Shown one piece after another: positions 1 to 44,286 of a DNA stretch of 44,286 nucleotides (its first letter is position 1; every line of letters begins with the position of its first letter). Source of the DNA: Microbacteriaceae bacterium (GTDB taxonomy: Bacteria; Actinomycetota; Actinomycetes; Actinomycetales; Microbacteriaceae); NCBI GenBank assembly GCA_025464815.1, contig JAODMW010000127.1:1-44286 (forward strand). The letters are read 5' to 3'. A program made the translations under genes and the position numbers. Below the pieces are notes generated by a model. That model saw only the letters and a program-made list of their open reading frames with translations. It searched no databases and had not been told where the DNA came from.

Positions 1-2709
1 CACGACCGGCGTGCCCTCGGCGAGCGCGATCGTGGCGAGCGCGATCGCCCGCTCCCGCTGGGGCAGCTCGGTGAGGGTCGAACCGGCGCCGACGGCGACG
101 GCGTCGGATGGCGCGACGTCGGCCAGCACCGAGTTGATCCTGGCGATCCAACCGTGCGCTCGTCGGCGTCCGCGCCAGATCCGGTGCCACGGCTGCGTGA
201 GGCGGAGCCGTTCGTCGAGGAGTTCGCCGAGCGTGACCGAGGTCTCCGCTCGCTCGAGGCCGCCGACATCCGCCATCGCCACGAGACGCGCGACCCTCGC
301 TGATTCGGACGGCAGGGGATGCCCGGCAACCTGCAGGCGGCCGGCAACCGGATCGAGACGGCCGGCCAGCGTGGCGGCGGCGAGTCGGCGATCGCTGGCG
401 TCGCCGCTGGCGAGCACGAGCGCCCCGACCGGCACTGACAGCTCGATCGGTCCAACCCTGTGTGCGTCGGATCCTGCGTAGAGCCCCTCGGCGCTGATCG
501 CCTCACCGCGCTTGTCGACGGCCCAGACCACGGCTTCGCGGTGCTCACGCAGATGCTCGCCCTCGATGTCCATATCGGGCAGGAGCTTCTGCAGCCACTT
601 CGGCATCCACCAGGCGGCCCGTCCGAGCAGGGTCATGATGGCGGGCACGAGGGTCATCCGCACCAGGAACGCGTCGAAGGCGATGCCGACGGCGAGGCCG
701 AGGGCGATCGGCTTGATGGTGCCTGAGCCCTCCGGTACGAATGCGAAGAAGACGAAGAACATGATGAGTGCGGCCGCGGTTACCACCCGTGCCCCGTTCG
801 CGAAGCCCTTCGCCACGGACTGCCGTGCGTCGCCGGTCCGCACGAACTCCTCTCGCATTCCGGAGACGAGGAAGACCTCGTAATCCATTGCGAGCCCGAA
901 CAGCACGGCCATGAGGAGGATGGGCATGAAGCTCAGGATCGGGCCGGGGTTCTGGACGTTCAGGAGGTCACCGAGCCATCCCCACTGGAAGATCGCCACC
1001 ACGACGCCGAACGACGCGACCACGGAGAGCAGGAACCCGAGCGCGGCTTTGAGCGGGACGAGCACCGAGCGGAACACCATCATGAGCAGGATGATGGAGA
1101 GCCCGACGACGATCGCTCCGAACGGGACGAGTGCGCCGGTCAGCCGGTTCGAGATGTCGATGCCGACCGCGGTCGCTCCCGTCACGGAGATGGGGGTGTG
1201 ATACTGCTTCTGGATGTCCGGCCCGAGGTCGCGAATGGACTGCACGAGGGCCTTGGTCTGCGGAGCGTCTGGTGCGCTGGACGGGATCACCTGGATGATC
1301 GCGGTGTCGAGTCCGGCATCCGGAAGCCCCTGGCTCACGTAACTGACGTCGCCGAGCGTCTTGAGCTTCGTGGCGATCGCCGCGAGATCGGGCTGGATGT
1401 CGGTGGTCTGGGTGATGTCGACGGCGACGATGAGCGGTCCGTTGTATCCGGCGCCGAAGCCATCCTTGATCATCTCGTAGGCCTGGCGCTGGGTGGAGCC
1501 CTTGGGTTCCGATCCGCCGTCGGGGAGGTTCAGGTCGAGGCTCATGGCCGGAATGGCGAGCGTCCCGAGCACGGCGACGACCGCGAGGGTGGCTAACACG
1601 GGGCGCTTCATCACGCCCTTGACCCAGCGCAGGCCCATGGTCGGCTTGCTGCCTTCGTCGTGAACCATGGCGCGACGGTAGGCGCGCGATCCGGGCTTCG
1701 GGGTGAGGCGCCCCTTGGCCAGGCCGAGAAGTGCCGGTACCAGAGTGGTGGCGACACCGATGGCGATGAGCACCGCGAACGCGGCGCCGACCCCCATGAC
1801 GCTGAGGAAGGGGATGCCGACGACGAGCAGTCCGAGCAGCGCGATGATGACGGTGACGCCCGCGAACACCACGGCGCTGCCTGCCGTGCCGACCGCGATC
1901 GCCGCCGACTCCTCGGGATCCTCGCCTGCGGCGAGCTGGTTTCGATGCCGGGACAGGATGAAGAGCGAGTAGTCGATGCCGACCGCGAGACCGATCATGA
2001 GGGCGAGCAGCGGAGCAGAACTCGACACCGTGGTGAAGGCGGAAATGGCCGTGATGCCCCCCATGACGATACCGACGCCGATGAGAGCGCTCAGCAGCGG
2101 CATGCCTGCCGCGACGAGCGAACCGAAGGTCACGAGCAACACGACCGCGGCGAAGAGGAGCCCGAAGACCTCGGTGATGGTGATGCCGAAGGTGTTGTCG
2201 GAGAACACCTGTCCGCCGAAGGCGACGGTCATTCCGGCCTGCTCGCCGATGGATGCCGTGTCCTTGAGCTGTGTGATCGTCGTAGCCGTGACATCCGTCG
2301 AGGCCCCCGTGAACTGGATCTGGGTGCGCGCCATCCGCTCGTCGGTGGTGATCGAGCTCCCCGCATACTCGGAGAACGGGCTCACGACCGAGTCGACGCC
2401 GCCGATCTTCCCGATCGCGGCATCCATCTTCTCGATCGCGGCCTTGTAGGTCGGATCGTTGACGGATGCGCCGGCCGGAACCTCCACGACCGCCTGGGCA
2501 CTCGCACCCGCAACCGCGGGGAACACCGCATCGAGCCGGTCGAGCGCGTTCTGCGACTCCGTGCCGGGGATCGCGAAGGACTCCTGGGTCTGGCCGCCGA
2601 GAGCGATGCCGCCGCCGAGAATCCCGACGAGGAGGAGCAGCCAGACGCCGATGACGGTCCACGAGCGGCGGTAGGCGAAACGCCCGAGGCGGTAGAGGAG
2701 GGTGGCCAC
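1..2709 (-). CDS. MMPL/RND-family membrane transporter, C-terminus beyond window
   Basis: Manual minus-strand translation from GTG at 2709: VATLLYRLGRFAYRRSWTVIGVWLLLLVGILGGGIALGGQTQESFAIPGTESQ..., later ALMIGLAVGIDYSLFILSRHR (MMPL signature). The 968..2662 ORF in the track is a different, spurious frame. Confidence 0.9.
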   Translation of the reverse strand, partial: MATLLYRLGRFAYRRSWTVIGVWLLLLVGILGGGIALGGQTQESFAIPGTESQNALDRLDAVFPAVAGASAQAVVEVPAGASVNDPTYKAAIEKMDAAIGKIGGVDSVVSPFSEYAGSSITTDERMARTQIQFTGASTDVTATTITQLKDTASIGEQAGMTVAFGGQVFSDNTFGITITEVFGLLFAAVVLLVTFGSLVAAGMPLLSALIGVGIVMGGITAISAFTTVSSSAPLLALMIGLAVGIDYSLFILSRHRNQLAAGEDPEESAAIAVGTAGSAVVFAGVTVIIALLGLLVVGIPFLSVMGVGAAFAVLIAIGVATTLVPALLGLAKGRLTPKPGSRAYRRAMVHDEGSKPTMGLRWVKGVMKRPVLATLAVVAVLGTLAIPAMSLDLNLPDGGSEPKGSTQRQAYEMIKDGFGAGYNGPLIVAVDITQTTDIQPDLAAIATKLKTLGDVSYVSQGLPDAGLDTAIIQVIPSSAPDAPQTKALVQSIRDLGPDIQKQYHTPISVTGATAVGIDISNRLTGALVPFGAIVVGLSIILLMMVFRSVLVPLKAALGFLLSVVASFGVVVAIFQWGWLGDLLNVQNPGPILSFMPILLMAVLFGLAMDYEVFLVSGMREEFVRTGDARQSVAKGFANGARVVTAAALIMFFVFFAFVPEGSGTIKPIALGLAVGIAFDAFLVRMTLVPAIMTLLGRAAWWMPKWLQKLLPDMDIEGEHLREHREAVVWAVDKRGEAISAEGLYAGSDAHRVGPIELSVPVGALVLASGDASDRRLAAATLAGRLDPVAGRLQVAGHPLPSESARVARLVAMADVGGLERAETSVTLGELLDERLRLTQPWHRIWRGRRRAHGWIARINSVLADVAPSDAVAVGAGSTLTELPQRERAIALATIALAEGTPVV

Positions 2710-2711
2710 GG

Positions 2712-3284
2712 CTATTCTCCGATCGCGACGGGAGCGGTCACCGGAGCCAGGAGCTCCGTGAGGATTTTCAGCAGCGCAGCCCGCGCTTCGTCGACCTGGT
2801 CGGCGTCGAAGGCCATCGATTCCGGCGAGCACAGCATGTAGGCCGCGCCGCCGAGAGCGATGCCGAAGCGCATCTTCTCTTCGATCGAGGCGGTATTGGC
2901 GGCGAAGAAATCGGCGAGGCGGTGCACGATCGCGTTCGCCTCGTCGATCACCGGAACGTCGACGAGGGACTGCCCCTGGTTGATGAACATGTTCACCTCG
3001 CGGCGGTATTGCAGGATGAAGTCCACGAACTCGCTGAGGAAGGCCGCGCGTCCTGCCGGGGTGAGCGCGCTCGCCTCGAGGGCGCCCAGGATCTCCTCCA
3101 TGCGATGGATGGCGGGAGCCACGGTGGCTTCGAGCAGGGTTTCCTTCGACGCGTAGTGGTAGAGCACGCTCGACTTGGAGAGCCCGGCGAGGTCGGCGAT
3201 GCGATGGAGGGAGGTCGCGGCATAGCCGGCCGTCGCGAATTCCGCGAGGGCGATCGCGCGAAGATCTTCAGCAGAGGTGGACAT
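2712..3284 (-). CDS. TetR/AcrR family transcriptional regulator
   Basis: MSTSAEDLRAIALAEFATAGYAATSLHRIADLAGLSKSSVLYHYASKETLLEA: TetR HTH. The track ORF over-extends upstream to 3863. Confidence 0.93.
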   Translation of the reverse strand: MSTSAEDLRAIALAEFATAGYAATSLHRIADLAGLSKSSVLYHYASKETLLEATVAPAIHRMEEILGALEASALTPAGRAAFLSEFVDFILQYRREVNMFINQGQSLVDVPVIDEANAIVHRLADFFAANTASIEEKMRFGIALGGAAYMLCSPESMAFDADQVDEARAALLKILTELLAPVTAPVAIGE

Positions 3285-3297
3285 CCACCGACGATAA

Positions 3298-3332
3298 CTG
3301 ACCGATCGGTCAGCGGCTGTCCGATCGGTCAG
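3298..3332. promoter_or_regulatory. Double palindromic operator, probably for the adjacent TetR
   Basis: CTGACCGATCGGTCAG (3298-3313, perfect 16-bp palindrome) and CTGTCCGATCGGTCAG (3317-3332, one arm mismatch), just upstream of the tetR ATG. Confidence 0.85.
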
Positions 3333-3358
3333 TTTGCCAGTTTCTTGGCAGCTTGCGC

Positions 3359-4540
3359 TCAGGTTCCGAGGTGGACGAGTGCGAGACCCATCGTTGCCGC
3401 GACGACGGTGAGTGGAGCGGCGATGAGGCCGAGCATGGCATACCGGCCCCACGAGATCTCCACGTCGAGCGCCCTGAGCCGCTCGTGCCAGAGCAGGGTG
3501 GCGAGCGACGCCCAGGGGGTGATGAGCGGACCGGCATTGACGCCGATGAGCAGGGCGGCCAGTCGCACGGGATCGCCGGCGACCGGCTCGAGCGCGAGAT
3601 AGGCGGGAAGGTTGTCGATCGCATTGGCACCGAGCGCGCCGGTCGCCGACAGCTGGAGCAGGCTGAGCGGATCGTGCCCGCTGCCCGAGACCGCCGCGAG
3701 CACGGTGCCCAGCCCTAGCGCGTGCGCCGCCTCCACGACGAGAAACAGCCCGGAGGCGAGCAGCACGAGCTGCCACGGCAGCAGGCCGAACCGCAGCACC
3801 GACCTTCGCCTCACGATGAAGAATCCACCCAGCACGAGGGCGGCAGCCACGGCCGGAATCCACACCGGAAGTCCCGACACGAGCAGCGGGACGAGCAGCG
3901 CGATGATCACAGCACTCGCGACGAGCAGAACGCGGTCGCTCTCCGCCCTGTCGGGATTCGGCTCATACCGAGCGAGGAGGTCGCGACGATAGACGATGAA
4001 CAGGATGACCGACGGAACCACGATCGCGATGAGCGCGGGCACCGCCGTCAGTGTCGCGAACTGGAGCGGGCCGATTCCGCCGAGCTCGTGCTCGGCCAGG
4101 AGGTTCGTGAGGTTGGAGACCGGCAGCAGCAGCGATGCCGTGTTGGCCATCCACACCGTCGTCAGCGCGAACGGGAGCGGCGAAAGGCCGACGTGCCGCG
4201 CCAGCAGCACGACGACCGGAGTGAGCAGTACCGCCGTCGTGTCGAGGGAGAGGAAGATCGTTCCGGCCACGGCGAGCACGAGCACGAGCAGCCAGAGCAC
4301 CCAGGCGCGGCCGCGACCCCACCTGGCCGCCTGCTCGGCGACCACCCGGAACAGACCCGCCTCGGCGGCGAGCTCCGTCACGACGGTGATCGCGATGACG
4401 AAGAGCAGGATCGGCCAGACCCGGCTCCCGATGGCCAGCGCATCCGGGACGGGCAGGATTCCGAACGCGACGGCGAGGAATCCGACGACCAACAGGGCAG
4501 CTCCGAGGATCGCTGTGCGCACGTCATCCTTTCGCCTCAT
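3359..4540 (-). CDS. ArsB/SLC13-like (ion transporter superfamily) membrane transporter
   Basis: 393 aa polytopic protein; GTIFLSLDTTAVLLTPVVVLLARHVGLSPLPFALTTVWMANTASLLLPVSNLTNLL resembles ArsB/NhaD proteins. Confidence 0.8.
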   Translation of the reverse strand: MRRKDDVRTAILGAALLVVGFLAVAFGILPVPDALAIGSRVWPILLFVIAITVVTELAAEAGLFRVVAEQAARWGRGRAWVLWLLVLVLAVAGTIFLSLDTTAVLLTPVVVLLARHVGLSPLPFALTTVWMANTASLLLPVSNLTNLLAEHELGGIGPLQFATLTAVPALIAIVVPSVILFIVYRRDLLARYEPNPDRAESDRVLLVASAVIIALLVPLLVSGLPVWIPAVAAALVLGGFFIVRRRSVLRFGLLPWQLVLLASGLFLVVEAAHALGLGTVLAAVSGSGHDPLSLLQLSATGALGANAIDNLPAYLALEPVAGDPVRLAALLIGVNAGPLITPWASLATLLWHERLRALDVEISWGRYAMLGLIAAPLTVVAATMGLALVHLGT

Positions 4541-4626
4541 GGCCTCGCGGGCCGTCTCGCTTGCCCAGACTGTGAGCTTTCGCCATGACGGGGTAGCGTT
4601 GAATCTACCGATCGTGGGAGACCAAC

Positions 4627-4833
4627 GTGCGCAAATTCATATTCAGCGGCAGCCTGATCAGCGCCATTCTCGGTGGCTGGGGTACTCTCCAAACGACCCG
4701 TAATGGGCCTCGCGATTGGCGGCTGATCCTGATGTGGATCAGCTGGGCGGCGACCGTCGCCATTGCCATCGGTACCATCGTGAAGCAGTCGCAAGACGCA
4801 GACGAGTTCGACGAGCTGGAGGAGCAATCATGA
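4627..4833 (+). CDS. Small hypothetical membrane protein (68 aa)
   Basis: MRKFIFSGSLISAILGGWGTLQTTRNGPRDWRLILMWISWAATVAIAIGTIVKQSQDADEFDELEEQS; ATGA overlap with next ORF. Confidence 0.65.
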   Translation: MRKFIFSGSLISAILGGWGTLQTTRNGPRDWRLILMWISWAATVAIAIGTIVKQSQDADEFDELEEQS

Positions 4834-5333
4834 ACGGACCATTCATCCCGGGCGGAGCGCAGATCGTCGGATTCTTCGGCCTGGTCGTGTGGGGATTCTT
4901 CTCCCTGCTCGTGCTCGCCGTCGCGATCGGCCTGATTTTCCTGCTCGTGCGTTTCCTGCTGATCGGTACCCGCGCCGCTCAGCTGTACATCGCCAGGAAC
5001 GCGCCGATTCGGACGGTGCCGGCCACGCCGGCAGCTTCGGCCGCTCCAGCCGGTTCGACTGCGCCAGGCTCCACACCGCCATCGGTGGTCCCACCCACAC
5101 CCGCTGCACGGGCCGCGACCACTCCGGCCAGCACTGCCCCCGCGACCACTGCGTCCGCAGTGACCACCTCGCCAGTCACGAAGCGGGCTTCGGCTCCCGC
5201 GACGACGAAGCCTGCGACGACGACCCCGGTTACGGCGCCCAGTCCCGCGGCAACGAAACCGCTGACCACGACCACGCCGGTGGCGAAGCCCGCCACCAAA
5301 CCACGCACGCCGAAGACTCCGCCGGCAAGCTAG
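4830..5333 (+). CDS. Hypothetical membrane-anchored protein with Pro/Thr/Ala-rich tail
   Basis: ATG at 4830 overlaps the upstream stop; MNGPFIPGGAQIVGFFGLVVWGFFSLLVLAVAIGLIFLLVRFLLIGTRAAQLYIARN then a low-complexity P/T/A tail. Confidence 0.7.
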   Translation: MNGPFIPGGAQIVGFFGLVVWGFFSLLVLAVAIGLIFLLVRFLLIGTRAAQLYIARNAPIRTVPATPAASAAPAGSTAPGSTPPSVVPPTPAARAATTPASTAPATTASAVTTSPVTKRASAPATTKPATTTPVTAPSPAATKPLTTTTPVAKPATKPRTPKTPPAS

Positions 5334-5340
5334 CCGCGGC

Positions 5341-5949
5341 TCAACCGCCGACCACCAGCAGCACGCCGAGGGTCAGCATCAGCAGTGCGATCGCTCCGTC
5401 GAGCACGCGCCAGGCCAGCGGCCTGGCGAAGACCGGCGCGAGAAATCGCGCGCCGAAGCCGAGCAGTGAGAACCAGGCCACGCTGGCCAGCGTGGCTCCG
5501 ACACCGAACAGCCATCGCCCGTCGGCGCCCTGGGTGGCCGCGAGCGAACCGAGCAGAACCAGCGTGTCGAGATAGACGTGCGGGTTGAGCCAGGTGAGCG
5601 CGAGGCAGCCGAGTACGGCGGCCACGAGCGGCATCGCGGTGACTTCCGCCGCATCCAGTCGGCTCGGTTTGAGTGCCCGGCGCGCAGCGAATACGGCATA
5701 ACCGACGAGGAATGCCGCCCCGCCCCATCGGACGATGTCGAGAGCGACGGGAGCCACCCGAACGATCGCACCGACTCCCGCGACGCCGGCGAAGATGAGC
5801 ACGGCGTCGGAGAGCGCGCAGATGACGACGACGGGGAACACGTGCTCCCGGCGCAGGCCCGTCCGCAGCACGAACGCATTCTGCGCGCCGATGACGACGA
5901 TGAGCGAGATGCCGGATGCGAAACCGGCCAACACGGGGAGGAACAGCAC
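5341..5949 (-). CDS. LysE/ArgO family amino-acid exporter
   Basis: MLFLPVLAGFASGISLIVVIGAQNAFVLRTGLRREHVFPVVVICALSDAVLIFAGVAGVG: LysE/ArgO N-terminus; divergent from an ArgP-type LysR. Confidence 0.92.
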   Translation of the reverse strand: MLFLPVLAGFASGISLIVVIGAQNAFVLRTGLRREHVFPVVVICALSDAVLIFAGVAGVGAIVRVAPVALDIVRWGGAAFLVGYAVFAARRALKPSRLDAAEVTAMPLVAAVLGCLALTWLNPHVYLDTLVLLGSLAATQGADGRWLFGVGATLASVAWFSLLGFGARFLAPVFARPLAWRVLDGAIALLMLTLGVLLVVGG

Positions 5950-6020
5950 TCTCGAACCTTACGGAGATCGTCGGATGTGTTCCAGCTAATCTTCCTTATG
6001 ATTCATTAGCATTGCTTCAC

Positions 6021-6896
6021 ATGGATTTTCACCTCGACCAGCTCAAGACCCTCGCTTCCGTCATCGACAACGGCAGCCTCGAAGCGGCGGCGCGCGCGAT
6101 GCGCGTGACCCCCTCCGCGGTGAGCCAGCGTATCAAGGCACTGGAGCAGCAGGTGGGACGGGTGCTGCTGCAACGTTCACAACCCGCGAAGCTCACCGAC
6201 TCCGGCCTCATCGTCATGAAACTCGCCCGGCAGGTGCAGTTGCTCGAGCACGATACCGTGGCGGCGCTCGACCCGGCCGAAACGGCGTATACGAGCATTC
6301 CCCTCGTCATCAATGCGGATTCCCTCGCGACCTGGCTGCTTCCCGCGCTCGCCGACGTGCCCGATGTCTCCTTCGACCTGTACCTCGCCGACCAGGATCA
6401 TTCGACCGCGCTGTTGCGGGAGGGAACGGTCATGGCCGCTGTGACCTCGGAACCCGAGCCCGTGCAGGGCTGCACCGTCACCCGTCTGGGATCGATGCGC
6501 TATCGCGCCATGGCGAGCCCGGGGTTCACCGCCAGATGGATGCCGCACGGCCCCACCGCGGATGCGCTTTCGAAAGCACCCATGCTGGTCTTCGATCGCA
6601 AGGACAGCCTCCAGGATCGCTACCTGCGCGCCCGCAGTGACAGGGTCCTTGCGCCGCCCCGCCACTACATCCCGGCGTCGACCGAATTCGTGACCGCGGC
6701 GGTGCTGGGGCTCGGCTGGGGAATGCTCCCTGTCGCGCAGTCCGACGATCTGCTCGCCGAGGGGCGTCTGGTCGTACTCGATGCAGACAATGTCATCGAC
6801 GTGCCGCTGTACTGGCAGCAGTGGTCGCTCGACTCCCCGGCGCTCGCTTCGATCGCCGAGGCTGTCGGACGCGCGGCCGCAGGCCGGCTGCGCTAG
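6021..6896 (+). CDS. LysR-family regulator of ArgP/LysG type
   Basis: MDFHLDQLKTLASVIDNGSLEAAARAMRVTPSAVSQRIKALEQQVGRVLLQRSQPAKLTDSG; ATG at 6021. Confidence 0.92.
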   Translation: MDFHLDQLKTLASVIDNGSLEAAARAMRVTPSAVSQRIKALEQQVGRVLLQRSQPAKLTDSGLIVMKLARQVQLLEHDTVAALDPAETAYTSIPLVINADSLATWLLPALADVPDVSFDLYLADQDHSTALLREGTVMAAVTSEPEPVQGCTVTRLGSMRYRAMASPGFTARWMPHGPTADALSKAPMLVFDRKDSLQDRYLRARSDRVLAPPRHYIPASTEFVTAAVLGLGWGMLPVAQSDDLLAEGRLVVLDADNVIDVPLYWQQWSLDSPALASIAEAVGRAAAGRLR

Positions 6897-7654
6897 CCGA
6901 GGAAACCACGCAGCAGGGCCGCGGATCCCTCCAGATGCTCCTGCATCGCGGAACCCGCCCGCTCGACATCGCCGGTCAGAATCGCGAGGACCACCGCCTC
7001 GTGCTGCTCATTGGAGTGTTCGATGTTGCGCTGCAGGAGGGGAATGTCGTCGAGCAGCTCGTTGACCCGCATCCGGTTGTCGGCAAGAAGCGGAACCAGC
7101 GACGGCGCCCCGACGAGTTCGCCGATGGTGAGGTGCAGCCGCGAATCGAGGCGACGATAGTCGGCGATCGAAGCGACGGCGGTCTCGCCGAGCCGGGTCC
7201 ACAGCAGGTCGCGGTCGGCTGCCGACAGGCTCTTCGATGCGGCCATCCGCGCGGCACCGATCTCGAGGATGGCGCGCAGCGCGAGCACGTCCTCGATCTC
7301 CTCTGCGGTCGGAGGAGCGGATGCGGCCAGTCCCTCGATCGCGCCGGCGGAACCCCGCGGCGGCAGCGACTCGACCACGAAGGTGCCGCCGTAGCGGCCA
7401 CGCCTCGAGACGAGGAATCCGGCATCCGACAGTGATTTGATGGCCTCGCGCACGGTGTCACGGCTGACCGAGAACCGGGTGGCGAGGTCACGCTCGGGGG
7501 GCAGCGCCTCACCCGGAAGGACGATACCGAGCCGCACCGTCTGCAGCAGCCTGCTCACCGTCTCCTCGAAGGCGTTGCCGGCGCGCACCGGGCGGAACAG
7601 CGCCTCACCCGCGACGCTGACCCGTGGTTCCGGCTCCCCCTCGTCCGCCATCAC
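6893..7654 (-). CDS. GntR/FadR-family transcriptional regulator
   Basis: GEALPPERDLATRFSVSRDTVREAIKSLSDAGFLVSRRGRYGGTFVV wHTH plus FCD-like C-terminal domain. Confidence 0.92.
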   Translation of the reverse strand: MMADEGEPEPRVSVAGEALFRPVRAGNAFEETVSRLLQTVRLGIVLPGEALPPERDLATRFSVSRDTVREAIKSLSDAGFLVSRRGRYGGTFVVESLPPRGSAGAIEGLAASAPPTAEEIEDVLALRAILEIGAARMAASKSLSAADRDLLWTRLGETAVASIADYRRLDSRLHLTIGELVGAPSLVPLLADNRMRVNELLDDIPLLQRNIEHSNEQHEAVVLAILTGDVERAGSAMQEHLEGSAALLRGFLG

Positions 7655-8439
7655 AGCGGCGTGACATAGGCGGCGCTGATTCCGCCATCCACCAGGAAGG
7701 TCGCCCCGGTGATGAAGGACGCGTCGTCGCTCGCGAGAAAAGCCACCGCGGCCGCGAGCTCTTCCGGCTCGGCGAAGCGTCCCTTGGGGATGTGCACGAG
7801 CCGTCGCTGCGCGCGCTCCTGGTCTTTCGCAAACAGTTCCTGCAGCAGCGGGGTGTTCACAGGACCGGGGCAGAGGGCATTCACGCGGATGCCCTGGCGA
7901 GCGAACTGCACCCCGAGCTCGCGGCTCATCGCGAGCACCCCACCCTTCGAAGCGGTATAGGAGATCTGACTCGTCGCGGAGCCGAGCACCGCAACGAAGG
8001 AGGCCGTATTGATGATCGAGCCGGACTGCTGGGCGACCATGTACCTGAGTGCAGCGCGTGAGCAGAGGTAGACGGACTTCAGGTTGACATCCTGCACCTT
8101 CTGCCAGGCCGGGAGCTCCGTCGTCTCGATCGAGTCGTCTTCCGGTGGCGAGATGCCCGCGTTGTTGAAGGCGATGTCGACCGAGCCGTATACCTCGTTG
8201 GCCATCGCGAACAGGTGGTCGACCTGCGCTTCGTCGGTGACGTCGACCTGCACGAAGAGGCCATCGACCTCTGCTGCGGCTGCCGCACCCGTCTCCGGGT
8301 TGAAATCTCCGATGACGACCTTCGCTCCCTCGGCCGCAAGGCGTTTCGCCGCCGCGAGACCGATGCCGCTCGCTCCCCCGGTGATGACGGCGACTCGGCC
8401 AGCAAGACGCTGGGTGAGATCGATCCTGGTTACTGCCAT
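7651..8439 (-). CDS. Short-chain dehydrogenase/reductase
   Basis: VAVITGGASGIGLAAAKRL (Rossmann), NNAGIS, SYTASKGG active site, RVNALCPGPVNTP. Confidence 0.93.
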   Translation of the reverse strand: MAVTRIDLTQRLAGRVAVITGGASGIGLAAAKRLAAEGAKVVIGDFNPETGAAAAAEVDGLFVQVDVTDEAQVDHLFAMANEVYGSVDIAFNNAGISPPEDDSIETTELPAWQKVQDVNLKSVYLCSRAALRYMVAQQSGSIINTASFVAVLGSATSQISYTASKGGVLAMSRELGVQFARQGIRVNALCPGPVNTPLLQELFAKDQERAQRRLVHIPKGRFAEPEELAAAVAFLASDDASFITGATFLVDGGISAAYVTPL

Positions 8440-8464
8440 ATTCGGCTCCTTAGGTTGTTCTGCA

Positions 8465-8597
8465 GGTTGAGTAGGCCGCCCAGCGTTCTTGTGGGTTGAG
8501 TAGGCCGCCAGCGTTCTTGTGGGTTGAGTAGGCCGCCAGCGGCCGTATCGAAACCCGCCGGGCTACTCTGTCGATTTCGATACGCGCGCCATTCAAC
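8465..8597. repeat. REP/BIME-like repeat array 1
   Basis: GGTTGAGTAGGCCGCCCAGCG... at 8465, 8494 and 8522, the last ending ...GGCCGTATCGAAACCC; inverted partner GATTTCGATACGCGCGCCATTCAAC at 8573-8597. Confidence 0.85.
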
Positions 8598-9957
8598 GGG
8601 CATCCGAAATGAAGACGTTCTTGGTCTCGGTGAAGGCGGCAGCGGCATCCGGGCCGAGTTCGCGGCCGAGGCCGCTCTGCTTGAAGCCGCCGAACGGTGT
8701 CGAGTAGCGCACCGAGGAGTGGGAGTTCACCGAGAGGTTGCCGCTCTCGATGCCACGGGAGACACGGATGGCGCGGCCGACGTCGCGCGTCCAGATCGAG
8801 CCGCTCAGCCCGTAGTCACCCGCATTCGCGAGGGCGATGGCGTCGGCCTCGTCGTCGAAGGGCAGCACGGAGACGACGGGACCGAAGATTTCCTCTGTGA
8901 CGACGCGGTCACTCCGGGAGCCGGGAAGCAGTACCGTCGGCGGGAACCAGAAGCCCGGGCCATCCGGAGCACTGCCGCGAAAAGCGACCTGCGAGTCGTC
9001 GGGAACATAGGACCGCACCTTGGCGAGGTGTACCGCGGAGACGAGCGGCCCCATCTCGGTGGCTTCGAGACCGGGCGAACCGACCCGCACCCCCTTCACC
9101 GCCGGCTCGAGAAAATGCAGGAATTTGTCGAGAACACTGCGCTCGACGAGGATTCTGGAGCGCGCGCAGCAGTCTTGTCCTGCGTTTTCGAACACTGCGT
9201 AGGGAGCGGTCGCCGCGGCCTTCTCCAGGTCGGAGTCGGCGAACACGACGTTCGCGCTCTTCCCGCCGAGCTCGAGCGTCACGGCCTTCACCTGCGCGGC
9301 ACATCCCGCCATCACCTTCTTGCCGACGGCCGTCGAGCCGGTGAAGACGATCTTGCGCACATCCGGATGCGTGACGAAACGTTCGCCGACTACATCGCCT
9401 CGGCCGGGCAGCACCTGGAACAGCCCAGGCGGGAGCCCCGACTCGAGCGCGAGCTCGCCGAGCCGGATGGCGGTGAGCGGGGTCCACTCCGCCGGCTTGA
9501 GCAGCACGGCGTTGCCGGCGGCGAGCGCGGGAGCGAAACCCCAGCTCGCGATGGTCATCGGAAAGTTCCAAGGCACGATCACTCCGACGACACCCAACGG
9601 TTCGAGGAAGGTGACGTCGAGGCCTCCGGCGACAGGGATCTGCTTGCCGATCATCCGTTCTGGCGCGGCGGCGTAGTAGTCGAGCACGTCACGAACGTGC
9701 CCGGCCTCCCACCTGGCCTGGGTGATCGGATGCCCGGAGTTGGCCATCTCGAGCTGTGCGAGGTTCTCCAGGTCTCCGTCGACCGCGCGGGCGAATCGCC
9801 GCAAGCCCGCGGCGCGGTCGGCCGGAGCGAGTGCAGCCCACTTCCGCTGCGCCAGCAGGGCCCGCGTCACGGCGTAGTCCACCTGCTCGACGGTCGAATG
9901 TTCGACTTCCTGCAGCACGGTCTCGTCCGCCGGGTTCAACAGGGTGATACCGCTCAT
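8593..9957 (-). CDS. Aldehyde dehydrogenase (PuuC/BetB-like)
   Basis: PLGVVGVIVPWNFPM, VTLELGGKSANVVFADSDL, FENAGQDCCARSRI; ATG at 9957 overlaps the upstream stop (ATGA). Confidence 0.92.
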   Translation of the reverse strand: MSGITLLNPADETVLQEVEHSTVEQVDYAVTRALLAQRKWAALAPADRAAGLRRFARAVDGDLENLAQLEMANSGHPITQARWEAGHVRDVLDYYAAAPERMIGKQIPVAGGLDVTFLEPLGVVGVIVPWNFPMTIASWGFAPALAAGNAVLLKPAEWTPLTAIRLGELALESGLPPGLFQVLPGRGDVVGERFVTHPDVRKIVFTGSTAVGKKVMAGCAAQVKAVTLELGGKSANVVFADSDLEKAAATAPYAVFENAGQDCCARSRILVERSVLDKFLHFLEPAVKGVRVGSPGLEATEMGPLVSAVHLAKVRSYVPDDSQVAFRGSAPDGPGFWFPPTVLLPGSRSDRVVTEEIFGPVVSVLPFDDEADAIALANAGDYGLSGSIWTRDVGRAIRVSRGIESGNLSVNSHSSVRYSTPFGGFKQSGLGRELGPDAAAAFTETKNVFISDAR

Positions 9958-10703
9958 CTCATCGCCTTTCGCGCCGCATCCACGAGCCCCTGGAACAGCC
10001 GGAGGTCGTCCGGCGTCTGCTCGGGATGCCACTGCACGGCCACCCCGAACGGAACGCCCTGCAATTCCACCGCCTCGACGACGCCGTCGTCGCTGCGCGC
10101 GGTTACCCGAAGCCTCTCCGCCACGCGGTCGATGGCCTGGTGGTGGTAGACCTCCACCGAGAGCTCGTCGGTGCCGATCATGGTGCCCACTGCGCTGTCG
10201 GGTTCGGCCAGAACACCGACCATGCTGAATTCGCCGCCGCCGAGCTGGTACCTGTTTGAGCCGATGACCTCCGGCAGATGCTGGTGCAGCGTTCCGCCGA
10301 GGGTCACGTTGAGTATCTGGGCGCCGCGACAGATGCCGAGGAACGGCAGCTCCCTCTCGATCGCCGCGGTGAGCAGCGCACCCTCCCACGCGTCGCGGTC
10401 GGTGCGCGGTGCATCCGTGGTCTCATGCCGCTCCTGCCCGTAGAGTGCAGGGTCGACGTCTTTGCCGCCGGTGACGATAAGCCCGTCGAGACCGTCGAGC
10501 ACCCGGGCCGCGATTCCGGCGGAAACCGGCTGTGGCGGCAGCAGCACCGCTATGCCGCCCGCGCGGATCACGGCCTCGAAGTACAGCTTCGGCAGGAACG
10601 CCGCCGGCACGTCCCATACTCCGGTCTGCGCCTGTTCGAGATAGGTGGTCAGGCCGATGATGGGTGCAACCGTGGGTCGAGTAAGGCCGTCCACGGCCGC
10701 CAC
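9954..10703 (-). CDS. Gamma-glutamyl-gamma-aminobutyrate hydrolase-like class I glutamine amidotransferase (PuuD-like); start codon uncertain
   Basis: PIIGLTTYLEQAQTGVWDVPAAFLPKLYFEAVIRAGGIAVLLPPQ, GGKDVDPALYGQ, LPFLGICRGAQILNVTLGGTLHQHL, VQWHPEQT. In-frame GTGs at 10703 or 10694 lie inside a 33-bp repeat; the track start at 11039 runs antisense into the GS gene. Confidence 0.85.
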   Translation of the reverse strand: MAAVDGLTRPTVAPIIGLTTYLEQAQTGVWDVPAAFLPKLYFEAVIRAGGIAVLLPPQPVSAGIAARVLDGLDGLIVTGGKDVDPALYGQERHETTDAPRTDRDAWEGALLTAAIERELPFLGICRGAQILNVTLGGTLHQHLPEVIGSNRYQLGGGEFSMVGVLAEPDSAVGTMIGTDELSVEVYHHQAIDRVAERLRVTARSDDGVVEAVELQGVPFGVAVQWHPEQTPDDLRLFQGLVDAARKAMR

Positions 10704-10830
10704 CGCGGGTCGAGTAAGGCCGTCCACGGCCGCAACTGCGGGTCGAGTAAGGCCGTCCACGGCCTGTATCGAGGCCTCATCTATGCCGCGAGGAGGTCTC
10801 GATACAGGCCGTGAACGACCTACTCGACCC
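10674..10830. repeat. REP/BIME-like repeat array 2 (33-bp tandem plus inverted unit)
   Basis: GGGTCGAGTAAGGCCGTCCACGGCC at 10674, 10707 and 10740 (33-bp period); third copy extends CTGTATCGAGGCCTC; inverted copy GAGGTCTCGATACAGGCCGTGAACGACCTACTCGACCC at 10793-10830. Confidence 0.92.
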
Positions 10831-10839
10831 GCAGGCGTT

Positions 10840-12207
10840 TCAGAACCGCTCAAAACCGCGAACCCTCTCCCAGTCGGTGATCGCGGCATCGAAAGCCGCG
10901 ACCTCGATACGAGCGTTGTTGAGGTAATGCTCGACGACATCCGCGCCGAATGCCTCGCGGGCGATCTCGGACTGGCCGAACAGTCCGGCCGCTTCGCGGA
11001 GCGTCGACGGCACGCGAGGTGCATCGCTGTTGTAGGCATTGCCTTCCAGCATCGGCTCGAGCTCGAGCTCGTGCTCGATCCCGTAGAGGCCGCCGGCGAT
11101 GAGGGCCGCGACAGCCAGGTACTGATTCACGTCGCCGCCGGGCACTCGGTTCTCGACCCGCATGCCGAGACCATGGCCGACGACCCGCAGGCTGCAGGTG
11201 CGGTTGTCGAGTCCCCAGGCGACGGCGGTCGGCGCGAAGCTGCCGTCGACGTAACGCTTGTACGAGTTGATGTTGGGGGCGAAGAACAGGGTGAGTTCGC
11301 GCATCGTTTTGAGCTGGCCGGCGAGGAAGTGGCGGAACATCTTCGACATCCCGAGTTCGTCCGAAGAGTCGGCGAAGACCGCGCTGCCGTCCGTGCCGCG
11401 GAAGGAGATGTGGATATGGCACGAGTTGCCCTCGCGCTCGTTGTACTTCGCCATGAACGTCAGCGCCTTGCCGTGCTTGTCGGCGATCTCCTTCGCGCCG
11501 TTCTTGTAGATCGAGTGGTTGTCGCAGGTGGTGAGCGCGTCTTCGTAGCGGAACGCGATCTCCTGCTGGCCGAGGTTGCACTCGCCCTTGACGCCCTCGC
11601 AGTACATGCCGGCGCCCTCCATGCTGACGCGGATGTCGCGCAGCAGCGGTTCCATGCGCGTCGAGGCGAGCAGCGCGTAATCGATGTTGTAGTCGCTGGC
11701 CGGAGTCAATCCGACATATCCCCTGCTCCAGGCATCCCGATAGCTGTTGTCGAAGACGATGAACTCGAGCTCGGTGCCCACATAGGGCACGAGACCCTTC
11801 GCGGCGAGCCTGGCGATCTGTTTCTTGAGAATTTCGCGCGGAGCCGGGGGAACCGGGGTCTCGTCGAGCCAGGTGAGATCCGCCATGACGAGTGCAGTAC
11901 CGGGAAGCCATGGTAGGAGCCTCATCGTGGAGAGGTCGGGGATCATGGCCATGTCGCCGTAGCCCTTCTCCCACGACGAGATCCGGTAGCCGTCGACCGT
12001 GTTCATCTCGACGTCGACCGCGAGCAGGTAGTTGCAGCACTCGGCACCGTGCTGGCTGATCTCCTCCTTGAACAGGCGAGCGGATGCCCGCTTGCCGACC
12101 AGGCGACCCTGCATGTCGGTGAACGCGACGATGACAGTGTCGATCTCGCCGGCGTCGATGAGGGCATTGAGCTGGTCTGTGGTGAGCATTCCCGTGCGTA
12201 CGGTCAT
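10840..12207 (-). CDS. Glutamine synthetase-like gamma-glutamyl-amine ligase (GlnA3/GlnA4/PuuA type)
   Basis: GTELEFIVFDNSYRDAW, EGVKGECNLGQQEIAFRY, EGNSCHIHISFRGTDGSAVF, NINSYKRYVDGSFAPTAVAWGLDNRTCSLRV. Confidence 0.92.
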   Translation of the reverse strand: MTVRTGMLTTDQLNALIDAGEIDTVIVAFTDMQGRLVGKRASARLFKEEISQHGAECCNYLLAVDVEMNTVDGYRISSWEKGYGDMAMIPDLSTMRLLPWLPGTALVMADLTWLDETPVPPAPREILKKQIARLAAKGLVPYVGTELEFIVFDNSYRDAWSRGYVGLTPASDYNIDYALLASTRMEPLLRDIRVSMEGAGMYCEGVKGECNLGQQEIAFRYEDALTTCDNHSIYKNGAKEIADKHGKALTFMAKYNEREGNSCHIHISFRGTDGSAVFADSSDELGMSKMFRHFLAGQLKTMRELTLFFAPNINSYKRYVDGSFAPTAVAWGLDNRTCSLRVVGHGLGMRVENRVPGGDVNQYLAVAALIAGGLYGIEHELELEPMLEGNAYNSDAPRVPSTLREAAGLFGQSEIAREAFGADVVEHYLNNARIEVAAFDAAITDWERVRGFERF

Positions 12208-12393
12208 CGCGTTCTCCTCGTCGATCGGGTCAATCTCCGACCATTACACCACGAGCCGCCCGATCGATTCGAAGATGCCGTAACAAGTTATTTACATCTA
12301 AAGGTAGACAACAGGTACCAATAAACGGCAGGCTCATGCCCAAACCGCGCAGGCCCCCGCCTGCGCTTGAGCCAATCGTTCTGGGAGGAACGC

Positions 12394-13914
12394 ATGACCG
12401 ACAGCAACAGGAGCGTCTCCGGCGTCACGTATGCCAAGGCGGAGGCCGGATACTTCGAGAAACGGACCCTCAAACGTTCGGCCGGTGTGTGGGGTCTCTG
12501 GGGTCTCGGCATCGCAGCCGTCATCTCCGGTGACTTCTCAGGCTGGAACCTCGGCCTCGCAGCGTCCGGCTGGGGCGGCATGGTCGTCGCCTTCGTCATC
12601 GTGGTGGTCATGTACTTCGGGATGTTGTTCAGCATCGGCGAGATGTCGGCGGCCATGCCCCACACCGGCGGCGCCTACTCCTTCGCCCGAGCCGCGATGG
12701 GACCGTGGGGCGGCTTCGTCACCGGGCTTGCGGAGACCATCGAGTACGTGGCGACGACGGCGGTCATCGTCTACTTCTCCGCCGGCTATGCGAACGGCAT
12801 CACCGCCACCTTCGGTCTCGAACTGCCCACCTGGGTCTGGTGGATCATCCTCTACATCGTTTTCATCGCGCTCAACACGGCCGGTGCGTCGATCTCGTTC
12901 AAGTTCGCCGTGATCGTCTCGATCATCTCGATCGGAATCCTCGCGGTGTTCGCGATCGCCGCGCTCGTCTCTGGAGCCTTCAGCTTCGACCACCTCTTCG
13001 ATGTGAAACCGGATGCGGGCCAAAGCGCGTTCCTGCCCCACGGGCTCTTCCCGATCCTGCTCGTTCTGCCGTTCGCGATGTGGTTCTTCCTCGGCATCGA
13101 GGAGCTGCCGCTCGCGGCGGAGGAGGCACACAACCCGGCCAAGGACATCCCGAAGGCCGGCATCGTCGGCATGATCACCCTCGTCGTCTGCGGCGCCGTG
13201 GTGCTCCTACTCAACCCCGGAGTCAACGGCTCGAAAGCGCTGTCGACATCCGGCGAGCCCCTGCTCGACGGGTTCCGCGCCATCCTTCCCGATGGTCTCG
13301 CCGCGGTGCTCTCCGCTTTCGCGCTCATCGGCCTGCTCGCCTCGCTGCAGGGCATCATGTTCGCCTACGGGCGCAACATGTACTCGCTCTCGCGCGCCGG
13401 CTACTACCCGAAGGCGCTCTCGCTGACGGGCAAGCGCCAGACGCCGTGGGTCGCGCTCATCGTGGGCGCCGTCATCGGCTTCATCGCGATGATCATCGTC
13501 GACCTCACCGGTGGCGCCAGCGGTTCGGGCGGCGCGATCGTCCTGAACATCGCGGTCTGGGGCGCGGTGCTCTCCTACCTCCTGCAGATGATCTCCTTCG
13601 TCGTGCTTCGAAAGAGGTTCCCGAGCGCCAAACGGCCGTACAAGAGCCCCGTCGGCATCGTCGGTGCCGTGGTCGCGGGTGTCATCGCGGCAGTGACCTT
13701 CGTCGGATTTCTGCTCAACCCGCCCTTCCTGCCCGCCATCGTGGCTATCGCGGTCGTATATATCGTGATGCTCGTGCTGTTCGCGCTCTTCGGGCGCAAG
13801 CGTCTCGTGCTCTCACCGGAGGAGGAGTATGCGCTGAGCGGCGGGCTGCACGGCGATCCGCAGGCCGAAGGCTACGACGCCATGGAGAAAGAAGTCTTCG
13901 ACACGAAACTCTGA
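12394..13914 (+). CDS. APC-superfamily amino acid/amine permease, ethanolamine-permease-like
   Basis: GLWGLGIAAVISGDFSGWNLGLAASGWGGMVVA...SIGEMSAAMPHTGGAYSFARAAMGPWGGFVTGLAETIEY resembles ethanolamine permease (EAT) subfamily; GGGAGGAA Shine-Dalgarno before ATG 12394. Confidence 0.88.
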   Translation: MTDSNRSVSGVTYAKAEAGYFEKRTLKRSAGVWGLWGLGIAAVISGDFSGWNLGLAASGWGGMVVAFVIVVVMYFGMLFSIGEMSAAMPHTGGAYSFARAAMGPWGGFVTGLAETIEYVATTAVIVYFSAGYANGITATFGLELPTWVWWIILYIVFIALNTAGASISFKFAVIVSIISIGILAVFAIAALVSGAFSFDHLFDVKPDAGQSAFLPHGLFPILLVLPFAMWFFLGIEELPLAAEEAHNPAKDIPKAGIVGMITLVVCGAVVLLLNPGVNGSKALSTSGEPLLDGFRAILPDGLAAVLSAFALIGLLASLQGIMFAYGRNMYSLSRAGYYPKALSLTGKRQTPWVALIVGAVIGFIAMIIVDLTGGASGSGGAIVLNIAVWGAVLSYLLQMISFVVLRKRFPSAKRPYKSPVGIVGAVVAGVIAAVTFVGFLLNPPFLPAIVAIAVVYIVMLVLFALFGRKRLVLSPEEEYALSGGLHGDPQAEGYDAMEKEVFDTKL

Positions 13915-13930
13915 GACGAGAATCACCGGC

Positions 13931-13961
13931 ATGGGGTCGGCGGCGTGTCCTCCGGCCCCAT
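13931..13961 (+). terminator. Candidate hairpin terminator after the permease
   Basis: ATGGGGTCGG ... CCGGCCCCAT stem 16 nt after the permease stop. Confidence 0.5.
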
Positions 13962-14020
13962 CGATCGTCGCAATCAATAATGAGGAAACGATCGTCCCGC
14001 GTGATTGAAGGTCAGCCGAC

Positions 14021-14461
14021 ATGTCCGATGCAGGAAAACGCACCCGCGAGGTCAGCTCAGCGGAGTACGAGGAGCTTCAGGAACTCGTCTATGAGCTTGT
14101 TCGCGAGCGCCTGATCGCCGCGATCGGTGCCGGGGGCATGTGGAGCATCGACTTCCGCAAGCCCGGCAACAGCGATACGGTCTTCGGCGAGACGGTGGCC
14201 GAGCGCCTCGCCTGGGACGTGGCCGCCCATATCGCCCCGCACCAGCCCGCCGCCAACGTGCATTCGGCCCAGCCGGTCGCTGAAGTGATCGACGAACGGC
14301 CCCTCGAGACAGCCTCGAGCACCGCCACCGTGCAATCTGCGGCATACGTCGCCCCGCCGGAGTGGGCGCGCTTCGCCCCGCCGACGACCAAGGCCGTGGA
14401 AATCGACCCGCCCGCTGCCGAAGTCCTCAAAGAGCACGCCTCGCAGCAACTGGTCGCATAG
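14021..14461 (+). CDS. Hypothetical protein (146 aa)
   Basis: MSDAGKRTREVSSAEYEELQELVYELVRERLIAAIGAGGMWSIDFRKPGNSDTVFGETVAERLAWDV; no family recognised. Confidence 0.6.
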   Translation: MSDAGKRTREVSSAEYEELQELVYELVRERLIAAIGAGGMWSIDFRKPGNSDTVFGETVAERLAWDVAAHIAPHQPAANVHSAQPVAEVIDERPLETASSTATVQSAAYVAPPEWARFAPPTTKAVEIDPPAAEVLKEHASQQLVA

Positions 14462-14464
14462 GCC

Positions 14465-14956
14465 CTACACGCAGTACAGCGCCATCACGGCCAGGCCGGC
14501 CGCGGTCATCGTCACGGAAGCCACCCAGGTGGGCGCCGGGATCTTCTCACCGCCGTGCACCCGAAGGCCGAGCACGAGCAGCCGCAGCACCAGCCACAGC
14601 ACGCCGACGACGATCATCCCCGCGCCACGGTCGAGGCTCAGCAGGTGCTGGTGCTCCACGTCGCTCCCGGTTCCCCCGCCGCTGTGAGCCTCGCTCCCGA
14701 CCGCGATGACGAGCAATCCCGCCATGGCCCAGAAGTCCAGCAGGTGTTCCCAGCCGACGAGGTGCTTGCGTGCCACAGGCGCATAGGCGATGGCCGCTAT
14801 CATCAGCACACCCGCGCCGCCGAGACACCGCAGCGGCGAATGCGCACCGACCATGCTGGCGGCCATCACGGCCAGCATGATGCCGTGCGCGAGCACGCCA
14901 CCGAGCGGAATGCGCAGGGTGGGGCGCACGGCACTCGCCGCACGCCCCATGGTCAT
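14465..14956 (-). CDS. Hypothetical polytopic membrane protein (163 aa)
   Basis: Several hydrophobic segments; start overlaps the stop of the upstream ALDH. Confidence 0.65.
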   Translation of the reverse strand: MTMGRAASAVRPTLRIPLGGVLAHGIMLAVMAASMVGAHSPLRCLGGAGVLMIAAIAYAPVARKHLVGWEHLLDFWAMAGLLVIAVGSEAHSGGGTGSDVEHQHLLSLDRGAGMIVVGVLWLVLRLLVLGLRVHGGEKIPAPTWVASVTMTAAGLAVMALYCV

Positions 14957-16332
14957 CAGGCCTGCCAGATGGTCTTGATGTTCACGAACTCGCGGATGCC
15001 GAATGCCGACAGCTCGCGCCCGTAGCCGGAGTCCTTCACACCGCCGAAGGGCAGCCCGAAGAAGGATGCGCTGTTGCCGTTGACGAAGACGCCGCCGGAC
15101 TCGATCTCGTTCGTCAGTTTCTGGACTTCTGAGGGCTCAGAGGTCCAGACGCTCGATGCCAGCCCGAAGTCGGAGTCGTTGGAACGCTCGATGGCCTCCT
15201 CGATGCTCGACACCCGGTAGAGGCAGGCGACGGGGCCGAAGCACTCCTCGCGGTAGATACGCATCTCGGGTGTCACGCCGGTGAGAGTAGTGGCCGGATA
15301 GAACCAGCCGGGTCCGTCCGGGATCTCTCCGCCGACCAGCACGTTGGCGCCCTTGGAGCGTGCGTCTTCGACGAAGGCGTGCGCGTCGATCCGGCCCTGC
15401 TCGGTGGCCATGGGACCGAAGGAGGTTCCCTCGGCGAACGGGTCGCCCGGCTTCTGCCTGGCCATGTTCTCGAGGAACAGCCTCTCGAACTCGTCGTAGA
15501 CGTCGTCGTGGATGTAGAAGCGCTTGGCACAGATACAGCTCTGCCCGCTGTTCTGGACGCGCGAGTTGACACCGAACTCCGCCGCCTTCACGACATCCGC
15601 CGAGGGCATGACGACGAACACGTCGGTGCCACCGAGCTCGAGTACCGACTTCTTGATGTTGCGACCCGCAGCCTCGGCGACGGCGGCACCTGCGGCGACC
15701 GACCCGGTGAGGGTCACCGCCTTGATACGGCGGTCGTCGATGAGCTTGGAAGCGGCACCACCCTCGATGAGCAGGGTCTGGAAGGCGCCGGCAGGGAAGC
15801 CGGCACGCTCGAACAGTTCGCCGAGATAGAGGGCGCACTGCGGAACGCTCGACGAGTGCTTGAGCAGGCCGGTGTTGCCCGCCATCAGTGCGGGCGCGGC
15901 GAAGCGGATGACCTGCCAGAACGGGTAGTTCCACGGCATGACGGCGAGCACGGTGCCGATCGGCTGGTAGATGATCTTCGCGTCGGAGGCTCCCACCTCT
16001 TTCGGGTCGACCGGACGTTCCTCCGCGAGGTATTCCGCGGCGTGGTCCGCGTAGTGACGCATGCCGCGGGCGGACTTCGACACCTCGTACTTCGCCGTGC
16101 CGATCGTCTTGCCCATCTCGGTGGAGGCGAGGCCCGCTGCGAAGTCGAGCTCGGCATCCATGAGGTCTGCGGCCTTCCGCATCCACTCTGCACGCTGCTC
16201 GAAGGTGGTCGCCGCCATCAGAGCGTTGGCCCTGTCGGCGCGATCGAGGATCGCCTCTACCTCTTCGGCCGTATGCACATCGAAGGTCTTCTCGACCTCA
16301 CCCGTCGTCGGATTGATGGTTGCGATTGCCAT
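14956..16332 (-). CDS. NAD(P)-dependent succinate-semialdehyde dehydrogenase-like ALDH (GabD/GabD2-like)
   Basis: MAIATINPTTGEVEKTFDVHT; PIGTVLAVMPWNYPFWQVIRFAAPALMAGN; VLELGGTDVFVVMPSAD; NSGQSCICAKRFYIHDDVYDEF. Confidence 0.9.
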   Translation of the reverse strand: MAIATINPTTGEVEKTFDVHTAEEVEAILDRADRANALMAATTFEQRAEWMRKAADLMDAELDFAAGLASTEMGKTIGTAKYEVSKSARGMRHYADHAAEYLAEERPVDPKEVGASDAKIIYQPIGTVLAVMPWNYPFWQVIRFAAPALMAGNTGLLKHSSSVPQCALYLGELFERAGFPAGAFQTLLIEGGAASKLIDDRRIKAVTLTGSVAAGAAVAEAAGRNIKKSVLELGGTDVFVVMPSADVVKAAEFGVNSRVQNSGQSCICAKRFYIHDDVYDEFERLFLENMARQKPGDPFAEGTSFGPMATEQGRIDAHAFVEDARSKGANVLVGGEIPDGPGWFYPATTLTGVTPEMRIYREECFGPVACLYRVSSIEEAIERSNDSDFGLASSVWTSEPSEVQKLTNEIESGGVFVNGNSASFFGLPFGGVKDSGYGRELSAFGIREFVNIKTIWQA

Positions 16333-16367
16333 GTCAAAACTCCTTCGTTTCTGGTGGTTCTGTTCCT

Positions 16368-17255
16368 TTAGACAAGCCGTCGGGCGAGAGCCAGGGCACC
16401 GACGACGGGAGGCTGTTCGAGCAGGTGCGGACGATGCCGCGGATGCTCGGTCGCGAGCAGGCGCACGAAGACGCCGTAGAGCCGCGGCTGGTTCACGATC
16501 ACGCTGCCGCCGGCGACCACGTCGAGCCCGACGGAACCGCGAGCCAGCAGCTGCCCGACGAGATCGACCAGGTGCCGGGCTCCACTCTCGATGATCGACA
16601 GCGCGAGCGGCGAACCGGCGTCCGCAGCCGCGAAGAGGGCGGGGGCGCGACTCCCCCAGTTGTCCATCGTCGGCTCGTCGTTGACGGCCCTGGCGAGGGC
16701 CGCCGGCGCGTCGACCGCGAAGGCGGCCTGGAGCGCGGACAGCAGTCCGTCATCCGGAAGCCCGCGGTCGTAGGCGGAGAGGACCGCCTTCGTCGCTTCG
16801 CGCACCAGTCCGGGAGCACCGGCCTCGTCACCGAGCACCCAGCCCCAACCGCCGGTGATCAGGTAGTCGCCGGAAGCGTCCTGCCCGACGGCGATCGCGC
16901 CGGTGCCGGAGATGACTCCGATTCCCTCGTGGAAGCCGGCGGCCTCGACGAGCAGCGCTGCGTCGTTGACGACGGTCGAGCGCAGACCGAGCTCACCGAG
17001 TTCGTGAGCGAGTTCCCGGCAGTGCTCTGCGGTGTCGCAGCCCTGAGCGCCGACGCCCAGGGCGACGACATCCGACAGATCCGGCACTGCGATGCGCAGT
17101 CGCTCCGCGATCCAGGCGGCCGCGGCCACGGGCGGCGAGGCATCCCAGTCCTCGGAGGCGAGTTCGAGTTCCACGAGGCGTTCGCCATCGAGGTTCTCCA
17201 CGAAGACGGCGGTCTTCGTGCCTCCCATGTCCATGCCGGCGATGACGGCTGTCAC
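16368..17255 (-). CDS. BadF/BadG/BcrA/BcrD-family kinase (GlcNAc/glucosamine kinase-like)
   Basis: AGMDMGGTKTAVFVENLDG; GVISGTGAIAVGQDASGDYLITGGWGWVLGDEAGAPGLVREATK. Confidence 0.88.
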   Translation of the reverse strand: MTAVIAGMDMGGTKTAVFVENLDGERLVELELASEDWDASPPVAAAAWIAERLRIAVPDLSDVVALGVGAQGCDTAEHCRELAHELGELGLRSTVVNDAALLVEAAGFHEGIGVISGTGAIAVGQDASGDYLITGGWGWVLGDEAGAPGLVREATKAVLSAYDRGLPDDGLLSALQAAFAVDAPAALARAVNDEPTMDNWGSRAPALFAAADAGSPLALSIIESGARHLVDLVGQLLARGSVGLDVVAGGSVIVNQPRLYGVFVRLLATEHPRHRPHLLEQPPVVGALALARRLV

Positions 17256-18265
17256 TTGGCGGTCTCCACCTTGGTGTCGGAGTTATGGAAGACGAACTCT
17301 TCGATGTTGATGTTCTGGCGACGGGCGACGGCCTCCACCAGGATCTGCATGACGACGGCCTCGAGAATCGCCCGCGGAGCGGACGGCAGCTTCGGTAGCT
17401 GGATGACCTGCAGCGTCGGAGTCTCGGGGATGTCTTCGCCCGTGATGAGGATCACCTTGTGACCGGCACCCGAGAGGGTGTGGGCGACCTCGAGCTCGCG
17501 TTTGTCGCCGAGCACGACGTGCACGCCGAGACCGGCGGACTCCATCGATCCGTGCAGGTACTGGCGAGTGCTCATGGCGGCCGTCGGAAGGCGCGCGACC
17601 TCGCGGAAGAGCAGCGCTCCCGCCTCCGCCGAGCCGACGGCGGGTCCTGCTCCGACGAAATCGGCTGTGGCCACGCCGTCGAACGTCGCCGCGAGCTCTT
17701 GCGCGCGCGCGCCGACGGTGTCCTCCGTCCAGCCGAAGAGGGCCGGGAGCTTCTCCCATGCCTCATCGATCCGGCCGTGGTCCCAGGCATCCGCGATCAT
17801 GCCGAGACCGGTGATCGTCGCGGTGTAGCCGATGGTCGATGCGTAGCTGTCGGGGATGTTCCCGAGCGACAGGGTCGCGCTCACGAGATCGGCGATCGGC
17901 GACGGCGCGCTGTTGACGACCGCATAGCGCAGCTTCTCGTCGACCGACTCGAGCACGGCGAGGGTCTCCGAACTGCGACCGCTCTGGGAGATTCCGATGA
18001 TCGGGTGCACGGATTGCGGAAACGGCAGTGGGTGGTCGCCCGCACCGAGTCGCCAGGAGTGGATACCGCGGCTGCGCAATGCCCAGGACGGCGCCGCGGC
18101 CGCAGCGAGGCTCGCTCCGATGCCGACGAAGATCGGGCCTGGACCCTGGTAACGGCCCGCTGCCTGCTGCTCGAGCACCTGTTCGCGGATGCGCGCGATG
18201 GCGCCCTCGAGGGCGTGGGCCTGCGTGGCCCTCGCTGCGGCGAAGGTGATGTACTCACCCAACAT
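17252..18265 (-). CDS. SIS-domain protein (GlmS C-terminal/AgaS-like isomerase or deaminase)
   Basis: IGISQSGRSSETLAVLESVDEKLRYAVVNSAPSPIADLV; second SIS half ...LLFREVARLPTAAMSTRQYLHGSMES; ATGA overlap with kinase. Confidence 0.9.
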   Translation of the reverse strand: MLGEYITFAAARATQAHALEGAIARIREQVLEQQAAGRYQGPGPIFVGIGASLAAAAAPSWALRSRGIHSWRLGAGDHPLPFPQSVHPIIGISQSGRSSETLAVLESVDEKLRYAVVNSAPSPIADLVSATLSLGNIPDSYASTIGYTATITGLGMIADAWDHGRIDEAWEKLPALFGWTEDTVGARAQELAATFDGVATADFVGAGPAVGSAEAGALLFREVARLPTAAMSTRQYLHGSMESAGLGVHVVLGDKRELEVAHTLSGAGHKVILITGEDIPETPTLQVIQLPKLPSAPRAILEAVVMQILVEAVARRQNINIEEFVFHNSDTKVETAK

Positions 18266-18303
18266 GTGGCACCTGAATTCCTTGGTTTAGACCTGACCGG
18301 CGG

Positions 18304-19407
18304 TCAGAGAGTTCTTTCCTGCGGATCCCACTCGGCGTCGAGCGGGGCGACGCCTGTCAGGGAACTCGTGACGAGGACCGGGGAACCCGCCTCGATCGAC
18401 TCTTCGACTGCGAGCATCGCGTCGAGCACGTGGAACGCGAGCTCGCCGCTCGCCCGGGGCGACCTACCCGACCGGGTAGCCCGTGCCATTTCGAGCACGC
18501 CGACACCGCGCGATCGCTCGCGGCCCTGCGCCGGCAGGTCGACCCAGTCGCCTTCGTCTGCGGCTGCGGCAAGAAATGAACTCGGGCCGTCGAAGCCGCT
18601 CACGGGAACGGTGAGGGTACCGCCGGAGCCGGTCACCTCGAAAAGCTGGCGGCGTACCGGGGAATCGAAGCTGTAGATCGAGGTGCCGACAACCCCGGAA
18701 GCGAAACGTGTAAGCACGCTCATGTGGGTCCAGATCTCGACCGGGAAGCGGGTGCCGGCATCCGGCCCGGAACCGATCTCGCGCTCCTCATATGCACGGT
18801 GACCGAGCGCCTGAACGCTCTCGATCTCGCCGAGGAGCATCGTGAGGGTCGTGAAGTAGTAGGGACCGATGTCGAACAGCGGCCCCGCCCCACGGGCGAA
18901 GAGGAACTGCGGTCGAGGGTGCCACGAGTCCGGGCCGGGGCCCTGCATGAGCGTGAGTACGGTCTGCGGCGTGCCGATCTTGCCCTCGCCGATGAGCCGG
19001 TGGGAATTCTGGATGCCGCTGCCGAGCACCGTGTCCGGTGCGTTGCCGACAACGACACCCGCACTCGTCGCCTCGTCCAGCAGTTGCCGGGCGGACTCCC
19101 GGTCGAGCGCGATGGGTTTCTCGGCCCAGACGTGCTTGCCCGCTCGCACCGCGGCGAGCGAGACCTCCGCGTGCACGGCCGGAATCGTAAGATTCACGAT
19201 GAGTTCGACCGTCTGCAGCGCGAGCAGCTCCCCCGGGCTCCCGCTGAAGTCGAGTCCGTATTTGTCCGCCTGGGCCGCGGCACGAGCCAGATCGATGTCC
19301 GCGATGCCGATAACCGTGACGTCCGGGTAGGACGTCAGGTTTGTCAGGTACTCGTCGGAGATGTTCCCTGCGCCGATGATACCGACGCCGACCGGTCCTG
19401 TGGTCAT
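18304..19407 (-). CDS. Gfo/Idh/MocA-family oxidoreductase
   Basis: VGIIGAGNISDEYLTNLTSYPDVTVIGIADIDL; VRAGKHVWAEKPIAL; GAGPLFDIGPYYFTTLTMLLGE. Confidence 0.92.
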   Translation of the reverse strand: MTTGPVGVGIIGAGNISDEYLTNLTSYPDVTVIGIADIDLARAAAQADKYGLDFSGSPGELLALQTVELIVNLTIPAVHAEVSLAAVRAGKHVWAEKPIALDRESARQLLDEATSAGVVVGNAPDTVLGSGIQNSHRLIGEGKIGTPQTVLTLMQGPGPDSWHPRPQFLFARGAGPLFDIGPYYFTTLTMLLGEIESVQALGHRAYEEREIGSGPDAGTRFPVEIWTHMSVLTRFASGVVGTSIYSFDSPVRRQLFEVTGSGGTLTVPVSGFDGPSSFLAAAADEGDWVDLPAQGRERSRGVGVLEMARATRSGRSPRASGELAFHVLDAMLAVEESIEAGSPVLVTSSLTGVAPLDAEWDPQERTL

Positions 19408-20156
19408 CGTGCGAGCACCTCCGCGAAGAAACGCCGGTTCCGATCGAGCACCTCGAAGAGGTCGTGTTCCACGACCACCTCCACGACAGGCAGCTCGAGC
19501 GTTGGGCGGGCGAGCCCGATGACTTCATCCATGCGGCCGGTGATGTCTACGCGCGCCACCGGATCCTCGGCGTCCGGCGGCTCGTTCTTGACGTGCAGGT
19601 AACGGATGCGGTCCTGGTAGCGCGGGATGAGCTCGAAGACATCCCCTCCCCCGACACTCGCCCAGTATGTGTCGAGTTGCAGCACCACATCCGGACTCAG
19701 GTTCTCGACCAACAGCTCCCAGCCGACCTGGCCGTCCACGCGGGAGACGAACTCGAACTCGTGGTTGTGGTAGCCGACACGGATACCATGTCCGGCCGCA
19801 AAGGCGGCCGCGTCGTTGATCTCGTCCGCGAACGAGATGATGCCCTCACGCGTCGAGAAGCGCCGCGGTTCGACCCATGGAACGATAATCGTGCCGATGC
19901 CGAGCTCCTTCGCAGCGGCGACCACCGCATCCCGGTCGAGTTCGGTGATCTTCGCGTGTGCCGTGCTCGCTCGCAGGCCGGTGGTGTCGAGTCCGGCGCG
20001 CAGGGCGGCGGTGTCGCCGAGGATGTCGTACGGTTCGACGTGGGTGTATCCGAGCTCCGCGAGATGCTTCAGCGTGTCGCCCAGCCGTGATCCCAGGAAG
20101 TCCTTCGTGCTATAGAGCTGGACTCCGACGTTCGGCGCAGTGTGGTCAGTGGCCAT
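19404..20156 (-). CDS. Sugar phosphate isomerase/epimerase (AP endonuclease family 2 TIM barrel)
   Basis: MATDHTAPNVGVQLYSTKDFLGSRLGDTLKHLAELGYTHVEPYDI; GYHNHEFEFV; VVLQLDTYWASVGG. Start set at 20156. Confidence 0.9.
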   Translation of the reverse strand: MATDHTAPNVGVQLYSTKDFLGSRLGDTLKHLAELGYTHVEPYDILGDTAALRAGLDTTGLRASTAHAKITELDRDAVVAAAKELGIGTIIVPWVEPRRFSTREGIISFADEINDAAAFAAGHGIRVGYHNHEFEFVSRVDGQVGWELLVENLSPDVVLQLDTYWASVGGGDVFELIPRYQDRIRYLHVKNEPPDAEDPVARVDITGRMDEVIGLARPTLELPVVEVVVEHDLFEVLDRNRRFFAEVLAR

Positions 20157-22140
20157 GGTGTTCGTGTCCCCCGTGAGCGTGCGTGGTGTGGTCGTGCGCG
20201 CCATCCGGACCGCAGTGGTCCCCGATGGTCTCGGGGATGTCGAGCGCTGGATTACGGCCGAAGAAGCCGTGCGGTTTGAGAACGAAGCCGGTGGTGTCGA
20301 CTGGCATCACAGGCCAGTCCTCGACGCGCGGGAAGTGAGTGAGGCCGAAGGTGTGCCAGAGTACGATGTCGGTCCCGTCAACCGGACGATTCGCCGCCGT
20401 CCAGGCCGGGAGTCCGGCGCCACCAGGGTGGAGGTTCACGAAATCGCCGGCCGGATACAACTCAGACGGCTCATAAGCCGTGACCCAGAGATGCTTTGTC
20501 GCGAACGTTGCGCGTTTGTGGATATCCGACTCGCTGTCAGCGATCAGGAGAGGCTTGCCTTCCGGGTAAAGCACCCAGCCGACATCGTTGCCGAGGCGAT
20601 TCTGCGAGTTCGGATTACCGATGAACCAGACCCGATTCTTCAGATTATCCGCGATGCGCTGCGCATTCGACTCTGTCGTGAGCCGGGTGGCCAGCTGGGT
20701 GAAACCGGAACCTGTCGGGTTGCTTTCCCCGCGTGGCACGACGGCAGCCTCGAGTTCGTCGACATAGTTGTCGACCCCGTCGACCATCATGTCCAGGCGT
20801 GCGCTGAAGAGGTGCTGGTGGTACGGCGCACCCAGCCCGGGCGCGAGCTCAGAGGCGAAGGGGTAGCCGGCCGCCGGATAGGCAGAAGTGAAGACGACAC
20901 CCGTCGCCTTGACCTCGAACTCGAGGGTGCCGTCCAAGCCGAAATACCAGTAGAAGCCATAGTCGTAGTTGCCGACGGTGACGAAGAAGGAGACCACCAG
21001 GCGGCGGTTGCGACGCGAGTCGCTCGAACCGTTCCAGTTGTCGGTGTGCTTCCAGAGAATGCCGGCATCCTCTTCGTGAATGCAGATCGCCTGTGGGATC
21101 GTACGTGCGCTTCCGTCGTTGTTCGCGACCACCGCGTCGAGATAGGTGATGTCGCCGACGCAATCGCAACCGAGTTCGAGCGAATTGGCGAAACCGCCCA
21201 GCAGATACTCACCGCAGTCGAAGAAATTCTGGAACCAGCGCTGCGGGCTCGGGTCGCCGTACGGCACCATCATCTCGGCGATGGAGGCGCGATAGACCAC
21301 CGGACGCTGTGTGCCGTCATCGTTGATCGAGATATTGTGGAAGACCAATCCTTCACGCTGATCGAAACCGAGCTGCAACTGCCAACCGGCCCAGGACAGC
21401 ACCCGGTTTTCGTCGATCGTGAAGCTCGGACCCTCCGGCTGTGTGATTTCGATCGGCTTGAGCCCCTCGCGATCCGGTCCTCGCCATTCGGCCAGATGGA
21501 AGTTGCCGTCCTCCAGGGGAACCGGCAGGTCGACATAATCGATGACGTCGAGCACCTCGCCGGTCACGACATCCACCATCACCGTGACCCCGTCGACCGG
21601 ATGAGCCCAACCGAGGTCCTCCGGCGTGTTCTGGACGAAGGTGAAGCAGCGCTGGATACGCCGGCCGTGCTCACCCTCGGCGAGAACCCCGGCCGAGAGC
21701 GGGTTCACCCGCAGCGTGGAGATATCGGTCAAGCCGCGCCGCGCCATGGCGGCGAGCCAGCGCTCGTCTGCATGAACTACTTCCTCGACGTAGCTGAACT
21801 CGCGGAGGACGACTGGTACGCCACCCTCTGTCACGGGGTCGAGCTGGTGCTGCGAGACCACGCGGTCATCCGACGGCGACACCACGACATCATGCGAGAG
21901 GCCGGTGGTCATATCGATGATGAACGCACGAAAACACCGGTCACCGGAAACGCCGGCGAGCACGGCACGCTTGTCTGGCTCGAGCAGCCCGAAGTACGAG
22001 ACGTGGGTGTCAGCGACGACCAGGCCTTCACGACGGAGAATCGCGAGGCTTCCGTCGATTTCCTCTGCGGTCACTGTCGCGAGGGTCTTCGCCACCAGCG
22101 CAGTGCGCGGTCCGGTTCCCTTGTGCTGACTGTTCACCAC
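20146..22140 (-). CDS. Copper-containing primary amine oxidase
   Basis: SLELGCDCVGDITYLDAVVANNDG; TVGNYDYGFYWYF (TPQ precursor Tyr context); PYHQHLFSARLDMMVDG (Cu ligands); DIHKRATFATKHLWVTAY. Start set at GTG 22140 with GGAAGG SD at 22149-22154; the track start at 22194 lies in a regulatory motif. Confidence 0.93.
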   Translation of the reverse strand: MVNSQHKGTGPRTALVAKTLATVTAEEIDGSLAILRREGLVVADTHVSYFGLLEPDKRAVLAGVSGDRCFRAFIIDMTTGLSHDVVVSPSDDRVVSQHQLDPVTEGGVPVVLREFSYVEEVVHADERWLAAMARRGLTDISTLRVNPLSAGVLAEGEHGRRIQRCFTFVQNTPEDLGWAHPVDGVTVMVDVVTGEVLDVIDYVDLPVPLEDGNFHLAEWRGPDREGLKPIEITQPEGPSFTIDENRVLSWAGWQLQLGFDQREGLVFHNISINDDGTQRPVVYRASIAEMMVPYGDPSPQRWFQNFFDCGEYLLGGFANSLELGCDCVGDITYLDAVVANNDGSARTIPQAICIHEEDAGILWKHTDNWNGSSDSRRNRRLVVSFFVTVGNYDYGFYWYFGLDGTLEFEVKATGVVFTSAYPAAGYPFASELAPGLGAPYHQHLFSARLDMMVDGVDNYVDELEAAVVPRGESNPTGSGFTQLATRLTTESNAQRIADNLKNRVWFIGNPNSQNRLGNDVGWVLYPEGKPLLIADSESDIHKRATFATKHLWVTAYEPSELYPAGDFVNLHPGGAGLPAWTAANRPVDGTDIVLWHTFGLTHFPRVEDWPVMPVDTTGFVLKPHGFFGRNPALDIPETIGDHCGPDGAHDHTTHAHGGHEHHGH

Positions 22141-22180
22141 CGCTGCCACCTTCCATTCCGACTGCCAGGACAAAGCTAAA

Positions 22181-22194
22181 CCACTACGTACCAA
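22181..22194. promoter_or_regulatory. Candidate GntR/HutC operator upstream of amine oxidase
   Basis: CCACTACGTACCAA; reverse complement TTGGTACGTAGTGG matches TTGGTACACAGTGG near 32664. Confidence 0.5.
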
Positions 22195-22347
22195 AGGTTA
22201 TCCACTAAATGACAGCGACGCCAAATCTATTCCGCGAACCGCACGGCGGATTTTGCGCGATGCCAACGACAACAGGGGAATATGGATGCTTCCTCGGCAA
22301 TCGCCCGTCTCGCACCCTAAGACCACTACTGACAATCGCGGCGGCGA

Positions 22348-23133
22348 TCATCGTGACACTCCGGGCGCGCGGACTCGCGGCGAACGAGCGAAGGACGTGC
22401 GCAGGCGATAGCGCTCGCCGCTGTACTGGATCACCGAGGAGAATAGCGGCCGGTCCGCACTGTCCAGCGCGAGCTGGTGCATGGCGAGAATAGGCCTGCC
22501 GATCTCGAGTCCGAGATTGGCTGCGACGGCGGCATCCGCCTGGCGAGCTTCGATCGTGGAGTCTGCACGTGCCAGGTCGAGGCCGGCGCGGGCCAGTGTG
22601 TCGTAGAGGGAATGGCGCGTGAAGTCCGTCCCGGCCACCTCGGGGACGAGGGCGAGCGGAATGACACTGCTGTCGATCGCGATCGGTACGCCGCTGAGGA
22701 GCCGCACCCGATCAAGGTGAAAGAGCGGGCTTCCCGGCGCGACCGCGAGCTCCTCGGCCTCGTCGAGTGTCGCCGGCAGCGTGATCGCCCGGAGTACTCT
22801 CGAGGTCGCGACCAGCCCCATCCGCGATGCAGTTTCGGTGAACGACTCCAGGTTGTTCGGCCAGTCCCCGCTCCCCGCCGACGTAACCGCCACATACCAG
22901 CCGCGGCCGTGCGAAGCGCTCAGCGCGCCGTCCTCGACCAGCCGAGTGAGCGCCTTACGAAGCGTGACCCTGCTGATATTGAATTTTTCGCAGAGCGCCC
23001 GCTCCGGCGGCAGGCGCATGCCCTCGCGAAGCGAACCGTTCGCGATCTCGCCCTTGATGAGGTTCATCGCCTGGATCCATAACGGTTCCGGGTAATCGAT
23101 CCTGATGGAGGGTGACTGCACGCCGGCACTCAT
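22348..23133 (-). CDS. GntR/HutC-family transcriptional regulator (paralogue 1)
   Basis: IRIDYPEPLWIQAMNLIKGEIANGSLREGMRLPPERALCEKFNISRVTLRKALTRLVEDGALSASHGRGWYVA; UTRA-like C-terminal domain. Confidence 0.93.
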   Translation of the reverse strand: MSAGVQSPSIRIDYPEPLWIQAMNLIKGEIANGSLREGMRLPPERALCEKFNISRVTLRKALTRLVEDGALSASHGRGWYVAVTSAGSGDWPNNLESFTETASRMGLVATSRVLRAITLPATLDEAEELAVAPGSPLFHLDRVRLLSGVPIAIDSSVIPLALVPEVAGTDFTRHSLYDTLARAGLDLARADSTIEARQADAAVAANLGLEIGRPILAMHQLALDSADRPLFSSVIQYSGERYRLRTSFARSPRVRAPGVSR

Positions 23134-24110
23134 GGACCCTCGATGAGTCTGTCGAATGCCGCATCCAGCTCGGTATTCACTCTTCGGCGATCAGAGCTCT
23201 CCTCATGATATGCAACGATCTCACGAGCACCCTGCGAGAACGAGACGCGGGGTGCGAAGCCCGGTGACAGCGATTGCAGCTTGCTCGAGTCGAACAGCAT
23301 CGAGTGACGGAAGTCGTGCTCGAGCACTTCGCCCCAGCCCGGGTACTCCTTCGCGATCGACTCACTCGAACGGTGGACGAGCTTCGGGATGCGAACGCCG
23401 GCGGCCGCGGCCAAGGTCGTGTGGATCTGGTCCCAGCTCAGGATGTCGCCGCTCACGACGTTCACACTCTCGCCGATCGCGTGCTGGTTGCCGAGGATCG
23501 GCACCACAGCCCTCGCGAAATCGCTCGAGTGCATGAGCGTCCACAGCGACGTGCCGTCGCCGTGGACGATGACGCCGCGATCGGCGCGCATCCTCTCGAT
23601 AGCGGTCCAGCCGGACAGCACGGGGATGGTCGTGCGGTCATAGGTATGGAAAGGGCGAATGATGGTAAGCGGCAGATTCTTCTCGCGGTATGCCTCCTCA
23701 AGGAATACCTCGCATGCCACCTTGCCTGTGCCATAACCGAAGACCGCCTGCCGTCTCGGGCTGGACTCGGTGATCGGCAACTGCGGAACGGGGCGGGCGA
23801 AGACTGAGCACGTGCTGATGAAGACGTATTGGCCCGCCCGCTCGCGATAGAGATCGACGTCGTCGCGGATGTGATCTGGCTCGAAACCGACCCAATTCAC
23901 CACCACATCGAATTCCCGCGCGCCGAGCAGCTCGCGCATCTGTTCGCCCGAGCGCACGTCACCGCGCAGTGTCTCTGTTCCGAGCGGCAACACCCGCTTC
24001 GGCTCAGAACGGGTGACAACGGTGAGCGAGGCATCGGCCTGCTCGAGTTCCGCGGCGACCGCTGAACCGATCATCCCGGCGCCGCCGAGGAAGAGAACCC
24101 TGAGACTCAT
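23130..24110 (-). CDS. NAD-dependent epimerase/dehydratase (extended SDR)
   Basis: VLFLGGAGMIGSAVAAELEQ; YVFISTCSVFARPVPQLPITESS; FGYGTGKVACE; LTIIRPFHTYD. Confidence 0.9.
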   Translation of the reverse strand: MSLRVLFLGGAGMIGSAVAAELEQADASLTVVTRSEPKRVLPLGTETLRGDVRSGEQMRELLGAREFDVVVNWVGFEPDHIRDDVDLYRERAGQYVFISTCSVFARPVPQLPITESSPRRQAVFGYGTGKVACEVFLEEAYREKNLPLTIIRPFHTYDRTTIPVLSGWTAIERMRADRGVIVHGDGTSLWTLMHSSDFARAVVPILGNQHAIGESVNVVSGDILSWDQIHTTLAAAAGVRIPKLVHRSSESIAKEYPGWGEVLEHDFRHSMLFDSSKLQSLSPGFAPRVSFSQGAREIVAYHEESSDRRRVNTELDAAFDRLIEGP

Positions 24111-24871
24111 CGGTTCCCCCTCGAGAGTCCGCGACCGACCAGGTAGTCATAGCTCCGCTCGACCGCCTCGAAGGTGTCGACGTTCAACCGCTCGAGTTCG
24201 AGCAGATGCCATTCGAGCGCGGGATTCGCGGTAAGCGCGGCATCCCAATCCATCGCCCCCTCGCCGATCGGTACCATCACGTCGTCCTCGTAGCTCAGGG
24301 CCGGGCCGTCTTTGATATGCACGTACTTGACGCGCCCACCGAGAGAGGCGACCACCGCAGCGGGGTCTGCCCCACCCATCCGGGTCCAGTACATGTCCAG
24401 CTCGATGACGACGCGCGGATCGAGCTGCTCGAGCAGCAGGTCGTAGGCCTGACGGCCGTCGAAGTTCTGGCTGAACTCCGCGAAATGATTGTGATAGGCG
24501 ATACGCATGCCGTACTTCGACGCGTTCTCCGCGCCGTCATTGACCCTCACCAGCCCGGCAGTGATCGCCTCAGGCGAATCGAATTCTTCGCGCTCCAAAC
24601 TCCAGACGAGAGTCGTCGCGCCGAGCTCGGCGTTATCGTCGAGGATGCGGCTGGCCTCCGGCCCACTGGGGAACGGGGCGTGTGCGCTCGTGAGCTCGAG
24701 GCCCGCAGCAGCGATAGCCTTCCTCACTCGAGACGCTGGATAATGCTCGAGAAGCCCGTAGGTCTCGACGCCGAAGAAGCCCAGTTCCGCGATACGCGCG
24801 AGTGTGCCCTCGAGGTCTGCCTTGGCCTGCTCGAGCACCGTGTACATCATGACGGCGATGCGGGGTGGCAT
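24107..24871 (-). CDS. Sugar phosphate isomerase/epimerase (AP endonuclease family 2 TIM barrel)
   Basis: MPPRIAVMMYTVLEQAKADLEGTLARIAELGFFGVETYGL; MRIAYHNHFAEF; VVIELDMYWTRMGGADP; ATG at 24871. Confidence 0.9.
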   Translation of the reverse strand: MPPRIAVMMYTVLEQAKADLEGTLARIAELGFFGVETYGLLEHYPASRVRKAIAAAGLELTSAHAPFPSGPEASRILDDNAELGATTLVWSLEREEFDSPEAITAGLVRVNDGAENASKYGMRIAYHNHFAEFSQNFDGRQAYDLLLEQLDPRVVIELDMYWTRMGGADPAAVVASLGGRVKYVHIKDGPALSYEDDVMVPIGEGAMDWDAALTANPALEWHLLELERLNVDTFEAVERSYDYLVGRGLSRGNR

Positions 24872-24908
24872 GTGTCGTGTTCTCGTTTCTTGTCGTAGCG
24901 GTGGAAAT

Positions 24909-25589
24909 TCAGGACTCGTGCGCGATCCAGGCCATTGCCTGGCGCACAAGCCTTTGGAAAGATGGTTCGCCCCACGAACGGAAGTCGTGGCCGAGCGCGA
25001 GGTAGACGACGCGGCCTTCACCCACCTCCCGCGTGTAGAGCACGGGAATGATCTCGCCGTCCGCACGGTGACGCTGAGCGAGGACCTGAATGTCATCGTC
25101 GGCGAGCTCGAACTCGTAGTACTCGTCGAAAAGCTCGAAGTCCGTGACCCCGGCCGTGATCGGATGCTCCGCCACGATCTCGATAGTGTGACGGCCCTGG
25201 TGGTGGCCGGGACCGTGGGAAAGGTAGCGGTTGCCCAGGAGCTCGAAGAAGGTGCGAAAACTGCCAGGTGCGTCCGGACCTACGTCTCCCATGACGTTCG
25301 AGCAGTGGATGGCGAGGAGCCCACGACCCTCGTGGACCCACTTGCCCAGTTCGAGCTGCTGGGCCGGCGAGAACTCGCCGCCGGCTTTGTACAGCACGAA
25401 GATGTCCTGCGATGAAGTGGTCTTGAACGGTTCGACGAACCGCTGCATTCCTGCGGCCTGACGGGTCACGAAACCGGCTTCGCCTGCGAGCTTCGTGAAA
25501 TACGGGGCGGCCGACAGGAGGTCGTGGTCGACGTCGTCGCCCGCCACGATGATCATTGCCCTCTTGGACGTGGACTGTGCTTCGGTCAT
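24909..25589 (-). CDS. ThuA-domain protein
   Basis: MIIVAGDDVDHDLLSAAPYFTKLA; GRGLLAIHCSNVMGDV; YLSHGPGHHQGRHTIEIVAEHPITAGVTDFELFDEYYEFELADDDIQVLAQ; GRVVYLALGHDFRSW. Confidence 0.88.
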   Translation of the reverse strand: MTEAQSTSKRAMIIVAGDDVDHDLLSAAPYFTKLAGEAGFVTRQAAGMQRFVEPFKTTSSQDIFVLYKAGGEFSPAQQLELGKWVHEGRGLLAIHCSNVMGDVGPDAPGSFRTFFELLGNRYLSHGPGHHQGRHTIEIVAEHPITAGVTDFELFDEYYEFELADDDIQVLAQRHRADGEIIPVLYTREVGEGRVVYLALGHDFRSWGEPSFQRLVRQAMAWIAHES

Positions 25590-25624
25590 GGTTGGTACCT
25601 GTCTCAGTGAGAATTCGCCTGGGA

Positions 25625-25662
25625 TCGGGGGTCGCCGCCGAGCGATGGCTGGCGACCCCCGA
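25625..25662 (-). terminator. Intercistronic stem-loop between SBP and ThuA genes
   Basis: TCGGGGGTCGCC (25625-25636) and GGCGACCCCCGA (25651-25662): perfect 12-bp stem, 14-nt loop, no T-tract. Confidence 0.7.
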
Positions 25663-25676
25663 GTGGTGTGGTTCGG

Positions 25677-27326
25677 CTACTTGCCGGTCGGCTTGAGCTG
25701 CAGAGCGACGACCGGGTTCGGGTCACCTCTCCAATACGGGTTGGCATCGGTCGGGAAACCGGTGACCTTGGTGTCGTTCCAATCCGCGTATGCCTGGTAG
25801 TAGCTCAGGATGAGCCACGGCTGGCCTTCGACGAAGCGACCCTCGAGACCCTCGATCGCAGCATTGCGCTGGTCATCGGTGGTGGCGTTCTCGTAGTCGG
25901 CGAAGAATTGTGCCGTCTGCGGGTCGTTCCAGCGCTCGATGTTCTGTTTGGTCTGGTCGACCGTGCCGACGGGCACGGAGTACTTCGGGTTCATCCAGGC
26001 GTTGTACAGGCCGTAGACGGTCGTGTACTCGTCGATCGGGTAACCGATCGTCGCGTCGTAGTCGCCCTTGCTCGTGAGCGGGTCGATCGCGTCGACGGAG
26101 ACTCCGTTGACCTCGACCTTCATGCCGACATCCTTCAGGTTGGCCTGGATGATCTGTGCGGCTGCGACCTGCTCCGTATAAGCGGATGGGATCGTGATCG
26201 TGAATCCGAGCGTCTTGCCACCCTTCGCGTAGTAGCCGTCGGAACCGAGGGTGTATCCCTCGCCTTCGATCAGCTTCTTCGCGCCAGCGACATCGTGCTT
26301 GTACGTCACATCCTTGTACTTGTCCGCGATGGCGTTCTCGAACAGCGGCATCGGCAGACCGGCCGCACTCGTCGCAGCCGGCCGATTAGCCGAATCTGCA
26401 ACCTGCTTGCGGTTGATGCCGAGGCTGGTAGCCTGCCGAATCGCCAGGTTGTCGAACGGTGCCGCGGCATTGTTGGTGATGAGGCCATCGGAACCGATAA
26501 CCGGCCAGAAATGCTTGAATTGCGGTCCCTTGGCCGTGAACGTCTGGTCGATGTTGGCTATGTATGCACTCGACCAGTCGACATCACCCTGCAGCAGTGC
26601 CGAGGCGATCGCCGAGTTGTCCTTGTACCCGATGACTCGGAGGCCGCCGATCTCCGGCTTGCCCTTCTGCCAGTAGTCGTTGTTCTTGAGGATCGTGTAG
26701 CTCTGCGGGCTGAACGACGACTTGTCGAACACGAACGGGCCTGTGCCGACCGGGTTTGGGTCGTTGTACTTGGTCAGGTCGCCCTTCGTCGAATAGATGT
26801 GCTGTGGAACGATCTCCGTGTTCGCCGTCTTAGGGAAGGACGGGCGACCGTTGCCGGCGAATGTCATGACGACGGTGAAATCCCCGTCGGCTTTGACGGA
26901 ATCGAATTCCAGGCCATTGAGGTTCAACGCCGGATTGTCCTTGAGCATCTGATAGGTGTAGACGACGTCGGCGCTCGTGAACGGCTTGCCGTCGGACCAC
27001 TTGACACCCTCACGCAAGTGGAAGGTCAGGGTCTTGGAATCCGCTGACCAGTCCCACTTGGTGGCGAGCCACGGCTTGTAGTCCTCCGACTTGATTTTGT
27101 TGACCTGGACGAGAGGTTCGTAGATCATGAACCTGTTCGCCTGGGTGCCGCTGGTCGGGAGGTAGGGGTTGAAGACATCCTGGAAGTCGCCACCGGTAAT
27201 GGCGGTGTTGAGGATCAGCCCCTTGGAGTCCGAAGACACCGAGGTCGAGCAGGCCGCCATGGTGGCAGCTAGTGCAATTGAAATCGCCGCGGCGATCGCA
27301 ACTCGCACTGTTCTCTTGCGCAACAT
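25677..27326 (-). CDS. ABC transporter substrate-binding lipoprotein, family 5 (peptide/oligosaccharide type)
   Basis: MLRKRTVRVAIAAAISIALAATMAACSTS lipobox; LTFHLREGVKWSDGKPFTSADVVYTYQML. Confidence 0.92.
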   Translation of the reverse strand: MLRKRTVRVAIAAAISIALAATMAACSTSVSSDSKGLILNTAITGGDFQDVFNPYLPTSGTQANRFMIYEPLVQVNKIKSEDYKPWLATKWDWSADSKTLTFHLREGVKWSDGKPFTSADVVYTYQMLKDNPALNLNGLEFDSVKADGDFTVVMTFAGNGRPSFPKTANTEIVPQHIYSTKGDLTKYNDPNPVGTGPFVFDKSSFSPQSYTILKNNDYWQKGKPEIGGLRVIGYKDNSAIASALLQGDVDWSSAYIANIDQTFTAKGPQFKHFWPVIGSDGLITNNAAAPFDNLAIRQATSLGINRKQVADSANRPAATSAAGLPMPLFENAIADKYKDVTYKHDVAGAKKLIEGEGYTLGSDGYYAKGGKTLGFTITIPSAYTEQVAAAQIIQANLKDVGMKVEVNGVSVDAIDPLTSKGDYDATIGYPIDEYTTVYGLYNAWMNPKYSVPVGTVDQTKQNIERWNDPQTAQFFADYENATTDDQRNAAIEGLEGRFVEGQPWLILSYYQAYADWNDTKVTGFPTDANPYWRGDPNPVVALQLKPTGK

Positions 27327-27391
27327 GAGAGAATTCCTTTCAGTACATGTGATCGAGTAATGGATTCGTAGGTAGTGCTGTGTTCGTGGTG

Positions 27392-28474
27392 CTATTCCTC
27401 CTTCGGGAACATGGGCGTTGCGGCTGCACCTGACTCGTGCAGCCAGCAGCGCGCCCAATGACCGTCACCAAGATCGAACTTGGGCGGAGCTTCTGTGTGG
27501 CACTTCTCCATTGCGAATGGGCACCGGGGATGGAAGCGGCAACCTGCGGGGGGATCGATGAGGCTCGGGGGCTGGCCGATGTCCTTGATGCGTTCAACGC
27601 TCTCGTCGCGGTCCGGGTCGGGTGCAGACGCGATGAGCAGCTGGGTGTACGGATGTCCGGCCTGCTGCGTCACTGCCTCCGCCGGTCCGCCCTCGATGAG
27701 CTCGCCCGCATACATGACTGTCGCCGTCGTAGCGAAGTACCGCGCCGACGCGATGTCGTGGGTGATATAGAGCAGCGCGAGATTGCGCTCGGTCGCGAGC
27801 TTCTCCAGCAGGTTCAGGATGCCCAGACGAATCGATACATCGAGCATCGACACCGGCTCATCCGCCAGCAGCACGGAGGGATTCGCGGCGAGCGCGCGCG
27901 CGATGGAGATACGCTGCCGCTGCCCCCCTGACAGTTCATGTGGATATTTCTCTGAGAACTGGTTCGCCGGCGCGAGGTTCACCTCTTTCAGAACCTCGGC
28001 CATACGGTCGTCGATTGCCTTGAGCCCCAGCGAGGGATTGTGGATGCGTAGAACGCGCCGCAAGTGGTACGCGATGGTGTGCACCGGGTTGAAGGAGCCG
28101 AACGGATCCTGGAGGATCAGCTGCACCTGTCCGACGTACGTGCGAAATGCCTTGCCATGTTTAACGTGCACCGGTTTGCCGTAGAGCGCGATCTCGCCGC
28201 TCGTGGGGACGTAGAGCTGCGCGAGCAGGCGGGCGACAGTCGATTTGCCGGAGCCTGATTCACCGATGATCGCCGTGACCTGGCCCGCGTAGAGCTCGAG
28301 GTCGACGTTCTCGACCGCGTGCACGACCTTCTTCGGGCCGCGACCCAAGAACCGACGGCGGACGGGAAAGTGCTTGGTGAGGCCGCGTACCTTGAGTACG
28401 GGCTCATTACTCGGCCACGCCTCGACCGTCATGTCCGCACCGACGTTCGTGATGCGACTGTTCTCGGTGGTCAT
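27392..28474 (-). CDS. Oligopeptide-type ABC transporter ATP-binding protein (OppF-like)
   Basis: IGESGSGKSTVARLL, ELSGGQRQRISIARALAANPSVLLADEPVSMLD, C-terminal GCRFHPRCPFAMEKC; ATG at 28474. Confidence 0.93.
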   Translation of the reverse strand: MTTENSRITNVGADMTVEAWPSNEPVLKVRGLTKHFPVRRRFLGRGPKKVVHAVENVDLELYAGQVTAIIGESGSGKSTVARLLAQLYVPTSGEIALYGKPVHVKHGKAFRTYVGQVQLILQDPFGSFNPVHTIAYHLRRVLRIHNPSLGLKAIDDRMAEVLKEVNLAPANQFSEKYPHELSGGQRQRISIARALAANPSVLLADEPVSMLDVSIRLGILNLLEKLATERNLALLYITHDIASARYFATTATVMYAGELIEGGPAEAVTQQAGHPYTQLLIASAPDPDRDESVERIKDIGQPPSLIDPPAGCRFHPRCPFAMEKCHTEAPPKFDLGDGHWARCWLHESGAAATPMFPKEE

Positions 28475-30537
28475 TTGGCGACTCCTTCGGCGAGCGCGGG
28501 AACCCGTGTGAGCTCCGGGTCGTACAGGTGGCAGGAGACGCTGCGCAGTTCGTTCGCGCTCGGGACCTCGACAGTAGGCAGGGGCAGCAGTACCGGCTCG
28601 ATGGTCGCGCAGGCATCGAAGGCGTGCGGGCATCTGGTGCGGAACGGGCATCCGCTGGGCAGCGAGCGCAGGTCGGGCGGCGCGCCGACGATTCCGGTGA
28701 GCACTTTTTTAGGCCCCGACAGGGTCGGGAACGATCCCAGCAGTCCCTGGCTGTACGGATGCTTCGGATTGCGGTAGAACTCCTGCGCCGATCCGACCTC
28801 CACGATTCGACCCGCGTACATGATCGCGATCTCGTCGGAGAGTTCGATGAGCATCGACAGGTCGTGCGTGATGAAGATCACGGAGAAACCGAGGCGATCC
28901 TTGAGCTCCATGATCTTCTCTACGATCTGGCGCTGGATGACCACGTCGAGGGCAGTCGTCGGCTCGTCCATGACGATGATCTCCGGATCGAGTGCGAGGG
29001 CGATGGCGATCATCACACGCTGGCGCATGCCGCCGGAGAGTTCGTGCGGATAGGCCGAAACCCTATCGATGGAAATGCCGACGAGACCCATCAGTTCGCG
29101 CACCCGGTCAGATCTGCCCTGGGCATCCATGTCGGGCCTGTGCGCGGCGATCGCGTCCTCGATCTGCGCACCGACGCGCAGGATCGGGTTGAGCGCGTTC
29201 ATCGCGGACTGGAAGACGATCGACAACTCTTCCCACCGGAAGTCGGTGAGTTCCCGGTCCGTGAGCTTCAGGATGTCCACCGTCGATCCGTCGCGGTTCG
29301 TGTAGATCAGCTCGCCACCGGTGATCTCGGCGGGCGGCCGGTGCAGCCGGGTGATCGCGTAGGCAAGCGTCGACTTGCCGGAGCCCGACTCCCCCGCGAT
29401 GCCCAGCACCTGGCCGCGGCGCAGGGTGAGTGAGACGTCGTCGACGGCGTGCACCGGAGCAGAGGCGCTCGTGTAGTCGACCGTGAGGTTCTTCACCTCG
29501 AGGATGACGTCCCCTCTGGTGAACGAACCGAGGCCGCCGGTGCGCCGCGCCTGACGGCGAGGGCCCCTAATGGGCTGTTTCGGTGCCTGCAGCCGAGTGA
29601 GCGCCTTCTTGGCGCCCTTCTTCGTCGCGATGCCGGCAAGACGGAGCCGCGGGTTGATGAACTCGTCTATGCCGAAGTTGATGAGAGAAAGCGCCGTGCC
29701 GAGCAGGGCGATACAGAGTCCCGGTGGCACGAACCACCACCAGGCTCCGAAGCTGAGGGCCGAGCTGTTCTGTGCCCAGTAGAGGATGCCGCCCCACGAC
29801 CACTCCGTTACATCTGTCAATCCCAGGAAGGCCAGCGACGCCTGAGTGAGGATGGCACCGATGACCGTGGACAGGAACGTCGCGGCGACGATCGCCGTCT
29901 GGTTCGGCAGGATCTCGCGGAAGATGATCCGGAAGGTGCTCTCACCCGTCGCTCGCGCGGCTTCGACGAAGTCACGTTTTCGCAGCGAGAGCGTTTGCGC
30001 GCGGAGCACCCGTGCACCCCAAGCCCACGCGGTTATCGAGATCACTATCGTGATCGACAGCGAACCGGTCGACGGCAGCGCCCCGGCGAGGATGACGACG
30101 AGGGGCAGCGTGGGAATCACGAGGAAGATGTTCGAAACGAGCGAGAGCAGTTCGTCGGGAATCCCGCCGAGGTAGCCGGCAGCAAGGCCGATGATGAGCG
30201 ACAGGAGCGTCGCGAGCACAGCGGCGACGAAGCCGACGAGCATCGAGATGCGCGCGCCGACTACCATCTGGGCGAAGATGTCCTGCCCGGTATGCGTCGT
30301 GCCGAGCAGGTGCTTCGCCGACGGCGGCAGCAGGACGTTGAAGCTCACGGCCGATGGGTCGGTCGTGACGAGCAGCGGGCCGAAGATGGCGACCAGGGCG
30401 AAGAAGACGACGATCACTATGCCGACGATCGTCTTGGGCGAACGGAAGCCGCTGATCCAGGCGAACTTGGCACCCTTGCCGCGCGCGGCGGTTTCCGACG
30501 GGTCTACGTCAACTTCGGCGAGCGTCGTGGTCGACAT
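28471..30537 (-). CDS. Fused OppC-like permease and OppD-like ATPase
   Basis: One 688-aa ORF: N-terminal TM permease with EAARATGESTFRIIFREILPNQ, then IAGESGSGKSTLAYAI ... ELSGGMRQRVMIAIALALDPEIIVMDEPTTALD. Confidence 0.94.
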   Translation of the reverse strand: MSTTTLAEVDVDPSETAARGKGAKFAWISGFRSPKTIVGIVIVVFFALVAIFGPLLVTTDPSAVSFNVLLPPSAKHLLGTTHTGQDIFAQMVVGARISMLVGFVAAVLATLLSLIIGLAAGYLGGIPDELLSLVSNIFLVIPTLPLVVILAGALPSTGSLSITIVISITAWAWGARVLRAQTLSLRKRDFVEAARATGESTFRIIFREILPNQTAIVAATFLSTVIGAILTQASLAFLGLTDVTEWSWGGILYWAQNSSALSFGAWWWFVPPGLCIALLGTALSLINFGIDEFINPRLRLAGIATKKGAKKALTRLQAPKQPIRGPRRQARRTGGLGSFTRGDVILEVKNLTVDYTSASAPVHAVDDVSLTLRRGQVLGIAGESGSGKSTLAYAITRLHRPPAEITGGELIYTNRDGSTVDILKLTDRELTDFRWEELSIVFQSAMNALNPILRVGAQIEDAIAAHRPDMDAQGRSDRVRELMGLVGISIDRVSAYPHELSGGMRQRVMIAIALALDPEIIVMDEPTTALDVVIQRQIVEKIMELKDRLGFSVIFITHDLSMLIELSDEIAIMYAGRIVEVGSAQEFYRNPKHPYSQGLLGSFPTLSGPKKVLTGIVGAPPDLRSLPSGCPFRTRCPHAFDACATIEPVLLPLPTVEVPSANELRSVSCHLYDPELTRVPALAEGVAK

Positions 30538-31515
30538 CTAGGCCTCCTGCCTGGTGCGAGGATCGAGAATCACGTAGAGAAAATCCGCCACGAGATTGGC
30601 CGCGAGAACGGCGATGGTGATGATGAAGAAGATGCCCTGCATCAGCGGGTAGTCCTGCCCCTGCACCGCCTGGAACAGCGCGTACCCGATGCCGGGATAG
30701 TTGAAGACCACCTCGGTGATGATCGAACCGCCGACGATGAATCCCAGTGACAGCGCGAAGCCGGCGAGGGACGGCAGGAGGGCATTGCGACCTGCATAGG
30801 TAGTGAGTACTCGGCGTTTGGAGAGTCCCTTCGCTTGCGCGAGGAGCACGTAGTCCTCGGACAGCGTGGTGATCATCATGTTGCGCATGCCGAGCAGCCA
30901 ATAGCCAATCGAAGAAACGATGATCGCGAGAGAGGGGAGGATTGCGTGCTGCACGACACTGCCGACGAACTCGGGACTCCAGCCCGGCTGGATACCGGGG
31001 GTGTATCCACCGGAGAGCGGAAACCAGTGGAGTTGCAGCGCGAAGATGTAGACCACGATGAGGCCGAACCAGAAGTAGGGAATCGAGGTGAGGAAAGTTG
31101 TGACCGGGATGAAGCTGTCGACCCAGGTTCCGCGCTTCCAGCCGACCAGAGCTCCGAGGGCGGTGCCGATGACGAAACTCAGGACGGTGCAGACGCCGAT
31201 GAGGCCGAGGGTCCAAGGGAGTCCCTGCCCGATGATGGTCGTGACCGGCGTCGGATAGCTCGTGAAAGAGACACCGAAGTCGCCGTGGAACAGCCGGTTC
31301 CAGTAGTCGACGTACTGCACCCAGATGTTGTCGCTCGTCTGGCCGAACAGTTTGCGGAGCGCGAAGACCGCGTTCGGGCCCAGCTGGCCGTGAAACCGCG
31401 CGAGCATCCGCGAGACCGGGTCGCCCGGTATCAGGCGCGGAAGCAGGAAGTTCAACGTGATGGCGGCCCAGGCGGTGATGAGGTAGAAGAGCCCCCGTCG
31501 CAGAAAAGCCTTCAT
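30538..31515 (-). CDS. ABC transporter permease (OppB-like)
   Basis: MKAFLRRGLFYLITAWAAITLNFLLPRLIPGDPVSRMLARF; LLAQAKGLSKRRVLTTYAGRNALLPSLAGFALSLG. Confidence 0.93.
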   Translation of the reverse strand: MKAFLRRGLFYLITAWAAITLNFLLPRLIPGDPVSRMLARFHGQLGPNAVFALRKLFGQTSDNIWVQYVDYWNRLFHGDFGVSFTSYPTPVTTIIGQGLPWTLGLIGVCTVLSFVIGTALGALVGWKRGTWVDSFIPVTTFLTSIPYFWFGLIVVYIFALQLHWFPLSGGYTPGIQPGWSPEFVGSVVQHAILPSLAIIVSSIGYWLLGMRNMMITTLSEDYVLLAQAKGLSKRRVLTTYAGRNALLPSLAGFALSLGFIVGGSIITEVVFNYPGIGYALFQAVQGQDYPLMQGIFFIITIAVLAANLVADFLYVILDPRTRQEA

Positions 31516-31545
31516 ATTCTTTCCTCAGTCGTCATCATCCGCATT

Positions 31546-32616
31546 TCAATAGGTTCCAAAGCTCTCGCCCTGTGGCATCCAGTACCCGAATTCGAGGCCG
31601 CGGAGCAGGGCATTGTCCGTCACCTCGAGGGGTAGCCGCACCGAGCCACGGCGAGCGCTGCTCTCGTAGGTGGAGAAGATCAGCTCTGCTGCAGCCAGCC
31701 CGTGTGAGCTGTCGAGGCGCGGCGTGGCGCCGGTCTCGAGTGCCATCACCAGATCGTCGATCGCATCCGCCGTACCCTGGATGATCGTTGCATCAACGCC
31801 GCCCATCTCCACCCGAAACTTCTCGTGCACTCTCGTGCCGATGCTCTGGCTGCTGCCGTCGAAGCCCCGGACAAGCGCGTTTCCGCCGGCGATCTCCACG
31901 CGCCCCCTCGTGCCATGGAGGACGATGCCGTTGTTGCCGAGGATGGCAAGCTGGTGCGGCCCGCGGCCAGTGAAAACGGTCGCGTTGACGCCGTTCGACC
32001 AGTGCAACTGTGTGACAGAACCGGTCTCCGCGAGAGCGCCGTAGATGTGGCGCCGCTCGTCCACGTCGATCTGGCCGAACACGGTTTCTGGTTTTACGTC
32101 GTTCATAAAGAACAGCAGCAGGTCGAGGATGTGCGAACCCCAGTCGAACAGGTTGGCGCAATATCCCTCGAGCGAGACCACATCGCCGATCGCACCCGAG
32201 TCGACGGCCGCTTTCGTGTCGCGATACAGGGTCTCGAAACGTCGCTGGTGGTTGATCGTCAGCAACACGCCGTGGTCGCGGGCGTAGTCGTGCATCTCTT
32301 TCGCCTCGCCATAGCTGAGCGCCATCGGTTTCTCGCAATGGATTGCCCGGACACCGGAGTCGACAGCGTGAATCACGATTTCCCTGTGCAGCATCGGTGG
32401 AGTGCACACACTCAGGATGTCGACGCTCTCGTTGTCGAGGAGTTGGCGGTAGCCGGAGTACGCCGACGCCCCGAACTCGGTCGCTACCGTGTCCGCATGC
32501 TCGCGGTCGACATCCGCAACCGCGACGATCGCGACGTCATGCCGTTGCTTGTAGCCGTTGAGGTGAACACGCCCTTGCGCGCCCACCGCGATTACCGCTG
32601 CGGTATAGGCCGACAT
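31546..32616 (-). CDS. Gfo/Idh/MocA-family oxidoreductase
   Basis: MSAYTAAVIAVGAQGRVHLNGYKQRHDVAIVAVADVD; VRAIHCEKPMALSYGEAKEM; start set at 32616. Confidence 0.92.
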   Translation of the reverse strand: MSAYTAAVIAVGAQGRVHLNGYKQRHDVAIVAVADVDREHADTVATEFGASAYSGYRQLLDNESVDILSVCTPPMLHREIVIHAVDSGVRAIHCEKPMALSYGEAKEMHDYARDHGVLLTINHQRRFETLYRDTKAAVDSGAIGDVVSLEGYCANLFDWGSHILDLLLFFMNDVKPETVFGQIDVDERRHIYGALAETGSVTQLHWSNGVNATVFTGRGPHQLAILGNNGIVLHGTRGRVEIAGGNALVRGFDGSSQSIGTRVHEKFRVEMGGVDATIIQGTADAIDDLVMALETGATPRLDSSHGLAAAELIFSTYESSARRGSVRLPLEVTDNALLRGLEFGYWMPQGESFGTY

Positions 32617-32663
32617 CGCTTCCTTCCGATAGTCCAGGCGGGAAACCCTAGACCTTAGTAACT

Positions 32664-32677
32664 CCACTGTGTACCAA
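32664..32677. promoter_or_regulatory. Candidate GntR/HutC operator in divergent promoter region
   Basis: CCACTGTGTACCAA; 12/14 identical to CCACTACGTACCAA at 22181. Confidence 0.5.
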
Positions 32678-32770
32678 TGCTTGCCAAGACAGTACGCTTT
32701 GTGTCTGAAGAAGACAAGTTGACTGACCAAAGTAAACTTACAGAGACCGAACAAAACCGCAAGGGACACC

Positions 32771-33715
32771 GTGAAAATCAGCCAGGTAGTCGCACCACGC
32801 CGATCGGAAATCGTCGAGATCGCAGAGCCGGTCGCCGGGAAGGGCCAGGTGCTCATCGATGTTCTCGCCTGCGGAGTGTGTGCCTCAGACCGCACGCCGT
32901 GGCGCGAACTCGGAACCGCGGAGAAGCCCGTAAGGCTCGGTCATGAGATGGTCGGGCGCATCGTCGCTCTCGGCTCGCCGGACTCTGGCTGGCGTCTCGG
33001 CGACGTCGTCACAGGACTCGGCAGCCCCGGCTTCGCTGAACGCGCCGTGCTCGAAGAGAACACCATCCTGCGCGTGCCAGAGGGCATCGACCCCGCCCTC
33101 GCTCTCGGTGAGCCGCTGGCCTGCCTCGAAGAGGCTCTGGGACGGTGCAACCTGCAAGCCGATGATCGGGTTGCCATCGTCGGCCTCGGCTTCATGGGCC
33201 TCGGCCTGGTGCAACTCGTACGTCGTCTCGCTCCCGCAATCCTGGTCGGAGTCGACCCGAGTCCTCATGCCCGTGCCCACGGACTGCGCAACGGCGCAGA
33301 CGAGGTCTACCACCCCGACGAGCTGCCGGCCGCGTACAACACCGACATCGGACGCCCCGGCGACCTGCGTATGGATCTCGTCCTGGAGGTGACAGGGGTG
33401 ACTCCAGGGCTCGAGGTCGCGGGTAGCCTCGTGCGCCCCTACGGCACTATGTGCATCGTCGGATACCACCACGCCGGCACCGCGAAGATCGATATGAATC
33501 TCTGGTACAAGGCGGTGACGATCGTCAACGGCTTCTCCCCGGATCGCCGTCGCACGATGCTCGCGATGGGCCGTGGGCTCGACCTCGTGGCCTCGCGGGC
33601 CTTTGACTACGGCACCCTCGTCACCCATCGGTTCGGACTCCACGAGGTCGACGCGGCATATGAGCTCATGGAGCACCCCAGCGCCGACTTCGTCAAGTCG
33701 GTCATCGTGCCATAA
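32771..33715 (+). CDS. Medium-chain (zinc-type) alcohol/polyol dehydrogenase-like
   Basis: MKISQVVAPRRSEIVEIAEPVAGKGQVLIDVLACGVCASDRTPWREL; LGHEMVGRIVALG; VAIVGLGFMGLGLVQLVRRL. Confidence 0.9.
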   Translation: MKISQVVAPRRSEIVEIAEPVAGKGQVLIDVLACGVCASDRTPWRELGTAEKPVRLGHEMVGRIVALGSPDSGWRLGDVVTGLGSPGFAERAVLEENTILRVPEGIDPALALGEPLACLEEALGRCNLQADDRVAIVGLGFMGLGLVQLVRRLAPAILVGVDPSPHARAHGLRNGADEVYHPDELPAAYNTDIGRPGDLRMDLVLEVTGVTPGLEVAGSLVRPYGTMCIVGYHHAGTAKIDMNLWYKAVTIVNGFSPDRRRTMLAMGRGLDLVASRAFDYGTLVTHRFGLHEVDAAYELMEHPSADFVKSVIVP

Positions 33716-33723
33716 GGAAGCCT

Positions 33724-34794
33724 TCACCTCTCCAGGCGGACGGGTTCCCAGGAGCCGGACTTCATCGAGCGATAGCAGGCATCGAGGATGCAGTTGACAT
33801 GCCATCCGTCCTCGAAAGTCTCGAGGGGCGGCTCGTTCGCCGCGAATCGGTCGACGAAGTGGCGCATCTCCTGGGAGAAGCCGTATGCGCGCGCCTCTTC
33901 GGGCACCGGATACACCCAGCCGGTGTCGGCGTCGGCCTTCTCGACGAGGTAGCCGACGGAATTCTCGATGAACCCCCAGAGCGGTGTCGAGGAGGTATCG
34001 GTCACGATACGACCGGCGGTGCCGACGATCTCGTGGCGCAATTGCATACCGCCTTTCTCGATCCAGGACGACTCGATAGTCGCGAGTTGGCCGCCGGCGA
34101 ACTTGAGCAACGCGATGGCCGAGTCCTCGCCGGTCGTCTTGTCGGTGTGCACAAGCGTGGAACCCCAGGCGAACACCTCGGTGATCTCGTTGTCCTTGCC
34201 GAAGAAGTGCCTCGCGGACTCCACGGTGTGGCAGCCCATGTCGAGCAGCGCCCCGCCGCCGGCGGTTTCCGCATCCCAGAAGTGCGCCGCGTGCGGACCA
34301 GAATGCGCTTCTCTCGCCCGCATCCACTTGATGTCGCCGATGCCGCCCGCAGCGACCATCTCGTATGCCTTTTGGATGTTGGGCGAGAAGACCGAACTCT
34401 CCGCGTAGCCGTGCCAGACACCGGCGTCAGTGACGAGCTCGAGGATCTTTGCCGCTTCTGCCCCGGTACGCCCCAGCGGTTTAGTACAGACGATTCCCTT
34501 GCCCGCTGCGGCGGCGATGCGCACCGCTTCGACATGCATCTCGTTGGGAAGGGCGATCACGACGAGGTCGACTTCCGGATCAGCGCACAGCTTCTCGATC
34601 GAGTCGTATTGACGGGATTCTGGTGCCCACTTTTCCGCGAGCCGCCGAGCACGCGCGGGGTCTCGCGAATAATTGGCGACGATCTCCGCTCCACGCACAT
34701 CCTGTAGCGCGTCCGCGTAGGTGTCGCTGATGAATCCGGACCCGATAAGTCCTACACGAATCACTGTGTCCTCCAAAGCTTCTGCCACTGACAA
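33724..34794 (-). CDS. Gfo/Idh/MocA-family oxidoreductase
   Basis: VIRVGLIGSGFISDTYADALQDVRGAEIVANYSRD; AGKGIVCTKPLGRTGAEA; AGGGALLDMGCHTVESARHFFG. Start may be 34764. Confidence 0.92.
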   Translation of the reverse strand: MSVAEALEDTVIRVGLIGSGFISDTYADALQDVRGAEIVANYSRDPARARRLAEKWAPESRQYDSIEKLCADPEVDLVVIALPNEMHVEAVRIAAAAGKGIVCTKPLGRTGAEAAKILELVTDAGVWHGYAESSVFSPNIQKAYEMVAAGGIGDIKWMRAREAHSGPHAAHFWDAETAGGGALLDMGCHTVESARHFFGKDNEITEVFAWGSTLVHTDKTTGEDSAIALLKFAGGQLATIESSWIEKGGMQLRHEIVGTAGRIVTDTSSTPLWGFIENSVGYLVEKADADTGWVYPVPEEARAYGFSQEMRHFVDRFAANEPPLETFEDGWHVNCILDACYRSMKSGSWEPVRLER

Positions 34795-35098
34795 CGGTTA
34801 CGGTCACTGGTCCATGGTGGTCTACGTGGAGCATGACCATAGAGATCATATGACGGACCTCTTACTACCTCATAGATCCATCCGAGCAACGATTGCGCAT
34901 GGACCGTTTTTGCCGGCGCGATTTCGAATGCCGGCGCGAGTTCGGTCAATCGACCATCCTGTCCGGCCGAGGCGAGTTGCAGCAGTCCCCAAAACGCAGG
35001 AGAACCCGTCACATTCGTCGAACGACGCGCGATTTGGCCGCCGGAAACGCATTCTTCCTGCGTTTTCGTTCGGTCGAATGTCGCGGCTCGCGGGCCGA

Positions 35099-35884
35099 CT
35101 AGTGGCCGCGCCTCGTGCGCGACAGCGCGTTCGACCGTGAGAAGAACGTGCGCAGGCGATAGCGATCACCGCTGTACTGGATGGTCGACGTGAAGAGCGG
35201 CTTGTCGGTGTTGTCGACGACGAGCTGCTTCATCACGAGCACCGGCTTGCCGACCTCGAGCACGAGGTGCTTCGCCACATACTCGTCCGCCTCACGTGCT
35301 TCGATGGTGGAATCCGCCCGCAACAGCTCGAGGCCGGCCTCCGCGAGCTTCTCGTAGAGCGAATCCGTTGCGAAGTTGACCTCGGTGAACCCCGGCACGA
35401 GTTCGGCGGGAATCCGCGTGAGGTCGATGGCGATGGGTACGTTGTTGAGCAGGCGAACGCGCTCGAGGTGGAAGAGCGGGGTACCCGGGGCGATCGAGAG
35501 CTCTTCGGCTTCGTCGAGGCTTGCAGGCGCGACCTCAGAACGCAGGACTTCGGATGACGCCGTCAGCCCCATGCGCTCCGCGGTTTCGCTGAACGACTCG
35601 AGGCTGTTCGGCCATTCCTTGTTCGCGGCTCCCGTGGCGACATACCATCCGCGTCCGTGAGACGCGCTGAGCACGCCATCCTCGACGAGTTTGGTGAGCG
35701 CCTTGCGCAGGGTCACCCGGCTGATGTTGAGCTGCTGGCAGAGTTCCCGTTCCGGGGGGAGGCGCATGCCCGGCTTGAGCACGCCGCTCGCTATCTCGCT
35801 ATTGATGAGATTGACTGCCTGGATCCACAGCGGCTCCGGGTAATCCGATCGGATCGACATTGTTGACTCACGAAGATCAGTCAT
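35099..35884 (-). CDS. GntR/HutC-family transcriptional regulator (paralogue 2)
   Basis: SIRSDYPEPLWIQAVNLINSEIASGVLKPGMRLPPERELCQQLNISRVTLRKALTKLVEDGVLSASHGRGWYVA; near-identical wHTH to 22348-23133. Confidence 0.93.
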   Translation of the reverse strand: MTDLRESTMSIRSDYPEPLWIQAVNLINSEIASGVLKPGMRLPPERELCQQLNISRVTLRKALTKLVEDGVLSASHGRGWYVATGAANKEWPNSLESFSETAERMGLTASSEVLRSEVAPASLDEAEELSIAPGTPLFHLERVRLLNNVPIAIDLTRIPAELVPGFTEVNFATDSLYEKLAEAGLELLRADSTIEAREADEYVAKHLVLEVGKPVLVMKQLVVDNTDKPLFTSTIQYSGDRYRLRTFFSRSNALSRTRRGH

Positions 35885-35915
35885 CGACGGGGCCTCTCGA
35901 CTTGGATTGCCTGTA

Positions 35916-35928
35916 CCCCTGTATACCA
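35916..35928. promoter_or_regulatory. Candidate autoregulatory GntR operator
   Basis: CCCCTGTATACCA, about 32 bp upstream of the GntR start; resembles CCACTGTGTACCA at 32664. Confidence 0.4.
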
Positions 35929-36048
35929 CCTGTTCTAGTCCGCACAACTCAGGAACCCTGTTCGGTCTGCCCACGCGACCCAGCGGTTTTGCTGCGCACT
36001 GTTACGACAATGGTGGCGAGCCGCGTCGGTGCTGGCTACCCTCGGTGG

Positions 36049-37404
36049 ATGTCAGCCATTCCTTTCCTGCCGGTCACGGGCGCTGGCGTGCGAGTACCGC
36101 TCGTGTCGGGCGGCGAGGTCGTGTACGCCAACCTCGACTATGCCGCGAGCGCCCCGGCGCTCCTCGCCGTTCGGGCGCACATCGACGAGGTGCTGCCCTA
36201 CTACGCCAGCGTGCACCGGGGTGCCGGGTACCTCTCCCAGGTGAGCACCTCCCTCTACGAGTCAGCCAGGAACACCGTGCGCCATCGCCTCGGCGCACGC
36301 GACGACGACCTCGTGATCTTCACCCGCAACAGCACGGACGCGCTGAACCTCCTCGCCCGGTCGATCCGCGGCGCGGTGCTCGTTCTCGACATCGAGCACC
36401 ACGCCAACCTGTTGCCGTGGCAGGGTGGGGAACACCGCGTGCTGCTCGCGAGTTCCAGCCTCGCCGCGACCGTGGCATCCGTATCCGCCGCACTCGAACA
36501 GCGATCGTTCGCGCTGCTCGCGGTCACGGGGGCGTCCAATGTCACCGGCGAGGTGCTGCCGCTCGCCGAACTCGCGGTGCTCGCCCATCGCAACGGCGCC
36601 CGTCTCGCGGTCGATGGCGCGCAACTGGTTCCGCACCGCCCGGTGGATATGGCGGCGACAGGGGTCGACTACCTCGCGTTCTCCGGGCACAAGGTCTACG
36701 CACCCTTCGGTTCCGGTGCCCTCGTCGGCCGTCGGGACTGGCTGGATGCCGCCGAGCCCTACCTTCTCGGCGGCGGAGCCGTGCGCAACGTCACCATCGA
36801 GCACGCCGAGTTCACCGACGGCGAGGCCAGGCACGAGGCCGGCAGCCCGAACGTCATCGGTGCGGCGGCGATCGCGTGCGCGCTCGACGTGCTCGGCAGC
36901 ACGGATGAAGCTGCGCGGCTCGATCACGAACGTCACCTGGTCGACCGGCTGCGCAGCGGGCTCGAGGCAGTGACCGGGGTTCGCACGCTGCGCATCTGGC
37001 CGGACTCGGGTGAGACGGTCGGCGTGGTGAGTTTCACGGTCGCCGGCCACGATCCGGGGCTCGTCGCGGCCTACCTGTCCGCCGAGCACGGTGTCGGCGT
37101 TCGAGATGGCCGCTTTTGCGCACACCCGCTTCTCGCGTCCCTCGGCGCACCCGAGGGCGCTCTCCGCGCCAGCATCGGCGTCGGCTCGACCGAGGGTGAC
37201 GTCGATCGGCTTGTCACGGGTCTCCGCACGTTGCTGGAGAGCGGACCACAGTCGACCTACGACATCGAAGAGGGGCGCTGGGTGCCGCACGACGATCCAC
37301 GCGCTTTCCCCACCTGGGCGCCGAAGCTGCCAGGCACTGCGGGAGCCGCGCCCTGCGCGATTCCGGTCCCCGAGCTGAAGGCCCTCAACTTGGAGGCCCC
37401 TTGA
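36049..37404 (+). CDS. Aminotransferase class V, cysteine desulfurase/Csd-like
   Basis: YANLDYAASAPALLAVRAHIDEVLPYYASVHRGAGYLS; DIEHHANLLPW; VDGAQLVPHRPVDMAATGVDYLAFSGHKVYAPFGSGALVG. Confidence 0.9.
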   Translation: MSAIPFLPVTGAGVRVPLVSGGEVVYANLDYAASAPALLAVRAHIDEVLPYYASVHRGAGYLSQVSTSLYESARNTVRHRLGARDDDLVIFTRNSTDALNLLARSIRGAVLVLDIEHHANLLPWQGGEHRVLLASSSLAATVASVSAALEQRSFALLAVTGASNVTGEVLPLAELAVLAHRNGARLAVDGAQLVPHRPVDMAATGVDYLAFSGHKVYAPFGSGALVGRRDWLDAAEPYLLGGGAVRNVTIEHAEFTDGEARHEAGSPNVIGAAAIACALDVLGSTDEAARLDHERHLVDRLRSGLEAVTGVRTLRIWPDSGETVGVVSFTVAGHDPGLVAAYLSAEHGVGVRDGRFCAHPLLASLGAPEGALRASIGVGSTEGDVDRLVTGLRTLLESGPQSTYDIEEGRWVPHDDPRAFPTWAPKLPGTAGAAPCAIPVPELKALNLEAP

Positions 37405-37410
37405 TTAACT

Positions 37411-37445
37411 GATCGCCGCCGCTCCTGGACGGAGCGGCGGCGATC
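37411..37445 (+). terminator. Strong hairpin downstream of aminotransferase
   Basis: GATCGCCGCCGCTCC-TGGAC-GGAGCGGCGGCGATC: perfect 15-bp stem, 5-nt loop. Confidence 0.85.
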
Positions 37446-37538
37446 GTGGTTATGTCCCTAATTTCCCGATTAGAAGACAAACCTGGTGCGTCGCGTCCTG
37501 CGCCCCCGCGCTGAACAGACGACCATCAGGAGACCCAG

Positions 37539-37589
37539 ATGAAGACGAAGTCCCCCTGTATCTGGGTAAACCCTAACAGCGCGGCATAA
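37539..37589 (+). CDS. Putative leader peptide 1 (16 aa)
   Basis: MKTKSPCIWVNPNSAA*; AGGAG SD six nt before ATG. Confidence 0.4.
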   Translation: MKTKSPCIWVNPNSAA

Positions 37590-37591
37590 GA

Positions 37592-37675
37592 ATGTCTCTG
37601 CGTGGTATTACCCCAATACGGGGGCTAAGACGAGAGGCACGTGCGACGCCAATCGAGCGAAACGTTGCGTCATGA
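37592..37675 (+). CDS. Putative small ORF 2 (27 aa)
   Basis: MSLRGITPIRGLRREARATPIERNVAS*; starts 2 nt after sORF1 stop. Confidence 0.3.
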   Translation: MSLRGITPIRGLRREARATPIERNVAS

Positions 37676-37743
37676 AGGGTCACACTTCGGAACACAGTTT
37701 GTCGCTCCGTGACGCTGGCCGGATGCTGAAGAGACGCAGATAG
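37672..37743 (+). CDS. Putative small ORF 3 (23 aa)
   Basis: MKGHTSEHSLSLRDAGRMLKRRR*; ATGA overlap with sORF2. Confidence 0.25.
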   Translation: MKGHTSEHSLSLRDAGRMLKRRR

Positions 37744-37782
37744 TGCTGCGTCCTGACACCACAGCAGTTCGAAAGAGGCGCC

Positions 37783-38745
37783 ATGTCCGACACCGCAAGC
37801 CCGAGTGGAGCCGCGCCGCAGCTACCGCAGCGCAAGAAGAGCAAGACCGGCTGGATCGTCGGCGGCATCGTCGCAGTGGTGGCGATCATCGTCGCGGCGA
37901 CTCTCATCATCGTCAACGTCTCGGCGCCCAAAACCGCCCAGGCGGACACCGCGAAGACGGTCACGATCAAGATCGGCGCCTCCGATGCGAGCCAGCCGTA
38001 CTGGGACATCCTGAAGAAGAAGGCTGCTAAGAAGAACATCATCGTCGAGACGGTCAACTTCACCGACTACCAGCAGCCCAATCCCTCCCTGCAGCAGAAG
38101 CAGACCGACCTCAACTCCTTCCAGCACCTGCGCTTCCTCGCCCAGTACAACGTCGACACCGGCAATGATCTCGAGCCGATCGCCTCCACGCTCATCGTGC
38201 CGCTCGGACTCTATTCGCAGAAGTGGAAGTCCGTCAGCGACATCCCCAAGGGCGGAACGATCGCCATTCCGAACGACCCGTCCAACCAGGCTCGCGCGCT
38301 GTTCGTTCTCCAGGCCGCCAAGCTCATCGTCCTCAAGGGCAACAAGTTCGCGCCGACCCCCGCAGACATCGACGCATCCAAGTCACGCGTGACCGTGGCG
38401 ACCGTCGACGCCGCACAGACCGCGCTGTCGCTGCCTTCGGTCGACGGCTCGGTGATCAACAACAACTTCGTACGCGACGCGAAGATCGACCCGAAGTCGG
38501 CGATCTTCGCCGACGACCCGAAGTCGCCCGGCGCGCAGCCCTACATCAACCTGATCGTGGCTCGCGCTGCGGACATCAACAACCCCGCCTACCTCGAGTT
38601 CGCCAAGCTCTATCACGATCCCGAAGTGCTCAAATCGGTGGTCGCATCCTCGAACGGCACGGCGGTCATCGTCGAGGGGTACTCCGGCACGCAGCTGCGA
38701 GCGCTCCTGAAAAAGATCGAATTGCAGGTCAAGGCAGCCGGATAG
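37783..38745 (+). CDS. MetQ/NLPA-family ABC transporter substrate-binding protein
   Basis: NVSAPKTAQADTAKTVTIKIGASDASQPYWDILKKKAAKKNIIVETVNFTDYQQPNPSLQQKQTDLNSFQHLRFLAQYN. Confidence 0.9.
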   Translation: MSDTASPSGAAPQLPQRKKSKTGWIVGGIVAVVAIIVAATLIIVNVSAPKTAQADTAKTVTIKIGASDASQPYWDILKKKAAKKNIIVETVNFTDYQQPNPSLQQKQTDLNSFQHLRFLAQYNVDTGNDLEPIASTLIVPLGLYSQKWKSVSDIPKGGTIAIPNDPSNQARALFVLQAAKLIVLKGNKFAPTPADIDASKSRVTVATVDAAQTALSLPSVDGSVINNNFVRDAKIDPKSAIFADDPKSPGAQPYINLIVARAADINNPAYLEFAKLYHDPEVLKSVVASSNGTAVIVEGYSGTQLRALLKKIELQVKAAG

Positions 38746-38761
38746 GCCACCTACCATCAAT

Positions 38762-38799
38762 CGATGCGCTGTCGGACCACCTGGTCCGGCAGCGCATCG
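38762..38799 (+). terminator. Intercistronic hairpin between metQ-like and metN-like genes
   Basis: CGATGCGCTGTCGGACCA-CC-TGGTCCGGCAGCGCATCG: 18-bp stem with one T-G wobble. Confidence 0.75.
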
Positions 38800-38832
38800 C
38801 GCACTACGCCACGTGTCAGAAGGAAAATACCA

Positions 38833-39858
38833 GTGCCAACGATTGTGCAATTCGAAGCCGTCTCGAAGACCTTCGAAACCAAGCAACAGACGGTGACGGC
38901 GATCGACGGCATCGACCTGTCGGTCGAAGAGGGCGAGATCTTCGGGGTCATCGGCTATTCCGGCGCGGGCAAGAGCACACTCGTCAGGCTGGTCAACGGC
39001 CTCGAGCGCATCAGCGCGGGTCGCCTGCTCGTCGACGGCCAGGATGTCGGCAGGATGCGCGAATCGGAACTGCGCAAGGTGCGCCTCGGCATCGGCATGA
39101 TCTTCCAACAGTTCAACCTTTTCCAGTCGCGGACGGTCGCGGGCAACGTCGCCTATCCGCTCAGGGTCGCAGGCTGGAAGAAGCCCGACCGCGACCGGCG
39201 GGTAGCCGAACTCCTCGATTTCGTCGGCCTGCTGAACCGGGCACACGACTACCCCGATCAACTCTCCGGCGGACAGAAGCAACGGGTCGGCATCGCCCGA
39301 GCACTCGCCACCTCACCCAAACTGCTGCTCGCAGACGAGTCGACGAGCGCCCTCGACCCGGAGACCACCCAGGAAGTGCTGCGGCTGCTGCAGAAAGTCA
39401 ACCGCGAACTCGGCGTGACGATCATCGTCATCACCCACGAAATGGATGTGGTGCGCTCGATCGCAGACCGGGTCGCGGTGCTCGAACACGGCAAGATCGT
39501 CGAGCAGGGTGCCGTATTCGACGTGTTCTCGAACCCGCAGACGGACACCGCGCGCCGTTTCATCAGCACCGTCATCCGCAACCAGCCGAGCGACAACGAT
39601 CTCGACCGGCTGCAGAAGGCTCACACCGGCCGGATCGTCAACGTCGAGATCCACGAGTCGCTGCGCATCGGATCCATCCTGTCTCACGCGTTCTCCGACC
39701 ACGGCGTGCAATTCGAGGTCGTGTACGGCGGCATCGGCGCTATCCAGGAACGGTCCTTCGGCAGTCTCACGCTCGAGCTCGACGGCCCGGAGACTTCGGT
39801 CGACGCACTCATCGCCCAATTGGGATCGGTGACCACGGTGGAGGAGGTGCGCGCATGA
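38833..39858 (+). CDS. MetN-like ABC transporter ATP-binding protein with C-terminal NIL-like domain
   Basis: GVIGYSGAGKSTLVRLVNGLERISAGRLLVDGQDV; QLSGGQKQRVGIARALATSPKLLLADESTSALDPETT; GTG start 38833. Confidence 0.92.
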   Translation: MPTIVQFEAVSKTFETKQQTVTAIDGIDLSVEEGEIFGVIGYSGAGKSTLVRLVNGLERISAGRLLVDGQDVGRMRESELRKVRLGIGMIFQQFNLFQSRTVAGNVAYPLRVAGWKKPDRDRRVAELLDFVGLLNRAHDYPDQLSGGQKQRVGIARALATSPKLLLADESTSALDPETTQEVLRLLQKVNRELGVTIIVITHEMDVVRSIADRVAVLEHGKIVEQGAVFDVFSNPQTDTARRFISTVIRNQPSDNDLDRLQKAHTGRIVNVEIHESLRIGSILSHAFSDHGVQFEVVYGGIGAIQERSFGSLTLELDGPETSVDALIAQLGSVTTVEEVRA

Positions 39859-40538
39859 GCGGCATCGTCCATACCGTGACGACCGACTGGGGACAGATGT
39901 TCCCCCTGCTCGTCGAGAACCTGGGGCTCACCCTCTACATGGTCGTCGTCACCCTGATCATCGGCGGCCTGCTCGGGCTGGTGCTCGGTATCCTGCTCTA
40001 CACGACGCGCAGGGGCAACATCCTGCAGAACGTCGTGGTCTTCAATGTGCTCAATGTGGTCGTGAACATCGTGCGGCCCATTCCGTTCATCATCCTCATC
40101 GCCACGCTCGGCCCGCTGACCCTCGCCGTGGTCGGGACGACGATCGGCTCCAACGCCGCCATCTTCGCGATGATCGTCGGTGCCACCTTCGGCATCGCAC
40201 GCATCGTCGAGCAGAATCTGGTGACCATCGACCCCGGCACGATCGAGGCCGCGCGGGCCGCCGGCGCCGGACCGTGGCGCATCATCTTCACGCTGCTCGT
40301 TCCGGAGGCGCTCGGCCCGCTCATCCTCGGCTACACATTCGTGTTCATCGCCATCGTGGACATGTCAGCCATCGCGGGGGTCATCGGTGGTCGTGGACTC
40401 GGCGACTTCGCGATCCAGTACGGCTACGCGCGCTTCAACTGGGAGATCACCTTCGCGGTCGTCGTGGTGATCGTCGTGCTCGTGCAGCTCGTGCAGTTCC
40501 TCGGCAACTGGCTGGCGCGCAAGGCGCTGCGCCGCTAG
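39855..40538 (+). CDS. MetI-like ABC transporter permease
   Basis: MSGIVHTVTTDWGQMFPLLVENLGLTLYMVVVTLIIGGLLGLVLGILLY; IVRPIPFIILIATLGPLTLAVVGTTIGS; ATGA overlap with MetN. Confidence 0.93.
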   Translation: MSGIVHTVTTDWGQMFPLLVENLGLTLYMVVVTLIIGGLLGLVLGILLYTTRRGNILQNVVVFNVLNVVVNIVRPIPFIILIATLGPLTLAVVGTTIGSNAAIFAMIVGATFGIARIVEQNLVTIDPGTIEAARAAGAGPWRIIFTLLVPEALGPLILGYTFVFIAIVDMSAIAGVIGGRGLGDFAIQYGYARFNWEITFAVVVVIVVLVQLVQFLGNWLARKALRR

Positions 40539-40568
40539 GTCCCGCCTACTCGACGGATGCGGCGGCGC

Positions 40569-41987
40569 TCATCCCGCCTGCGCCTCCGGCGCGGCATCCA
40601 CTCCGTCGTCGAGGTGCGCCCCACCCCGGTAACGGGCACCCGGGTGCTCGGCGGGCAGCCGGGTGTTGCCCGCGCCGAACAGCCGTTCGCGCAACGTGGA
40701 CTCCTCGTACTTCGTGCGGTAAAGACCACGGCGCTGCAGCTCGGGGATCACGTAGGCGATGAAGTCCTCGGCTGTACCCGGCGTGAGGAACTGGCGCAGG
40801 TTGAAGCCGTCGAGGTCGGTGTCGCGCACCCAGCCTTCGATCGCGTCCGCGACATCGGTCGGGGACCCGGCGACGAAGAAGGCGCTCCGATCGAACCGGG
40901 TCAACGTCTCGAGCGCGTCACCAACGGTCACGCCCGGCGCGTAGCGGCGGTTCTCCGGCGAATTGTCCCGACCCTGCCTGTTCTCGGCGGCCAGAATGTC
41001 GGAGATCAACGCGTCTTTGGGATATGCGGCGAGATCGATGCCGCCACCACCGGCGTGGGCCAGGTAGCCCTCGGCACTTGAGAGCTTCTTGTACTCCTCG
41101 GCCTTCACCAGGGCGCTCTCGCGGTCCTTGTCGACGATGATCACCGCGCTCGCCAACGTCTTGACGCTGTCACGACCACGGCCGTTCTCTTCTGCCAGGC
41201 GCCGGATGTCCGCGACATTCGTGCGATAGGACTCGATGGTCGTGCCGCCAACGAAAACGCCCTCGGCGTGCCGTGCGGCGAAGGCCTTGCCGCGCGCGCT
41301 GCTGCCTGCCTGGAAGAGCACGGGCGTGCGCTGAAGCGACGGCTCGCTCAGATGCGGGCCCGCCACCTTGTAGTTGGGACCGACGTGGTTGATGTAGCGC
41401 ACCTTCGATGGATCCGTGTAGATCCGGTGCTCACGGTCGCGGACGACCGCGTCATCGTCCCAGGAGCCCTCCCACAGCTTGTAGAGCACCTCGAGGTACT
41501 CCTCGGCGATGCCGTAGCGGTCGTCATGGGCCACCTCGTCGGCGAGGCCGAAGTTCCGCGCGGCATTGGGCAGGTAGGAGGTGACGATGTTCCAGCCGAA
41601 TCGCCCCTTGGTGAGGTGATCGAGGGTGCTCGCGCGTCGCGCGAAGGCGAAGGGCGGCTCGTACGTGGTGGAGAACGTGGCGGCGAATCCGAGGTTCTTG
41701 GTCACCGCAGCCATCGCGGGGATCACGAGCAGCGGGTCATTGCTCGGAATCTGCACGCCCTCCCGCAACGCCGTCTCCGGACCGCCGCGGTATCCGTCGT
41801 AGGTTCCGATGACATCCGCGAGAAACACCGCGTCGAAGAGACCTTCTTCGAGGAGCTTCGCCTCCTCGACCCAGAAGTCGAGGTCGTTGAACCGGTGCCG
41901 CGTATTGGAAGGATGCACCCACAATCCGTGTGAGATGTGTCCGACCGTGTTCATCTCAAAGAGGTTGAACGATATCTGTTTCGTCAT
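40569..41987 (-). CDS. LLM-class flavin-dependent monooxygenase, NtaA/SnaA/DszA(DmoA)-like
   Basis: MTKQISFNLFEMNTVGHISHGLWVHPSNTRHRFNDLDFWVEEAKLLEEGLFDAVFLADVIGTYDGYRGG; GRFGWNIVTSYLPNAARNFG; VLFQAGSSARGKAFAARHAEGVFVG. Start set at 41987. Confidence 0.94.
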   Translation of the reverse strand: MTKQISFNLFEMNTVGHISHGLWVHPSNTRHRFNDLDFWVEEAKLLEEGLFDAVFLADVIGTYDGYRGGPETALREGVQIPSNDPLLVIPAMAAVTKNLGFAATFSTTYEPPFAFARRASTLDHLTKGRFGWNIVTSYLPNAARNFGLADEVAHDDRYGIAEEYLEVLYKLWEGSWDDDAVVRDREHRIYTDPSKVRYINHVGPNYKVAGPHLSEPSLQRTPVLFQAGSSARGKAFAARHAEGVFVGGTTIESYRTNVADIRRLAEENGRGRDSVKTLASAVIIVDKDRESALVKAEEYKKLSSAEGYLAHAGGGGIDLAAYPKDALISDILAAENRQGRDNSPENRRYAPGVTVGDALETLTRFDRSAFFVAGSPTDVADAIEGWVRDTDLDGFNLRQFLTPGTAEDFIAYVIPELQRRGLYRTKYEESTLRERLFGAGNTRLPAEHPGARYRGGAHLDDGVDAAPEAQAG

Positions 41988-42108
41988 GTGCGCTCCGTAT
42001 CGGCGGCTGGCGCAACTCCGTCGCAACCGCTGTATTCGATCCTTCCCCCAGCGCGGCGGTCAGGCGAATCTGCTCGTCACAATGCGCAACGAGCGGCCGG
42101 CGCATCCG

Positions 42109-42876
42109 CTACTCGCCGTCGAGCCCGCCCATTCGCAGCAGGGCGGCATGGATCAGCGCGCTCTCGGGATCGGGGGTGATGTGATTGTTCAGGTAGGTGC
42201 CTTCCAACCAGACGAGAACCTCGTCGGCGGGCAGGCCGACGGCATCCCAGTCCACACCGGGCTCGGCTGCGGTCGCCGGCTCCCCGGTAGCGGGGTCGAG
42301 CCACGCGGTCGCTATCGCGTGGTCCGGATTCTCCTGCACCGGGTTCCAGAGAAGCGCGACAGGATGATTGTCTCCCTCGAGATGCTCCTGGCCGACCTGT
42401 CCGGACCCGAGCCAGGGGAGGGTGAGGATCTCCCCCTCGATCTCGACTTCGAGCAGGTCGAGAACCGCGGGATCCGTTTCGCAGACATAAAGCGGGTAGC
42501 CGGCTTCCTGCCATGCGGCTGCTTCCTCGATGTCCTCCATGAGGTTCGGCATCCGCGCAAAGAACTCTGATGCCAGCATCGATGCCCACTCGACGAGCAC
42601 CTCGGTTTCCGCCGCGCGCCACGGGCTGGTTTCGCTGCTTTCGCCGGCACCGTCGTGGAAGTGGTACTCGATCCCGGAGGCGGAGCAGTCGACGTGCAGC
42701 TGACCATGCTCGAACTCGACGTAGAGGGCAACCGCCCGCTCGTCTTCCAGCCATTCGGCAAAGAGCTCGGGGTTCGCCAGGTCGGTCGGAAGCGCGATTT
42801 TCGCTGCACGCTTATCGCCCAGGTTGAACACGGCGCGAAAGATCGTGTTCGGCAGGCGGAGAGTTTCGTCGGCCAC
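42109..42876 (-). CDS. Hypothetical protein (255 aa)
   Basis: MADETLRLPNTIFRAVFNLGDKRAAKIALPTDLANPELFAEWLEDERAVALYVEFEHGQLHVDCSASGIEYHFHDGAGE; acidic, no family recognised. Confidence 0.75.
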   Translation of the reverse strand: MADETLRLPNTIFRAVFNLGDKRAAKIALPTDLANPELFAEWLEDERAVALYVEFEHGQLHVDCSASGIEYHFHDGAGESSETSPWRAAETEVLVEWASMLASEFFARMPNLMEDIEEAAAWQEAGYPLYVCETDPAVLDLLEVEIEGEILTLPWLGSGQVGQEHLEGDNHPVALLWNPVQENPDHAIATAWLDPATGEPATAAEPGVDWDAVGLPADEVLVWLEGTYLNNHITPDPESALIHAALLRMGGLDGE

Positions 42877-42942
42877 GTCGTCAAACTCCCATCGATTGGT
42901 CCTCTACCGAGGATAGATGGCTACGGGTCGGTCATCGCGTGG

Positions 42943-43626
42943 TCAGGCGGCCGCGTCAGCGCGTTGAGCTGGTTCGGCGGCAGAACCCGGGCGAACGAGC
43001 ATCCGCTCGAATTGCGCTCTGCTCAGTTCGCGCCCGAAGATCTCTGTTCCGGTCTGCAAGTGGATGCCGTCAGCGAGCGACCCCGCATCGACGGGATCGA
43101 ACCCGACGGAATCGATGAACGCGGAGACGAATCGCTTCGCGTCGGAGTCGTCGCTCGCCACGGCGATCGCCCTGCGCGTTGGATCGCTCGAGGGCCGCGC
43201 ATGTTCGTCCATGTCGTGGTAGCCGAGGTGGTTGAGGGATTTGACCCAGCGCGCGGCAGGATTTCGCGCGGCGACGACCTCGGATGTCCCCTGGGAGATG
43301 CCGTCGAGTTCGGCGACGACGCCGTCGATGGCCGGCCAGTAGTTCAGGGCATCGATGATGATACGACCGCTGAACGACGAGTACGGCAGATCGAGGGACC
43401 GGTTGAACGGAACAGCGAGGATGGTGAGGTCGGAGCGGGCAGCGAGGGTTTCGGCCGAGTGGGTCTGCATCGCCCCAGGGGCGAGCACATCGAGCAGTAG
43501 TTGAAGCGATTGCTGTCTGTGCGAACCGGCGATCTCCACTCGATGACCGGCCGCGACCGCGAGCCGCGCGATGGCCGTACCCACCTTGCCAGGCCCGAAG
43601 ATCCCGATCCTCGAGGTCTCGCTCAT
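42943..43626 (-). CDS. NADPH-dependent F420 reductase-like NAD(P)-binding protein
   Basis: MSETSRIGIFGPGKVGTAIARLAVAAGHRVEIAGS; SGRIIIDALNYWPAIDG; RWVKSLNHLGYHDMDEHARP. Confidence 0.85.
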   Translation of the reverse strand: MSETSRIGIFGPGKVGTAIARLAVAAGHRVEIAGSHRQQSLQLLLDVLAPGAMQTHSAETLAARSDLTILAVPFNRSLDLPYSSFSGRIIIDALNYWPAIDGVVAELDGISQGTSEVVAARNPAARWVKSLNHLGYHDMDEHARPSSDPTRRAIAVASDDSDAKRFVSAFIDSVGFDPVDAGSLADGIHLQTGTEIFGRELSRAQFERMLVRPGSAAEPAQRADAAA

Positions 43627-44286
43627 GCCGGTACCACCGCGGGCTCAGCTCCCAGTTCCGCCTCGACGAGTGGCTTGACCTCGGTGCCGAGCAATTCGAT
43701 CGATCTCAGGAAATCGCGTTGCGGAAGCGTGCCGAAGTCCATCTGCAGAAAATGACGCATATGCCCCAGGTGCGAGTGGAGTTCGATGATCCGATCCGCG
43801 ATCTCCTCCGGACTTCCCACAAACAGCGCTCCCCCGGGGGAGGCGTCCCTGTCGAAGCTGCTCCGGGACGGCGGCGCGAATCCGCGGACCTGTCCCACCG
43901 AAGCCATGGTGTCGAACCATTCCTGCCACCATGCGTCTCGTGTCGCGGGACCGTCGTCACCGACGAAACCGGGGGTTCCAACCGACACGCGCGTTTGCTC
44001 GTTCGAGAAGCCCGAGGCGTTGGCGCTGCGACGGTAGAGGTCGGTGAGAGCCGCGAATCTCGCGGGAACGCCGCCGATGATGCCGTAAGCGACCGGTAGC
44101 CCGAGCCGGCCGGCGCGCATCGACGATTGCGGGCTTCCGCCGGTGCCGAGCCAGATGGCGAGATGTCCTGAGTCGGGCCGCGGCACGATGACCGCTTCAT
44201 CGAGTCCGGCTCGGACCGTGCCCATCCACGTCACCGGGTCTTCCCTGTCGATCGTCAGAAGGAGATCGAGTTTCTCCTCGTACAGG
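43623..44286 (-). CDS. LLM-class flavin-dependent oxidoreductase, partial (N-terminus beyond window)
   Basis: Open frame to the window edge: LYEEKLDLLLTIDREDPVTWMGTVRAGLDEAVIVPRPDSGHLAIWLGTGGSPQSSMRAGRLGLPVAYGIIGG; 3' end overlaps next gene by ATGA. Confidence 0.88.
   Translation of the reverse strand, partial: LYEEKLDLLLTIDREDPVTWMGTVRAGLDEAVIVPRPDSGHLAIWLGTGGSPQSSMRAGRLGLPVAYGIIGGVPARFAALTDLYRRSANASGFSNEQTRVSVGTPGFVGDDGPATRDAWWQEWFDTMASVGQVRGFAPPSRSSFDRDASPGGALFVGSPEEIADRIIELHSHLGHMRHFLQMDFGTLPQRDFLRSIELLGTEVKPLVEAELGAEPAVVPA

Follow-up and report, generated by a model that had tools for sequence, protein, structure and literature searches.

The 33-bp tandem array ahead of the puuD core is built from one half of a palindromic, REP-like element with dispersed copies, duplicated in tandem, and the glnA-puuD spacer that contains it is very probably translated as a disordered tail of PuuD, an enzyme of nitrogen metabolism. 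The window (the whole stretch of 44,286 nucleotides of Microbacteriaceae DNA that was analyzed) was compared with related puuD loci, and the model drawn from this comparison is, as a whole, highly probable. Translation of puuD would begin within the last codons of glnA in the +1 frame, in the window most likely at TTG 10853-10851, and the overlap of the two genes would probably couple puuD translation to glnA. The spacer would be coding and would yield a variable, probably disordered N-terminal tail. An inverted pair of REP-like palindromes would have entered the spacer in the lineage of the window, and half of one palindrome would then have been duplicated tandemly in 33-bp steps, extending the tail to a length of about 62 residues. 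The features concerned are the following.

8593-9957, minus strand: aldehyde dehydrogenase gene (PF00171, sequence)
9954-10853, minus strand: puuD-like gene, Peptidase_C26, gamma-glutamyl hydrolase family (PF07722, E 6e-64)
10666-10764, minus strand: 33-bp tandem array, 3 copies (TRF, translation)
10668-10853, minus strand: N-terminal extension of about 62 residues, predicted to be translated as part of PuuD (open frame, AlphaFold, outside the Pfam domain)
10741-10776, plus strand: complete REP-like palindrome GGTCGAGTAAGGCCGTCCACGGCCTGTATCGAGGCC (genome-wide pattern, inverted repeats)
10795-10829, minus strand: second complete REP-like palindrome, inverted to the first (pattern match at 10798-10829, minus strand; RNA fold)
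10840-12207, minus strand: glnA-like gene, glutamine synthetase family, upstream partner of puuD (PF00120, E 1e-99)
10851-10853, minus strand: putative TTG start of puuD, within the glnA 3' end, +1 frame (start conserved in frame at 74 of 74 loci)
10863-10871, minus strand: Shine-Dalgarno-like stretch GGGAGAGGG, 9 nt before the TTG and encoded by glnA codons (sequence, shuffles)

The 33-bp array and its palindromic element

The array received the top TRF score and was the strongest tandem repeat within the window (10666-10764, period 33, 3.0 copies, 93% matches, score 177), and GGGTCGAGTAAGGCCGTCCACGGCC started at 10674, 10707 and 10740, as the preliminary description had stated. The copy number is that assembled in a fragmented 3.03-Mb draft genome (294 contigs, 81% complete); since the copies differ mutually at several bases, the array cannot be explained simply as a single read piled up during assembly. 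Each unit consisted of a 24-bp half of the palindromic element and a 9-bp linker. Translation of the minus strand gave AVDGLTRPAV, AAVDGLTRPAV and AAVDGLTRPTV in a frame that was open into PuuD (...IQAVDGLTRPAV AAVDGLTRPAV AAVDGLTRPTV APIIGLTTYLEQ). The in-frame fusion reported earlier was thereby confirmed, together with the point that a change in the number of 33-bp copies would leave the reading frame intact; two of the three 11-residue repeats were also as described, while the first reads QAVDGLTRPAV and does not begin with AAV.

It had been overlooked that the third copy belongs to a complete palindrome (10741-10776), likely the source of the tandem half-copies, which faces an inverted partner at 10795-10829. 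The element reads GGTCGAGTA...GGCC...TATCGAGRCC, and a pattern for it gave 27 strict copies in the source draft genome, against 0 matches of a reversed-pattern control. With a stricter end, it was present in 33 of 117 Microbacteriaceae genomes with a maximum of 144 copies in one, the control again giving 0; all these copies were counted by sequence pattern only. As dispersed copies were found without control matches, the element is a dispersed REP-like family. Further inverted pairs were present in the source genome and across Microbacteriaceae genomes, and four copies elsewhere in the source genome were spaced 43 nt apart. As to the GTAG tag that marks one end in the GTAG superfamily, most copies read GGTCGAGTAG and the array of the window has GTAA. 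A second array from the same palindrome family, GGTTGAGTAGGCCGCCAGCGTTCTTGTG, was observed at 8465-8541, within untranslated DNA that separates the aldehyde dehydrogenase stop from the start of a short-chain dehydrogenase. Mobilization of the element as a RAYT-driven REP was considered and rejected, as the RAYT domain (Y1_Tnp, PF01797) was absent from 13 genomes of the genus, with control genomes positive; RAYT is missing for some REP classes (PMC3733652).

Several of the 27 genomic copies fell in long open frames. The element is in frame in ferrochelatase (hemH, L031:1501-1590), where two copies make up an insert of about 55 residues that relatives lack, in a class I tRNA synthetase between the catalytic and anticodon-binding domains (L043:1501-1538), in an Lhr-like helicase (L038:744-773) and in the glycine cleavage P protein (gcvP, L052:1218-1249). 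According to Pfam and orthologue alignments, these four inserts lie within the aligned protein, where relatives have shorter or variable loops, and since they are internal, start-site misannotation is no explanation for them. The element was also observed at the 5' end of the open frames of GlmU-like (L042:1501-1528) and RbfA (L039:1501-1532) genes.

The spacers of other puuD loci were occupied differently. A pair of the same element as in the window was found in L012 of genome G009, and a single degenerate copy in L109. A second palindromic family (GGCGCTGGCGTCGC...GCTCCAGCGC), forming two hairpins, with GAGA and GAAA loops in some cases, was found in the spacers of L058, L059, L061, L065, L070, L082, L084, L112 and L133. 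No Rfam match was obtained for this family; its 8 strict copies dispersed in G009 led to rejection of the idea that it is a puuD-specific RNA element. The closest relative of the window, L058 (87%), carries this second family instead, so the insert of the window is lineage-specific.

The palindrome pair might act mainly as an RNA hairpin between glnA and puuD, in attenuation or mRNA stability, with translation being incidental. The two palindromes form a long hairpin, the spacer RNA folds far better than shuffled sequences (z = -9.5), and REP roles in transcription termination and mRNA stabilization have been proposed for other bacteria (PMC3733652). However, most orthologues lacked the insert and the closest one had another, which argues against a conserved regulatory structure at this site, and no structured RNA family reached the gathering score in the Rfam analysis of seven loci; for the window only microRNA models appeared, with scores well short of the gathering level, as a long hairpin would lead one to expect. 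A mainly structural role was thus judged unlikely, and it would be compatible with a translated spacer.

Start site of puuD

In GTDB genomes, 80 named puuD loci were found, and the analysis covered 74 distinct Microbacteriaceae loci in which puuD immediately follows an unambiguous glnA end, including the window and two loci of its genus. The preliminary description had noted correctly that no start codon stands at the core boundary, where GTT precedes GCA CCC ATC, and had suggested that the array may have replaced the native initiation region. This explanation was not supported, since repeat-free orthologues of the same genus also had no ATG, GTG or TTG just before the conserved P[VI]IGLTTYLEQ (PIIGLTTY). 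Repeat-free examples without a start beside the core were Galbitalea soli (L064, spacer of 4 nt) and L060 (7 nt). The V/I codon that follows the core proline was rejected as a start as well, because it varies (ATC, GTC, GTG, CTG, CTC, TTG).

Between the glnA stop and the puuD core lay 4 to 178 nt, yet this length was 1 mod 3 in 74 of 74 loci, which places puuD in the +1 frame of glnA at every one of them. No stop was present among 859 spacer codons in the puuD frame, while the other two frames contained 11 and 26. The conserved glnA C-terminus, DWERVRGFER, offers two start codons in the puuD frame: CGT before GGC creates a GTG 20 nt before the glnA end (GTG-20), and TTT before GAG creates a TTG 14 nt before it (TTG-14). 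At least one of them was present in all 74 loci (38 with TTG only, 24 with GTG only and 12 with both), compared to about 11.8 of 74 expected from the Phe and Arg codon usage of the loci themselves. At the start site, TTT was used for Phe in 50 of 74 loci and CGT for Arg in 36 of 74, against 108 of 1421 and 218 of 2434 codons, respectively, elsewhere in glnA and puuD. The Arg codon within the Shine-Dalgarno-like stretch was AGG or AGA in 27 of 74 loci, whereas in the background these make up about 5% of Arg codons, and anti-Shine-Dalgarno pairing exceeded that of synonymous shuffles on average across loci, with a moderate advantage.

The 74 loci are related and these raw counts overstate the significance, for which counts on a tree are the safer figure. 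On the PuuD-core tree, the start class switched at least 20 times and never to neither codon among the 74 loci, and the spacer length shifted at least 49 times, each time by a multiple of three. In Arthrobacter sp. U41 (Micrococcaceae), the NCBI annotation begins puuD at GTG-20, giving a 20-nt overlap with glnA; puuD in turn shares 4 nt with the aldehyde dehydrogenase gene, as in the window.

Eight of the 80 loci (L066, L107, L112, L113, L116, L132, L133 and L137) escaped the search pattern and were checked by eye. L066, L112 and L132 followed the rule of a glnA-internal start and a fixed frame. In L116 (Pseudolysinimonas), both start codons were lost, GTGA overlapping the stop provided an in-frame start, and the frame had changed. 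In L133 (Protaetiibacter mangrovi, 2410-2500), a palindromic insert supplied an ATG and a GGAGGT Shine-Dalgarno, and the usual frame was left despite retention of TTG-14. Loci that need the glnA-internal start thus hold the puuD frame, and those in which another start appeared (L116, L133) have given it up. The remaining L107, L113 and L137 were not downstream of glnA, and L113 and L137 are paralogues with an ordinary ATG. Two side observations were made on these loci. L133 is an apparent start-codon replacement of the kind imagined in the preliminary description, and in the spacer of L112 (2370-2500) the glnA 3' end is partly duplicated, with DWERVRNFERF occurring twice, which sets a second copy of the start region beside the puuD core.

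A start of puuD at a GTG of the array, as proposed at first, was judged very unlikely in the light of these loci. The GTGs at 10694 and 10703 were found in frame and nearest to the core, as described, and others occur at 10727 and 10760; in addition, N-terminal REPs elsewhere have often been deemed extragenic, and it has been cautioned that most of them may be so, through misannotation (PMC3733652). However, array-free orthologues had no start at this place, no Shine-Dalgarno precedes the GTGs at 10694 and 10703 (as had been remarked), and with a start in the array the frame shared with the TTG would drift freely, as it did in L116 and L133. The comparison with orthologues lacking the array, which had been recommended, was performed, and the array was found downstream of the glnA-internal start that the repeat-free loci share; a start inside the array was rejected on this ground. 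With a start inside the glnA end at all 74 loci, including the window, the array would lie downstream of the initiation site, inside the coding sequence, and most likely does not hold the start codon. The upstream extension of the open frame into the 3' end of glnA, with its in-frame TTG, had escaped the earlier reading.

A GlnA-PuuD fusion formed by programmed +1 frameshifting near the glnA stop would also explain the conserved frame, as puuD is always +1 to glnA with no intervening stop. But a frameshift does not predict that CGT|G or TTT|G is kept at every locus; no conserved slippery site was present, and the last sense codon and the stop varied (TGA 59, TAG 10, TAA 5). The plain GTG start in the annotation of the relative and the separate ATG of paralogues away from glnA also spoke against a fusion, which was considered extremely improbable.

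The PuuD enzyme and its N-terminal tail

From the putative TTG start, PuuD comprises 299 aa, with the PF07722 domain spanning residues 64-278 and solved structural relatives in 3fij and 6vtv (E. coli PuuD). C175, H276 and E278 were invariant among 36 PuuD sequences, and this conservation of catalytic residues suggests that the enzyme works. The upstream glnA-like gene is a probable gamma-glutamylpolyamine synthetase, and downstream the start of the aldehyde dehydrogenase overlaps the puuD stop by ATGA. That puuD is decaying in the source genome and the insert is neutral debris, an idea suggested by the draft state of the genome and the unusual N-terminus, can practically be dismissed, given an intact core with an invariant catalytic motif (GICRGAQ, WHPE), 87% identity to the sister sequence and no stops.

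The residues ahead of the Peptidase_C26 domain, MSGSETPAGRVGRSRPVSRPPRGIDEASIQAVDGLTRPAVAAVDGLTRPAVAAVDGLTRPTV, were modeled by AlphaFold with pLDDT of 42-54 and no secondary structure, while most of the core exceeded 90, consistent with a disordered tail. The tail may be selectively neutral or may have a role. TTG is a weak start codon, and shorter forms of PuuD may arise from internal starts, such as the GTGs in the array. Bounded by a fixed start upstream and by the enzyme core downstream, the spacer would retain only insertions that are in frame and free of stops. The periods of all six spacer arrays with a TRF score of at least 50 were divisible by 3 (33, 15, 18, 15, 18 and 15), in contrast to the period of 28/29 of the untranslated array at 8465-8541. 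By extension, the start locked in glnA might make a formerly untranslated spacer a repeated source of new protein tails from mobile palindromes and tandem repeats, and some tails, for example the 11-residue repeats, might have gained a role or might vary in copy number between strains; this is a tentative proposal with a small chance of being right.

Relation to known systems

N-terminal repeats are usually dismissed as start-site misannotation. With the start fixed upstream by comparative genetics, an N-terminal mobile palindrome can here be assigned to the coding sequence with high confidence, which provides a tractable actinobacterial counterpart of the Rickettsia palindromic elements. The approximately 75 spacers form a natural series for studying the origin of new protein segments, and a simple rule is obtained for correct annotation of the puuD start throughout Microbacteriaceae.

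GTAG and CGTC REPs have been reported within the coding regions of several bacteria, in a paper that also brings up the Rickettsia palindromic elements (PMC3733652). Like these, the element of the window is a short palindrome that occurs dispersed and often as an inverted dimer, and its in-frame insertions sit at tolerant positions of conserved protein genes and add about 10-80 residues; the likeness to the Rickettsia elements is one in way of working only. It differs in its host, Microbacteriaceae, in being, as far as compared, an element of its own, and in that the N-terminal case is judged to be translated because comparative evidence fixes the start upstream. With REPs and REPINs it shares dispersed palindromes of 20-40 bp and frequent inverted pairs, but its copies in puuD and four other genes lie within coding sequence and not extragenically, and the 13 genomes of the genus have no RAYT gene.

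The Peptidase_C26 core, catalytic Cys and His-Pro-Glu motif of the window PuuD are those of E. coli PuuD (6vtv) and the gamma-glutamyl hydrolases 3fij and 7d4r, whereas the start inside upstream glnA and the variable N-terminal tail set it apart. A literature search combining overlapping genes, translational coupling and N-terminal extension gave no report. Translationally coupled overlapping genes resemble the present case in having a start within the 3' end of the upstream gene, with the next gene overlapping by ATGA; at the glnA-puuD junction, by contrast, the start switches between two positions that lie 6 nt from each other and share one frame, and the region after the glnA stop appears to have become a variable coding spacer.
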